Positions 1-45,041 of a DNA stretch of 45,041 nt are shown here, piece after piece. Both the position numbers and the translations under genes were made by a program. Positions within the stretch are counted from its first letter, which is position 1; each line of letters starts with the position of its first letter. Source of the stretch: a virus; IMG/VR virus record IMGVR_UViG_3300023443_000210, positions 1 to 45,041 of that record. One strand, 5' to 3'. Under the pieces are notes generated by a model, which had not been told where the DNA came from, did no database searches, and saw only the letters and a program-made list of their open reading frames with translations.

Positions 1-81
1 AGCAAGGCTCGAACTTGCGACTTCTGAGAACGGTCCTCCAACCTTTTTTCTCAGATGTGATACCAATTTCACCACAGGGAC
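1..81 (-). tRNA. Left, end-truncated copy of the long-anticodon-arm tRNA
   Basis: This is the same gene as 44891-44978, cut by the window edge so that the last seven bases (3' acceptor strand and discriminator) are missing here. The complete copy is described at the right end. Confidence 0.6.
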
Positions 82-144
82 ATTAACCTTTAACCTTTCC
101 ATTTAGAATCATAGCGAAAATAACCAGGTTCATCGCCAGTAGGG
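1..144. repeat. Left copy of 144-bp terminal direct repeat
   Basis: Bases 1-144 are identical to 44898-45041. The repeat contains most of a tRNA gene and the 3' end of the adjacent minus-strand gene. It may be an assembly overlap of a circular or circularly permuted molecule, or a genuine short terminal redundancy. The sequence alone cannot decide. Confidence 0.95.
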
Positions 145-482
145 AACATGTCCCCGCTTCTAGATATACAAACACTTAATGAATTTTTAGTCGATTCTCG
201 ATCAAATAGTTCTTTCATCTTTTTTAACATTTGCACTTTATTAAATTGTTTTTTCTGTGTTACTTCAAAAACCCTAATAATTGTATCAACCAAGGTTACT
301 GGTGGATCAGAATCTCTAATTGATAACTTTTCACTATTGCTTTCAGTAAGTAAAACTTCATCTATGGCGGCGATTTCTTCCATTGTGGAAATAAGCTGTT
401 TTTGAGCGTCAAACTTCCTTTTTAAGCGGTCAAGCTCTTCAACAGCCTTTCTATGTTGTTCTTTTATATCTTTATTACTCAT
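90..482 (-). CDS. Small coiled-coil protein, possible regulator of the divergent switch
   Basis: This gene encodes 130 residues that I do not recognise as a named family. The first ~45 residues are charged and predicted helical or coiled-coil (KEQHRKAVEELDRLKRKFD). The C-terminal ~65 residues, with an aromatic/glycine end (GDEPGYFRYDSKW), could be a small winged-helix-like domain. It is transcribed divergently from the 579 gene across an operator-like repeat array. By position it is therefore a candidate repressor of the plus-strand early operon, which is inference from context only. Its 3' end abuts the terminal tRNA. Confidence 0.7.
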   Translation of the reverse strand: MSNKDIKEQHRKAVEELDRLKRKFDAQKQLISTMEEIAAIDEVLLTESNSEKLSIRDSDPPVTLVDTIIRVFEVTQKKQFNKVQMLKKMKELFDRESTKNSLSVCISRSGDMFPTGDEPGYFRYDSKWKG

Positions 483-578
483 GATATTTATATTTTAGCA
501 AAAAAATTAGCAGGGTCAATATAAAATTAGCAGGCTTGCTAATTTCACTAATTTTAAATTAAACGTATAATAAGTCTC
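483..578. promoter_or_regulatory. Divergent promoter/operator region with AATTAGCAGG boxes
   Basis: Direct repeats AATTAGCAGG lie at 505-514 and 525-534, exactly 20 bp apart. The second is half of a perfect inverted repeat, AAATTAGCA (524-532) and TGCTAATTT (537-545), and a weaker half-site ACTAATTTT follows at 547. A leftward promoter reads TTGACC (519-514), 16-bp spacer, TAAAAT (497-492). A rightward promoter has -10 TATAAT at 566-571 and a weak -35. The boxes overlap the leftward promoter and lie just upstream of the rightward -10, as expected for operators bound by one repressor. Confidence 0.6.
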
Positions 579-869
579 ATGCAGGAAAAGACTAAAAAAA
601 TGAGAGAAATCATTAACAATCTGTATGGCTCTGAATCAGAATATGTTGATTCTGTGCTTGTAAGAGATGTTTTTAACGGTGAAACTGTATGGGAAGGTGT
701 TGTGGAGGTATTTGACCTTGTCGACCACCCCAAAGCCTCTAAATGCTATGTTTGGGCATATCCTGATAATAATAAAGATACAAAGTACATAGCCGTTATC
801 AACGTCCCTCCTATTAATAAGCCTTTAGATGCCATAAGAGCCGCTATTGCCAGTGGTCAGATGTCTTAA
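579..869 (+). CDS. Hypothetical early protein
   Basis: This 96-residue acidic protein is not recognised. It has no membrane segment or cysteine motif. The start follows a TATAAT -10 by only a few bases, so the transcript would be nearly leaderless; no strong ribosome binding site is visible before the ATG. It is the first rightward gene after the divergent operator array and is probably under its control. Confidence 0.65.
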   Translation: MQEKTKKMREIINNLYGSESEYVDSVLVRDVFNGETVWEGVVEVFDLVDHPKASKCYVWAYPDNNKDTKYIAVINVPPINKPLDAIRAAIASGQMS

Positions 870-875
870 TTGAAT

Positions 876-1076
876 TTATTTGTTAAGGTGCTTTCTGGCA
901 TCCTCAATGGCTTTTAGGGCTTTTTTTCTCTTTTTTTCATCATTCGATGCCAAATCTTCTAAAACTTGACCAGGCCGTGTGTAATCCCCCATAGCCTTAG
1001 CTAGCCTGTATATTGCGATGGTACCGGGCGTTAAATCAAATGGATACCGTTTATGGCCTTTAGGCGGTGGTGTCAT
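876..1076 (-). CDS. Small basic hypothetical protein
   Basis: This 66-residue protein is lysine-rich with a helical C-terminal half (KKRKKALKAIEDARKHLNK) and is not recognised. It converges on the 579 gene, leaving 6 bp between stop codons. An AAGGAAAAGCC stretch just before the ATG provides a plausible ribosome binding site. It lies between the operator region and the promoter of the main rightward operon, which fits a small regulator, but nothing in it proves this. Confidence 0.6.
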   Translation of the reverse strand: MTPPPKGHKRYPFDLTPGTIAIYRLAKAMGDYTRPGQVLEDLASNDEKKRKKALKAIEDARKHLNK

Positions 1077-1168
1077 GGCTTTTCCTTTCTAAGTACGGAT
1101 TGTACTAATTGTATCGTCTGTGTTACTTGAAGTAAATAGGAACTTTTGTAGTTTATTTTATTTTACTC

Positions 1169-1196
1169 TTGACACGTTGATACAAACTGCTACAAT
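1169..1196 (+). promoter_or_regulatory. Sigma70-type promoter of the rightward replication operon
   Basis: TTGACA (1169-1174), a 16-bp spacer and TACAAT (1191-1196) lie about 70 bases before the first gene of the operon. The leader after it contains TGACC (1245) and GGTCA that can pair around the GAGGG ribosome binding site, so translation of the first gene may be modulated. The rest of the 1077-1265 gap shows nothing else clear. Confidence 0.6.
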
Positions 1197-1265
1197 TTCA
1201 GTCAAGCAGTTCTTAAATAAGGATGCTACCGCAAATTAGGACATGACCAATAGAGGGGGTCACAA

Positions 1266-1511
1266 ATGATTACAAGGATAGTAACAAAAGATCACATACT
1301 GAAAATCAAAACCTACCTAATAGCCTGGATCTGGCTAAAGCTTAAGAAGGCAGAGAATAATACCTCATTGTTAAAACTCCCCAAGTTCGAGGGATTTCGG
1401 TGGAGTGAGGTAACGATAGTGGATATTGAACGAGAATACTTTGATAAATTGTCACATATGGAACAAAGTTTGATAGTGAATATGTGGCATGATGAAATGG
1501 AAAGGAAGTAG
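1266..1511 (+). CDS. Hypothetical protein, first gene of replication operon
   Basis: This 81-residue protein is not recognised. It is basic at the N-terminus and has several tryptophans (IAWIWLKLKK). The ATG is preceded by GAGGGGG at a suitable distance, although this site can pair with TGACC upstream. The next gene begins 3 bases after its stop, so they are co-transcribed. Confidence 0.65.
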   Translation: MITRIVTKDHILKIKTYLIAWIWLKLKKAENNTSLLKLPKFEGFRWSEVTIVDIEREYFDKLSHMEQSLIVNMWHDEMERK

Positions 1512-1514
1512 AAA

Positions 1515-1937
1515 ATGAGTAATGACAGATTTAAATTTAGAGCCTGGGATAAAGAAGAAGGGAAAATGTGGGGTGACATTGGTGGCCCTGGATTTTGTGA
1601 TTCTGGCTATCTATGTTTTGACATGTCTTTGAAGGAATATGAAGATGGCCCTTATTCTTGTTTAGGGGTAGAACTTGAGACGGATAAGTCCATTCTTATG
1701 CAATGTATAGGTCTAAAAGACGAAACTGGAAAGAATCTTGTTTTTGAGGGCGACATTATTGAATATGACATTCCTTTGGAATCCGATAAACCCTTATCCA
1801 GAAACATTGTTGAGTGGTGTGATTTTAAAAGTCAATGGCGACTAAGTCGGTATTCAGCCCCTTACTACGAAGGTAGCCGTATGAAGGTTATTGGAAACAT
1901 CTATGAAAACCCAGAACTGTTAGAAAAGGAGGCCTAA
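1515..1937 (+). CDS. YopX-family protein
   Basis: This 140-residue protein has the hallmarks of the YopX family common in phages and prophages. It begins with FKFRAWDKEEGKMW, has LMQCIGLKDETGKN and an EGDIIEYD strand, and ends with VIGNIYENPELL. Family members are small beta-barrel-like proteins of unknown function, often in early phage operons. Length is normal for the family. A GGAAG site precedes the start, which lies 3 bases after the previous stop. The family call is secure; the role is unknown. Confidence 0.88.
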   Translation: MSNDRFKFRAWDKEEGKMWGDIGGPGFCDSGYLCFDMSLKEYEDGPYSCLGVELETDKSILMQCIGLKDETGKNLVFEGDIIEYDIPLESDKPLSRNIVEWCDFKSQWRLSRYSAPYYEGSRMKVIGNIYENPELLEKEA

Positions 1938-1938
1938 T

Positions 1939-2241
1939 ATGTACACCAAAAAAGTCCTATACCTCTTCTCCCAACCCATAACCTGGGAAGATGAGCCAGA
2001 AATCAAGGAAGTTGAAACTGATCTCTGGGCAGATTATGATGAATACCAACATCAGGTGCAAAATAGGGTTGCTGAATCCATAGATTGTGACCCTTCAGAC
2101 CTCAATGATGAAATAGTCGTGCTATGCTTCATTGAGAAACTATCTATCCGTGAGGCAGCTATCCGGGCAGAGCATGACCTTATGGAGGGGACATTCCAAG
2201 AGATAGATTATGATCAGGACGATATTGAAACCCCGTTCTAA
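1939..2241 (+). CDS. Acidic hypothetical protein
   Basis: This 100-residue, very acidic protein (many Asp/Glu) is not recognised. It is translated from an excellent site, AAAAGGAGG, that overlaps the end of the YopX-like gene. Such small acidic early proteins are common in phages and sometimes act as DNA mimics or inhibitors, but there is no specific evidence for that here. Confidence 0.7.
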   Translation: MYTKKVLYLFSQPITWEDEPEIKEVETDLWADYDEYQHQVQNRVAESIDCDPSDLNDEIVVLCFIEKLSIREAAIRAEHDLMEGTFQEIDYDQDDIETPF

Positions 2242-2263
2242 CAACCCCCTGAGAGAACAGGTA

Positions 2264-2292
2264 GGGGTATGGTTAATAGCTGTACCCCGATT
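2264..2292 (+). terminator. Possible attenuating hairpin between operon genes
   Basis: GGGGTA (2264-2269) pairs with TACCCC (2283-2288), followed by GATTTTG. The stem is short and the U-tract weak. It is at most a partial terminator or an mRNA-processing or stability hairpin inside the operon. Confidence 0.3.
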
Positions 2293-2312
2293 TTGAAAGG
2301 AATTAGAAGATT

Positions 2313-2546
2313 ATGGAAGTAGAATACTTAATAGACACTGAGACTATATATGATACTATGGTAGAGAATGATGTCACTAAATTCATGAGAGAGGTGGAAG
2401 GCCCTTATTACATGTATGGCCCTGATGACGACCTATTTACTGGATTTGAACTAGGTAGAGAACTGGCTAAAGATGGGTATGACTTTGATACTATTTCTGA
2501 GCTCGTTACTGAAGATATGATTAGGGGGTTTAAGAGTTATGAGTGA
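2313..2546 (+). CDS. Small acidic hypothetical protein
   Basis: This 77-residue acidic protein is not recognised. It is rich in Asp, Glu and Tyr (GPYYMYGPDDDLF). The start has a GGAATTAGAAG region upstream. Its last codons overlap the start of the next gene by 8 bases, indicating translational coupling. Confidence 0.65.
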   Translation: MEVEYLIDTETIYDTMVENDVTKFMREVEGPYYMYGPDDDLFTGFELGRELAKDGYDFDTISELVTEDMIRGFKSYE

Positions 2547-2943
2547 TGACGACTATTACCCTGAAGGTGATCCTGACGATTGGGACATCATCGATGCTAA
2601 GTGGGCCAGTTTTATGGATGCGGTAAAGGCAAACCCTATTACCACTGTCATCCATATTAAAAAATGTGTGTCTCCTTATTTTGAAAAAGTGAGGGATTGG
2701 GAAAAACAATTTGAAATTCGGTTAAATGATTGTGGTTATACAGAAGGTGATTTTATAATCCAAAGGCATTACTGTCCAAGGCTTAAAAAATATCTCGAGG
2801 GCTCCACATTTCATAAAATCGGATTCATGACTGACTTTGAACAGAAGCCAGGTTATGTGGTTTTTGGCCTTTTAGATCCATCAGATGTTGAAGAACATAT
2901 TTTGAAAAGAAAGTTAAAAGAGGTTTTAGAGAATGACCGATAA
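2539..2943 (+). CDS. Hypothetical protein
   Basis: This 134-residue protein has an acidic N-terminus and a mixed alpha/beta body and is not recognised. It overlaps the upstream gene by 8 bases and the downstream gene by 11. It sits between small early genes and the nuclease, so a role in DNA metabolism is possible but unsupported. Confidence 0.65.
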   Translation: MSDDDYYPEGDPDDWDIIDAKWASFMDAVKANPITTVIHIKKCVSPYFEKVRDWEKQFEIRLNDCGYTEGDFIIQRHYCPRLKKYLEGSTFHKIGFMTDFEQKPGYVVFGLLDPSDVEEHILKRKLKEVLENDR

Positions 2944-3520
2944 ACCAACCACACCCCCAGAAGACCTACCCCCCCAAATATCCCAGATAGACAGAATCAT
3001 GTCTAGACAGAAGAAGCCCTGGGTTCTTAACAAGGATTACGCTGTAATAGTAGAGAAGGATCGCCAATTAGGAAAATGTACTGGCTGTGATACTAAGCAC
3101 TACTGCTCTCACACAGATCAACATCGTAGGCGTTATTGTGGTGACTGTATTGATAGGTTATCGGGGAAGGTTAAGGTGGTCAAGACTACCCCTAGAACAA
3201 GAGAAGAGATAGAGATTGAAGTGCAAAACATGCCTAGCCCTATGTATGAGATGGCTATGAAGAAAAACGCTGAACCCATTTCTGACCAAATAGACCTAAC
3301 AGTAATAATGAAAGGCCAAGTATACGACCTAGTCATTCGTGACCAAATCTGCGACCATTCCCAACAAAAGTTCGTAGACAGCATGGCAAAGAGAAAGAGT
3401 AACTTCTGTGCTGAGTGTGGGAAGGTGATGAACTACAGAAAACCAAATAAGGTAAAGAAGATAAAAGAGCCGAAAGAGAGAAAAGAGAAAAAGAATGTCA
3501 AAACTAGAACTAACGAATAG
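2933..3520 (+). CDS. Two-zinc-finger hypothetical protein
   Basis: This 195-residue basic protein has two cysteine/histidine clusters. The first reads CTGCDTKHYC...YCGDC near residues 45-70, and the second runs from CDHSQQ to FCAECGK near residues 140-162. A lysine/arginine-rich tail (KVKKIKEPKERKEKKNVK) suggests nucleic-acid binding. It overlaps the start of the Cas4/RecB-like nuclease by 26 bases and may cooperate with it. No named family is recognised. Confidence 0.65.
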   Translation: MTDKPTTPPEDLPPQISQIDRIMSRQKKPWVLNKDYAVIVEKDRQLGKCTGCDTKHYCSHTDQHRRRYCGDCIDRLSGKVKVVKTTPRTREEIEIEVQNMPSPMYEMAMKKNAEPISDQIDLTVIMKGQVYDLVIRDQICDHSQQKFVDSMAKRKSNFCAECGKVMNYRKPNKVKKIKEPKERKEKKNVKTRTNE

Positions 3521-4481
3521 CGAGATTAATTGCTACAGGGTATGCCCTAAGAAATGGGATTATTCTTACAGACAACTACGCATCCCAAGACAGACAGCCG
3601 AGCCATTATATTTTGGGTCAGCAATAGGCCTAGGAATAGACGCCATCTGGGAAGGCAAGACAGACATCCTTACCGACTTTAGAAACTATATAGAGCGAAT
3701 GGGTGAGAGCCATAAGAAGAAGCTCTTAATGGCTAAGGGTGAGGCTATGCTGGCTGGTTACCGAATGATGCATGATCCTAGTGAGTGGGAACTAATTGAA
3801 TCAGAGATGAAGGTTAGTATGGATGTAGATGGTTATGCTAACTACAGAGGGATGCTTGATAAGGTAGCCCGGAATAAGAGTGATGGCTGTCTTTACTTAT
3901 TGGATCATAAAACATCCATCGACAACATAGAAGATCCGATGTGTAACTTCTGGGTAGAGTTAATGATTAACCCACAGCCTACCGGGTATCAACTGGCTCT
4001 AGAACACAAGTTCGGTGAAGAAGTTAGAATCATGTGGGATGTTGTTAAGAAACATGGATCTAAAGGCCCAAAGATGAAAAAGGCAGTACAGAAAAGAAAA
4101 TTAGAGAAAGATGAGGCCTTCGCCTTAAGAAAAATAGATAACATGGAAACATGGGATGAATATAGTGACCGGCTTTATAAGGACTATACAGATAACCAGT
4201 CAACATATTACAAACGAAAACAAATAGGGAGAACCAAACATGATCACGAGACATGGAAAGCGGAATTCATTGCGAACGCAGCCTCTATCGCCAACGCAAA
4301 AGTCATTGGTACATTTCCTAGAGTTTCTTCGAGCTGTAGAAAGTTCGGATCAGTCTGCCCATACGCATCCGTTTGTTCGGGACTGGAATCAATCGAATCG
4401 GATAACTTTGTAACTAAGAGGAATAGGCATCCTGAGTTGGATGGGGAAGAGGTTGAGGAGGTTTTGAATGTTACGGTGTGA
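3495..4481 (+). CDS. PD-(D/E)XK nuclease, Cas4/RecB-like, with Fe-S cysteines
   Basis: This 328-residue protein matches the RecB/Cas4 exonuclease fold. An N-terminal CYRVCPKKW (Cys13, Cys17) is followed by FGSAIGLGIDAIW. The catalytic core is GMLDKV (Asp122) and LLDHKT (Asp137, Lys139), with GYQLALE (Gln166) after it. Three C-terminal cysteines at 281, 288 and 294 (CRKFGSVCPYASVC) complete a probable 4Fe-4S cluster with an N-terminal cysteine. Such enzymes resect DNA ends. The Sak4-like ATPase and DUF669-like protein that follow make this a phage recombination/replication module. It overlaps both neighbours. Confidence 0.85.
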   Translation: MSKLELTNSEINCYRVCPKKWDYSYRQLRIPRQTAEPLYFGSAIGLGIDAIWEGKTDILTDFRNYIERMGESHKKKLLMAKGEAMLAGYRMMHDPSEWELIESEMKVSMDVDGYANYRGMLDKVARNKSDGCLYLLDHKTSIDNIEDPMCNFWVELMINPQPTGYQLALEHKFGEEVRIMWDVVKKHGSKGPKMKKAVQKRKLEKDEAFALRKIDNMETWDEYSDRLYKDYTDNQSTYYKRKQIGRTKHDHETWKAEFIANAASIANAKVIGTFPRVSSSCRKFGSVCPYASVCSGLESIESDNFVTKRNRHPELDGEEVEEVLNVTV

Positions 4482-4671
4482 CCACCCTTCAGGGGATTGT
4501 ATACTTGCTTCTGAACATGAGCAAAAAGACAAACTAATTAAAAGATATGAAACAGCATTTTTCGAAGCTATAAGGCTATGGAATCATGGAGATGGCGGCT
4601 ATGAGATGAGAAAATTGTTGGAAGAAGCTTTGGAAGATAAAAAGGAGAATAATAATGACACTACAAATTAA
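4468..4671 (+). CDS. Small hypothetical protein
   Basis: This 67-residue helical protein with a short CDHPSGDC motif near its start is not recognised. The start inside the nuclease gene is supported by GAGGAGG 6 bases upstream. It overlaps the following ATPase gene by 17 bases, so the three genes are tightly coupled. Confidence 0.65.
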   Translation: MLRCDHPSGDCILASEHEQKDKLIKRYETAFFEAIRLWNHGDGGYEMRKLLEEALEDKKENNNDTTN

Positions 4672-5428
4672 AACAGGAAAAAGAGGAACCCTACCAGAAC
4701 GTCTAATAATCATAGGCGAGAAGAAGATAGGTAAAACTACATTCGGAGCTGATTCCGAAGCGCCTATATTCATCCCTACTGAGGATGGTTGTTCGGGGAT
4801 AGATGGGTTGGCATATTTTGACAAACAAAGTAGCTACAAAGATGTACTGGAACGAGTTGTTGAACTAGGTAAGGAAGATCATAAGTACAAGACACTTGTC
4901 ATTGATACCCTAGATGGTGTTGTTGAGCTATGTTCTAACCAAGTGATGAAGGATAGTTTTGACAATAACCCATTTAAGTTCAACAACTATCTACAAGGTA
5001 ACAAAGTGGTAGCCCAAGAGATGAAACTCCTTCTAGACTATCTAGACCGAATTAGGGAGAAGAAGAAGATGAGAATCATCCTATTATGCCACACTGGTAC
5101 TGCAAACCAGAAGAACCCTGAAGGTGATGATTACATTAAATCCACTGGCTACATGGGTAAATACACTTGGGGCTTATTCGCCAATTGGGCTGACCGCATA
5201 GGCCACGCTGGTTATGACTTTAAGGTACGAAGTGGTGATGACAGTGAGAACAAAAAAGGGAAGATCATACAACGTGATGACAATAGATATCTACGTTTTG
5301 GTGGTACTGCTACTTTAGATGTAGGCTGCCGAATTGGGTATGAAATGAAAGAGGATAAGATACTATTTACATATGCAGATTATAAAAAGAATTCACTAAT
5401 AGAAAGGAAACAAAATGCTACCGTATAA
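4655..5428 (+). CDS. Sak4-like RecA-fold ATPase (single-strand annealing)
   Basis: This 257-residue protein has a Walker A motif GEKKIGKTTF at 21-30 and a Walker B strand LVIDTLD at 81-87. Between them lies PIFIPTEDG, the typical phage nucleotide-binding (Sak4) arrangement. Sak4 proteins are short RecA/RadA relatives that promote annealing or strand exchange with a phage SSB. A strong AAGGAG site precedes the ATG. The next gene is a DUF669-like ssDNA-binding protein, the usual Sak4 partner, which strengthens the call. Confidence 0.85.
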   Translation: MTLQIKTGKRGTLPERLIIIGEKKIGKTTFGADSEAPIFIPTEDGCSGIDGLAYFDKQSSYKDVLERVVELGKEDHKYKTLVIDTLDGVVELCSNQVMKDSFDNNPFKFNNYLQGNKVVAQEMKLLLDYLDRIREKKKMRIILLCHTGTANQKNPEGDDYIKSTGYMGKYTWGLFANWADRIGHAGYDFKVRSGDDSENKKGKIIQRDDNRYLRFGGTATLDVGCRIGYEMKEDKILFTYADYKKNSLIERKQNATV

Positions 5429-5831
5429 TCCAGAGGAAGCAATAAACGAAAAGAAAACAGCAACACCAGGAATCTACACATTCTTTGTAGAAAAATCAGA
5501 GAAGAAGATATGGAATGATAACGAGACTACCAGTCTAACCCTGAAGGTTAACCTTGGGGACAGAGAGGTGACTGTCTTTGATACTATGTACTACACACCT
5601 AAGGCTTTGTTTCGTATCGCGCAGTTTGCAGACTGCTGTGGTATTGACAAGCCTACTGAGCATGATCATTATCAGGGGGCTCAGGGGACTGCTAATTTTA
5701 AGGTTAATGATAAAGGGTATCTTGAGGTGAAATGGTATGAGAGTAAGAAGGTTGCTAAGGCCGGTGCAACTACAGAAGAATCCCCTAAAAGTTGGAATTC
5801 AAAGGAAGAAATTGACGAAATTCCTTTCTAA
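5415..5831 (+). CDS. DUF669-like single-stranded DNA-binding protein
   Basis: This 138-residue protein resembles the DUF669 family found beside Sak4 and RecT-type genes. It starts with PYNPEEA, continues GIYTFFVEKSEKKIWNDNE with beta strands typical of an OB-like fold, and ends in an acidic tail (KEEIDEIPF) like bacterial SSB tips. A GAAAGGA site lies before the start inside the Sak4-like gene. It probably coats ssDNA for the annealing ATPase. Confidence 0.78.
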   Translation: MLPYNPEEAINEKKTATPGIYTFFVEKSEKKIWNDNETTSLTLKVNLGDREVTVFDTMYYTPKALFRIAQFADCCGIDKPTEHDHYQGAQGTANFKVNDKGYLEVKWYESKKVAKAGATTEESPKSWNSKEEIDEIPF

Positions 5832-5880
5832 AATGGAATATACATGGTAAGATGTAAGTATACCGTTTTAAGGAGTGCTT

Positions 5881-6351
5881 ATGAAAGAATGTAAAAAGTG
5901 CCTTGAACCTAAAGAATTGTGTGAATTTTACAAGCATAAAGACATGGGTGATGGGTATTTAAATATCTGTAAAAAATGTACCAAGAAGAGAATTGCGGGT
6001 CATAGGGATAAGAATATAGAAAAGATCAAGGCTTATGACCGGAAGAGAGGGGGCTTCCCAAATCGAATTGAGGCCAGGAGGAAATATTCTCTTACAGAGG
6101 CTTGTAGGAAGTCGAAAAATAAAGCCAGTAAGAAATGGAGTATAAATAACAAGTTGAAAAGAAGGTGTCACTCACTTGTTAAGGTTGCAATAGAAGCTGG
6201 ACGCATGGAGAGGATGCCTTGTAGTAAGTGTGGTGATGAAAAAGCTGTCGCCCACCATGAAGATTACTGCAAACCCCTAGATGTAGTTTGGCTTTGTAGA
6301 AAGCATCATACAAAAAGACATAAAGAGTTAAGGGAACTAGAAAGAATATAG
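5881..6351 (+). CDS. HNH endonuclease with N-terminal zinc finger (copy 1 of 3)
   Basis: This protein of about 156 residues has an N-terminal treble-clef-like pair of CxxC motifs (CKKCLEPKELCEFY and ICKKC). A basic linker follows, then a C-terminal HNH core CSKCG...VAHHEDY...VVWLCRKHHTKRH. Two homologues lie at 39872 and 42905. The ATG at 5881, 5 bases after AAGGAG, is preferred over an in-frame GTG at 5875. Such proteins are often free-standing homing endonucleases or mobile passengers. The position between the ssDNA-binding and resolvase genes suits either homing or DNA processing. Confidence 0.82.
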   Translation: MKECKKCLEPKELCEFYKHKDMGDGYLNICKKCTKKRIAGHRDKNIEKIKAYDRKRGGFPNRIEARRKYSLTEACRKSKNKASKKWSINNKLKRRCHSLVKVAIEAGRMERMPCSKCGDEKAVAHHEDYCKPLDVVWLCRKHHTKRHKELRELERI

Positions 6352-6382
6352 TAACACCTAATTCTAAACCTATTTGGTTTAA

Positions 6383-6420
6383 CCCTCAGTCGGCCTATCC
6401 TCTGACTGGGGGGATTTGTT
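6383..6420 (+). terminator. Hairpin, probable terminator ahead of the RusA-like gene
   Basis: CCCTCAGTC (6383-6391) pairs over 9 bp (one G-U) with GACTGGGGG (6404-6412) and is followed by ATTTGTT. The U-tract is imperfect. The stem ends just before the extended -10 promoter TGTTATAAT, so it may insulate the next transcription unit. Confidence 0.45.
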
Positions 6421-6432
6421 ATAATGTTTTTG

Positions 6433-6500
6433 AGCTATGGCTAGGATAACAACCTAACAGAAGTGTTCGTTACTCTTCTGGGCCATATCTTTTATGTTAG
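6433..6500 (+). ncRNA. Pseudoknotted leader RNA, diverged third copy, with TGTTATAATG promoter
   Basis: An extended -10 (TGTTATAAT, hexamer 6420-6425) precedes the element. The base 8 nt after its last T (6433) starts P1, AGCTATGGCT (6433-6442), which pairs with GGCCATATCT (6481-6490) with one C-T mismatch. Inside, CTAACA (6454-6459) can pair with TGTTAG (6495-6500) downstream of P1', and a P3 hairpin GAAG/CTTC (6460-6478) lies between. Order and P1 length equal the two clear copies at 39782 and 42815, but P2 is only 6 bp. It forms the 5' UTR of the RusA-like gene. Confidence 0.5.
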
Positions 6501-6509
6501 AATACCTCT

Positions 6510-6956
6510 ATGGAACAAGGTACAAGCTTAATCCTAAAACAAACAGAAGACACAATAGAAGTTGAAGTCTCCCAAAAGCTAGCGTCTCTTAACATATTTC
6601 TTGGTGAAGAACATGCAGAACTAAGACGCGGATATATGACAGTTAATAAATATGGCGCTGTCACAACTGCCTGGACTATCTATAAACAAAAATGGGCTAG
6701 CGCGTTAACCGTCGTACCTAAAAGAAAAGATACCTCGTGCATTGCACACACCACTATTATTTCTTACAGAACTAAACTTCTCGATAAAGAAAACTTATAT
6801 GGCGGTTCTAAACCAATTAGAGACACGCTTATACGTCGTGGCTGGCTTCATGATGATGCACCCAATTGGGGAGATTTAACTGTGTGGCAGGAAAAGTGTA
6901 AGAAAGGGGAAGAGAAAACTTTTATAAAAGTAGTTCTTGACAAACAAAGCTCCTAA
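6510..6956 (+). CDS. RusA-like Holliday junction resolvase
   Basis: This 148-residue protein carries the RusA-type signature in its second half: KENLYGGSKPIRDTLIRRG, then WLHDDAPNW. Conserved acidic residues in this region bind metal and cut four-way junctions during recombination and before packaging. Length fits the family. There is no good Shine-Dalgarno before the ATG; instead the start lies 9 bases after the 3' strand of a pseudoknotted leader RNA, so translation may depend on that structure. It stands between the annealing module and the helicase. Confidence 0.8.
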   Translation: MEQGTSLILKQTEDTIEVEVSQKLASLNIFLGEEHAELRRGYMTVNKYGAVTTAWTIYKQKWASALTVVPKRKDTSCIAHTTIISYRTKLLDKENLYGGSKPIRDTLIRRGWLHDDAPNWGDLTVWQEKCKKGEEKTFIKVVLDKQSS

Positions 6957-6996
6957 ATAGTATCTTGGATATTCACCCCAAAGTAAAAGAGAGAAG

Positions 6997-9054
6997 ATGC
7001 AAAGTGAAACCAAGACACGTACTACCTCTATCGAAATCCATATCTCAGAAATTAATGATGCTAAATTAATTGGTAAGAGGGTTGTAACTGAAGCTCTAGT
7101 AAATGATTTAGAAGAGATACCATTTGTTCCACCTTCGCAACTTCATATGGAATGTCAACCTGATCCTGATAATATTTCTATGTGTAGAAGTTGTTTCCAT
7201 ACTCAGACTGGTGGTGGTCTAACACAATTAGGTGCAGATAATCCTGACCTTCTTAAGTTTATAAACTGTAAGGATGGTGATCTTAGGAAACTGTATAAGA
7301 GTATAGTTAAAGTTCCGAGCAAGTGTAGTCGTGCTATCTTTACTGAACTTGAAAGGAATAATGTTACCCAAGGTAGCTTAGTACCAACTATAGAATACAT
7401 AGATAAAGACGATGACGAATCAGGTACTAAGAATAAAAATATGTATTCAGTAATCATTGAAGCTGTATTCATTGGTAAAGACTTGGTAGAGGCCAACCGT
7501 TCTTACAGACTACAAGGCGTACCTCAGAGAGATCCTAAGAATGGGCGTATCACACTAGTTGTTGATAAGGCTGAAGGCATCATGGATGACATCAATGGGT
7601 TTAAACTAACTGAGGATATGAAAGAATGTTTGAAAATATTCCAACCTAAGGATGATTCTAAAGAAGCATTAGTTGAGAAGCTTGCTGACATTCATAACGA
7701 GATGAGGATAAATCACCATAAGATTAATGGCCGTGAGAACGTAGCATTTTTTACAGACTTGGCTTATCACTCAGTTATGGGTTTTCGATGGGGGAATGAT
7801 TTACATCTAAGAGGATGGATGCAACTATGTCTCTGTGGCGATACCAGTGTAGGTAAGTCAGAACTATTAGAACGTACTATGAAGATGCACCAGATGGGCT
7901 ATTTAGTTCCGGGTGAATCAGTATCGTACGCAGGATTAATGGGCGGTGTAGTTAGTCAGAATAATAAACGTAATGGCAACACTCTTCACTGGGGTGTATT
8001 ACCCAAACACCATAGAAGGATAGTACTCTTTGATGAGGCTCATAATGAGAATGCTATTAAAATCTGGACTATGCTTAATGATGTCAATTCATCGGGGATA
8101 GCTAAGTACAATAAGATAATCCAACGTCAAACACTCGCTATGGTCAGAAAGATATTCTCATCTAACCCACCAGAGGGAACAACTGTTAACGATTATTTAC
8201 ATCCCTGTGAGATGTTGAAATATATCTATAGAACAGCAGAAACCATTAGAAGATTCGATGCCCTGGTTGTCCCTACCGCATTAGACGTGGCCCCCAGCTT
8301 AATCTCAAGAGAAGAACCCATGATAGATGCTAAATATTACGATCTTGATGGCTGTCCGAACCCGAAGTATTCATATGAGGGTAAAAGTGCTGGATACTGG
8401 TTATTACGGTTTATTTACTCAAGAACCCCTGAACAAGTGGTATTTGATGAAGATGCTAGGCAGTTGATTATTAAAGAATCAGACAGGTTATGTAAAAAAT
8501 ACAGCGGCGAGGGGATCCCATTGGTGGAAGCCGGTAGCATCAGATTCAAGATAGCCAGGGGTGCAGCCCCAGTAGCCGGTAGAACCTGCTCAGTCAATAC
8601 TTTATTTGATACTATCATTGTCCAGAAGAGACACGTAGAGGTGTATATAGAAGCTCTTGAGGCTCAATACGATGGAACTACGGGTTACTTAGGCTACTCA
8701 GAGAAGATGTTCAAACTAACCCAATTTGAGAATGATGAGAATTTTTATGAAATATGCTGCCGGGTCAGAGAAGCATTCCACAATAAGAACAATGCACCCC
8801 TGTTAGAACACATATATCAACAAAATACTGTTAACTTCAAGGAATTGGGTTTTACATGGGATGTCCCTCAAGAGGTGTTTAGACGAATATCTACGGCTAT
8901 GATGTCTAATGGTCTTGTTGTACCTAATAGGTCAATGACTAATTTCAGGAAGAATCGCAAGGGATTATTGGTTTTGAAGTATTTAAAAAATGTAGACCTC
9001 AGTATGGCGTTATCTGAGGCCCACTGTAAAGCATTCTTTAAAGCTAATACTTAA
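6997..9054 (+). CDS. MCM-like AAA+ replicative helicase
   Basis: This 685-residue protein has an N-terminal cysteine cluster (Cys53, Cys63, Cys66, Cys91) like an MCM zinc finger. The AAA+ core resembles MCM more than DnaB or SF3. Walker A is GDTSVGKS (281-288), followed by SYAGLMGGVV as in MCM SxAGLT. Walker B is IVLFDEAH (342-349), sensor 1 is FSSNPPEG (387-394), and the arginine-finger motif IRRFDALVV (417-425) matches MCM SRFDL. The C-terminus may be winged-helix. It is the only candidate replicative enzyme in the genome. Its stop overlaps the stop of the convergent late operon. Confidence 0.78.
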   Translation: MQSETKTRTTSIEIHISEINDAKLIGKRVVTEALVNDLEEIPFVPPSQLHMECQPDPDNISMCRSCFHTQTGGGLTQLGADNPDLLKFINCKDGDLRKLYKSIVKVPSKCSRAIFTELERNNVTQGSLVPTIEYIDKDDDESGTKNKNMYSVIIEAVFIGKDLVEANRSYRLQGVPQRDPKNGRITLVVDKAEGIMDDINGFKLTEDMKECLKIFQPKDDSKEALVEKLADIHNEMRINHHKINGRENVAFFTDLAYHSVMGFRWGNDLHLRGWMQLCLCGDTSVGKSELLERTMKMHQMGYLVPGESVSYAGLMGGVVSQNNKRNGNTLHWGVLPKHHRRIVLFDEAHNENAIKIWTMLNDVNSSGIAKYNKIIQRQTLAMVRKIFSSNPPEGTTVNDYLHPCEMLKYIYRTAETIRRFDALVVPTALDVAPSLISREEPMIDAKYYDLDGCPNPKYSYEGKSAGYWLLRFIYSRTPEQVVFDEDARQLIIKESDRLCKKYSGEGIPLVEAGSIRFKIARGAAPVAGRTCSVNTLFDTIIVQKRHVEVYIEALEAQYDGTTGYLGYSEKMFKLTQFENDENFYEICCRVREAFHNKNNAPLLEHIYQQNTVNFKELGFTWDVPQEVFRRISTAMMSNGLVVPNRSMTNFRKNRKGLLVLKYLKNVDLSMALSEAHCKAFFKANT

Positions 9055-9413
9055 TCCATTGCATCCTTAATCTTCTCAATCTTACTCAGATACTTCTCAG
9101 GGATATGCTTAGCCAATTCCTTATGAAGAACCTTAAGCTGTTCCTTACTCAAAGACCCTTTAGCCTTCTGAACACCCTCAACTACGGCTGTTAATGTCCC
9201 ATTTCTCTTACGAGAGACGTAGGCAGCAGCTAATGTAGTTAGCCCTAATCCACCAGCAGTACCGTATGGACCCAATACACCAAGTATTTTGGTTAATGAA
9301 CTAATTGGTGCTTCACCCTCAAGATCATTCCCATCAGCATCTACCCCTGCAATCCAATCTAAACCTTGACAACTGGCTAAGAATAGTACTGTTATTAATA
9401 GTAGTTTTTTCAC
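9051..9413 (-). CDS. Lipoprotein with membrane segment, possible lysis or membrane protein
   Basis: This 120-residue protein begins with a lipoprotein signal peptide (MKKLLLITVLFLASC), with the lipobox LASC giving Cys15. A glycine/alanine-rich hydrophobic stretch follows (GGLGLTTLAAAYVS, about 56-70), then an amphipathic basic C-terminus. It is the last gene of the late operon, where lysis genes (spanins, holins) often lie. No enzyme domain is present, so a lysis role is inference. Confidence 0.65.
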   Translation of the reverse strand: MKKLLLITVLFLASCQGLDWIAGVDADGNDLEGEAPISSLTKILGVLGPYGTAGGLGLTTLAAAYVSRKRNGTLTAVVEGVQKAKGSLSKEQLKVLHKELAKHIPEKYLSKIEKIKDAMD

Positions 9414-12400
9414 TATTTCCTCCTTTTTATAGGTTTTGCGAAAAATTTATCAGCATTCTCTACACGCTGTTTAACTTGTCCTCTAATGAAACTCGCATTC
9501 AAACCATTAGCCTCAGCAAATTTCATAATATCATTCACACCTCTACGGTCACCATCGTTAATGGCATCTACAACACCATTGATAGCCTGTGTGGTAGAAA
9601 ATGTACTCTTGGGTAATGCCATGAAGAAACTGTTACCACCTATGCTGAATGGTACAAACTTACTGGCAACGTTTTTAATCCTCAGAGGGATAGTCTCAAA
9701 GAAGGTAGGCTGAGGCCCAAAGCCTTTACTTCCGAACTCAGTTGGGAAGCCACCGGGACTAACGCCTGTGAATTGTTCTATCACTTCTTTAACACCAGGA
9801 GCCAACTTAGCACCACCAATTTTAAACGGTTCAGTCATCCACCGAATAGGCTCTCTCAACTGTTTACCTAACTTGACATATTCCTCTTTACCCAGTTCTT
9901 CATTGAACCCAATGGCAATATCTGTAGTATGTCCGGGTGGATTTTCCCACATCCATCTGCCTGTGAAAGCTTGGTTTAAAAGATTGGTACTAGCAAACAA
10001 GCCAAATGCAGCCCTACCCCAATAGGCTGTAGCCAATCCCTCTTGAGCCTTTTCTATGTCAGTGAGAGGTACACCACTAGTTATAGATTTAACCCTCTTA
10101 ACACCGGCCTTAGCAAATCTTCCAAAGATACGGGCATTAGCTAATGTCCAGTCAGGAGCAAAGGTGAGTATACTACTCAACTGTTTCATCTTAGGGGTAA
10201 CCATAAGTTTTTCCCAGTTCAGACCACCAAAGGCATCATCCATGAATGCACCAGCAGTCTTCTTAATCTCTTCTATATTGGCATCAGGGAATTTCTTTAT
10301 AAGTTTAGATACTTGTTGGTTAAAACCGAATACCTTTGAAGGAACATGAAGCGTTTCCCATAGAGCCTCGTTTTGAAACTCAACAGCCTTACCTAGAAAC
10401 TTAGTTGCAACATCACCACCAGGAACTTTTCTAGCAACATTACCAATATTGTCTATAGCCTTATTAAGAGCGCCAATTCTAACGTCAGCACTCATCTCAA
10501 CATTCATATACTTAGCAGCTTCTAAAATCTGCCTACTTTCAAAATCAGCCAGCTTCTTAGCAAACCCAGCCTTCTGCAAACCCTGTGATAACAATGGTAT
10601 TCCAGCACCTTGTTTAAGACCAAAGGCTAGTCCTTTAAACCCTGATACAGCAAAGAGAGATTCTAACAAAGCGGCACTATGAAAGAATGAAGCACCTAAG
10701 CTAACAGATTTACTTACTGCATTAAATTGTTCCATAGCTTTAAGAGCAGCATTCCCAAATGGTTTATCTATCATTACCTTTAAAGCGTTCTTAACCTCTA
10801 AAGGCATCCATACATCTGTAGTAGCACCTATCTTTTGAGCTATGTTAATATCATCTAAGGCAACCCACCCCTCATCAGCAAGCTTCAATCTCTTAGCCTT
10901 CTCTTTAGTTGTAAATAGTTTGACAAATTTATCTTTCTGAGCGACACCTTCATCTAATACTCTCATCAGTTTAGACTTTCTAATGGTTTCAATGGCGGTA
11001 CTAGAAGTGATAATGTTAGCAGCAGCAGTATGATATTTCTGTGCTAAATCAAAGACATCAAGATTCTTGGGCAGTAACCCTCTTTCAGACATAGCTGTAA
11101 ACATAGTATTAATAGATCGTTTTTGAAGGAAGCCACCATTAGTTGCGAACTTACTAGCTACTTCACTAACAGCAGGAATAACATCATCAAGATCATACAC
11201 ATGTTGGATGTATCCTTCAATTGCTTTAATATCTGTACCCCTTTTAGACTGATTAATAGTCTGAAGTAAAGTATCGTAATGAGCATTCAAAACATTATCA
11301 GAATAATCCATAGCCTTAGTCAAACCCTGTTCATCAACAAATTTCTTAAGCTTCGCAAAGGTTTCTAAGTCATGCCCAACTAAAGAGCCTAACCCAACTT
11401 GTTGTAACAAATCAGGGGCAGCAGGCAATCCAGTACCGGCCACCTTGCCCTCTCTATAAAAGAATGCTAGTTTCTTCAATTCTTCTACAGGAAGTTTAGA
11501 AGCGACAGCACCAATAGTAACTAACTTAGAAAAGGCATCATTCCTTTTGGCCTTTTTAATAATAGAAGACGCAAGATGTTCCCCCATATCAATAGACCTT
11601 TGCTCAACAACTGTCTTTGTCAAATCTTTCAGCTTAGTCGTACCATTAGCCATAAACTTCGTATAAGGAAATATCTGATCAAACTGGCTCCACATTCTTT
11701 CACCTTGGATCAATGTCTTTTCAATCTGAGTGAATGGAACTTTAAACCCTAATACTTGTCTTTGACCAGCTATAGCTTGAGCAGAACGAGTAGGTGCCAA
11801 TGGCAATTTAGTAAGCGGATCTAAACCCTTTTCAATACGAGATATGTTTCTAAGTTCTAACTTCTTATCAAGATCAAACGCCTTGCGGAATATATTAAAC
11901 TCTTCTTGATTGGGAAGCTTCTTTAAAATACTAGGGTCAATCTCTGATTTCCTAATCTTCTTAAGTATCCCATTGACCATACCTAAGTCACCAGTTCTAA
12001 CCGCAGCATTCAAGTCTCTAACAAGACTAGGATTGGATACACCTTTAGCTGATATATTTAATATCTTTTCAAGACCTTTTACCTTTTCAGCAGAAGATAT
12101 GTCTGCCAATTTAGATAGCTTCCTAGTAACAGTACTACCTTTAAATGCTAACCTACCAAGTTTCTCAGTAGCAAGAGCAGACTTACCAGCCAATGTAGCA
12201 CCACCAGTAAAGAAGGCACTGACAAGGGTGATTGGGTCAAGAAGAATATCTAGAGCTAAACGTCCAAATGTATTCTTTATCCCTAATCCTGTTCCAACAT
12301 TGATAGTCGGTATAAAACCAAAAGCGAGATCAAAAAATCCCTCATCTTCTTCACTAGGCCCTTGAAGTGGTTGAGCAAAATCAAAAGACTTGGGCCTACC

Positions 12401-12460
12401 TCTACTAACTGGTTGTGAAAAGGGATCACCTGAAAATGGATCAGAACTTATTCGTGTCAT
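9413..12460 (-). CDS. Very large internal virion/ejection-type protein
   Basis: This is the longest gene, 1015 residues. Hydrophobic alanine- and glycine-rich helices occur near the N-terminus (DPITLVSAFFTGGATLAGK) and near 590-660, and the rest is mostly helical and basic. I see no lysozyme or protease motif. It lies at the promoter-distal end of the late operon with two helical proteins of 413 and 285 residues. This trio resembles the internal or ejection proteins of short-tailed phages, released to span the envelope during DNA entry. Assignment rests on size, composition and position. Confidence 0.6.
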   Translation of the reverse strand: MTRISSDPFSGDPFSQPVSRGRPKSFDFAQPLQGPSEEDEGFFDLAFGFIPTINVGTGLGIKNTFGRLALDILLDPITLVSAFFTGGATLAGKSALATEKLGRLAFKGSTVTRKLSKLADISSAEKVKGLEKILNISAKGVSNPSLVRDLNAAVRTGDLGMVNGILKKIRKSEIDPSILKKLPNQEEFNIFRKAFDLDKKLELRNISRIEKGLDPLTKLPLAPTRSAQAIAGQRQVLGFKVPFTQIEKTLIQGERMWSQFDQIFPYTKFMANGTTKLKDLTKTVVEQRSIDMGEHLASSIIKKAKRNDAFSKLVTIGAVASKLPVEELKKLAFFYREGKVAGTGLPAAPDLLQQVGLGSLVGHDLETFAKLKKFVDEQGLTKAMDYSDNVLNAHYDTLLQTINQSKRGTDIKAIEGYIQHVYDLDDVIPAVSEVASKFATNGGFLQKRSINTMFTAMSERGLLPKNLDVFDLAQKYHTAAANIITSSTAIETIRKSKLMRVLDEGVAQKDKFVKLFTTKEKAKRLKLADEGWVALDDINIAQKIGATTDVWMPLEVKNALKVMIDKPFGNAALKAMEQFNAVSKSVSLGASFFHSAALLESLFAVSGFKGLAFGLKQGAGIPLLSQGLQKAGFAKKLADFESRQILEAAKYMNVEMSADVRIGALNKAIDNIGNVARKVPGGDVATKFLGKAVEFQNEALWETLHVPSKVFGFNQQVSKLIKKFPDANIEEIKKTAGAFMDDAFGGLNWEKLMVTPKMKQLSSILTFAPDWTLANARIFGRFAKAGVKRVKSITSGVPLTDIEKAQEGLATAYWGRAAFGLFASTNLLNQAFTGRWMWENPPGHTTDIAIGFNEELGKEEYVKLGKQLREPIRWMTEPFKIGGAKLAPGVKEVIEQFTGVSPGGFPTEFGSKGFGPQPTFFETIPLRIKNVASKFVPFSIGGNSFFMALPKSTFSTTQAINGVVDAINDGDRRGVNDIMKFAEANGLNASFIRGQVKQRVENADKFFAKPIKRRK

Positions 12461-13698
12461 TCAAAGCCTGACTTTTTAACTCTTTTCAGCCTATCTCTAA
12501 TTGTTCTTAACTTCTTAGCGGATAATTTCTCAGTAGCTTCAGTATCAAACAGTTCACCAGCCTCAACGTCTTTAATGGCTTGAGTAATTTGTAAACCTAT
12601 TTTACTTAGGATGGCAGCAGCAACTTGTTTATCAGAAAATCCAGTTGACGAAGATATGTCTGTAATAACTTTGTCTAATGCGCTGAAGTTTAAATCATCT
12701 TTAATTAACTCATTAAGATCACGCTTATCAGTTAAATCAGTGAAGTCAAAGTCAATAGCTTCAAATGCCACTTCAATAGATTGGTCTATAGCTGCTGTTA
12801 TTTGAGATTGTTCCTGAGCCTTTTGAGTAGCTTTTATCTCACGCCTTTCACCAAGAGCTGCTAATTGTTCATCAGTTGAAAGAGGATTCAAAGTTCCAGG
12901 TGCAACACCAAATATGGATTCATATATCTTAGCAGCCTGAACAACATCACGGGTATTTGTGAATGTAAGGATTTCATTTTGCGCAGCTTTAAACTGTTCT
13001 AACTTAAAGGCTATCTCCTGTTCAGATGCCCTTTGATTAAGTCTTAAATCTTGTTCAAGTAATAGGGCTTTCTCGTTCATTCTTTCATTGAATAGTATCT
13101 GACGGGACTTAATAGCTTCAGGGCTAGTTTGAGTAAGAATCCTGGTTAGTTCTATTTGTTGTCTTGCAGCTATAGCCTGTGGGGTAACGGCAGCCTCGGC
13201 TTTAGCTTTTGCTTCAGACTTAATCGTCTCTGAGACTTCATCCCTTTGAAGTTTAGAAAGTTTCTTACCAGATTTAGATTCACGAGCGGCAACTTCAGCA
13301 TCAATTTTACCTTGAACGTCCTCTACTCTTTCTTCTCGTTTAATCTGTCCGGTAAGAGTTCTTAATCTCTTAGCTTCAGGAGATTCTAAAGTACTAATAT
13401 CAGCCCCAATTTGTCTTTGACGAAGTGTATTAGATAAGTCTTGATCAGCAATAGCTAGAGCATCCCTAGTAGTTCTCTTAGCCTGAAGAAATATATTCTC
13501 CTCTGCTGTTTGAGGTTGTATAACAGATTGACCTGTTTGTGGATCGGTTACGACCTTCAATCCTTGTTGTCCTAAAGTTAATTCGAAGTTAAGTGCCTCT
13601 CTACCAATATCATTAGCTGATCTAACAGCATCATTAAGACGACGTTGAACCTTATCGAGTTCACCTAGAAATACTTTAGTTCCTTCTATACTAGCCAT
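12457..13698 (-). CDS. Helical virion protein, probable internal/ejection component
   Basis: This 413-residue protein is strongly predicted to be alpha-helical and coiled-coil, rich in Ala, Glu, Lys and Gln. It has no membrane segment or recognisable enzyme motif. It overlaps the start of the 1015-residue protein by 4 bases. By composition and neighbours it is a likely ejection-complex subunit. Confidence 0.55.
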   Translation of the reverse strand: MASIEGTKVFLGELDKVQRRLNDAVRSANDIGREALNFELTLGQQGLKVVTDPQTGQSVIQPQTAEENIFLQAKRTTRDALAIADQDLSNTLRQRQIGADISTLESPEAKRLRTLTGQIKREERVEDVQGKIDAEVAARESKSGKKLSKLQRDEVSETIKSEAKAKAEAAVTPQAIAARQQIELTRILTQTSPEAIKSRQILFNERMNEKALLLEQDLRLNQRASEQEIAFKLEQFKAAQNEILTFTNTRDVVQAAKIYESIFGVAPGTLNPLSTDEQLAALGERREIKATQKAQEQSQITAAIDQSIEVAFEAIDFDFTDLTDKRDLNELIKDDLNFSALDKVITDISSSTGFSDKQVAAAILSKIGLQITQAIKDVEAGELFDTEATEKLSAKKLRTIRDRLKRVKKSGFE

Positions 13699-13710
13699 AT
13701 TAGTCTCCTA

Positions 13711-14568
13711 TTATCCGCCCTGTAGGAATGGTACTGTTCCAGTTCCAGTATTTCCAGCAGTTGTTGAAACATTAGACGATGAACCAAGGGTGGGGAAGGT
13801 TTGTTTCTTCTGCGTTGCTCCAAATCCAGCACCCTGTAAGAATCCCCTAAACGTTCCAAACTGCTCAAGGCCAGCAAATCCACCAGCCAAACTAGCAAAT
13901 CCACCAGCCTGATTTGCACGAGCGGCATCAGCTTGTTGAATCTTAAATGCCTGTGATTGCGCCTGAAGACCAGCCTGACCCTGCGCCCCGCCAAGGGCAA
14001 GACTTGTAAGATCACCAAGGCCAGAAACCCCTGGACTAAAGGTTTGAACCCCAAATGGCGTAGCTGATTCTAATTGAGCTAATTGCCCCCTTAATCCAAA
14101 GGCTTGAAGCTCATTCTGTGCCTGAGCCTGTTGTACAGCCAATCCCTCTTGAATTGCACTAGCTGGTCCTAAAGTGAGCCCACGAGCTGCCTGTGCGCCT
14201 CTAACACCCTGTGTAGTTAATCTGCGTTCTAAATCCCCGCCAATAAGTCTAGAAACAAGATCCTCGCCCTGTTGAATCCCAGCTTGAGTTTGCTCGAAAA
14301 ATCCAGGTAAAGCAGCCCTTTGAGATTCTATTTGAGAAGTTAAGAATTGACCACCAAAATCCCGTTGATTCTTGATAGCACCAGCTAACTGTATTCTCTG
14401 AGAGCCAACAGCTTGCTTAGTTAATTCAGATAGAGAAGGTAGTTGAGGCGTTCTGAACTTTGATCTCTGAGAACCTAATGCAAATCCAGCGGCACCAGTT
14501 AACAATGAAGCAGTACCACCACCTCCGCCACCCGCACCAAATAATGTACCTAAAGCTAATGCTGTCAT
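13711..14568 (-). CDS. Gly/Ala/Gln-rich virion protein, probable internal component
   Basis: This 285-residue protein opens with a hydrophobic glycine run (LFGAGGGGGGTASLLTGAAG). Gln/Ala-rich helices follow, with repeated G-Q-A patterns toward the C-terminus. Similar low-complexity proteins precede the large ejection proteins of podoviruses. The family is not firmly recognised, and the role is inferred from composition and gene order. Confidence 0.55.
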   Translation of the reverse strand: MTALALGTLFGAGGGGGGTASLLTGAAGFALGSQRSKFRTPQLPSLSELTKQAVGSQRIQLAGAIKNQRDFGGQFLTSQIESQRAALPGFFEQTQAGIQQGEDLVSRLIGGDLERRLTTQGVRGAQAARGLTLGPASAIQEGLAVQQAQAQNELQAFGLRGQLAQLESATPFGVQTFSPGVSGLGDLTSLALGGAQGQAGLQAQSQAFKIQQADAARANQAGGFASLAGGFAGLEQFGTFRGFLQGAGFGATQKKQTFPTLGSSSNVSTTAGNTGTGTVPFLQGG

Positions 14569-14577
14569 TTTATACTC

Positions 14578-15585
14578 CTAACCTGCCAAAACAAATTCAT
14601 AAAGATAGTTAGCATTACCTATCGGCGTACCCGTCTTAGTGAATGTCACTGTGAAATTAGTTGTTGTTGCTGCTGAAACCACCCCTACCTGTTTATTAGT
14701 AGTGGCAGCATCCGATAGTATGGTAATGGCTCCGGCTTCCAAATATTGACCGCCAGCCCCAGAATCAGTAGACCCCCTAGCTGCCTGTGCAAATGTTGAT
14801 CCCTGAATACTACAAAATCCAGTAGATGATAATGCACCAGAAGAAGTCCCATCAGTAGAAACACAATCTATTGTCAAAGGTATTGTCCCTAAATTATGGC
14901 TAATAACAGAATCACCTGAAGCTGTAGTTTTAGCCCTACTAAGTGAAACCTGTTCGACTGCTGAAAATCTAGAACCAGTAACATTGGCAATCATTGTAGC
15001 CCCACCCAATTGAGCTTCAACAGAACTTGAACTAGTATCCATAGCCCTAGCAAAAGCACCAGAACCAAATGTAGCACTTGGATCAGCCTTTTTAACGGTA
15101 GTAGAAGTGAATAGGTAATCCCCGTTATTAGTCGAACCAGTTACTTTTAATGTGGGGACATAACCTTCAGTAGCAACAAATACCGCAGCATCATTTGCCC
15201 CACCTATAATAATCACACCAAATACAGCAGTATTATTAGCCGTTGTAGTAGTTGTAACACTGAGATCATTAGCAGTATCAATAATCACAACATCACCGGC
15301 AGTTAAAGAATCCCCACTTTTATTCACATAGACATGACCATTGATAGGCTGGAAAACACCACCGGAATCTTTAACCTTATATACATCATTAGTAGTGTCA
15401 TACCAAAATCTTTGATCAGAACTCGAAGGCGCTGAAGACCCAAGGTGAATTGGATTAGTAGTTGTTAATGTGAAATCAGCACTAACAATCTGAGTTACAG
15501 TAGCAGCATCTACAAGTGAATGTAGATTTGTATTTGTAACAGTACCATTGACCCCATATGTGAATCCTCTAGTTACAGTTGCCAT
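14578..15585 (-). CDS. Tail fibre/decoration-type structural protein
   Basis: This 335-residue protein is rich in Ser, Thr, Gly and Val in beta-strand patterns. Residues about 48-85 (SAPSSSDQRFWYDTTNDVYK) resemble the small 'FYVD..D..(F/W)K.IDS.G' module at the N-terminus of the 19842 and 20677 genes. The C-terminal half looks like a beta-sandwich. A virion surface or fibre role is likely. Its ATG overlaps the stop of the zinc-ribbon gene (TAATG). Confidence 0.6.
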   Translation of the reverse strand: MATVTRGFTYGVNGTVTNTNLHSLVDAATVTQIVSADFTLTTTNPIHLGSSAPSSSDQRFWYDTTNDVYKVKDSGGVFQPINGHVYVNKSGDSLTAGDVVIIDTANDLSVTTTTTANNTAVFGVIIIGGANDAAVFVATEGYVPTLKVTGSTNNGDYLFTSTTVKKADPSATFGSGAFARAMDTSSSSVEAQLGGATMIANVTGSRFSAVEQVSLSRAKTTASGDSVISHNLGTIPLTIDCVSTDGTSSGALSSTGFCSIQGSTFAQAARGSTDSGAGGQYLEAGAITILSDAATTNKQVGVVSAATTTNFTVTFTKTGTPIGNANYLYEFVLAG

Positions 15586-15758
15586 TATTCATCTCCTTCT
15601 ATATCAGGATATATAAAACTATCATTCCATCCACAGCAAGGACACGAAACATTTCTTGTTTGCGGTTTATGTTTAAAGATAAAGAATATTTCACCACAAC
15701 TATTATTAGGACATTGTAGTTTTTCTTTTATCATATTAGTTTCTATAAACTTACTCAT
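15585..15758 (-). CDS. Small zinc-ribbon protein
   Basis: This 57-residue protein starts MSKFIETNMIKEKLQC and has two cysteine pairs, CPNNSC and CPCC, spaced like a zinc ribbon. The ATG at 15758 and a stop overlapping the next start (TAATG) make it a coupled member of the late operon. The function is unknown; it may bind nucleic acid or act as a structural zinc knuckle. Confidence 0.65.
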   Translation of the reverse strand: MSKFIETNMIKEKLQCPNNSCGEIFFIFKHKPQTRNVSCPCCGWNDSFIYPDIEGDE

Positions 15759-15760
15759 TA

Positions 15761-17308
15761 CTACAATCCCTGCCTTTCATAGTTCTGATCAAGCATCGTA
15801 ACTATCCATTCAAGATATTGAACGTCAGTAATTTCATCATGCTCAAACTCAAAGTCAATATTTCTTCCCCTGCTTAATCCTTCTAAATGGAACTTACCAC
15901 GAACAATCCCGGTAGACCCTAATTGAAATGATAGAGTTTCAGGTAATGTAGGTGCGCCAGAGATAATGTCAAATGTCCCCACATTACTAAAGCCAGCATC
16001 ATCAACCCTAGCCCTAACTGTCACAGTACCCTCCCCAGTTCCTAAGGCAGCTACCTCTATCTCGTTAAATATCTTGTCAGATTCAGGATGGTTTCCATCA
16101 TATTTTTTAGTCCTTAAAATAGTCTTAATGGATGAACCATCGTTATCAAATGTCCCATCAAACATACGGACAACACTTTGACCATCAGTTGAACCAAAGT
16201 AAGTATCTCTACCCTGTCCTCGAATATCTGAACTTACAAACTTAGCAGCAGTAAATGAATCCCAAGGACCATACCAACCACCTGACCTAGTATCGAATAC
16301 AAATGTGTCACTATTCTCTGTAGCACTATCTAATGGCATAGATAACATGTAAAAGTTCTCATGTACACCAGCAGATGCTTTAGAGGCATGTAGCTTATTA
16401 ATACGATTCATCTCAGCTTCAATCTTATCTGAAATTGGAATAGCTTGAGTGCCTACAGGGGCGTCTAAAGCTGTACGGTTCAAAGCTCTAACTCTGTTCT
16501 CATTGTCTAGAAAGTAAACCACGCCACCTAGCTCTTGGACTGTATCTTTGGCTACAAGACCATATCTCTCATCAATAACTTTACGTGACCATGTACTTAT
16601 AGTTGCTGGGTTTGTGATGATTAATTCTTCAATCTTATTATTCATAAAGATTAGAAGTTCTTGATTTCTATAACCTTTAATCTTAACGATCTCTGAATTA
16701 CCTGAACCTTCACCAAACTTTTGAGTTTCACTCTTATCGAAAGAATCCTCAAGAATCTGAGAGACAATTAGATGAGACTTATTATCAACATCATTAGTCC
16801 AAACTCTGTTCAGAAAATATTCACTAGTAGTATGACGAAGCATGGCAGATGCGCTTGACGCTATTGTAGAAAATGCTAACGCTGTATTAAACACTATAGG
16901 GTCGCTAGTCCCATCACAGAAGAATATCTTATTCAAACCCTGTTCAAATTCACCTTCATTGTCAGCATTGGGAATAGTAGCTCTTAATGAAACAACCCCG
17001 GAACTATCACTAGAGAATATCTCATCACTAACTTGGAACAATAAAACTGGTGTACTGCCATCATCCGGGTTAAAATCAATGAGAGATCGAATAGCTCCTG
17101 ATACAGAACTAGCAATTGTACTAGCAAATGCAAATGTAGTCGTCCCTTCAGTCTTTTTAACTAATCCTGGATCTGTAAATAGTCCTTGAAGTAATTGTGC
17201 TTCAGTGTCACTAATTTCAGTTGGAAACGTACGTGTATTAAGTCCCCCGCTCTGATCTTTAATCGTAATTAAAAGGGGGAACTCTCTTAGTCTGTCAGTA
17301 TCAGCCAT
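15761..17308 (-). CDS. Tail protein, P22 gp10-like/tail-tube-B-like stabilisation protein
   Basis: This 515-residue beta-rich protein is a probable tail hub or stabilisation component. The N-terminal region reads LNTRTFPTEISDTEAQLL...KKTEGTTTFA, the usual start of phage tail proteins that line the connector and carry a beta-propeller-like core (repeated 'VVYFLDNENRVRALN' and 'SGGWYGPW' blades). It directly follows the adaptor-like gene, the same order as in P22-type and T7-type tails. Family assignment is by pattern, not by search. Confidence 0.65.
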   Translation of the reverse strand: MADTDRLREFPLLITIKDQSGGLNTRTFPTEISDTEAQLLQGLFTDPGLVKKTEGTTTFAFASTIASSVSGAIRSLIDFNPDDGSTPVLLFQVSDEIFSSDSSGVVSLRATIPNADNEGEFEQGLNKIFFCDGTSDPIVFNTALAFSTIASSASAMLRHTTSEYFLNRVWTNDVDNKSHLIVSQILEDSFDKSETQKFGEGSGNSEIVKIKGYRNQELLIFMNNKIEELIITNPATISTWSRKVIDERYGLVAKDTVQELGGVVYFLDNENRVRALNRTALDAPVGTQAIPISDKIEAEMNRINKLHASKASAGVHENFYMLSMPLDSATENSDTFVFDTRSGGWYGPWDSFTAAKFVSSDIRGQGRDTYFGSTDGQSVVRMFDGTFDNDGSSIKTILRTKKYDGNHPESDKIFNEIEVAALGTGEGTVTVRARVDDAGFSNVGTFDIISGAPTLPETLSFQLGSTGIVRGKFHLEGLSRGRNIDFEFEHDEITDVQYLEWIVTMLDQNYERQGL

Positions 17309-18294
17309 TAAGTGCCACCCACCACACTGATTCTTCTACCACTAAATGCTAATCCATCACGACCACTAGTACCCGGCCCAATTGGTGCTGATTGGAATAC
17401 AGCCTCAGTCTGATTAGCATAACGGCTCATCATCTCAAGCATCATTGTTCTGCCTAGGTTCTCATTCACATTAGCTTGATTGTATTTAGCCTGTGATCTA
17501 AGGATATCAGCGGTAGCTAGTTCAAAGAGGATGAGGTCAGCAGGAATCTCTAATGTGTCACCATCATTGATTAGCTTCCTAACCTTCTTCTTGTAAACAA
17601 TTGATAAAGTATCAGCCGCATTCGGGTTACTATCCAAACGTATTGCTTGATACCTAGAATCCTTTTCAAATGTAGGGATAACAGCGTATTCAGTACTGGA
17701 AGTAGTCCCAGAAATTGTGATATTCCCTGCCCTACTGGCATCAATAATACTCGATTCAGTTCCAATACGAGTAATCCTTGAGAATGTGTTACTAGTTGTG
17801 ACTGCACTTGTACCATTAAGTGTCACTAATTCATTCAATTCCTCACCACTAACCAGTCCCCAAATAGAAACCACAGGGCTAGTGTCCCCAACATCAGATG
17901 AAATCAAATCCAAAGTCTCAGCCGTAGTTATAATCCTCTTAATAGGAGATGAACCCGTACTCGTGTATTCAAAAGCAACCCCACCAGCCGTTAGATTGTC
18001 AAAATAGCGGTTAACATGCATCTCAGGATTAGCATTATGTAGCAACTCCTTACCACTATCTGTAACTATCTTCTTAACCAAGTCAACATGGCGAGGCATA
18101 AAGACATACTGTTCAGAAGCAAAGGTAGATACCTCAGCAACCTCTAATCGCCACAGATCAGGCCAATCAAACCCATCAGCTATCTCAGTATACTTACGGT
18201 TAATAGCGTCCTTAATACGTGTGAGCCTCCCTGAAGAGGTGTCTTGGATGTGTCTACCAATTTCATCTTGAAGTTGTTTATATGTCATTGCCAT
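17308..18294 (-). CDS. Head-tail adaptor-like protein
   Basis: This protein of about 328 residues has an N-terminus MAMTYKQLQDEIGRHI...IKDAINRKYTEIADGFDWPDL that is typical of phage adaptor or tail-accessory proteins following the portal ring. The start at 18294 is preferred because its A is shared with the previous stop (TAATG) and GGAGG lies 9 bases upstream; a longer frame exists to 18312. The rest is beta-rich. It is adjacent to the tail-stabilisation-like protein. Confidence 0.65.
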   Translation of the reverse strand: MAMTYKQLQDEIGRHIQDTSSGRLTRIKDAINRKYTEIADGFDWPDLWRLEVAEVSTFASEQYVFMPRHVDLVKKIVTDSGKELLHNANPEMHVNRYFDNLTAGGVAFEYTSTGSSPIKRIITTAETLDLISSDVGDTSPVVSIWGLVSGEELNELVTLNGTSAVTTSNTFSRITRIGTESSIIDASRAGNITISGTTSSTEYAVIPTFEKDSRYQAIRLDSNPNAADTLSIVYKKKVRKLINDGDTLEIPADLILFELATADILRSQAKYNQANVNENLGRTMMLEMMSRYANQTEAVFQSAPIGPGTSGRDGLAFSGRRISVVGGT

Positions 18295-19574
18295 TAGAAT
18301 AATTCCTCCCATGTAATAGAAGCAGATGCACCAACAGAACTAGCCGAAAAAGCTGATATTGTTAATGTATCCCCCGGATTAAGAAATAACTTAATAGTAT
18401 CAATAAAAAATTTATCTGAAAAGTCTCTCTGAAGAACGAAATCTGTCACTAAGTCCCCACCAGAAACAACTGATGCTGAGGTATCAGTTTGTGCCACTGA
18501 GGTATTAGCGTCTAAATCAGTGAAGGATGCCCCTGTTAACGTAGTAGCATTTTGCCTAACAAAATAATGAACCACATTATTTCCGTTTCCTTCAGATGCA
18601 ACAGTAAACAACTTTACTTTCATCCGAACTTTATTAGTAGTAGACTGGAATGTAGTATTACATCTTATAGAAAGTATAGGTTCTTCAGTCGTTATAGCTG
18701 CCTGATCAGCTCCAAATGCATTTGTAAAACCTAATTCAACATTTTTACCTTCTACAAATCCAGCCATAGAACCTGATTTAAGGACCACATCAGAAGTTGT
18801 TCCACCGTTATCAGTAAATATTCTTAATGGTAATGTCGGATTAGTTAGAGAGGGTACTATATTAGCATTAGCATATTTAATCTTATGAAAACAAAAAAAT
18901 CTGCCAGTCTCAGGATCTTCTAATGAATAGTCTATAGCTCCAGCACCTAAATATTGAAAAGATATTTGAAATACATTTAACTTTGTAACGTCTATAGTTA
19001 TACCGCTAGGTCCATTCCCATCTAATGTATCAATATTAAAATTAGATTGAGTGACTATATTGTTAACACTATCAACTCTACGATTAACCCCAAAATTAGT
19101 ATCTTTTATACCGACGCAAAAACAATCAACAGAATCGCCAATACCTATTTCTTGATTAGTGCCAGTTACACCTGTCGTAAACAAAGCCGTAAATCTACAC
19201 ATTCCTCCTTGACCAGGATTATATTTAATAGGAGTTTTAGATTCCATTAATGCAGTAGATCCAGTTGTTGTTGAAGTCCCAACTACAGCCATGGCATTTG
19301 CCTGAGTAACAGTGCCACCTGCCACTAAAGTAGTTTTGATAAGTCTATTATTTATATTATAAGGAAATTGTAGTTGCACAACAGGCGTTAATTCAGCCAT
19401 CAATTGTTCACCGAACGCACTTCTAGGAGTAGCCAATTCAATATCGCCATTAATATTAGTATTTATAACACGATATTTTATACCATCAAATCCAACCATT
19501 AATGAACGTTTAGCTAGAGCAACATCATTATGCTCTTCACGGCCTGTCTGAGTATGGGTCTTATTATTAGTCAT
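18294..19574 (-). CDS. Structural protein, possible receptor-binding or tail protein
   Basis: This 426-residue protein is rich in Thr, Asn, Gly and beta strands. The N-terminal region contains RSAFGEQLMAELTPVVQLQF, a pattern I associate with virion proteins in environmental phages. A lectin-like beta-sandwich is possible after residue 110. The gene lies between fibre-type and adaptor genes. The exact role is unknown. Confidence 0.55.
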   Translation of the reverse strand: MTNNKTHTQTGREEHNDVALAKRSLMVGFDGIKYRVINTNINGDIELATPRSAFGEQLMAELTPVVQLQFPYNINNRLIKTTLVAGGTVTQANAMAVVGTSTTTGSTALMESKTPIKYNPGQGGMCRFTALFTTGVTGTNQEIGIGDSVDCFCVGIKDTNFGVNRRVDSVNNIVTQSNFNIDTLDGNGPSGITIDVTKLNVFQISFQYLGAGAIDYSLEDPETGRFFCFHKIKYANANIVPSLTNPTLPLRIFTDNGGTTSDVVLKSGSMAGFVEGKNVELGFTNAFGADQAAITTEEPILSIRCNTTFQSTTNKVRMKVKLFTVASEGNGNNVVHYFVRQNATTLTGASFTDLDANTSVAQTDTSASVVSGGDLVTDFVLQRDFSDKFFIDTIKLFLNPGDTLTISAFSASSVGASASITWEELF

Positions 19575-19839
19575 GAGGCTCCAATAATCCTAAGATGCTA
19601 TTAATACCATTTCTAAACTTAAGATAATTCCTAATATCAATCTCCCTGTTACCAGTTGCAAATTTAGTTCTAGAGGCAGCATCAGCAATCTTCTGAAACT
19701 CATCGGCTTCCTCACTACGCATTAGCTCATTGAGTTTATTAACTGTAGGGTCTTCAAAATTAGTCCTTGCTACAGGTTCTCTTTGTATCGTAGCTTCAGG
19801 ATTTGTACTATGTCCTGTAAATGGATTTATATCGCTCAT
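19567..19839 (-). CDS. Hypothetical late protein
   Basis: This 90-residue, mostly helical and charged protein is not recognised. It overlaps the downstream structural gene by 8 bases and is likely a virion assembly accessory. Confidence 0.6.
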   Translation of the reverse strand: MSDINPFTGHSTNPEATIQREPVARTNFEDPTVNKLNELMRSEEADEFQKIADAASRTKFATGNREIDIRNYLKFRNGINSILGLLEPHD

Positions 19840-19841
19840 AA

Positions 19842-20426
19842 TTACACCGCTATCGCTTCCATATATGAACCAGCTTTCATAGTTGAATCAAAAGGATTTG
19901 AAGCTGGTTGCGCCCATTTAATGGCAAGCGTGCCAGCAGCAGTCGTTACAACTGTTCCAGAGAAAGGTACACCTATAATCTCATTAACTGTAAAGTTCGC
20001 TATTACATCCAGTGCCACCGTAGTTGTCTGTTCAGCTTCTTCTACATTAAGACCGTGAATTATCAAAGAACTTATTGTAAGACCGTCCTGAGCATTAAAC
20101 ACAATGGCTAAGTCATGGATATCCATCATCCACGTACCTTTGACAACATAAGTAGTGTTAGCCTTTAAAGATAAGAATAAATGAGTATCATTTACTAATG
20201 TCATATCATTATTCACAATCTGATCGGCTGTCTTTCTTACAATTAGATGCTCTCTGATATCAACGTCAGACAGATCCGTAACCACGCCATTGCTATCAAT
20301 CTGTTTGAAACTATTATCTGTATCGTCTACATAAAAATAAAGCTCATCTGTAGGTGGCAACGTTCCTTTGGCAGTAGAAGGTGTACTTGCCCTTCCTAAA
20401 AACCATCCAATACTTGGGGCTCCCAT
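19842..20426 (-). CDS. Fibre-type protein with shared N-terminal module (copy A)
   Basis: This 194-residue protein begins with a module (about residues 14-50) reading PSTAKGTLPPTDELYFYVDD, then FKQIDSNGVVTDLSDVD. It is clearly paralogous to the start of the 20677 gene. The C-terminal half is a different beta-rich domain. Proteins sharing an attachment module but differing in the distal part are typical of phage fibres and appendages. Confidence 0.6.
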   Translation of the reverse strand: MGAPSIGWFLGRASTPSTAKGTLPPTDELYFYVDDTDNSFKQIDSNGVVTDLSDVDIREHLIVRKTADQIVNNDMTLVNDTHLFLSLKANTTYVVKGTWMMDIHDLAIVFNAQDGLTISSLIIHGLNVEEAEQTTTVALDVIANFTVNEIIGVPFSGTVVTTAAGTLAIKWAQPASNPFDSTMKAGSYMEAIAV

Positions 20427-20677
20427 TATTCTTTTCCTTTCTTATCATCTTCCCACCCAATAAGATAATCTTCTAATTCCGGTAATCCACTCAAACCCAA
20501 AGCCATCATCTTGGCTATGGGAATATCAATCTTGTTTAAAAATGTCACCACTGGCATTAACTGCTGCTCAGTGATGACATATTCTTTTGGAACAGGTTTA
20601 GGATTATCGTTTTCTTCAACTAACCTTTTACCAGTAGCTACGATTTCCTCAACCGTTCCTATTTCCTTTGTGTCCAT
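20426..20677 (-). CDS. Hypothetical late protein
   Basis: This 83-residue protein is not recognised and has no membrane segment or motif. It sits by one-base overlaps between the two paralogous fibre-type genes. It might be a chaperone or linker for them, which is speculation. Confidence 0.55.
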   Translation of the reverse strand: MDTKEIGTVEEIVATGKRLVEENDNPKPVPKEYVITEQQLMPVVTFLNKIDIPIAKMMALGLSGLPELEDYLIGWEDDKKGKE

Positions 20678-21252
20678 TAGTTAATGAGATTCACAGCTTG
20701 AAGTAGTACTTCTATCTCATTAATACGGATACGCATGTTGCTAACAGTTGTTTGCTCAGTTACGTTATAAGTCGCATCTAAAGCAACAGCATCAGCAGTA
20801 GTCATCGCAGTTCCTTTATTAACACCAGCTTCACCGTAGAAACCTAGTAATGAAGCAGAGGCATTGCCAAACACTAAGGCGTCATTGGAAGCTGTATAAG
20901 CTAAGTAATCAACAGCCGTTCCATTAGCCTGTGCTTGAAACAAAACATCAATATCTTCAGCTCCAGTACCAGTAGCGGTGGCTGTAGCAAGAATTGTTGC
21001 GTTGTCATCTGAATCAGTACAATCAGTATCTTTGAATGTTAACTGAGGTGAAGCATCTGCAATTGTGACATCAGGGAATGTAGTAGCCCCCACGTCGGTT
21101 ATATCAACAACAGTACCCGCCGAATCAATGAATTTCCAATGATCGTCTGCACTGTCTACATAAAAAGCAAGCACTCCTGCAGGGGGTAACGTACCCTTAG
21201 CTGCACTTGGTACCGCCATTCTTCCGTAAAATCTTCCAACTGGTCCACTCAT
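20677..21252 (-). CDS. Fibre-type protein with shared N-terminal module (copy B)
   Basis: This 191-residue protein starts with PSAAKGTLPPAGVLAFYVDS and WKFIDSAGTVVDITDVG, the same module as in the 19842 gene. A beta-rich middle and a short C-terminal helix (NMRIRINEIEVLLQAV) suited to trimerisation follow. It is a likely virion surface or fibre protein. It overlaps the large glycosyltransferase gene by 4 bases. Confidence 0.6.
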   Translation of the reverse strand: MSGPVGRFYGRMAVPSAAKGTLPPAGVLAFYVDSADDHWKFIDSAGTVVDITDVGATTFPDVTIADASPQLTFKDTDCTDSDDNATILATATATGTGAEDIDVLFQAQANGTAVDYLAYTASNDALVFGNASASLLGFYGEAGVNKGTAMTTADAVALDATYNVTEQTTVSNMRIRINEIEVLLQAVNLIN

Positions 21253-23603
21253 TTGAGTATCCTTTCTGTTAAGTCTTTTGTTAGGTTAATTTCGGAACAC
21301 TGTATATACTCAGCATTCCATTCTTCAGCTACCCCATCCCATCGGTAGATCGATCTACAATTATCAATCATTACAGAACGTATCCCTTCTTGTTGTGGAC
21401 GGTCCCCGATTACAGAGATTAAGGTATCTAAGAATTCTTTCTTGTCAAAGATTGGTTCTAAATACTCACCGATCTTATGACCAAATTTTACTGTTTCATT
21501 AAGTGCAGCATAGTTACTAGTCACTGGGATAACTCCAGCACACTGCATCTTCATTGCTGTAATACACGATATCTCGCCAAATTGGGTTGGGTAAGCCCAT
21601 ACTCCAGCCTTCGCCATATGCTGTGCTAATACATCCTGACCCACTGACCCGTGATATGTTATCGTTGGGTCTTCTTCCATTTGAGTTAACAGTCTCTTCT
21701 TCCATAACATCATTTCCTTATCATTGGCATAACGCATATCAAACCATTTATTAAACCCATAGAAGACTTCTAATTTAGCATTAGGATGAGCCTTGATAAC
21801 TTCAGGCCACATATCTAACAGAGTATCTAATCCTCTATCAGGTGAAGAAGCATATATAACTGTATACGGGTCATTATCCCCAGACAGCATCAACTCAGGA
21901 TCTACACCATTCCTGGTATACATAACCTTATCATCAGTTACCCAAGGGGCTGTATCTCTATGAAACTTAGATAGGAACATAACCTTATCAATACAAGACA
22001 TTACTTTTTCATCGTAATAAGCCTCCATACCATTCTGTAGATCATGGTTCCAAAGCCAAGTAACTTTTCCCCTAGGAGCTTTAAAGACATGATGAGGATG
22101 ACGCCAGAGAATGCTAAGCTCAACAAGATCACTATTATTACTAGCTGAAGTTTGATACCAATATACTCCATCGATCTCACCTTCCTTAGTACAGTTGCAA
22201 TACACTTCGACAGTCCATCCCAATTTGACAAATTCCTTAGAGACATTTATCACAGCTTCCTCACTACCACCTATGCCAGTTTTGATACTCTCTGGTCCCC
22301 AAGTTTGAGTGTCATCGTAACCACAGTAGATAGCTAATACCTTCTTCCCATCAGGCCTAACCTTCTTCTTATGTTTCTTAAATTCTGGGTAATCCAATAC
22401 TCTCTCAGGGATAACATCATAGATAGCATGTCGATCTTCTTCAGGTGTGAAATCTAGTACTTGTTTGTAGATATCAATCATCTTCATATCTTCAAGTTGT
22501 TTAAAACAATAAGCTTCAACAGCCTTCCATTGCTCTTCTTTATCTGGAAGTAAAGCCCTAAGTTTATCGTTACAAACTAATACTTGTTCCCACTCAGCAG
22601 ATTCATGATAAGCTCTGTGTAATAGTATCAAGGGTTGAATCTTCTCACTGAACGGATTATGAATCATATCCTTACCCATAGGTTCACACTGTCCATAAAG
22701 TCTCAACCAATGAAGAACCCGTTCCCATTTACCAAGTAGTCCATCTATCTCAGCCAAGCATATGAATGCTGTATTAACAGTTGGTATAAGTTCAATAGCC
22801 TTAAGACACCATGCCTTAGCCGATTCATAATTCTTTAACTTTCGGTGGACATTGTGAATCCGCATCATTACTTGATACTTCTCTTCAGACCATTCTGATT
22901 TTCTTAGATATTCTTGGTAATAATGGATAGCCTTATCGTTCTCACCAATATCATATAGTGAATTAGCGTAATACATTTCCATACGCTGATCACCACCCTC
23001 GTCAACAATACGCTTGAGCATAGTAACATTTCTCTTCTTACGCTCTACGTTGTCACCATCTATAACATTATTATGAATGATGTAAGATACCTCACGCTTC
23101 ATGTCATATCTGTTATAACGCTTAACAGGACTTAGTATCTCATGAATAGGTGCGATCCACTTACCGTGTCCATTGCGTATGATTCTCTCTCTACGATGTC
23201 TAGTACTACATTCACCATTTTTATTAAACTCATAGTCATAATCCATAGTGATCCAGTCCCAACCATCTCCATAAGCTTCTTCTACACACTTACGTAGATT
23301 ACTTGGGTTGTAAATAACATCATCAGAATCAATCCACATGATCATGTCGCCAGTAGCTAATTCAAAACTAGCGTTTCTAGCGTCAGCAAAAGACCTTAGG
23401 AACCCATCCTCATGCATTAGGTAAGGATCACATTCATTAATTACAGTAGTAGTAAACGGGAACTTCTTAATTAAATCACTAGTCAAAGGGTCCTTGATAG
23501 TCTGCAATAAGATAATCTCATCTGCAATCTGATCTATAGAAGCAAACGTACTAGTTAGTTTCTCATCACATCTACCTAAAATCATACACACTGATAGTTT
23601 CAT
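21249..23603 (-). CDS. Two-domain glycosyltransferase: GT2 + TPR-like + GT4-type
   Basis: This 784-residue protein is modular. Residues 1-200 are a GT-A family 2 domain (KLSVCMILGR; metal site IDSDD at 91-95). Residues ~200-390 are helical repeats of TPR type (YYANSLYDIGENDKAIHYY). Residues ~415-770 are a GT-B domain (GGSEEAVINVSKEF; YASSPDRGL; GEISCITAMKMQCAGVIPV). It should transfer two sugars in succession, modifying virion proteins, host surface polysaccharide or phage DNA. It lies between fibre and tail genes, so virion glycosylation is the simplest idea. Its GT-B domain is paralogous to the 29962 gene. Confidence 0.82.
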   Translation of the reverse strand: MKLSVCMILGRCDEKLTSTFASIDQIADEIILLQTIKDPLTSDLIKKFPFTTTVINECDPYLMHEDGFLRSFADARNASFELATGDMIMWIDSDDVIYNPSNLRKCVEEAYGDGWDWITMDYDYEFNKNGECSTRHRRERIIRNGHGKWIAPIHEILSPVKRYNRYDMKREVSYIIHNNVIDGDNVERKKRNVTMLKRIVDEGGDQRMEMYYANSLYDIGENDKAIHYYQEYLRKSEWSEEKYQVMMRIHNVHRKLKNYESAKAWCLKAIELIPTVNTAFICLAEIDGLLGKWERVLHWLRLYGQCEPMGKDMIHNPFSEKIQPLILLHRAYHESAEWEQVLVCNDKLRALLPDKEEQWKAVEAYCFKQLEDMKMIDIYKQVLDFTPEEDRHAIYDVIPERVLDYPEFKKHKKKVRPDGKKVLAIYCGYDDTQTWGPESIKTGIGGSEEAVINVSKEFVKLGWTVEVYCNCTKEGEIDGVYWYQTSASNNSDLVELSILWRHPHHVFKAPRGKVTWLWNHDLQNGMEAYYDEKVMSCIDKVMFLSKFHRDTAPWVTDDKVMYTRNGVDPELMLSGDNDPYTVIYASSPDRGLDTLLDMWPEVIKAHPNAKLEVFYGFNKWFDMRYANDKEMMLWKKRLLTQMEEDPTITYHGSVGQDVLAQHMAKAGVWAYPTQFGEISCITAMKMQCAGVIPVTSNYAALNETVKFGHKIGEYLEPIFDKKEFLDTLISVIGDRPQQEGIRSVMIDNCRSIYRWDGVAEEWNAEYIQCSEINLTKDLTERILK

Positions 23604-23956
23604 ACAACAATCCTCGAATGGTCTTTTTTTTCATAACAAACTAAATCGGGTGCTAGTTCAATTATCCCATTGATAACGTCATCATCTTGCATCCAATCAT
23701 GCCTCTCTGTCATCTGTCTTACCCTAGCAGCTAATCCAAGTGGCACTTCTAATTTCTCTTTCCAATTTCCCTCATGGGACATACCAGTTGATTTGTGCAA
23801 AGTCTCTCTCTTATGAACCAAATGACGCTTCATAGCCTTAACCTCATCAGGACATTCATTAACCCACATCTTCAAGGCCATCCTGAGACATTCATGAAGA
23901 TTCTCTTTAGGTATCCAAACGTTTATTCCAACTGGTATTTCCATATCCTTTTTCAT
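23600..23956 (-). CDS. Hypothetical late protein
   Basis: This 118-residue, tryptophan- and histidine-containing helical protein is not recognised. It overlaps the glycosyltransferase start by 4 bases and the upstream LamG-like gene by 4 bases, so it is translated with them. Confidence 0.6.
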   Translation of the reverse strand: MKKDMEIPVGINVWIPKENLHECLRMALKMWVNECPDEVKAMKRHLVHKRETLHKSTGMSHEGNWKEKLEVPLGLAARVRQMTERHDWMQDDDVINGIIELAPDLVCYEKKDHSRIVV

Positions 23957-24645
23957 GTTAGTAGTAACAATGTTGAGCTAGAATCGGCATCACCAGAAGC
24001 GAGTAATTGGTTTAATAAAGCCGTAGCTGTATCCGTTAAATCAGTTGTATCGAAAACGGTTGTGTAAGTACCGACTTGGAATATTTCCATATTAGTGAAA
24101 GCACTATTAGGGCCATTTGCTCCTAATTTTAATGGGCCATTTCCTGTAGCCGTTGACGTTTCTGTGTTTGTTCCGCTTAAACTTATACCGCTTGAACTCT
24201 CAACCGACATACTCACTAAGCGAGTTGATAGTTTATATGAAAAAGCTTGCACAATTAGGTCTGTAGGATCGAGATTGGCACCGTTAGCTAAGACAACATT
24301 ACCTGAACCTGTGACGCTTGCCGACCAGAAAAAATCTTGAGTAACGCCATTCCATGAGGCAACAGGTTTATCGCCAGCGTTAGGGTCCATTGTCCAAAAT
24401 TGTTCAGTTGTGCCACTAGATCCTAGATACTTATATGCAATGTACCCTGAAAAGTCACTTGATGTATCCCAAAAATTAGTTGGAAATATAATTTTATCAT
24501 CTACGCCGTCAAGGATTACAGATTGTCGGGTATACGTTGTTATAATATTGGTCGTACTATTCTCACCTAAGATTTTATCTATAATTGTTCCCGATTCTTC
24601 ATCAAAATCTGCACGGGTTCTCTCTCCTCCTAGTTGGTCGGTCAT
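23953..24645 (-). CDS. LamG/concanavalin-like virion protein
   Basis: This 230-residue protein contains the hallmark start of LamG-type jelly-roll domains, SVILDGVDDKIIFP, followed by antiparallel beta strands and a closing 'NGPLKLGANGPNSAFTNMEIFQVG' type strand pair near 168-192. Such domains bind carbohydrate and are common in phage fibres and decoration proteins. It is a possible substrate or partner of the adjacent glycosyltransferase. Confidence 0.65.
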   Translation of the reverse strand: MTDQLGGERTRADFDEESGTIIDKILGENSTTNIITTYTRQSVILDGVDDKIIFPTNFWDTSSDFSGYIAYKYLGSSGTTEQFWTMDPNAGDKPVASWNGVTQDFFWSASVTGSGNVVLANGANLDPTDLIVQAFSYKLSTRLVSMSVESSSGISLSGTNTETSTATGNGPLKLGANGPNSAFTNMEIFQVGTYTTVFDTTDLTDTATALLNQLLASGDADSSSTLLLLT

Positions 24646-24646
24646 C

Positions 24647-24910
24647 CTATAACCTCCAAGCCGCTTCTCTTACTCTGGCATAAGCCCAAGTAGGGAGTTT
24701 ATTTTTCTCAACAACATAGGGATCAAAGACAGATTCTAAATCGGTTGGCTTTCTACCAAAGATTATAGTGTTCCCCAATATAATCTTTCCGTCAGAATCT
24801 ACAGGACCGCTACAGTTACAATCATCTTTAGGGTTATACCCGTTTGCAATCAACAAACTATCGGGGACAGTTGATAAGAGTTCATTATATTTATTGTTAT
24901 TACCGCTCAT
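24647..24910 (-). CDS. Hypothetical late protein
   Basis: This 87-residue protein with a DDCNCSG cysteine pair near the middle is not recognised. It overlaps the upstream coiled-coil membrane protein by 4 bases. Confidence 0.58.
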   Translation of the reverse strand: MSGNNNKYNELLSTVPDSLLIANGYNPKDDCNCSGPVDSDGKIILGNTIIFGRKPTDLESVFDPYVVEKNKLPTWAYARVREAAWRL

Positions 24911-25140
24911 GAAAACGCCCCCTTAAGAAAGCCCCAAATAGCAGTCCAAGCAAGAGTGATAATGCCAGCAACAGCAAACAACTTACCCTTAAGGTTAGCA
25001 AATTCGACTTTTATTGATTGCACATCATCCTTCATAGTCTTCATATCATCCTTAAGACTTTTAATATCACCAGATAGACCTTCCATTTCACCCATGAATT
25101 TCCACAGTTCTTTCTGTTCCTCTGGCGTTATATCGTTCAT
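24907..25140 (-). CDS. Coiled-coil protein with C-terminal membrane helix, possible holin-like
   Basis: This 77-residue protein has a charged heptad-repeat region (IKSLKDDMKTMKDDVQSIK, about 27-45) followed by one C-terminal transmembrane helix (LFAVAGIITLAWTAIWGFL). The arrangement is that of XhlA-type haemolysin/holin-associated proteins. A lysis role is plausible, yet the gene sits among structural genes and no endolysin is nearby, so a virion or membrane accessory role is equally possible. Confidence 0.6.
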   Translation of the reverse strand: MNDITPEEQKELWKFMGEMEGLSGDIKSLKDDMKTMKDDVQSIKVEFANLKGKLFAVAGIITLAWTAIWGFLKGAFS

Positions 25141-25484
25141 TAAACTTGGCTCACTGTTACTGTGGCATTTGTTTGAGATGCACTAGCAGTTATCCTTAAA
25201 ATTCTAATCCCAGCAAGTTCAGTAAAGAATCCGTGGAACGGTGTAGCAGCTAATCCTGTGATAGATAGAGCAGCACTCTTATCAGTTATTAGAACGGAAT
25301 GAAGGGTGCCATCAATTACAGAACCAAATGTTACTGTAGCGTTATCAGACAAGTTAATGTCAAGAGCGATAACGGGTCTGTCACCATCCAGTGTTATATC
25401 AACAGTAGTGCCATCCCAATCAATAGCTGAACCTGTTACAGCATGGTTCTTAATTGTCTGTACGCTTTGTTTCTTGTCGCCCAT
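25140..25484 (-). CDS. Small beta-rich structural protein
   Basis: This 114-residue protein is almost entirely beta strands (VDITLDGDRPVIALDINLS and ITASASQTNATVTVSQV). It lies directly downstream of the major capsid gene, after a terminator-like hairpin. This is a usual place for a head decoration or head-fibre protein. The role is inferred from position. Confidence 0.55.
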   Translation of the reverse strand: MGDKKQSVQTIKNHAVTGSAIDWDGTTVDITLDGDRPVIALDINLSDNATVTFGSVIDGTLHSVLITDKSAALSITGLAATPFHGFFTELAGIRILRITASASQTNATVTVSQV

Positions 25485-25503
25485 TTGAGCCTCCTATTAA
25501 AAT

Positions 25504-25530
25504 AGAGAGGGGCTATCAACCCCTCCCATT
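25504..25530 (-). terminator. Hairpin terminator after the capsid gene
   Basis: On the minus strand GAGGGG (25525-25520), loop TTGATAG and CCCCTC (25512-25507) form a 6-bp GC-rich stem followed by TCTATTTTAAT. It probably causes partial termination so that capsid mRNA exceeds downstream mRNA. Confidence 0.6.
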
Positions 25531-25538
25531 TAGCTTTA

Positions 25539-26426
25539 TTAAGCTGAATCAGTAATAATTCCAGCAGCAGCTTCATTACCAAACTCTAGGGTAAGTTCCC
25601 CAAGAATAACGGTATCATTGCTGTCAGCAACCTTAGCAACACGCTCAGTCGTTACGTTACGCAAAAATGATTTTGCAAACATATCACGGTCAAGAACAAC
25701 TATTGTGTTAGCACCAGCTCCATTTGGAATATCACGAGACAACTGAATGGAAATAGTAGAAAAGTCTGAATCATAGATTGCGATAGTATTAACTACTTCA
25801 CGATCATTTTGATCAAATCTCTTCTGGGCATTTCCAGAGAAGCTCGAAATACGACGCTTCAAAAACCCGTTAACCAGAGCATCACGAGGTTTACCACCGG
25901 CATCCCAAACAGTCTCTAAAAGGTCATTTAGTGGGGTTTCACTCATCGTTAAAGCACTACCAAAGTCTGTAACATTAGTTGTCACAGCGTTGAGCAGTCC
26001 ATCCATACGACGGGCTGTATCTGATGCATTACCAGACGCATTAGATCCACGAAGCAATGCATGTTCTGCATCAGTCTTCCACTCAACCATGCGCTGCTCT
26101 ATTTGGTCTGCAACAAGGTCAGAGATAGCATAACGAGATGATGCCTGACTTGTTCCGGAAACCCTAGCAGTTTTCTCAATGATCTGAGTGAAGTTTGAAA
26201 CGCGAGTTGGCAAAACTGGTGCAGCGAATGTGAATGTCGCACCCTCTACTTGAGCGTTATCGTTACGAGTAGATAGTGATCTGATTTGCCATTGGTGGTT
26301 TGGTTGATTAGCGGTTGTCATGCCAATCATGTTGAAAAACGGTGTATCTTCTGGTGTGATTTGGAAGATGATATCCATAACATCTTCTTTGACAGAAGTA
26401 TCACCGTAATGAGTTCCTACAGGCAT
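25539..26426 (-). CDS. Major capsid protein, SU10/DUF5309 type
   Basis: This 295-residue protein matches the SU10 major capsid (DUF5309) pattern. It has MPVGTHYGDTSVKEDVMDII near the start, ITPEDTPFFNMIG, an E-loop/P-domain region with EHALLRGSNASG, and DRDMFAKSFLRNV near the C-terminus. Size is typical for this HK97-fold family. It is preceded by a scaffold-like gene and AGGAGG, and followed by a terminator-like hairpin. This is the best marker for relating the phage to others. Confidence 0.85.
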   Translation of the reverse strand: MPVGTHYGDTSVKEDVMDIIFQITPEDTPFFNMIGMTTANQPNHQWQIRSLSTRNDNAQVEGATFTFAAPVLPTRVSNFTQIIEKTARVSGTSQASSRYAISDLVADQIEQRMVEWKTDAEHALLRGSNASGNASDTARRMDGLLNAVTTNVTDFGSALTMSETPLNDLLETVWDAGGKPRDALVNGFLKRRISSFSGNAQKRFDQNDREVVNTIAIYDSDFSTISIQLSRDIPNGAGANTIVVLDRDMFAKSFLRNVTTERVAKVADSNDTVILGELTLEFGNEAAAGIITDSA

Positions 26427-26427
26427 A

Positions 26428-27336
26428 TTAGCCTCCTGTTAAATCCTCAAACATTTTCAGTTTTCTAATGGCAATATTAGCTGATCCTTTTTCACCTACA
26501 GAACTTCTTCCAAGCCTACCGCCTGTATTCTCTAAGTAACTAGCAAGATCACTTCCACCACCGGAAGACTGTCTTATGTTTGCTTTTATATTATTATTTT
26601 GATTATTCTTTACACGATCATTCATAGTTGGTCCATTCTGTTGTTTCATTAGAAATTCACGGTCAGCCATAAGAGCGGCAATCATTTGGTCTTTATTGAC
26701 ATTAGCATATTCGGGTTGGTTAAGGTCATGAAGGCATTGCATAGCAGTACCATAGTACTCACCACTCGTATCCCTCAACTTATCGCCAGATATCCCGTTT
26801 ATAATCTGATTAGTCAACTGTTCACCTTTCTCTTGATTCGTAGTTGCAGCTTGTTTATCAATAAAAGAATTAACTCTTTCATCAATCTTCTTATCAATAA
26901 TGACTTGCCTAGCATCAGCTACTTGAGCAGCTAACTCAGGATCATCTTGATTGTCTGCAACAAAACGAGTAAGAGTATCAATAGAATGATCTTGAAGAGT
27001 TTTCTCTTGGTTAGATTGGTTATACTTCTCAAAGGCTTCCCTCTCAGCTTCCAACCTAATTACTTTATCTTCAAGTTTTCTATTAGAACCGGTAACTTTA
27101 TCGATCCTATGTTGCATCTTACGTTTAAGATCATCATTTTTTTGCTGTTCTGAATCAATATTTTGATCGTTATCATCCGCATTTAAAGAAGTTGCAGAAG
27201 CTCTATCTTCACTTGTAACATCTGTCTTTTGAGAAGTGACAGAAGAATCATCTTCATGTATCATCACATTTTCAGTTTCAACAGGCGTCGGACCTGTTTC
27301 ATCTAGTTGTGAAGCGACTAAATCATTTAACGACAT
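26428..27336 (-). CDS. Capsid scaffolding-type protein
   Basis: This 302-residue, highly charged, mostly helical protein lies immediately upstream of the capsid gene. It has an acidic disordered N-terminus, a central coiled coil (KRKMQHRIDKVTGSNRKLED) and a basic C-terminus, the standard build of scaffold proteins. Assignment rests on position and composition. Confidence 0.75.
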   Translation of the reverse strand: MSLNDLVASQLDETGPTPVETENVMIHEDDSSVTSQKTDVTSEDRASATSLNADDNDQNIDSEQQKNDDLKRKMQHRIDKVTGSNRKLEDKVIRLEAEREAFEKYNQSNQEKTLQDHSIDTLTRFVADNQDDPELAAQVADARQVIIDKKIDERVNSFIDKQAATTNQEKGEQLTNQIINGISGDKLRDTSGEYYGTAMQCLHDLNQPEYANVNKDQMIAALMADREFLMKQQNGPTMNDRVKNNQNNNIKANIRQSSGGGSDLASYLENTGGRLGRSSVGEKGSANIAIRKLKMFEDLTGG

Positions 27337-27350
27337 TTATCTCTCCTTTA

Positions 27351-27554
27351 TTAGAGGTTATTAGTTTTAGGTCCAGCCAAAGTCTGCGACGATGACTTTT
27401 CAATGTTTCTTGTATCTCTACCAACGGCTCTCATAGCCTTCTTCTTACCTGGTTCAGTAGCACCGTTTTGAGGCATAAATCCATTAACAATGGTTGTCTC
27501 TAATGGGGTGTTCCTAGGTTGGGATGATTTAATATTTGAGTGTTTATCAGCCAT
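27351..27554 (-). CDS. Small basic hypothetical protein
   Basis: This 67-residue, Asn/Lys/Thr-rich, probably disordered protein is not recognised. The ATG at 27554 overlaps the previous stop by 8 bases and is preferred over a longer in-frame extension into the upstream gene. It lies between a head accessory gene and the scaffold gene. Confidence 0.55.
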   Translation of the reverse strand: MADKHSNIKSSQPRNTPLETTIVNGFMPQNGATEPGKKKAMRAVGRDTRNIEKSSSQTLAGPKTNNL

Positions 27555-27852
27555 AGTTAAAACCTTTCGCTTTTTGTTCTTGTTCCTTTTGGATCCTTTG
27601 GATGTTTGCCAAGTAATCATCGTAAGAAACTATTGTTTGATCTATTACTTCAAGAAGAGAGTGCCAAGCTTTAAGATTTGCTCTCACTTGTACTTCATCA
27701 ATCTCACCGTCAGATAATAGTTCTCTGAATAAATTTGCCTGATGTCCTCTGGCAAGTTTAAGTAAAAGCTTGTAGCCTTCAGTAGTCTTATACTGTAAAA
27801 AGACTGCAGCGTCTTTCTTAAGTTGATCTGCCATATCTTGTTCTGTAATCAT
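27547..27852 (-). CDS. Helical head-assembly accessory protein
   Basis: This 101-residue helical protein (YKLLLKLARGHQANLFRELL) directly follows the portal gene, overlapping by 4 bases. It is not recognised as a family. Position suggests a head-assembly or portal-associated role. Confidence 0.6.
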   Translation of the reverse strand: MITEQDMADQLKKDAAVFLQYKTTEGYKLLLKLARGHQANLFRELLSDGEIDEVQVRANLKAWHSLLEVIDQTIVSYDDYLANIQRIQKEQEQKAKGFNYG

Positions 27853-29999
27853 GCTATTTGTTGCGCCCCCTTGTTAGGTGATTGACTTTGTAACTGAGAT
27901 AACCCAGCTTGTATATCAGGAATACTCTTAGGTTGATTAGCCTCCACCTCAGCAGCATTCTGTTCCTGGGCTGCTTGCTGTTGGGCTTGTTCCTGTTGCT
28001 GTTGTTGAATCTGTGCAACTTCTTCGTCAGAACGAGTACGCATGATTCTGCTACTGGCTGCAAAATCATCTTTATCAAAAAGGTCTTTAACAGCAGCACC
28101 AATATCAACCTCATACTTATTACCTAGTAATGGTAAAACACCCTCTTTAGCAAGTAGTATCAATGTCTGCAATCTCTGCTCTGCCTTAACCCTACGACCC
28201 TCAGGATTGTTATCACCAAATGTTGCAGTAGGATCCATATCAAACTTAGCATCCATATCAAACTTACTTGAATGTCTTACATCACCATTGGGAGCAAAAG
28301 TCGTGAATTTATCAGGACCGTATTGCATCCACAAGTTCCAAATCTGTCTGTAAACATTCTTTATCTCTCTTTGAAATCTATTAACCTTTAAAGTCTGTGC
28401 AGAAACAGTGATGCTTTGAATAGCCTGTACCTCTTGTGCGGTACGAGCTTCAGACTTCTGTTCTCTAAATGCAAAGTCAGCAGAACCCACAGTACCCTCA
28501 ACCCAGAAGCGAAGATTATTCTCTTCATTGTCAAAACTCGTATCATTAATAGGAACTTGAACAGCTTCAAAGTCATTCATATTCATAACAGGATAGAACT
28601 GTCCAGGTGTCCACTGCATATTGTTAGGATTAATATTCGAACCTAATCGGTATTTAAAAGTAGGAGAATTAGCGATTTGCATTGCGTTTAGTTTTGAACG
28701 GTGATTCTTAGTAATCATCTCGTCGATATCATCTATAAGTTCACCAATTCCCCTTGGAGAATAGAATCTTCCATCAGTCTCTTCGTTCCTTACTTGTATA
28801 TAAGGCCACTCACCATGTTCATATGGGAATTCCATGAAACGTAATTTGATATTTGTATCAGGGTTATAAATCAAAAGGCATTTGTCTTTAACACCTCTAT
28901 TGTGAATGTCATATAAACAATAGACTTCTCTGTTTTCAATCACACCTTTACGAGATGTAGATGAGATGCCTTCTCTGTTTCTTTTAACTGTATTGATTTG
29001 TGAGAACGGTTGTGAATCAGCATCCCTACTACCTGACTTAGCTTCATTCTCTTTAGCTCTTAGCTTTTGTAGAATCTGTTTAACAGCCTCAGCATCATAC
29101 CAACCAGTCTCAGCTTTCTTTTGCATCTCATTATGAGTATCAAAGACAATCTCTGTCATCCTCTCAGCATCTCTAAGTTCCCCAACACCTTCTTCGGGGT
29201 AGAATAGTGCTGGATCAACTGTAGCTACATAAGGTGCGTCACGGGTAACTGCAACCCTTTGGATTTCAATATCATCTTTTTCAGAAAGGATGAAGTTCAT
29301 AATATCTTCAATGGCAGTTTGATCTGTTTCATCCTCAAGACTTAGTCCCCAACGATCAGAAACTAGTTGAGTAAATGCTAGATCGAAATCTTTTTGAGAT
29401 AACTCACCGTTTTGAACTTGGGCTTGTACTAAGGCTATGTCAGCTTTGTCATCTAGGGAAAGTTCTTCTTTTCTGACAATCTCAGTAACAACCTCAGTCT
29501 CAAACTCATAAACAGTCTTAAGTATTCCATACCCATAAGTCCCCATAGCATCAGTACAAATCTCAATCTGCTTCTCAAAGTCACGCATACGGGATTTAAG
29601 TAACCACTGCATAGTCTCTTCAGCAAGATCAGTCTGATCAAAGGCCCGAACTGATAGGGGTTTAAAAGTAACAATGGGGTTTATAGTGAGAGTGCTTAAT
29701 AATGGGGCTTTAGCTTTTGTAACTTCATTGTCAATAAGGGGCATAATAATGTTAGAACTACCGGGCCATGGGTATTGAGGGTCTTTACCAAGGGTCCTAA
29801 ATCGACGCCCGTACCAATTGGCTAGCCTTTGTTGGTGATTTACTGTGCTAGTTATGTCATTAGTGGTATCTGAATCGATTTGATTGATAAATGCTTTTAA
29901 TTTCCCACCAGCTAGGTCAATGTCTTTAGCTACCTCTTGCGCTACAGGATCCTGCTTTACATCAGTATTTGGCGTGACCTTTTTCGTATCTTTGGCCAA
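27849..29999 (-). CDS. Portal protein, P22-like
   Basis: This 716-residue protein has portal features. It has a YPWPGSSNIIMPLID region near residue 78, a DPALFYPEE segment, a central TDGRFYSPRGIGELIDDIDEMI helix region (about 420), and a C-terminal glutamine-rich barrel-like tail (QQQQQEQAQQQAAQEQ). Length fits the large portals of P22-like phages. It forms the dodecameric DNA channel. It follows a glycosyltransferase gene with a 38-base overlap, and scaffold and capsid follow it in normal order. Confidence 0.85.
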   Translation of the reverse strand: MAKDTKKVTPNTDVKQDPVAQEVAKDIDLAGGKLKAFINQIDSDTTNDITSTVNHQQRLANWYGRRFRTLGKDPQYPWPGSSNIIMPLIDNEVTKAKAPLLSTLTINPIVTFKPLSVRAFDQTDLAEETMQWLLKSRMRDFEKQIEICTDAMGTYGYGILKTVYEFETEVVTEIVRKEELSLDDKADIALVQAQVQNGELSQKDFDLAFTQLVSDRWGLSLEDETDQTAIEDIMNFILSEKDDIEIQRVAVTRDAPYVATVDPALFYPEEGVGELRDAERMTEIVFDTHNEMQKKAETGWYDAEAVKQILQKLRAKENEAKSGSRDADSQPFSQINTVKRNREGISSTSRKGVIENREVYCLYDIHNRGVKDKCLLIYNPDTNIKLRFMEFPYEHGEWPYIQVRNEETDGRFYSPRGIGELIDDIDEMITKNHRSKLNAMQIANSPTFKYRLGSNINPNNMQWTPGQFYPVMNMNDFEAVQVPINDTSFDNEENNLRFWVEGTVGSADFAFREQKSEARTAQEVQAIQSITVSAQTLKVNRFQREIKNVYRQIWNLWMQYGPDKFTTFAPNGDVRHSSKFDMDAKFDMDPTATFGDNNPEGRRVKAEQRLQTLILLAKEGVLPLLGNKYEVDIGAAVKDLFDKDDFAASSRIMRTRSDEEVAQIQQQQQEQAQQQAAQEQNAAEVEANQPKSIPDIQAGLSQLQSQSPNKGAQQIA

Positions 30000-30927
30000 T
30001 TATCTTTCCCCAGTCGTAAACGACACCTGCCCAGCTTCTATACTTAACGCCTTTTATCATCTTTTGCCGTATATTTATCCGACGCTCCCCGTCGTTAAGC
30101 AAACTTATGATACTACTTAAATAGTCGGACTGCAAGGATTTTACTCCGTACTGAACAGTATCCGTCAATACCATATGTGGTATCACGACGGGAATCGCAC
30201 CATATATCTGGGCTTTTATGGCCGTAATACAATACCGTTCTTGGCCCATACACGGGTATGCTAATATGTCAGATTGTTGGTATAAACGAACCATCTGCTT
30301 GTTAGTCCTACTTTTGACACCACTATATGTAGTAATGAGCGTTGCGTCAGAGTGGCTATCTAACACATCAGGCCAGATTGATTCTAAGAATTCTAAACCA
30401 CGATCTGGACTTGAAGCGTATAAACACTGTTTTGAAACTCTCTTCACGCCTGTTGGCTCTGAAACCTCGATTCCAGGCTCAATGAAACCAATCTTGTCGT
30501 AACCAATGTTAAGTCCCATAAGCTCTCTTTTATGCCATGCGCTTATGGCAAACATCCCATCACACAGGCGTCTTTGAGCAGGTTCGAGAATAACTGGGTC
30601 AGCAGTCCAAAGGTATCTGTCGTTAAAATCTGTTAAGTAGAGCGCATCTTGGTCTTTAAATGCTATCAACGTGCCACGGCGTTCATGGTCTTTAACGAAG
30701 GCTCTGTCAAGATAAACGATATTTCCGTCCATGAATGTGTCACCATGACATGAACTGAATACTGTTACCCGGTATCCTTGGGCAGATAGTTCCCTAGCGA
30801 ATAGGGTTATCATCTCTTCTGAGCCTCGAAGAAGCCCCTTTTCATAGTCTGAAGGTAGCCAATCGGAAGTTTGGTTGACTACAATAGTGACATGTTTACC
30901 GATGCGTATCGGGCAATAGGGGCACAA
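29962..30927 (-). CDS. GT4-type glycosyltransferase
   Basis: This 321-residue GT-B enzyme has an N-terminal acceptor half with LLRGSEEMITLFAREL and a C-terminal donor half with YASSPDRGLEFLESIWPDVL and GQERYCITAIKAQIYGAIPVV. These motifs mirror the GT-B domain of the 784-residue enzyme (YASSPDRGLDTLLDMWP; EISCITAMKMQCAGVIPV), so the two are paralogues. The track-supported start is a TTG; a later start is possible. It lies between terminase and portal, where such enzymes are unusual, suggesting modification of virion proteins or DNA. Confidence 0.78.
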   Translation of the reverse strand: MCPYCPIRIGKHVTIVVNQTSDWLPSDYEKGLLRGSEEMITLFARELSAQGYRVTVFSSCHGDTFMDGNIVYLDRAFVKDHERRGTLIAFKDQDALYLTDFNDRYLWTADPVILEPAQRRLCDGMFAISAWHKRELMGLNIGYDKIGFIEPGIEVSEPTGVKRVSKQCLYASSPDRGLEFLESIWPDVLDSHSDATLITTYSGVKSRTNKQMVRLYQQSDILAYPCMGQERYCITAIKAQIYGAIPVVIPHMVLTDTVQYGVKSLQSDYLSSIISLLNDGERRINIRQKMIKGVKYRSWAGVVYDWGKIIGQRYEKGHAKY

Positions 30928-31081
30928 TCGAATTATTCAACCCCGGAACAACCTTCTTAATATTACTCCCCCTACCAGTCACAGACATCTTAATAACATC
31001 AGATTCATCTGCTAGCGGCATCCCCGGGGTGCGAGGAACATCGTCATTAGTAGTTCCTTTGCGATTAGTGTGAGTTGGCAT
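30896..31081 (-). CDS. Small hypothetical late protein
   Basis: This 61-residue, probably disordered protein is not recognised. It overlaps the glycosyltransferase start by 32 bases and the upstream zinc-ribbon gene by 17. Its position between terminase and portal is all that can be said. Confidence 0.5.
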   Translation of the reverse strand: MPTHTNRKGTTNDDVPRTPGMPLADESDVIKMSVTGRGSNIKKVVPGLNNSIVPLLPDTHR

Positions 31082-31334
31082 TTTCTGCCTCCTTTTGTTT
31101 TAGTACAGGAATCGCCTTACAAGCATCACACTTCTTAGCCCTTCCCGTTACTATGTTATCACAGTTTATACATTTACGTTCAGGTTTAGCTACAACCACT
31201 TCCCTCATTTGAATACACGTAAAGTCAGCTAATTCCTTATATTCCCTAACTAAGTCAAGATGAGAGACGCTAGTTAAAAGCCTTGCTGAATCTTCAATAC
31301 TTAAATCTTTAATTTCACCAAAAAGTTTCGTCAC
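31065..31334 (-). CDS. Small protein with C-terminal zinc ribbon
   Basis: This 89-residue protein starts with GTG in an overlapping TAGTG. An N-terminal helical part is followed by CINCDNIVTGRAKKCDACK, a clear four-cysteine zinc ribbon (about 59-78). It may bind DNA or a packaging partner. It lies directly after the terminase region. Confidence 0.62.
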   Translation of the reverse strand: MTKLFGEIKDLSIEDSARLLTSVSHLDLVREYKELADFTCIQMREVVVAKPERKCINCDNIVTGRAKKCDACKAIPVLKQKEAENANSH

Positions 31335-31420
31335 TACTTACCTCCTTTTTTAATCTTTTTCTTTTTCTTACGCTTTTTAGGCGTGTGGTTTGACATTCTT
31401 TTAGGTTTATCACTTGGCAT
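31334..31420 (-). CDS. Very basic 28-residue peptide
   Basis: This short ORF of 28 residues is dominated by lysine (PKKRKKKKKIKKGGK). It overlaps the stop/start of the next gene (TAGTG), and its 3' end supplies AGGAGG, the ribosome binding site for that gene. It may be a real DNA-binding peptide or merely a coupling leader. Confidence 0.45.
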   Translation of the reverse strand: MPSDKPKRMSNHTPKKRKKKKKIKKGGK

Positions 31421-31422
31421 AA

Positions 31423-33138
31423 TTAATGAATCCTTCCCTTGACATCTGGTGTCCATACCCCATCTGAGCCGTCCTCTATGTATATAGGATGCTTAATTAT
31501 AGTATACCTGACTGTATCAGCAAAATCCTTCCATTTCTCTTCAACTACCTCTTTATTGCTAACAGCACTCTTTTTTTCGTTCCAAGTGAATCTGAGCATT
31601 GAAGTGTTGATATTCCAACAGTCATCAGAAACGTAGATTTTAGGGTTATTATTATATCCTCTAGGTTTCTCAACATCATAGTACAAGTAATCCCTAACGG
31701 CACTATGACCGTCATGATGGCTGTCATTAATCATAGTATCAAAGAATACCCCCTCTTCTGCATAATCGTCCTGAAGGGTTTGACCGGCCTTATCTTTGAG
31801 TTTTCTAGTGGTTAGAAACTTGTTAGGGTCACCAAACCAGTAAGTAATCTTACCCTTACAAAACTCTGCCTGAACCTTTTTAAACATATCAGCATAATTT
31901 TTGATAGTTAAATCACATGATTTAATATCGGGCATAGGTTCAGTTGGGTAGTTTTTAAAGAAGTAGATATCGTTATTAGCGTTCACGAACCAGTATGCAA
32001 TTGCGGAAGGACGTCTGTCGTGAGGATCGTTCGTAATTCCGAACGTGACGCTTTGGGTCATCATCTTTTCAACTTCGCTATGAGGTATCAAATGAACGTC
32101 TTCATTGTATGTAGGATAAACACGACCAAGTAGATGCGTAAATTTGCCGTGAATCCTAGCTTCTACTTCATGTGGATCTTTCCGAAATATTTCTCTCTCA
32201 AAATCCTCTTTCTCTTCCAATGTCATCCAATGGACTTCGGGCGAGTAAAGATCACAAGTGGATAAGTGAACATTACCACCTGGCTTATTTACGTCTTGAA
32301 GTAGGGTGTCAAATATCCAAGGTTCACTAATCGGGGTAAGGTCAAAGAAATGAGGTGACTTTAGTACCAAAGAACCCCTTCTCATACCGATGTAATGCTC
32401 ATGCTTTGGAGGCTCATCCCAAATTACAGCGTTCCAAGTAGCTCCTTCAAATCTAAATGCATCCTGTTCGCCAGAGAAGAACTTTGATTCTGAATCAGTA
32501 GTCCATATTATGCGTTCAGCAATCTTCCCCTGCATTCTTTCAATATTCCTAATATACTTCCCATTCTTATGGGGCAACGGAACCAACTCTTTTAGCTTAG
32601 GTTCAAAGACTTCTCCAACACCAACTTTAAAGTCCTTAACCACAACAGCAACACGGCTAGGGGTACGAATCGGTAAATTTTCAAACCCCATTATGTAATC
32701 ATACGCCTCTTGTCCTGATTCAAGATTCATATAGTTGTACTCTTCATCTATAGGATTAAACTTCACGCACTCATAAGTATCCTGCCCCACATCTTTCCTG
32801 TTCTTAAACCAAAATCCAGAATGAGGGTATTTAAGGTTATCCCAATTATCTCTAATATGTTTAGCATATTGCTTAATCCAAGCGTGGTAACCCATCATCA
32901 TGCCACGTAAGAGAACTGCGACAACTGTCGTTTTTCCGCTCTGATTTGAGCCGATAAAGAAGTTAATCTTCTTCCCCTCGACAACCCATGTAGTAAGGAA
33001 ACTCCAGTGAAAAGATGCAGGCCAAGATGGTTTTCCATCGGGTGCAATCTTGTAGTACTTTAAACGATCGCCATCCTTACGTTTTGCAAGTTCAAGCTTT
33101 ATGGATTCAATCGTCTTTAGAAGGTTTTTGTTGTCCAT
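31423..33138 (-). CDS. terL: Terminase large subunit
   Basis: This 571-residue packaging ATPase/nuclease has a Walker A motif GSNQSGKT at 63-70 and Walker B AVIWDE at 237-242. The RNase-H-like nuclease half includes TFGITNDPHDRRPSA and YWFGDPNK. It translocates DNA into proheads through the portal and cuts concatemers or circles. The small subunit lies upstream with a tiny gene overlapping both. The packaging type cannot be read from sequence alone; the 144-bp terminal repeat is a hint but may be an assembly effect. Confidence 0.88.
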   Translation of the reverse strand: MDNKNLLKTIESIKLELAKRKDGDRLKYYKIAPDGKPSWPASFHWSFLTTWVVEGKKINFFIGSNQSGKTTVVAVLLRGMMMGYHAWIKQYAKHIRDNWDNLKYPHSGFWFKNRKDVGQDTYECVKFNPIDEEYNYMNLESGQEAYDYIMGFENLPIRTPSRVAVVVKDFKVGVGEVFEPKLKELVPLPHKNGKYIRNIERMQGKIAERIIWTTDSESKFFSGEQDAFRFEGATWNAVIWDEPPKHEHYIGMRRGSLVLKSPHFFDLTPISEPWIFDTLLQDVNKPGGNVHLSTCDLYSPEVHWMTLEEKEDFEREIFRKDPHEVEARIHGKFTHLLGRVYPTYNEDVHLIPHSEVEKMMTQSVTFGITNDPHDRRPSAIAYWFVNANNDIYFFKNYPTEPMPDIKSCDLTIKNYADMFKKVQAEFCKGKITYWFGDPNKFLTTRKLKDKAGQTLQDDYAEEGVFFDTMINDSHHDGHSAVRDYLYYDVEKPRGYNNNPKIYVSDDCWNINTSMLRFTWNEKKSAVSNKEVVEEKWKDFADTVRYTIIKHPIYIEDGSDGVWTPDVKGRIH

Positions 33139-33271
33139 CTTTTAGTTCTCGAACCCAATCTTCAGCGAGCTCCATCTGATATTCGTCCCAAGAGTTGCTG
33201 AATAGTTGCTGGAACTTAAGATCATACAACCTACGATATATCCTCTTAAAGTCTTCAGGGTTATCAATCAC
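33107..33271 (-). CDS. Small acidic protein overlapping both terminase genes
   Basis: This 54-residue protein starts with GTG inside the end of the terminase small gene and ends 32 bases inside the large gene in another frame. It is helical, with DFKRIYRRLYDLKFQQLF and a charged C-terminus. The overlaps on both sides indicate translational coupling of the packaging genes. Confidence 0.6.
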   Translation of the reverse strand: MIDNPEDFKRIYRRLYDLKFQQLFSNSWDEYQMELAEDWVRELKDGQQKPSKDD

Positions 33272-33770
33272 CACCCAATTCCTTAGCCTCAGCCTGTAAA
33301 TGCTCTAATTCCTTCAATAACTCACTATTACTCATATTAACTAACTGCTGATTAATATGAGTAACACTCTCAGGCCCCTTATTAGGGTCAGTAGCCATTA
33401 CCATCTTCATCATAACAGGATCACCTTGTTCGGCACCCTCACCCATTTTATCATAAATCTTGGACAATCTTGGTCCCAAACGACGTGATATGCATTTGAT
33501 ATGCAGCATCTTTATATAATCAGATTCGTCAATAATACTCTTATACATACCCCAGTCAACGCCAGCACGACGTAGTACGAGCTCTATAGGGTCATTAGGG
33601 TTGTTAGCTTGGATATCTGTGAATAGGTCTAATCTCTCACTAGGTCTTAAAGTATCAAAGGAAGGGTAGCCTAAAGGCGTCTCAGCCGGTACTGGTAGAT
33701 CACTGTCTTGACTACGGGTCTCAACGGTTACTTTCCAGGGGTCTGTTGGTTTGTCGTCACTACTGTCCAT
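33264..33770 (-). CDS. Probable terminase small subunit
   Basis: This 168-residue protein from the ATG at 33770 (a longer frame reaches 33848 but would overlap the upstream gene heavily) lies directly before terL. RPSERLDLFTDIQANNPNDPIELVLRRAGVDW resembles a helical DNA-binding region, and the C-terminal helices (SNSELLKELEHLQAEAKEL) suit oligomerisation. Identification is mainly by position and size. Confidence 0.65.
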   Translation of the reverse strand: MDSSDDKPTDPWKVTVETRSQDSDLPVPAETPLGYPSFDTLRPSERLDLFTDIQANNPNDPIELVLRRAGVDWGMYKSIIDESDYIKMLHIKCISRRLGPRLSKIYDKMGEGAEQGDPVMMKMVMATDPNKGPESVTHINQQLVNMSNSELLKELEHLQAEAKELGGD

Positions 33771-33957
33771 TAATCCAGTTACAATCTCTACAGTTGCCAG
33801 TGTCAGAATATAATCTGTCTGAACTACATCTGGGACAAGTACCTTCATGACGAGTGGGTTTGGCTGTCTTTACCGTTCTATAAGGATCGTAACAGTCCTC
33901 TAAATCTGTACGGAAGTTGAGCATCCTAAAGCCATATGTTCCTATCTGCGTTGTCAT
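33760..33957 (-). CDS. Small zinc-ribbon protein
   Basis: This 65-residue protein has a C-terminal zinc ribbon CPRCSSDRLYSDTGNCRDC. It overlaps the terminase small start by 11 bases. It is probably nucleic-acid binding; the role is unknown. Confidence 0.65.
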   Translation of the reverse strand: MTTQIGTYGFRMLNFRTDLEDCYDPYRTVKTAKPTRHEGTCPRCSSDRLYSDTGNCRDCNWINGQ

Positions 33958-33963
33958 ATCACC

Positions 33964-34128
33964 CTATTTCCCATTATGCTTATTATAACAATACAACGCC
34001 TCACGTACGATCTCACTAAACGTAATCTTATTATGGGGTTTATGAGAATGATCCTTAAAGGTCTTCTTAGAATCCTTTATCAACTTCTCTGGTAATGTGA
34101 TTGTTTTTGATTTATATGCGTCTTTCAT
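33964..34128 (-). CDS. Ribbon-helix-helix (Arc/CopG-like) DNA-binding protein
   Basis: This 54-residue protein starts MKDAYKSKTITLPEKLI, an ideal RHH beta strand, followed by helix A and the turn and helix B TFSEIVREALYCYNK. It is therefore a likely transcription repressor or activator, the clearest DNA-binding regulator in the genome. Possible targets are the strand-switch region or the divergent operators. It lies 5 bases before the zinc-ribbon gene in the packaging operon. Confidence 0.72.
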   Translation of the reverse strand: MKDAYKSKTITLPEKLIKDSKKTFKDHSHKPHNKITFSEIVREALYCYNKHNGK

Positions 34129-34129
34129 G

Positions 34130-34555
34130 TTATTCCTTATCTTCCACTATCATATCATATCCTACGGCTTTTAGGGCGGTTAAACAAATCGATAAAGGGG
34201 CTGTTTTAGCTATCACGCCTATCTCCTTATCGCAACAAATACCCTCATCCGTATGATTTCTGAATTGCCAATTACCACGTCCTATATATACTAGTTCGCA
34301 ATATTGAAAATCTAAATCATCGTTCTCACATAGTTTCTCTACCACTTCCCAAGCGAAAGCTATTGAGGTTGAGTAAGGCGGAAGAAGATTCTCTGATGAA
34401 ATAACAGCAAACCCACCACATCCAGCTTCCATTGCTTCGTCAACACTTTCATATCGAGTACCCATAGGAGTTATTAAGTAGCCTTTAGGTGCGCCACCCA
34501 TAACTTTCTCAGCTACAATCTGGTCAAGTTTACTTCCCGGTTTCATCATCCACAT
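34130..34555 (-). CDS. Phage ABA-sandwich domain protein
   Basis: This 141-residue protein has the pattern YSTSIAFAWEVVEKL followed by AKTAPLSICLTALKAVG, characteristic of the phage ABA-sandwich family of small accessory proteins. Function in the family is unknown. Its start overlaps the upstream small gene, and its stop lies 1 base from the RHH gene. Confidence 0.65.
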   Translation of the reverse strand: MWMMKPGSKLDQIVAEKVMGGAPKGYLITPMGTRYESVDEAMEAGCGGFAVISSENLLPPYSTSIAFAWEVVEKLCENDDLDFQYCELVYIGRGNWQFRNHTDEGICCDKEIGVIAKTAPLSICLTALKAVGYDMIVEDKE

Positions 34556-34703
34556 CCTTATCTAGTTCCAAATCAACATCCCCTTTAACAACCCTAATCC
34601 CACCTTCTGGTACTGATGTGGGGTGGTCTTTAAATATGGAATCCCATCTGCGCCTATCGATACTAGTACTTAGTGCGTGGTTGGTTCGGGATTTTTCACT
34701 CAC
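34530..34703 (-). CDS. Small acidic hypothetical protein
   Basis: This 57-residue protein begins with GTG in an overlapping GTGA with the previous stop and ends 26 bases inside the next gene. It contains SIDRRRWDSIFKDHP and an acidic tail. It is not recognised, but the stop/start overlaps are good evidence that it is translated. Confidence 0.58.
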   Translation of the reverse strand: MSEKSRTNHALSTSIDRRRWDSIFKDHPTSVPEGGIRVVKGDVDLELDKDVDDETGK

Positions 34704-34852
34704 TTATACTCGATCTTTGGTGGGAATATATCAATATTCAAAGTCTTATTATTTACTGGAAGCCCACATCCTATTGCCCATATTATAAGAACAAAAAAGA
34801 TTACTCCAACACAACTTCCACATCCGCAACCACCGTTTGAATCATCACTCAT
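34700..34852 (-). CDS. Small single-pass membrane protein
   Basis: This 50-residue protein has a glycine/cysteine-rich start (GGCGCGSC) and a hydrophobic helix (VGVIFFVLIIWAIG). AGAGAGGAG lies before the ATG. It could be a membrane anchor or a lysis accessory. Its stop overlaps the next start. Confidence 0.6.
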   Translation of the reverse strand: MSDDSNGGCGCGSCVGVIFFVLIIWAIGCGLPVNNKTLNIDIFPPKIEYK

Positions 34853-34940
34853 ATCAACTCCTCTCTAACATCCACTAACTTAACCCCTCTTTCAAACACC
34901 CCAGAAAAGTAGTCTCGAAGGTGAGAAGCCAAATGTAAGC

Positions 34941-35000
34941 GAACCAAACCCCAACTGGAAAGGAACTGAGCTAGTACTGAGTTCGATTGGGGAGTGGTTC
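34941..35000. other. Strong imperfect inverted repeat / hairpin in an intergenic gap
   Basis: GAACCAAACCCCAA (34941-34954) pairs with TTGGGGAGTGGTTC (34987-35000) at 12 of 14 positions, and an inner GAACT/AGTTC stem (34963-34984) continues it. It lies in the 153-base gap between two minus-strand genes, directly after the stop of the two-helix membrane protein. No T-run follows on the minus strand, so it is not a classic terminator. It may be a processing or stability hairpin or a small RNA. Confidence 0.55.
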
Positions 35001-35005
35001 TAACA

Positions 35006-35212
35006 TTAGTTGTCACTAGTTTTTTCCTCTAACTTCTTTGCAATCGTACCTAATATAACTATTGGAAATGCAACAGGTGAGAGAAGGATGGCCAGTAATA
35101 GTACGGAACCTAGGTATGAAACACTCTTCTTATCGTCAATAGCTCCAATTCCGAATATTAAAGTTATAAGTACAAATGCCAAGTAAATCGCTAGCCAGTA
35201 ATACCATTCCAT
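35006..35212 (-). CDS. Two-helix small membrane protein, holin-like topology
   Basis: This 68-residue protein has two hydrophobic segments, WLAIYLAFVLITLIFGIG and SVLLLAILLSPVAFPIVI, and a charged C-terminal tail (KKLEEKTSDN). The topology resembles class II holins. Distance from any lysis enzyme keeps this tentative. Confidence 0.6.
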   Translation of the reverse strand: MEWYYWLAIYLAFVLITLIFGIGAIDDKKSVSYLGSVLLLAILLSPVAFPIVILGTIAKKLEEKTSDN

Positions 35213-35213
35213 A

Positions 35214-35282
35214 TCAAAATCCCTCTTCTATAGCATCTTCTAGCTCTTTTTTCATATTAGCTATATATTGTTTTAAATCCAT
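35214..35282 (-). CDS. 22-residue peptide, coupled leader
   Basis: The short ORF MDLKQYIANMKKELEDAIEE (plus two residues) has a good AGGAAAGGA site and stops 1 base before the membrane-protein start. It is either a tiny protein or a translational coupler. Confidence 0.4.
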   Translation of the reverse strand: MDLKQYIANMKKELEDAIEEGF

Positions 35283-35300
35283 ACTAGTTTCCTTTCCTGA

Positions 35301-35645
35301 TTAGTTGGTTAGTTCTTTGCCGCATTTTGGACAATAATCAAAACTTTTAAAGATTTCATCAGTTTTTATCCAAGCGTAGTCTGGACCCCAATTATGATTA
35401 CAGTCTTTCTCTTCTTCTATCGGGCGAGCATTAATTAAAAGAGCCTCACCCCTAAGAGCGCCATGAACTATTTCTATCTTTGGAAACCATTTTCTATCTG
35501 GTAGATTTAGGTTAAAACCATGTGTCTGACAGTAAACTCTCTTTCCTCGCTCGTTGAGAATAGCGTTGGCAATTTGAGCGATATGCTCAATACCACAGTG
35601 AAATTTAAAATCCTCAGGGTTAAACAGTTCAAACGGCTTACTCAT
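35301..35645 (-). CDS. Hypothetical protein with C-terminal CPKCGK knuckle
   Basis: This 114-residue protein has a C-terminal zinc-knuckle-like end (DYCPKCGKELTN), with further Cys/His at HCGIEH and CNHNW. It is not recognised. GGAAGGA precedes the ATG. Confidence 0.6.
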   Translation of the reverse strand: MSKPFELFNPEDFKFHCGIEHIAQIANAILNERGKRVYCQTHGFNLNLPDRKWFPKIEIVHGALRGEALLINARPIEEEKDCNHNWGPDYAWIKTDEIFKSFDYCPKCGKELTN

Positions 35646-35861
35646 AGTTGTTCCTTCCAGTGTGATATTATTAAAAAGGGGTCATAACCCAAGGGGCCGG
35701 TGTATAAACATTTCTGCTTTGATCCGTTATCCTTGACGTTCTTAGTTTCTTAGTTTCTTCGCACCTAACCCTTTCGCTTTTTACTTTCTTAGCAATAAGC
35801 CGGACCCTTTTTTTGATAAGAGTAGGCCATCTCTCTAGACCGAGTTTGTCCCGTAAACAAA
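35646..35861. other. Intergenic stretch 3' of tRNA-Ile
   Basis: The open frame here reads straight through the tRNA and is not a gene. Visible are a short minus-strand hairpin GGGTTATGACCC followed by CTTTTT (about 35672-35690), which may terminate the tRNA transcript, and a tandem TTCTTAGTTTCTTAGTTTCTT run at 35741-35760. Nothing else is clear. Confidence 0.4.
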
Positions 35862-35937
35862 TGGTCGAAACAACAGGATTCGAACCTGTGACATTTTTCT
35901 TATCAAGAAAGTGCTCTACCAGCTGAGCTATATTCCG
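35862..35937 (-). tRNA. tRNA-Ile (GAT)
   Basis: This is a canonical 76-nt cloverleaf on the minus strand with encoded CCA. The acceptor is CGGAATA pairing with TGTTTCG, the D arm is GCTC..GAGC, and the anticodon loop is TTGATAA with anticodon GAT at 35904-35902. The T arm is ACAGG TTCGAAT CCTGT. One mismatch (C27-A43) closes the anticodon stem. It reads ATT/ATC codons. Confidence 0.9.
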
Positions 35938-36033
35938 AAGGTTTATGCGCAAACATACTGTCATGACAATACTACTGTTTAGGGCACAGTTGCCAAGCCC
36001 TTCCCCTTCGCTGTCATGACCCCTAAATTTCAC

Positions 36034-36366
36034 TTACTCAAGACCTTTCGGTACTTTAACATCTACAATATCAGTCTGCCAGTTAGCCTGTTGAATAGCA
36101 GCATCTAACTTTCGCAGGGCTGTAGCATGTTCATCAAATGATTTGTAAATACTGTCAGGAGTGATAAGACAGGTCTTCTGTGTAACCTCATCAGCCCCTA
36201 CCTGTTCAATACTACCGTGTTCAGCACCGGGTATGGGATCAGTAGCTTTGATCCGTGTTACTGTGTCTTTAAAGAAACCTTGATCGGCCTGTTCTTTAAG
36301 CGGGTTAAGTTGGCCTATTTTCTGAACTAATTGCTTGCGCAAAATTAAAGCCTCTGCTAGTTTCAT
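36034..36366 (-). CDS. DIP1984-family protein (septicolysin-like)
   Basis: This 110-residue protein starts MKLAEALILRKQLVQKIGQL and ends LRKLDAAIQQANWQTDI, the signature N- and C-terminal helices of the DIP1984/septicolysin-like family. Family members are helical proteins of unsettled role in bacteria and phages; this one is shorter than most bacterial forms. AAAGG precedes the ATG, which lies inside the previous gene (62-base overlap). Confidence 0.78.
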   Translation of the reverse strand: MKLAEALILRKQLVQKIGQLNPLKEQADQGFFKDTVTRIKATDPIPGAEHGSIEQVGADEVTQKTCLITPDSIYKSFDEHATALRKLDAAIQQANWQTDIVDVKVPKGLE

Positions 36367-36535
36367 CTTTCTGCCTTTCTATTTTAGAGTTTAGTTTTAT
36401 ATATTCTGAATAGTCTCTCATCATCCGTCCACACTTCGAGCAACTAGGTTGGGGGTTCTTAAGGGGCTTACCTGGAACTATTACAAAGTTCTTACAAGGC
36501 TTACACTCCCACATTGTTAAATAACTCAAATCCAT
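36305..36535 (-). CDS. Zinc-ribbon protein, first gene of the leftward transcript
   Basis: This 76-residue protein has a four-cysteine ribbon, CKPCKNFVIVPG...CSKCG (about 11-35), followed by a charged helix. It is the first gene downstream of the leftward promoter at 36567-36596, with a 25-base leader. A regulatory or nucleic-acid-binding role is possible. Confidence 0.65.
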   Translation of the reverse strand: MDLSYLTMWECKPCKNFVIVPGKPLKNPQPSCSKCGRMMRDYSEYIKLNSKIERQKDETSRGFNFAQAISSENRPT

Positions 36536-36566
36536 TCTAATTCCTCTCCGTGTTGTCTGAGGTAGT

Positions 36567-36596
36567 ATCTTATTCTAGCTTGTTATGGTTTGTCAA
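36567..36596 (-). promoter_or_regulatory. Leftward sigma70-type promoter of the late/packaging operon
   Basis: On the minus strand TTGACA (36596-36591), an 18-bp spacer and TAAGAT (36572-36567) precede the first leftward gene by about 30 bases. The spacer and -10 (AACAAGCTAGAATAAGATA) are almost identical to the rightward promoter at 38658-38686, implying shared control. A second possible -10 lies around 36612-36620. Confidence 0.68.
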
Positions 36597-36728
36597 GGGG
36601 TTTTGTAGTATATTATGAGATAGTGTCTTGTTATAGTTTAGGATGGCTCGAGTTTAGGTTTGGTATCCATATATAATAAAAACCCAATCACCCCTCCCTA
36701 CCCCTATCAATATGTATATACCCCAATA

Positions 36729-36834
36729 CTCACACCCATCACCAGACCCACACAGGAGCCTGTAGCTGAACGTATTAGCATAATGTAACTGATAGTGGCT
36801 TGATGTTGATGATGTTGATTAGAGGGGGTGTGAG
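36729..36834. repeat. 9-bp perfect inverted repeat enclosing a structured 88-nt interval
   Basis: CTCACACCC (36729-36737) and GGGTGTGAG (36826-36834) are perfect inverted copies. Inside lie ACAGG-AG-CCTGT and a tandem GATGTTGAT duplication. It could be an iteron/origin fold or a structured RNA; neither strand shows a clear promoter immediately before it. Confidence 0.6.
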
Positions 36835-36919
36835 AGCGTTGGTTAGTAGAATACCATGTCAATAACTGTCATCGTTTATAAAAACTCCCAGACCCCTTAT
36901 ACAATACTTTATAACAATA

Positions 36920-36940
36920 TAATAATAATAATAATAATAA
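36920..36940. repeat. (TAA)7 microsatellite
   Basis: Seven uninterrupted TAA units lie inside the AT-rich strand-switch region. This may be a DNA-unwinding element or simple slippage product. Confidence 0.9.
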
Positions 36941-37194
36941 CTATTCTTGCTTATACATACTACTAATATATAAATACGTACTCTCAATGAGTGGTACTTA
37001 AAGGTAGGATTGGGTAATAACCACTAAAAACCCATAAAACCACACCACATATACATACACACACAGCAAGATACTACCTTATACATTTTACACAACCACA
37101 ACAAACTAAACTACTAGTATGTTAAATGTATGTTAAATAGTCATTATCAGTCAATATTTAGGTCACTCAAAACGTGTATAAATTATATAAATCC

Positions 37195-37223
37195 TTGCAA
37201 TATAACGAAGGATACAATAATAT
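37195..37223 (+). promoter_or_regulatory. Rightward early promoter
   Basis: TTGCAA (37195-37200), a 17-bp spacer and TAATAT (37218-37223) lie about 40 bases before the first rightward small gene, which has AAGGG before its ATG. Confidence 0.55.
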
Positions 37224-37259
37224 TAAGCAAATAAGAACGATACTTACAAGGGAAATATC

Positions 37260-37607
37260 ATGGAAAATAAGCAAAAGAAGAGGATGAAGACGTTTTACAT
37301 GTTTGAAGAGATTATGCTCGCTATACGTGCGGTGAAACGTGATAGGAATAATAGCTCATTAGGTAGGGTGATTGAGGATCTATTTAGTGCTAATAAGAAG
37401 ATCCGTAAAGGCACATTTGATTACGTAAATGACTTCCTAGATCGTTACTATGTTAGACGGAATGGTGAGATAATGATGGCTAAGAATGAAGAAAGGAAGA
37501 AGGCTAGGGAAGAGAGTGAAGTTAAGTGGAATGTGGAACAGGATAGACTTGGCGCTGAAAGACAAGCTGAACAGAAGGCATATAGAGATAAAATAGAAGG
37601 TAAGTAA
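37260..37607 (+). CDS. Basic/charged coiled-coil early protein
   Basis: This 115-residue protein has a basic N-terminus (NKQKKRMKTFYMFEE) and a long charged C-terminal helix (AKNEERKKAREESEVKW). It is not recognised. It is the first gene of the rightward early cluster, which suggests a host-takeover or regulatory role, but that is inference. Confidence 0.65.
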   Translation: MENKQKKRMKTFYMFEEIMLAIRAVKRDRNNSSLGRVIEDLFSANKKIRKGTFDYVNDFLDRYYVRRNGEIMMAKNEERKKAREESEVKWNVEQDRLGAERQAEQKAYRDKIEGK

Positions 37608-37608
37608 C

Positions 37609-37941
37609 GTGAAAACCGATAAAGAAGCAGGGAAAATGCTCAAGCTAGTTGATAAAGAGATGAGTATTGAAAGTATGAAAGAAAGTAATGTTGTCTATTT
37701 GTACGCTAAATGTGGGTTCAATATTGAATACATTATTGATGTAATCAAAACATATAGAATAGATAGCAACTTCGAAGTGCCAGAAGATGTGCGCAGAGAA
37801 GCGTTAGGGCTTAATGACCCATTAGGTGTGTGTGAATCTATATCAATTGATTTAAAAGGGTTCAGTGAACTATTCCATGACATTATGGATATGGATGAGG
37901 GGATATTTGGTGATGAAGACGACGATGAGGAACTAGAATGA
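37609..37941 (+). CDS. Acidic hypothetical early protein
   Basis: This 110-residue protein starts with GTG one base after the previous stop. The C-terminus is strongly acidic (DMDEGIFGDEDDDEELE). It is not recognised. Its end overlaps the next start by 4 bases. Confidence 0.62.
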   Translation: MKTDKEAGKMLKLVDKEMSIESMKESNVVYLYAKCGFNIEYIIDVIKTYRIDSNFEVPEDVRREALGLNDPLGVCESISIDLKGFSELFHDIMDMDEGIFGDEDDDEELE

Positions 37942-38158
37942 ATAAAAAGTTTAACGAGTTTAATAAAACATTCGGAAAGGGTGGTGCTGAAAACAAAGTA
38001 TGCCGTAAATGCGGTCATACCTGTAATATTGTAAGTTTTTCAAAGATATTCGTTACAAGGGCGGTAGAAAACATATATGTTCTAACTGTGCTAAGAAGGA
38101 TTCGCCTGAAAATTATGCTGATAGGATATTAAAGTCTCTAGGTGATGATTATGAGTAA
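37938..38158 (+). pseudogene. Zinc-finger gene interrupted by a -1 frameshift
   Basis: Frame 0 encodes a start with VCRKCGHTCN and then loses sense, ending at 38132. Reading in the -1 frame from the TTTTT run at about 38036 restores KDIRYKGGRKHICSNCAKK...YADRILKSLGDDYE, ending at 38158. That supplies the second CxxC pair of a four-cysteine zinc finger. It is either a broken gene, a sequence error in a T-run, or a slippage site; no canonical slippery heptamer is visible. Confidence 0.6.
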
Positions 38159-38226
38159 CTAATATAGCTTCAACCCATACAATCCTATACAATAGGGTAG
38201 GTTAATTGGTTATAGAAAGAGAAATT

Positions 38227-38445
38227 ATGAGTGATGATAACTTACTATCAGCCCAAATACACGAAAAGATATTCACATATTTTGATGGCGATGAAGCTAA
38301 AACAGATGAATGGATGAAAACGCCCAACCCACTAATAGGTGGAATCACACCATTAGAGATGTTTATCAACGGTAGAGGTAAGAAGCTTCTTAAGTGGATT
38401 GAAAATAGCCTGGATGAGGATGATTTATACGGCACTATCTTGTGA
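38227..38445 (+). CDS. MbcA/ParS-type antitoxin toxin-binding domain protein
   Basis: This 72-residue protein from the ATG at 38227 (GAGA upstream) matches the C-terminal domain of Xre/MbcA/ParS antitoxins: EWMKTPNPLIGGITPLEMF, then GRGKKLLKWIENSL. In bacteria this domain neutralises RES-type toxins. Here it stands alone, without the usual Xre-like DNA-binding half and without a RES gene nearby. It may be a phage antidote against a host RES toxin, or a repurposed regulator. Confidence 0.75.
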   Translation: MSDDNLLSAQIHEKIFTYFDGDEAKTDEWMKTPNPLIGGITPLEMFINGRGKKLLKWIENSLDEDDLYGTIL

Positions 38446-38503
38446 GTTAGTTAGCCCAACAGAGCCCAGTAACCCATTAGAAACTAATTAGAGAGGGAAT
38501 AGT

Positions 38504-38653
38504 ATGAGTAAAACAATAACAGCTATGTTAATCACTGTATTTTTCGGCATGGCAATTAAATTCCTTACCAGTTACAGTCCCAACCCATTTGAAGCCATTA
38601 TTCTTTACTATGTTATTTGTAATAACCTTGAAGTATATAAAAAGCCCAACTAA
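38504..38653 (+). CDS. Small membrane protein
   Basis: This 49-residue protein has two hydrophobic stretches (ITAMLITVFFGMAIKFL and PFEAIILYYVICN). GAGAGGGA precedes the ATG. It is probably an inner-membrane early protein; the role is unknown. Confidence 0.6.
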   Translation: MSKTITAMLITVFFGMAIKFLTSYSPNPFEAIILYYVICNNLEVYKKPN

Positions 38654-38657
38654 TCTC

Positions 38658-38686
38658 TTGACACACCCAACAAGATAGAATAAGAT
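38658..38686 (+). promoter_or_regulatory. Internal rightward promoter
   Basis: TTGACA (38658-38663), a 17-bp spacer and TAAGAT (38681-38686) precede the 38718 gene. The spacer/-10 sequence ACAAGATAGAATAAGATA repeats that of the leftward promoter at 36567-36596 with one change. Confidence 0.72.
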
Positions 38687-38717
38687 AGTGTAACGTTATA
38701 ACTAAAGGATAGAAATT

Positions 38718-39008
38718 ATGAGAACTAATCAAAAAACATTAGACAGTTTGGTAGAACAGCTCAATAAAAATCTAAATAGGCCTACCACTTCTTATACCCG
38801 GATTGATGGTGAGTGCACCCAACAAAATGAAGGTAACATCCACTTAGACCATTCTTATGGTGGATTACAGTTAGAAACTATGGCAGATGCGGGTGTTTAT
38901 ATTGAATTTGGATACGGCCGACTAACCAAGGGCCAGATGGAAGATAAACTTCGTACTATCTTAGATGCTATCAGAGTTACAAAAGATGCTATTTTAGTGC
39001 GCTTGTAA
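38718..39008 (+). CDS. Conserved phage protein with LDxxYGG motif
   Basis: This 96-residue protein has the pattern HLDHSYGGLQLETMADAG and a helical C-terminus (KGQMEDKLRTILDAIR), which I recognise from many phage early proteins of unknown function (N-terminal KTLDSLVEQLN, then a short beta region). It follows a strong promoter. Confidence 0.68.
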   Translation: MRTNQKTLDSLVEQLNKNLNRPTTSYTRIDGECTQQNEGNIHLDHSYGGLQLETMADAGVYIEFGYGRLTKGQMEDKLRTILDAIRVTKDAILVRL

Positions 39009-39090
39009 CATTTAACTAATACCTCATTCCCAGCCTACAGCCCCTTAACTGGGGTTTTAGGTAGTAATAGCCAACTGGAAAGGGCCAATT

Positions 39091-39219
39091 ATGAAATCAG
39101 AATTCATACAACTAGCAATAGAATACGGAATGACACCAGAAGCCGCTAATACCTATTACACCACCATCCGCAACCCTAAGGGGTTTTTATCTTTGGGACT
39201 ATTAGGGACGGGGGGTTGA
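39091..39219 (+). CDS. Small hypothetical protein
   Basis: This 42-residue protein beginning MKSEFIQLAIEYGMTPEAA could be a short helix-turn-helix-like peptide. GGAAAGGG precedes the start. It is followed 2 bases later by the next ORF. Confidence 0.5.
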   Translation: MKSEFIQLAIEYGMTPEAANTYYTTIRNPKGFLSLGLLGTGG

Positions 39220-39221
39220 TT

Positions 39222-39350
39222 ATGGATGAGTTAGATGATTTTATACAAAGTTGGCAAGAGGCACTAACTTGTCAAGACCGTAGTGAACCGTGGTTAGTAC
39301 TAGCTAAAATAATGCGCGACATACTAGACGAAAGGAAAGACAATGAGTAA
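39222..39350 (+). CDS. Small acidic hypothetical protein
   Basis: This 42-residue acidic protein (MDELDDFIQSWQEAL) has its stop overlapping the next start by 8 bases. GGGGGG precedes the ATG. Coupled short ORFs of this kind are typical of phage early clusters. Confidence 0.5.
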   Translation: MDELDDFIQSWQEALTCQDRSEPWLVLAKIMRDILDERKDNE

Positions 39351-39486
39351 AGAAAAACTTATAATTGAATCCATAAGAGCATTAAGAGACCAATGCGAAG
39401 AGGTTTGGATAAAAAAATGGTGTGATGATATTTTAGACCAATTTCATAAGTTAAAAGAGGAGGAGGAAGATAAGAGAGATGAGTGA
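39343..39486 (+). CDS. Small charged helical protein
   Basis: This 47-residue protein has an acidic coiled-coil end (HKLKEEEEDKRDE). AAAGGA is upstream. It overlaps both neighbours by 8 bases, so it is translated as part of the chain. Confidence 0.52.
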   Translation: MSKEKLIIESIRALRDQCEEVWIKKWCDDILDQFHKLKEEEEDKRDE

Positions 39487-39766
39487 AGTACCTAATGCAA
39501 TGAATCAGATTGAAGATCCAGAACCCGATTCTCACCCAGAACATACAACGACAGATGAGTTGATACAGCAACTAAGAATGAAACATAATGGTAAATACCT
39601 GTACGACCCCTTCTTACATATAGACGTTGCTGGCCGTCTTGAATCACAGCAAAAGAAGATTAAACGATATGAAGCGGCTCTAAATTTAATATCTGAAAAC
39701 TGTCATATTATGGATGATTTGACTTACTGTAATATGGCTTCTGATGCCCTTGAAGAAGAGAAATAG
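39479..39766 (+). CDS. Hypothetical early protein
   Basis: This 95-residue protein has an N-terminal acidic part and a C-terminal helix (AGRLESQQKKIKRYEAALNL). AGGAGGAGG lies before the start. It is not recognised. It stops 3 bases before the TATAATG promoter of the first clear pseudoknot element. Confidence 0.62.
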   Translation: MSEVPNAMNQIEDPEPDSHPEHTTTDELIQQLRMKHNGKYLYDPFLHIDVAGRLESQQKKIKRYEAALNLISENCHIMDDLTYCNMASDALEEEK

Positions 39767-39781
39767 TGTATAATGTTTAAC

Positions 39782-39856
39782 GTCGTGACAGACAATATTA
39801 CTAGCCCATCATCAATTCCAGTTCGTACCGAACTACTGTCACGACTTGGTGATGGG
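39782..39856 (+). ncRNA. Pseudoknotted leader RNA of an HNH gene (copy 1)
   Basis: TATAAT at 39769-39774 places +1 near 39782. From there P1 GTCGTGACAG (39782-39791) pairs perfectly with CTGTCACGAC (39836-39845). P2 CCCATCATCAA (39805-39815) pairs with TTGGTGATGGG (39846-39856) across P1', giving a pseudoknot. P3 AGTTCG/CGAACT (39820-39834) with loop TAC lies inside. Conserved unpaired GACAATATTACT links P1 and P2. The HNH start follows 15 bases later after GAGG. The element corresponds position by position to 42815-42891 with compensatory changes. A read-through ORF from 39773 exists but is disfavoured. Confidence 0.72.
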
Positions 39857-39871
39857 TATTTTGAGGTAGAG

Positions 39872-40342
39872 ATGAAGAAATGTTACAAATGTAAAGAGGC
39901 GAAAGATCCTAGTGAATTCTATAAAAACAAAACCACTAAGGATGGCCTCCGAATCCCTTGTAAAGTGTGTGTGAAAATTTATCAAGAGGATAATAAGGAT
40001 AAGATTAAAGCTTACAAGAAAGAATACTTAAAGAATAATCCAGATTACACCAAAAACTGGTTTAAAAACAATAGAGAAAAGGCAATAGGTTACGCTAAAA
40101 GAAGTAAAGAAAAAGATCCACAAAAGGATAAAGCCCGTCATACGTTAAGGAACGCAGTAAGTTCGGGAAGGGTCTTACAATGTCCATGTTCTGTTTGTGG
40201 TACCGAAGAAGATGTGCATGGTCATCATTGGTCTTATGAAAAAGAACACTGGCTTAATGTCACTTGGCTTTGTAGGAAGCACCATTCAGAAGAACATGAA
40301 AAGATTCGAGCAATCCAAGACTTTGAGAAGAAAGGTAGTTGA
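39872..40342 (+). CDS. HNH endonuclease with N-terminal zinc finger (copy 2 of 3)
   Basis: This 156-residue protein from the ATG at 39872 (GAGGTAGAG upstream) has N-terminal CYKCKEAKDPSEFYKNK and CKVC cysteine pairs, a lysine-rich linker, and a C-terminal HNH core CSVCGTEEDVHGHHWSY...VTWLCRKHHSEEH. It is homologous to the 5881 and 42905 genes. It is preceded by a pseudoknotted RNA leader. A free-standing homing or DNA-processing nuclease is likely; whether the RNA only regulates it or partners it is unknown. Confidence 0.82.
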   Translation: MKKCYKCKEAKDPSEFYKNKTTKDGLRIPCKVCVKIYQEDNKDKIKAYKKEYLKNNPDYTKNWFKNNREKAIGYAKRSKEKDPQKDKARHTLRNAVSSGRVLQCPCSVCGTEEDVHGHHWSYEKEHWLNVTWLCRKHHSEEHEKIRAIQDFEKKGS

Positions 40343-40343
40343 A

Positions 40344-40658
40344 GTGAGTAATGAAACATGTATGTCCTGTGGAGGTTATATCAATAATATATTTCCACCT
40401 TTAGAGAATTGCCAAACCGTCCATTTATACGACGTATATTGTGACTACTATAGAAATAAAGCTAATCTCAAATCCCAACAAGCCAAAATATCGGAGTTAG
40501 AAAAACAATTAGATTACAGTGAACGAACACTAAGTAGTTACGCCAAACATCATAAAGGATGCAGGTTGAATGACCCGAGATATGATCCTGAGTGTAATTG
40601 TGGCCTAGAGGGATTTTTAGAAGATATCAAGGAAAGAAGATTAAATGACAGAAGGTAA
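40344..40658 (+). CDS. Cysteine-rich coiled-coil early protein
   Basis: This protein of about 104 residues starts with GTG at 40344, right after the HNH stop. It has CMSCGG near the N-terminus, a central coiled coil (ANLKSQQAKISELEKQLDY), and a C-terminal Cys/His cluster (CRLNDPRYDPECNCG). It is not recognised. It overlaps the next gene by 14 bases. Confidence 0.6.
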   Translation: MSNETCMSCGGYINNIFPPLENCQTVHLYDVYCDYYRNKANLKSQQAKISELEKQLDYSERTLSSYAKHHKGCRLNDPRYDPECNCGLEGFLEDIKERRLNDRR

Positions 40659-40995
40659 TTCAGGACAACATACTATTGAAGAAGTCTTACAGTGGCTTAA
40701 TGAGAGTAAGGATGAAAACATTAATCTCACATCCCGAATCAAAAAGCTTGAAGAAGAAAAGAAAACTTTAGAGAATTTCATCTCAAAAAGTAAAACGAAA
40801 CGCATTAAATCAACAATAAAATTGTTAAATAAAAACACCTCTCTCCAAGCCCAACTAAAAGCAAGCCAGGCTACAGTAATTAAGATGCAAGAATATGTTC
40901 ATAAATTGACAAAATGTCGAATGGACGATTATTACGATATTGTTTTGGAAGCTGTTGAATATTTTAATACCTTGAAGGGAGATGGAAATGAGTAA
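40645..40995 (+). CDS. Coiled-coil early protein
   Basis: This 116-residue protein is dominated by a basic/acidic coiled coil (TSRIKKLEEEKKTLENFISK). GGAAAGAAG lies upstream of the ATG. The function is unknown. Confidence 0.6.
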   Translation: MTEGNSGQHTIEEVLQWLNESKDENINLTSRIKKLEEEKKTLENFISKSKTKRIKSTIKLLNKNTSLQAQLKASQATVIKMQEYVHKLTKCRMDDYYDIVLEAVEYFNTLKGDGNE

Positions 40996-41167
40996 GAAAT
41001 TTAAAGAAAATAGAATGGTTACAAATGCTATTGAAATAGTTTTTGAAATAATTTCAAGCCAACAAGAAGCCGTAAAAATGACAGATGAAGAATTTAAAGC
41101 TATGCTTGACCATGCTCAAGATAGATGGGATTTTACTATGAATGAATACCGTAATACGGTGGAATAG
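40988..41167 (+). CDS. Small helical early protein
   Basis: This 59-residue protein from the ATG at 40988, with GGGAG upstream, is preferred over an ATG six bases earlier. The sequence is helical and charged; no motif is recognised. Confidence 0.58.
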   Translation: MSKKFKENRMVTNAIEIVFEIISSQQEAVKMTDEEFKAMLDHAQDRWDFTMNEYRNTVE

Positions 41168-41173
41168 GTAAAA

Positions 41174-41302
41174 ATGAAAACAATAATTAAAAAAGGTAAT
41201 TGGACAATCACAATAAAGGAAAGTGATGGTACTCTCGAAATTGATTGGAAAAAAGAAGGTGCACAGAGTAGTAACGGTGTTACCTTGAATACGGAAGGAT
41301 AA
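41174..41302 (+). CDS. Small hypothetical protein
   Basis: This 42-residue, basic then acidic, beta-prone peptide (GNWTITIKESDGTLEIDW) is not recognised. AGGTAA precedes the start. Confidence 0.5.
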   Translation: MKTIIKKGNWTITIKESDGTLEIDWKKEGAQSSNGVTLNTEG

Positions 41303-41307
41303 ACGAT

Positions 41308-41466
41308 ATGACTGAATTAGAGATATTAAAAAATCGTCGTGAAGAAATGTTAAAAACTCAAAAAGCACATCCTTGGGATTCTTTCCGTAGAAAAACATTT
41401 GACCGCTTGGAGGATAAAATTTTCCAATTAAAACAATCACAACCCAGTTCCCCAACGGAGAAATGA
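41308..41466 (+). CDS. Small charged hypothetical protein
   Basis: This 52-residue helical protein (MTELEILKNRREEMLK) follows GGAAGGA. It may be paralogous to other short helical genes in the cluster. The role is unknown. Confidence 0.52.
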   Translation: MTELEILKNRREEMLKTQKAHPWDSFRRKTFDRLEDKIFQLKQSQPSSPTEK

Positions 41467-41472
41467 GCGAAG

Positions 41473-41724
41473 ATGAGCTTTAAAGGTTTGTGCCATCCAG
41501 ATTACCCAAAAGATCCTAATAATAAAATAGTTGTTCATGGTGACGGTTGCAGCTCAGACCATGAGTTTACTGCCTGCGGGATAGCGTTTGAAGAATGGGA
41601 GATAAATGAACAGGAAACAGAATTCACTGATGAACCTATAACCTGTAAATTTTGCATAGAAGCCATTGAGTTAATTTATAACAAATTTAAAAAAGCCAAA
41701 GGTAAATGGAGACAAGTATCATGA
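41473..41724 (+). CDS. Cysteine-containing hypothetical early protein
   Basis: This 83-residue protein has C, H and C-rich segments (HGDGCSSDHEFTACG and TCKFC) that could bind zinc. It is not recognised. A 17-codon ORF starts on its stop (ATGA at 41721) and reaches the next gene, probably a coupling device. Confidence 0.6.
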   Translation: MSFKGLCHPDYPKDPNNKIVVHGDGCSSDHEFTACGIAFEEWEINEQETEFTDEPITCKFCIEAIELIYNKFKKAKGKWRQVS

Positions 41725-41770
41725 CCTCTCACCCCAACTACTCCACCATGCCCGAAGAGAAAGGATTAGA

Positions 41771-42193
41771 ATGAAAGATGATTTTGGAACATTTCTAAGC
41801 AAAGCGATTGATGACTGTTTAGGTTCATCGGCTTATTCAATGGAAAGAGACAGACCTTATGACGGACAACCGCACACAAGCGCAGGTGAAAGAGGTAAAA
41901 CGAAAGTAGAAGGTGTGACTTTTCGGGACGTTAGCGACTGCATTATTTTAGGACTATTAGAATCAACAGGCGAACCATTAAAAGAAAATCCCGTTGAAAA
42001 TGATGTCTACAGTGTTGACTGGAACGATATTGATTTTATGGCAGTCGTTAAAAACTCCTTAATTCGCATTGAAAAACTGATGAATATTTACCCTAACATT
42101 TCCAAGCTTACTTGTGAAAATTGGCCTGAAGGTATTATAGATGATGATGTTCCCAACCCCCTCAATCCTGACCAAGAAAGAGAAGTAGAATGA
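41771..42193 (+). CDS. Hypothetical early protein
   Basis: This 140-residue protein is acidic with no motif recognised. The start overlaps the end of the 17-codon coupling ORF (ATGA), and GAAAGGA precedes it. The stop overlaps the next start by 4 bases. Confidence 0.6.
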   Translation: MKDDFGTFLSKAIDDCLGSSAYSMERDRPYDGQPHTSAGERGKTKVEGVTFRDVSDCIILGLLESTGEPLKENPVENDVYSVDWNDIDFMAVVKNSLIRIEKLMNIYPNISKLTCENWPEGIIDDDVPNPLNPDQEREVE

Positions 42194-42381
42194 GAGCACA
42201 AGGTTATTCAATGGATCTATATTGTGACAACACATCATGTCCAGTTCATAGAATGCAGGAAGAATATGGAACGATGAATGGCCAAAACAGTTTTACAGCT
42301 TGTGTTAAACAGGCTAGAAAAGATGGGTGGCAGATTGGCGAAAAAGACTATTGTCCTAATTGTAAACCAGATCGGAGATGA
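42190..42381 (+). CDS. Small zinc-binding protein
   Basis: This 63-residue protein has cysteines at YCDNTSCPVHR and a C-terminal DYCPNCKPD, together a plausible zinc ribbon. It is translationally coupled to the preceding gene. Confidence 0.6.
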   Translation: MRAQGYSMDLYCDNTSCPVHRMQEEYGTMNGQNSFTACVKQARKDGWQIGEKDYCPNCKPDRR

Positions 42382-42382
42382 G

Positions 42383-42598
42383 ATGAATGATAAATATGTA
42401 GAACAACATTTAAAGATGAAATACTTTGTGTTGAAACCTGAAGGAAATAGTATCTATGCCAAGGCTTCCAGAAATGCTATGAAAACTTACGCAAATATTA
42501 TTGAGGATGAGGCCCCTCAATTCGCAGCCGAGTTACTCGAATGGGCTGGCAAAGAGGCTCTAGAAGTCCTTAAAGACAATGGGCTAACCAATGACTAA
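42383..42598 (+). CDS. Small hypothetical protein
   Basis: This 71-residue protein from the ATG at 42383 follows CGGAG; a longer frame starting at 42278 would overlap the previous gene and is rejected. The C-terminus is helical (AAELLEWAGKEALEVLKD). No family is recognised. Confidence 0.58.
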   Translation: MNDKYVEQHLKMKYFVLKPEGNSIYAKASRNAMKTYANIIEDEAPQFAAELLEWAGKEALEVLKDNGLTND

Positions 42599-42764
42599 AA
42601 ACCTAAAGCCAAGTGAGATCAAAATAGGTAAATTCACGATATCACAAAACCCATTATGGATAACTATTAATGACCTTGATCCTGACCGTCAAGGTGAAGG
42701 TGGGGAATTTCACGAAGAAGAATTTGAGAAAGTTATAGGGAAGTTTTATGAACAATTCTTCTAA
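42591..42764 (+). CDS. Small hypothetical protein
   Basis: This 57-residue protein starts inside the previous gene (ATGACTAA overlap). It has a short beta region (KIGKFTISQNPLWITI) and an acidic helix. It ends shortly before the second TATAATG pseudoknot leader. Confidence 0.55.
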   Translation: MTKNLKPSEIKIGKFTISQNPLWITINDLDPDRQGEGGEFHEEEFEKVIGKFYEQFF

Positions 42765-42814
42765 GCCAAGTGAGTTGCTACCGTGTCCTTACTGAATAGT
42801 GTATAATGCTTAAT

Positions 42815-42891
42815 GTCGTAGTGGACAAAATTACTGAACTCAATGCCGTCTCAGGAACTACCGTTCCACCACTACGATACGGTGTTGGGTT
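42815..42891 (+). ncRNA. Pseudoknotted leader RNA of an HNH gene (copy 2)
   Basis: TATAAT at 42802-42807 gives +1 near 42815. P1 GTCGTAGTGG (42815-42824) pairs with CCACTACGAT (42869-42878; one G-U). P2 AACTCAATGCCGT (42837-42849) pairs over 13 positions with ACGGTGTTGGGTT (42879-42891; three G-U) across P1'. P3 GGAAC/GTTCC with loop TACC (42854-42867) lies inside. Relative to copy 1 the P1 and P2 sequences differ at many positions but keep pairing, and spacer GACAAAATTACT is nearly unchanged. The HNH ATG follows 13 bases later. Confidence 0.72.
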
Positions 42892-42904
42892 TTTTGGGGA
42901 TAAG

Positions 42905-43288
42905 ATGAAAATAGAATGTAGAAAATGTAAAAAGGTTAAAGATGAAGATTGCTTCAATAAGGATCGACAGAAAAAATCAGGTCTGCACGAAAAATGTAAG
43001 ACGTGTTGTGCTGATTATCAAAAGAACGTGTTAAGGAAGCGTTGTTATTGGAAAAAATATAAAGGTAAAAACGGACATAAAAAACGATCAAAATGGGCTG
43101 TAAGAGATGCGCTGAACAGGGGTGAGTTGATAAAATTACCATGCCACATTTGTGACGATCCTAAAGTAGATGCGCACCATGAATCATATTTACCAGAACA
43201 TAAATTAGACGTCCTTTGGTTGTGTAAAAAACACCACTCTGAGAGACATTACGAATTAAAAACAGGGAAGATACAGCCTTATAACTAA
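42905..43288 (+). CDS. HNH endonuclease with N-terminal zinc finger (copy 3 of 3)
   Basis: This 127-residue protein has CRKCKKVKDEDCFNKDR and a CKTCCADY zinc finger, and a C-terminal HNH core CHICDDPKVDAHHESY...LDVLWLCKKHHSERH. It is the shortest of the three paralogues, with a reduced linker. The start at 42905 is chosen because the upstream in-frame part is the structured RNA. GGGGATAAG precedes the ATG. Confidence 0.82.
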   Translation: MKIECRKCKKVKDEDCFNKDRQKKSGLHEKCKTCCADYQKNVLRKRCYWKKYKGKNGHKKRSKWAVRDALNRGELIKLPCHICDDPKVDAHHESYLPEHKLDVLWLCKKHHSERHYELKTGKIQPYN

Positions 43289-43433
43289 CTAAAAAGACCC
43301 CGTTTTTCAACGAGGCCCTAATTTGAGAGAAGTAGCGTTACCAAGGAGAGTATCCCTTAGCAAAACTCGATAGCATATTATATTACTTATTTTAACTAAT
43401 TTGGTCATGTCCTAATTAGAATCTCCAAAAAAT
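43289..43433. other. Non-coding stretch after the last HNH gene
   Basis: GACCCCGTTTTTCAACGAGGCC (from 43296) can form a hairpin with two mismatches, preceded on the minus strand side by a T-run, so it could terminate leftward transcripts. A 17-mer TTGGTCATGTCCTAATT (43401-43417) repeats the reverse complement of 1234-1250. AAGTAGCGTTAC at 43332 resembles the loop of the two downstream RNA elements but has no stem. Otherwise nothing is seen. Confidence 0.4.
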
Positions 43434-43488
43434 GTGGTAGGATTATGGTATGAAATTTAGACATCGACCTTACACGAACCACTTTTTT
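43434..43488 (+). terminator. Terminator-like nested hairpin with T6
   Basis: GTGGT (43434-43438) pairs with ACCAC (43478-43482) and is followed directly by TTTTTT. Inside, GGTATG (43447-43452) pairs with CAT and ACC (43462-43469). It would end the rightward early transcript about 145 bases after the HNH stop, or be the 3' end of a small RNA. Confidence 0.5.
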
Positions 43489-43513
43489 ATAGCTAATTAG
43501 GGGCATTTATAAT

Positions 43514-43581
43514 GGTGTTATCATAAGTTTAAAAGTTTTAATTGTCCTTAGGGAAGTAGTTACCCCTAAAGGAATAACATC
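43514..43581 (+). ncRNA. Structured RNA candidate with AAGTAGTTAC loop (family B, copy 1)
   Basis: GGTGTTAT (43514-43521) pairs with ATAACATC (43574-43581). An inner hairpin CCTTAGGG (43546-43553) with CCCTAAAGG (43564-43572, one bulged A) presents the 10-nt loop AAGTAGTTAC. It is preceded by TATAAT (43508-43513). GTTTAAAA (43527-43534) could also pair with TTTTAAAC downstream (43613-43620). The same loop and outer-stem arrangement recur at 43694-43807. No ORF covers it. Confidence 0.58.
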
Positions 43582-43693
43582 GAAGTGCTAAGTAAGTGTT
43601 TCCTAATTGGCATTTTAAACGCGTTTCTAGGCGGGGTCTAAGGGGTTTAGGGTAATTAACATGAGATACTATCTTATGTTATAATGTAGTTGT

Positions 43694-43807
43694 GTTGATT
43701 GACCGGTGATTGTACAATGATATCATAGGAAAAAATTAAGATGTTTTTAGGAAGTAGTTAGCCTAGAAATAAAATGATATCGGTTTCAACTATCATCGCC
43801 AATCAAC
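43694..43807 (+). ncRNA. Long hairpin RNA candidate with AAGTAGTTAG loop (family B, copy 2)
   Basis: An extended -10 TGTTATAAT (hexamer 43680-43685) places +1 near 43693, the base of an 8-bp stem GTTGATTG (43694-43701) with CAATCAAC (43800-43807). Nested stems follow: CGGTGAT with ATCATCG, GATATCAT (43719-43726) with ATGATATC (43774-43781), and TTTTTAGG (43744-43751) with CCTAGAAA (43762-43769), capped by loop AAGTAGTTAG. There is no ORF. It lies 11 bases before the 3' end of the antisense leucine-body tRNA. Confidence 0.62.
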
Positions 43808-43818
43808 CATTTTAACAA

Positions 43819-43900
43819 TAGACGGGGTGGGCTTCGAACCCACACGGAGTTACCCACAGAGGTTTCAATTCTGCGCGTCTGCCAATTTCGCCACCCGCCC
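43819..43900 (-). tRNA. Class II tRNA with leucine-type body but GAA anticodon
   Basis: The 82-nt cloverleaf has acceptor GGGCGGG/CCCGTCT, D arm GCG AAATTGGCAGA CGC, a 13-nt variable arm TGGGTAACTCCGT, T arm GTGGG TTCGAAG CCCAC, and discriminator A73. These are leucine-tRNA features. The anticodon stem CAGAA/CTCTG (A31-C39 mismatch) presents loop TTGAAAC, so the anticodon is GAA (phenylalanine codons; template TTC at 43864-43866). G1-U72 is unusual. No CCA is encoded. It may be a misacylating, inactive or regulatory tRNA. Confidence 0.72.
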
Positions 43901-43924
43901 TAAAATAAATACTTATTCTAAGAT

Positions 43925-44880
43925 GGTGGCAGTATAGCTAATTCTCTGAGATTGTCTCTATCCGTTTAAATCAACTAAATCCCCAACAGTCCAAGCTTCA
44001 TTAGCCACCCCAAGAGCTACGGCCGGAGTTTGTTTGATACTAGTATGGATTTTGACAAAGTTGTAGTAAGCAAAATGCAACCCCATAGCAGCCTTAAAGT
44101 TTACAAGCTTCTTACTGAAAGCATTCGTCAACCTTGCTAACCTTTTACAGTGCATACGTACTGTTAAGTTCTGCCTCTCAATATGCGATGTACAAACAAG
44201 TTTCATATCTGGCTCACCAATTAGCGCTGTCTTACTTATTGAAACAACATGACCTGGACTGTAACGACCCTTACCGTATGGAGCGATCTTGTGTCTCTTC
44301 TGGATGTATGTCTTTACCACTTGCCCGTAGTCAATATTGTTACCAAACTCGTCTTCGATAGCATATATGTATGGCTTCAACGAATCAGAACTAAGTTGGA
44401 TCCTATGATTAAGACGACTGGCTAAATCCCGTATGAACTCAGTGGTCATCTCCCTATCCCTGTCGCTGACGACTTTGAAACATGGTACGGCTTTGCTATC
44501 TGGGTCTAGAGCGATATAAGTCCAGGCATGTCCTAATCCTTGAGCCTTCTCTTCATCATTGGTATTCTTTTGTTTCTTACCTATGAAGCCCCAGATTTCA
44601 TCGACTTCTATTTTGGAACAGTTAAGGTTGACCATAGTTTGCTTGAGCCACTTCTCACACTGATTACCAATTTGTACGCCTAATCTCATGATGGTATCTC
44701 GGTGAATACCCGTCATACGCTCTACTGATCTAATACTGGAACCTTCGACTAATGCTGAAATAACTTGGATTTGTTTGTCTTTAGATAGTTTGTTCATCTT
44801 TTATCCATTCATGTTATAATAAAAGACAGACAAGACCAGTTGGCGCCGAATGAAAGCGTTACTTAACCTTGCCTGCCACG
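43925..44880 (-). mobile_element. Possible IS1-family element around the transposase
   Basis: The transposase gene is flanked by GGTGGCAG (43925-43932) and, inverted, CTGCCACG (44873-44880). The match is 7 bases (GTGGCAG/CTGCCAC) plus scattered identities inward. No clear target duplication is visible. The boundaries are therefore tentative and the insertion may be old or decayed. Confidence 0.4.
43958..44797 (-). CDS. IS1-family DDE transposase
   Basis: This 279-residue intact frame has an N-terminal helix-turn-helix (SIRSVERMTGIHRDTIMRLG, about 21-40) and a DDE core with Asp66 (EVDEIWGFIGKK), Asp138 (SSDSLKPY) and Glu207 (HIERQNLTVR). The IS1-typical tail is AFSKKLVNFKAAMGLHFAYY. No programmed frameshift is needed. 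It lies between two tRNA-like genes, with a TATAAT on the opposite strand at 44815. It could be a recent insertion or a resident gene used by the phage. Confidence 0.85.
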   Translation of the reverse strand: MNKLSKDKQIQVISALVEGSSIRSVERMTGIHRDTIMRLGVQIGNQCEKWLKQTMVNLNCSKIEVDEIWGFIGKKQKNTNDEEKAQGLGHAWTYIALDPDSKAVPCFKVVSDRDREMTTEFIRDLASRLNHRIQLSSDSLKPYIYAIEDEFGNNIDYGQVVKTYIQKRHKIAPYGKGRYSPGHVVSISKTALIGEPDMKLVCTSHIERQNLTVRMHCKRLARLTNAFSKKLVNFKAAMGLHFAYYNFVKIHTSIKQTPAVALGVANEAWTVGDLVDLNG

Positions 44881-44890
44881 GTAAAAATGA

Positions 44891-44978
44891 TGCCCCCAGC
44901 AAGGCTCGAACTTGCGACTTCTGAGAACGGTCCTCCAACCTTTTTTCTCAGATGTGATACCAATTTCACCACAGGGAC
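44891..44978 (-). tRNA. Non-canonical tRNA with a long anticodon arm
   Basis: Acceptor GTCCCTG/TGGGGGC, D arm GTG AAATTGGTAT CAC and T arm GCAAG TTCGAGC CTTGC all fit a tRNA, discriminator A, no CCA. The anticodon arm is 33 nt: TCTGAGAA (44952-44945) pairs over 8 bp with TTCTCAGA (44927-44920), enclosing 17 nt with a possible GG/CC mini-stem and loop TTGGAGGA. The expected arm is 17 nt, so there is an extra 16 nt. A GGA (serine) anticodon after UU in the apical loop is possible. It may be interrupted, intron-like or a mimic. Confidence 0.58.
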
Positions 44979-45041
44979 ATTAACCTTTAACCTTTCCATT
45001 TAGAATCATAGCGAAAATAACCAGGTTCATCGCCAGTAGGG
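44898..45041. repeat. Right copy of 144-bp terminal direct repeat
   Basis: This copy is identical to bases 1-144, and the copies join the long-arm tRNA and the 90-482 gene into a continuous sequence when circularised. Confidence 0.95.

Follow-up and report, generated by a model that had tools for sequence, protein, structure and literature searches.

What precedes the two HNH endonuclease genes (phrog_2340) of an uncultured phage genome, and what might it do for their messages? Across the whole stretch analysed (the window, 45,041 nt), a crossing fold occurs at 39782-39856 and again at 42815-42891, each time ahead of one of these genes. The observation of a pseudoknotted RNA leader on both HNH messages is confirmed, and the covarying leader most likely serves to control or protect both messages; the fold is so far known from one phage genome, in two copies. 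The features discussed here, all on the + strand, are as follows.

5881..6351, +, third HNH paralogue, in the recombination module, without promoter box or leader
39762..39775, +, copy 1 common promoter box AATAGTGTATAATG, with -10 TATAAT at 39769-39774 and predicted +1 at 39782
39782..39791, +, copy 1 P1 5′ strand, pairing with 39836-39845, at the predicted mRNA 5′ end
39791..39802, +, copy 1 conserved linker L1 GACAATATTACT, its first base being the last base of P1
39805..39815, +, copy 1 P2 5′ strand, pairing with 39846-39856
39820..39834, +, copy 1 P3 hairpin AGUUCG-UAC-CGAACU
39836..39845, +, copy 1 P1 3′ strand (P1′)
39846..39856, +, copy 1 P2 3′ strand (P2′), abutting P1′ directly
39872..40342, +, HNH endonuclease gene 1 (phrog_2340), 156 aa
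42795..42808, +, copy 2 common promoter box, with -10 at 42802-42807 and predicted +1 at 42815
42815..42824, +, copy 2 P1 5′ strand, pairing with 42869-42878
42824..42835, +, copy 2 conserved linker L1 GACAAAATTACT
42837..42849, +, copy 2 P2 5′ strand, pairing with 42879-42891
42854..42867, +, copy 2 P3 hairpin GGAAC-UACC-GUUCC
42869..42878, +, copy 2 P1 3′ strand (P1′)
42879..42891, +, copy 2 P2 3′ strand (P2′), abutting P1′ directly
42905..43288, +, HNH endonuclease gene 2 (phrog_2340), 127 aa, nearest tree relative gene 1

The preliminary description of this locus had given the coordinates, the stems, a common promoter box and a 7-nt spacing just as we find them. In both copies the strand order is P1 (10 bp), linker GACAAWATTACT, P2, the P3 hairpin, P1′ and then P2′ without a gap. 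P2 has the two lengths originally reported, 11 bp in copy 1 (12 counting one GU) and 13 bp in copy 2; P3 differs in sequence between the copies and comprises 6 bp and 5 bp, respectively. The absence of length changes, also claimed at the outset, holds for the total (77 aligned columns, no gap) but not for the 5′ arms of P2 and P3, which lie 1 nt later in copy 2. Constant in both copies are P1 at 10 bp, L1 at 12 nt, J2/3 at 4 nt, J3/1 at 1 nt and P1′-P2′ at 0 nt. Full coaxial stacking would be tight, as the 4-nt J2/3 must span ~31 Å. The unpaired L1 is identical at 11 of 12 positions, beyond what stability alone would explain, and L1 and the UACC loop are kept between copies that have otherwise diverged.

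Covariation in P1, also claimed for the locus, stands up to inspection: the pairs in copy 1/copy 2 read GC/GU, UA/UA, CG/CG, GC/GC, UA/UA, GC/AU, AU/GC, CG/UA, AU/GC and GC/GC, so that the four neighbouring pairs at positions 6-9 have each changed on both strands, with compensation, and all 10 pairs are retained in each copy. When random substitutions were placed in the same columns (200,000 trials), P1 survived in 1.5% of trials, P2 in 0.25% and the two together in 0.0045%, which puts p for keeping both at ~5e-5. A crude energy sum favours the knot (about -18 for P1 plus P3 and -16 for the P2 duplex, versus a nested minimum of -22.6/-24.1). When a pseudoknot descriptor was run on both strands of the window (90 kb), the two copies ranked top (66.5 and 63), and the third-best match (54.5) had a much longer loop. 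In a covariance model built on the two copies, these score 96 and 94 bits by construction, and nothing elsewhere in the window scores above 10.8 bits.

The promoter box is exact in both copies, matches nowhere else in the window with fewer than 3 mismatches, and has its -10 hexamer 7 nt from P1 at both loci. The -10 box is where homology between the two loci abruptly sets in, and the transcript is therefore predicted to open with P1. Because no conserved or consensus -35 element was found at either copy, with the promoter consisting of the conserved -10 box only, both the promoter itself and the +1 are putative. Shine-Dalgarno (SD) sequences follow at 39863-39866 (GAGG, copy 1) and 42896-42899 (GGGG, copy 2), 4-6 nt past P2′ and outside all three stems; given this proximity the leader could also gate translation, and given the position outside the stems there is no obvious on/off switch.

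All three HNH paralogues match the phrog_2340 profile (E = 2.5e-29, 7.9e-15 and 4.4e-35) and keep the invariant columns of an N-terminal CxxC...CxxC and HH...C..HH motif, the HNH motif residues being intact in both leader-bearing genes. Searching the PDB by sequence gave nothing informative, and a PDB fold search was weak, with a T5 phage endonuclease as best match (E 0.2). The leader sits on both HNH copies outside the recombination module, and none is present on the copy within the exonuclease-Sak4-SSB-like-HNH module. The two leader-bearing genes, whose products are ~41% identical, cluster in the tree (94/85, long branches), and leader and gene were therefore probably duplicated jointly, as one unit.

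Searches for a third copy came up empty in IMG/VR, GTDB genomes, GenBank phages and plasmids, and likewise in 33 phage records that are related or carry an HNH gene. The pattern GTCGTNNNNGACAANATTACT gave 15 matches in IMG/VR and, with W, 31 in GTDB genomes, a promoter-plus-P1 pattern gave 1, an L1 plus P3-loop pattern 47 and a 3′-half pattern 108, none of those examined showing the fold at a comparable score. Blastn of each copy against phages and plasmids returned nothing convincing, and the covariance model matched nothing in 83 HNH loci, 80 capsid-related loci and 33 whole phage records. On regions upstream of 83 IMG/VR and 12 GenBank HNH homologues, the descriptor yielded non-homologous matches only, at levels reachable by shuffled sequence, and a terminase search of IMG/VR found no close relatives. 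Rfam release 15 at the gathering cut-off recognised just two tRNAs in the window, and at a relaxed threshold (E up to 10) it gave no relevant match to the leader, HDV included. The evidence supports a covarying pseudoknot RNA, without Rfam match, whose 5′ strand lies at the predicted +1 and which is tied to two HNH paralogues.

Several other assignments were set aside. A translated 33-codon leader, named beforehand as a competing possibility, is unsupported: changes fall 11/15/14 over the codon positions, of the 23 codons that differ 2 are synonymous, and residue conservation is equally high in the other two frames. A transcription attenuator was rejected, since the one terminator-like stem (39836-39855, copy 1) has no counterpart in copy 2. 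ToxIN-like type III toxin-antitoxin systems have tandem RNA repeats, then a terminator and a ToxN-fold RNase; here each gene has a single RNA copy, a conserved terminator is lacking and the enzyme is of HNH type. HEARO RNA gave no Rfam match, and against an OMEGA RNA of IscB-type nucleases stands the partner, a 127-156 aa phrog_2340 HNH protein that is not IscB-type.

Our preferred reading, to which we assign a probability of about 0.5, is that the element acts in cis, as the 5′-terminal leader RNA on the messages of two stand-alone phage HNH endonuclease genes. Of the functions first proposed, "regulatory or 5′-end-protecting" is the best part, and catalytic and guide-like roles gained no positive support. 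P1 and P2 would stack coaxially, with the P1′-P2′ strand running unbroken through both, and the triphosphate 5′ end would sit in the P2/P1 nick with no unpaired 5′ nucleotide, so that RppH and 5′-sensing RNase E, which need single-stranded 5′ ends (PMC3997798), should be blocked and the mRNA should be long-lived. Less certainly, the rigid knot beside the SD may gate the loading of ribosomes, and a regulator may make contact with L1 and the UACC loop, both strictly kept. The most plausible candidate is the HNH protein, which contains zinc and would repress translation of its own message in the manner of gp32 acting on the T4 gene 32 pseudoknot, the precedent for such autoregulation (PMC3014915). 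RNA structures are known to control phage homing endonucleases (PMC2988022).

The conserved L1 and UACC loop would also suit a translational operator alone, in which the HNH protein or a phage or host RNA-binding protein binds L1/P3 and shuts off translation, with 5′-end protection irrelevant. The four-cysteine zinc motif at the HNH N-terminus and the gene 32 precedent lend themselves to this account, but it does not require P1 to start at +1 and it demands that two proteins just ~41% identical keep recognition of one RNA; we consider it rather unlikely. Improbable, in our judgement, is a ligand-binding riboswitch whose knot is an aptamer and whose P2 formation beside the SD tunes translation: a compact 5′ UTR pseudoknot flush with the SD, with conserved loops, is placed like the preQ1 or SAM-II classes, but the very long stems (~-15 kcal/mol each) leave little room for ligand-dependent folding, Rfam gives no match, and nuclease genes are seldom under riboswitches.

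The paired arms might instead be operator or homing-site repeats in DNA, the RNA fold being incidental, as I-TevI-type endonucleases bind operators overlapping their own promoters (PMC2988022). However, arm sequences differ between copies while pairing is kept, whereas a DNA site would conserve sequence and not complementarity, and protein sites rarely take the form of two crossing helices with linkers of fixed length; we give this account little credence. Similarly small is the chance that the leader is the first of an HNH-linked pseudoknot RNA class that binds its own nuclease as an RNP, controls or directs its activity and travels as a mobile cassette. Tight RNA-HNH gene linkage at two loci could further suggest a leader processed off to serve the enzyme in trans as partner or guide, a very improbable arrangement: the RNA has no gene of its own, no conserved terminator divides it from the HNH gene, it offers no free guide segment or guide-like end, the third HNH paralogue has no leader, and the enzyme, a small phage HNH protein of 127-156 aa, shows no Pfam match to components of RNA-guided nucleases. 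Finally, a self-cleaving ribozyme that cuts read-through transcripts back to an identical 5′ end would share the P1-P2-P3-P1′-P2′ order of HDV-like ribozymes and begin P1 with G at the would-be cleavage site, but those ribozymes have a 7-bp P1 and J4/2 with the catalytic C between P1′/P4 and P2′, whereas the leader has a 10-bp P1, no P4, 0 nt where that C sits and no Rfam HDV match (E up to 10), making catalysis scarcely credible.

Among known systems, preQ1-II and other three-stem (HLout) pseudoknot riboswitches share with the leader a three-stem knot flush with the SD. Their extra hairpin lies between P1′ and P2′, here between P2 and P1′, and the preQ1-II assignment was rejected as its SD is buried in a pseudoknot stem, whereas here it is free. 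The 5′ stem-loops of the ompA/papA type, which stabilise bacterial mRNA, likewise pair the 5′ end at or near +1 but are simple, without pseudoknot or conserved linkers. Similar in setting are the phage homing endonuclease leaders (I-TevI, mobE, segB, seg43(25)), which also combine a structured 5′ leader, an own nearby promoter and an endonuclease gene; the seg43(25) hairpin ends flush before an uncovered RBS (PMC2988022), and here the RBS is likewise free. These leaders are, however, simple hairpins, most covering the RBS and formed only on read-through transcripts, as opposed to a three-stem pseudoknot from +1 with the RBS outside all stems. If real in vivo, the leader would add to the phage endonuclease genes known to be under RNA control and would be a compact fold absent from Rfam, apparently tying an mRNA 5′ end into a pseudoknot at +1, and this anchoring offers a simple test of 5′-end protection by a knot in bacteria. 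The T4/T2/RB69 gene 32 knot, described in 2010 as possibly the sole viral example of a pseudoknot serving translational autoregulation (PMC3014915), is also a phage 5′-UTR pseudoknot upstream of the RBS of a zinc-containing DNA-metabolism protein, although it is small, internal to its leader and followed by an A+U-rich binding tract; a second phage candidate beside it would be useful.

The preliminary description had placed one pseudoknotted leader RNA at 39782-39856 (copy 1, before HNH gene 1) and another at 42815-42891 (copy 2, before HNH gene 2), positions that were confirmed on this 45,041-bp phage record (IMG/VR), whose genes include one for a major capsid protein and a terminase-like one. 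Each copy comprises a first stem (P1), a conserved unpaired linker (L1) and stems P2 and P3, with the 3′ strands P1′ and P2′ following in crossing order:

39782-39791/39836-39845, P1 of copy 1
39805-39815/39846-39856, P2 of copy 1
39820-39834, P3 of copy 1
42815-42824/42869-42878, P1 of copy 2
42837-42849/42879-42891, P2 of copy 2
42854-42867, P3 of copy 2

A descriptor of this strand order, run over both strands of the whole window, ranked the two copies first and second (66.5 and 63.0); the third-ranked site scored 54.5 and requires a 129-nt span. The copies are 56% identical in a gap-free alignment, and the compensation proposed for P1 was borne out, with four adjacent pairs altered on both strands and 10/10 pairs kept; P2 and P3 retain pairing with mostly dissimilar sequence. 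The claim that no length change separates the copies held for the alignment, but the 5′ arms of P2 and P3 are shifted 1 nt later in copy 2. Random substitution at the same columns kept P1 in 1.5% of trials and the 13-bp P2 in 0.25%, while the two survived together in 0.0045%; this null takes columns as independent and is no substitute for a many-sequence test. The element is a real, new RNA motif, so far from a single phage. Five sequence patterns searched against viral or genome collections recovered no further copy, nor did blastn in phages and plasmids. A covariance model run on 163 fetched loci plus 33 complete phage records, and the descriptor applied upstream of 95 HNH homologues, were likewise negative. 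Since the patterns require near-identity in L1 or loops, a diverged family could escape them. The nearest phage fragments, L185 and L186 (70% capsid identity; only 14 and 10 kb, L185 spanning the structural region), contain no copy. L185, the closest fragment found, has a probable, different-looking HNH gene without a leader immediately 3′ of terminase (1023-1703, +).

Homology between the two loci begins sharply at AATAGTGTATAATG, where they agree at 14/14 positions, and from there through L1 they form the region's longest direct repeat (41 nt, 83%). A 7-nt gap separates TATAAT from P1, and the −10 box therefore predicts a transcript whose first base is the first base of P1; no consensus −35 was found at either predicted promoter. 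Downstream, GAGG (39863) lies 6 nt 3′ of P2′ in copy 1 and GGGG (42896) 4 nt 3′ of P2′ in copy 2, with HNH genes starting at 39872 and 42905. A coding leader was rejected: changes are spread 11/15/14 across the three codon positions, synonymous substitutions account for 2 of the 23 altered codons, and the remaining frames are conserved to the same degree as the open frame.

All three HNH paralogues (gene 3 at 5881..6351, +) belong to family phrog_2340, and none has lost an invariant cysteine or histidine; the gene 1 structure model is confident (pLDDT 95.9) and matches predicted phage HNH/endonuclease VII proteins. Gene 3 has neither box nor leader. The two leader-bearing genes are mutual nearest in the tree (support 94/85), a grouping not firm because of long branches but compatible with promoter, leader and gene having been duplicated together. 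Gene 3 ends the order exonuclease, Sak4-like annealing protein, SSB-like protein, HNH, the third being a small protein (5415-5831, +) with an SSB-like acidic tail, EEIDEIPF. Homologues from phrog_2340 adjoin ssb in several GenBank phages, a link suggesting that some members serve recombination rather than homing.

With 0 nt between them, P1′ and P2′ could continue as a single helix, and the 5′ end of the RNA would then sit at the nick where P2 meets P1. With ideal A-form helices, L1 must bridge 57-62 Å with 12-13 nt (maximum about 77-83 Å) and J2/3, the P2-P3 linker, about 31 Å with 4 nt (about 30 Å); both spans are feasible, J2/3 only if stretched. As P1 makes about one turn, both linkers could follow the helix axis, and this would account for the constancy of their lengths. 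In a rough energy sum the knot beats the nested minimum even when charged a general penalty of 7-9 kcal/mol. RppH and RNase E require single-stranded 5′ ends (PMC3997798), so the leader would be expected to protect its 5′ end from both. The conserved unpaired L1 and the UACC loop suggest an additional contact, tertiary or with protein; the most economical guess, modelled on gene 32 (PMC3014915), would be that the HNH protein binds its own leader.

Other structured-looking RNAs and leaders were observed. Between HNH gene 2 and tRNA-Phe, two RNAs (43692-43812 and 43541-43573, both +) form hairpins with an identical loop, AAGTAGTTA, on different stems, each 3′ of a TATAATG box and neither with an Rfam match; the second is much more stably folded than its shuffles (z −4.1), matches sigma-70 at 11/12 positions (TTAACA-18-TATAAT) and, like the HNH leaders, starts close to its predicted +1 with a long closing helix. 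An IS1-family-like transposase (43958-44797, −; Pfam DDE_Tnp_IS1) adjoins tRNA-Phe at the record's end. In another phage (L074:960-1190, and L073), an HNH homologue has a sigma-70-like promoter, TTGTAG-17-TATACT, then a strongly structured-looking leader with GCAAAAAAA/TTTTTTTGC; this leader is no homologue of the present element. Four loci whose HNH genes group weakly (79/82) with the leader-bearing pair (L021, L024, L027, L028) show a −10-like box immediately 5′ of the gene and, roughly 60-130 bases upstream of its start, a C-run then an A/T-rich run (e.g. TTCCCCCCAAAATTTTTT), possibly a common insertion site.

Among known RNAs, HDV-like ribozymes have the same strand order, but the element has a P1 of the wrong length for that class and lacks the catalytic joint. 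Type III antitoxin, OMEGA and HEARO RNAs do not match it in gene partner and layout. The extra hairpin of preQ1-II stands at a different place than in the present element. PreQ1-II buries its Shine-Dalgarno sequence in a stem (PMC11625349). Leader structures are known on phage homing endonuclease genes, and that of seg43(25) stops just 5′ of an uncovered ribosome-binding site (PMC2988022); judged by position, the present element would have a role of this kind but with a different fold, knotted and beginning at the predicted +1.

Follow-up and report, generated by a model that had tools for sequence, protein, structure and literature searches.

Two related long hairpins, most likely RNAs, share a nearly unchanged ten-base loop in a phage genome

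Non-coding RNAs of phages are poorly catalogued, and few of them show clear covariation within one genome. In the tRNA cluster of phage T4, two stable RNAs, C and D, are small, structured and of unknown function, and are co-transcribed with the tRNAs. Phages also carry RNA mimics of type III antitoxins, which consist of short, pseudoknot-forming repeats (about 35 nt) and could neutralize a host protein. Many bacterial small RNAs present an exposed loop or an A/U-rich single strand next to their hairpins.

The window analysed here is a single virus record from IMG/VR, IMGVR_UViG_3300023443_000210, of 45,041 bases, in which two structured elements lie in tandem between an HNH gene and a tRNA gene. 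They resemble the type III mimics in being tandem structured phage RNAs and differ from them in forming hairpins of about 120 nt that are spaced 200 nt apart, without a toxin-like neighbour. A type III toxin–antitoxin RNA was rejected as a candidate: the locus contains no short tandem repeats, and ten nearby proteins matched no ToxN-like model and gave weak coiled-coil-like matches only. The RNA pair is apparently undescribed.

Two hairpins derived from a common ancestor

Both elements are long hairpins of about 120 bases on the + strand, with 19 pairs in the outer helix, nine in the middle helix and 9–10 in the apical helix. Copy 1 (43491–43612; −34.0 kcal/mol, z −3.5) forms 37 pairs, distributed over the outer helix (43492–43510/43592–43611), the middle helix (43513–43521/43574–43582) and the apical helix (43545–43553/43564–43573). 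A one-sided, A/U-rich 5′ bulge of 23 nt (43522–43544) precedes the apical helix, which is capped by the 10-nt loop AAGTAGTTAC (43554–43563). Copy 2 (43691–43809; −32.3 kcal/mol, z −4.0) repeats this layout, with an outer helix that has small interruptions (43691–43713/43789–43809), a middle helix (43718–43726/43774–43782), a shorter A/U-rich bulge of 15 nt (43727–43741), an apical helix (43742–43751/43762–43771) and the 10-nt loop AAGTAGTTAG (43752–43761). For each copy, one of 500 dinucleotide shuffles folded as well. In both, a short asymmetric internal loop separates the outer from the middle helix, and the middle helix starts with the same U-G pair. The bulge sequence is not conserved between the copies. 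The RNA loops, AAGUAGUUAC in copy 1 and AAGUAGUUAG in copy 2, differ at the last base and can be written as AAGUAGUUA(C/G).

A short start-to-stop reading frame is present at corresponding positions in the two RNAs, ATG GTG TTA TCA TAA in copy 1 and ATG ATA TCA TAG in copy 2. The frames sit at the start of the middle helix (about 43512–43526 and 43717–43728), behind a purine-rich or GGTGA stretch, and their coincidence is probably due to chance.

A covariance model was built with copy 1 as its only sequence and searched over the whole window up to an E value of 10. It recovered copy 2 at full length and in the same orientation (30.6 bits, E 8.5e-6); beyond the two copies, nothing was found in the 45-kb window. 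The copies are identical at 63 of 111 aligned bases (57%). In an alignment fitted to the structure, which is a single comparison of only two sequences, both in one genome, 18 of the 37 pairs are unchanged, 13 are changed on both sides and still paired, and two contain a broken cell; the remaining pairs show a one-sided change or a gap. Paired cells make up 97% of this alignment versus 31–54% when one side is slid by 1–3 columns, and the slid controls yield 0–2 compensatory pairs versus 13. Eight of these compensations fall in the outer helix, two in the middle helix and three in the apical helix; exactly which positions covary is tied to the structural alignment, since a plain sequence alignment shifts the register of the middle helix.

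With only two sequences, both about 66% A/T, it might be argued that two A/T-rich hairpins resemble each other by chance. We consider this scarcely credible: the model match is unique in the window at its E value, and none of 500 shuffles reached any of the five pair measures. Homology is thus accompanied by a structure with compensatory change, as in a structured-RNA family, here with two members. We conclude that the two copies derive from a common ancestor and that the three-part hairpin has been kept under selection. The loop together with its closing pairs forms the longest near-identical stretch between the copies, though the loop itself is unpaired; apart from its last base it stayed the same, as compensated changes accumulated in the helices.

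An initial annotation of this locus had described both elements with their stems and loops, which are present and read as described, and had placed them in one structured-RNA family, which the model search and the covariation bear out. It had put the start of the feature at 43508 and allowed an outer stem to copy 2 only; the element limits given above begin further upstream, and copy 1 has an outer helix of its own. Stem covariation had been noted at two positions, and its extent is larger, with compensatory pairs in all three helices.

The strand of the structure can be read from its G-U pairs, seven in copy 1 and five in copy 2. On the opposite strand, these 12 pairs become A/C mismatches and the fold is 9.5 kcal/mol worse for each copy, so the structure most likely belongs to a + strand RNA rather than to a DNA cruciform. 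Such use of G-U pairs is typical of RNA and makes it very improbable that the elements act as single-stranded DNA hairpins, for instance as an origin, a recombination site or a mobile repeat, even though they are intergenic, lie near a transposase gene and are flanked, together with the tRNA gene, by an exact 11-bp direct repeat, TATAGCTAATT, at 43488–43498 and 43933–43943. An integron attC site was rejected as well: simple sites of the type RYYYAAC/GTTRRRY are missing, and the ends read GCTAATTAGG/CCTAATTGGC and GTTGATTG/CAATCAAC.

Genomic setting, promoters and transcript ends

The record has identical 144-bp ends (1–144 and 44898–45041), which represent a terminal repeat or a circular assembly; the phage genome, of 44.9 kb, is on this evidence probably complete or almost complete. 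Its genes include those for a major capsid protein (phrog_1328), a portal-like head–tail adaptor, a terminase, an exonuclease, a Sak4-like protein and a helicase. Relatives of the capsid protein include those of uncultured groundwater phages and of a Pelagibacter phage, with at most 40% identity where the record is cultured or named; one short viral contig reaches 69%. A Shine–Dalgarno motif precedes 21 of 37 genes versus a background of 9%, suggesting that the host is probably not a member of the Bacteroidota.

The two elements lie in a stretch of about 530 bases (43289–43818) without any open reading frame of 60 codons, somewhat longer than the 450 bases of empty sequence in the initial annotation. 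It is bounded by the rightward HNH gene, which ends at 43288, and by a leftward tRNA gene (43819–43900, − strand), followed by a leftward gene for an IS1-like transposase (43958–44797). The tRNA is called as Phe (GAA) and has a long variable arm and Leu-like features, so its identity may be mixed. A further tRNA-like sequence at 44893–44980 (− strand) has a typical T-arm and an enlarged anticodon loop region and overlaps the terminal repeat; neither ARAGORN nor Rfam called it. The leaders of two HNH genes (39762–39870 and 42795–42900) have in common the sequence TATAATG(T/C)TTAA(C/T)GTCGT. Each leader can form two overlapping helices, for example GUCGUGACAG/CUGUCACGAC versus CCCAUCAUCAA/UUGGUGAUGGG, and could thereby adopt a pseudoknot or act as a two-state switch. 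The second of these has a T-run after its downstream strand.

The best promoter match of the region, judged by consensus only, lies directly before copy 2 (43656–43685, + strand): a σ70-type TTAACA–18 nt–TATAAT with a TG before the −10 box, matching the consensus at 11 of 12 positions. It puts the +1 at about 43691–43693, the first base of the outer helix, in agreement with the earlier proposal that the outer stem of copy 2 starts at the predicted transcript start. The TAYAAT box named in that proposal needs a correction: the TACAAT of copy 2 lies inside the RNA (about 43713–43718), and the likely −10 box is the TATAAT at 43680–43685. Copy 2 is thus predicted to be transcribed from its own σ70 promoter, starting at the outer helix. 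Inside copy 1, a TATAAT belongs to a weaker match (10 of 12), but the resulting start would fall within the middle helix, which suggests that copy 1 may instead be read from the upstream HNH operon. The suggestion in the initial annotation that the elements could be phage small RNAs is therefore strengthened for copy 2 by its promoter match, and copy 1 is without a convincing promoter of its own. Overall, we rate the evidence for common descent and structural selection as good and that for the expression of copy 2, judged from its promoter sequence, as fair.

Directly 3′ of the outer helix, CATTTTAA occurs at 43611–43618 in copy 1 and at 43808–43815 in copy 2; the AUUUUAA in the transcript forms a weak U-tract of four U at which both RNAs are predicted to end. 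An intrinsic terminator, consisting of a G+C-rich hairpin and a U-run, was rejected as an identity for the elements, as the outer helices are followed by UUUU only. A terminator scan of 43250–44000 found no intrinsic terminator on the + strand. The only terminator-like site of the region is a hairpin on the − strand (43294–43319), assigned to the leftward tRNA/transposase unit, and its position suggests that leftward transcripts would cross both elements antisense.

The elements might also act in cis, as tandem 3′ hairpins of the rightward HNH operon that stop or protect its transcript and shield the convergent tRNA and transposase genes from polymerase. They lie directly downstream of that operon, with no + strand terminator between 43288 and copy 1, and AUUUUAA follows both outer helices; the same loop also caps true intrinsic terminators of other phages (see below). 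A plain terminator, however, needs neither a one-sided bulge of 15–23 nt nor an unchanged loop, and the weak U-tract and the strong promoter match directly before copy 2 speak against such a role. We regard it as unlikely, while giving it appreciable weight.

The loop and its possible partners

The loop is the sole part of the RNA that is unpaired, exposed and nearly unchanged. Conservation of a loop above helices that drift with compensation usually signals that a partner recognizes the loop. Our leading explanation, to which we give a little less than an even chance, is that the elements are paralogous small RNAs of the phage, each about 120 nt long and transcribed from the + strand, which present the loop to a partner acting in trans, probably a protein. 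The long helix would protect the RNA and present AAGUAGUUA(C/G), and the RNA would act as a binding partner or as a titrating decoy. A second copy would increase the dose or, through the C or G that ends the loop, provide two specificities. A paralogue pair that keeps one loop leads to the hypothesis that this loop is a binding site, and also provides a probe for pull-down.

Base pairing was considered in several forms. As antisense small RNAs, the elements would pair with target mRNAs via the loop or the A/U-rich 5′ bulge, both of which are single-stranded and next to hairpins, and the leaders of both HNH genes contain AACUAC, which is complementary to six loop bases. Matches of six bases are expected by chance, however, the bulge sequences differ between the copies, and near-matches to the reverse complement of the loop are no commoner in the window than expected (20 versus 19). 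An antisense target of the kind that the initial annotation had suggested looking for is hence not indicated within the phage genome, and we consider an antisense role improbable. Pairing of the loop with the 5′ bulge, as in an H-type pseudoknot, would involve only 7 bp in copy 1, three of them G-U, and 5 bp in copy 2, one of them G-U, and is weak and unequal. A possible complementarity of the loop to 16S rRNA was set aside, because matches this short arise by chance. The chance-level frequency of the reverse complement and the weak, unequal loop–bulge pairing lead us to favour a protein partner over base pairing.

The pattern AAGTAGTTAS occurs three times in the window versus 0.35 expected; the third occurrence, at 40532, lies in a coding gene without a hairpin. 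Scans of viral contigs, in which the loop had to be closed by two G-C pairs, returned mostly coding-like matches without a hairpin. AAGTAGTTAG caps helices of 8–10 bp in five lineages: L030, the 188-kb phage L128, a phage group related to Nonlabens phages (L161, L167, L172, L179 and others; the L161/L179 group), L426 and L436. In three of the five, the hairpin is followed by a T-run, as in an intrinsic terminator. The loop hairpins of L436 and L037 were set aside, being probably in coding sequence. In L426, a tRNA gene and a promoter-like sequence lie upstream of the hairpin and a separate terminator follows it, and the unit looks like a discrete small RNA. Helix-capping lineages amounted to 5 of 34 with G at the tenth loop base versus 1 of 61 with another base (Fisher p 0.02), and to 3 of 15 versus 1 of 42 in an equally sampled subset (p 0.05). 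This excess of AAGTAGTTAG on hairpins of other phages is no more than suggestive.

In one Flavobacteriaceae chromosome (L359), the loop is present on a terminator. The Flavobacteriaceae genomes as a whole gave 20 loop matches versus about 58 for the reversed pattern, with a single hairpin, that of L359, and thus make no general use of the loop. The intergenic unit concerned (L359, 4150–4460) carries, besides the terminator with the loop AAGTAGTTAG, a TATATTTG box and a hairpin of 10 bp, AATTGAAACT/AGTTTCAATT, and is possibly a small RNA gene. Among cultured phages, short terminator queries returned no match for the real loop and five partial matches for the reversed control.

A broader explanation would treat AAGUAGUUAG closed by G-C pairs as a portable RNA loop module. 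Unrelated phages would have put it on their terminators and small RNAs, either for its recognition by a specific partner or for its folding into an unusually stable loop, and the two RNAs described here would be its most elaborate carriers. We hold this to be doubtful. If true, the presence of one loop module on terminators of unrelated phages would suggest that phage infections share an RNA-recognition event.

Relatives and comparison with known systems

The full element is known from this phage only. Among the 4227 models of Rfam, only tRNA models match the window, and no family reaches its gathering cut-off in the region; at E values up to 10, the region gives chance-level matches, such as greA at 18.8 bits versus a cut-off of 60. 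DNA similarity searches with the region found nothing in cultured phages, and plasmids matched the tRNA only. No relatives were found in viral contigs by terminase or transposase. In 50 phage records, most of them related by major capsid protein and many of them fragments, loop hairpins were not above chance, and the full model gave weak matches only, the best of which (E 0.002) lies where the loop is absent. Among the matches listed for 399 genomes from the phylum of Pseudomonas, none passed strict filters with the full model. The L359 locus scores 28.6 bits (E 6e-4) and was not accepted as a member, because it had been chosen for its loop and because L179 reaches 23 bits at an unrelated site. 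Literature searches on the loop returned nothing relevant, with titles mostly on primers and microRNAs and nothing on phage terminator loops. On the refuting condition that the initial annotation had set for homologues, the outcome is mixed: these searches found none of the full element outside this genome, and what recurs in other phages is the loop-capped hairpin.

Like RNAs C and D of T4, the elements are two small structured phage RNAs beside phage tRNA genes. They differ from these in lying on the strand opposite the tRNA, and no Rfam model other than tRNA matches the region. The terminators of L030, L128 and the L161/L179 group present the same 10-nt loop, closed by G-C, on a helix of 9–10 bp; they differ in the T-runs that follow the hairpin and in having neither middle nor outer helix, and the full-length model (R2) found no convincing match on them. 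The L426 unit, on a phage contig with a promoter sequence of the TTTG/TATCTTTG type, has a separate three-hairpin layout with its own terminator and without the bulged long hairpin. It nevertheless resembles our pair in combining a hairpin with the same loop, a promoter-like sequence and a tRNA gene upstream.
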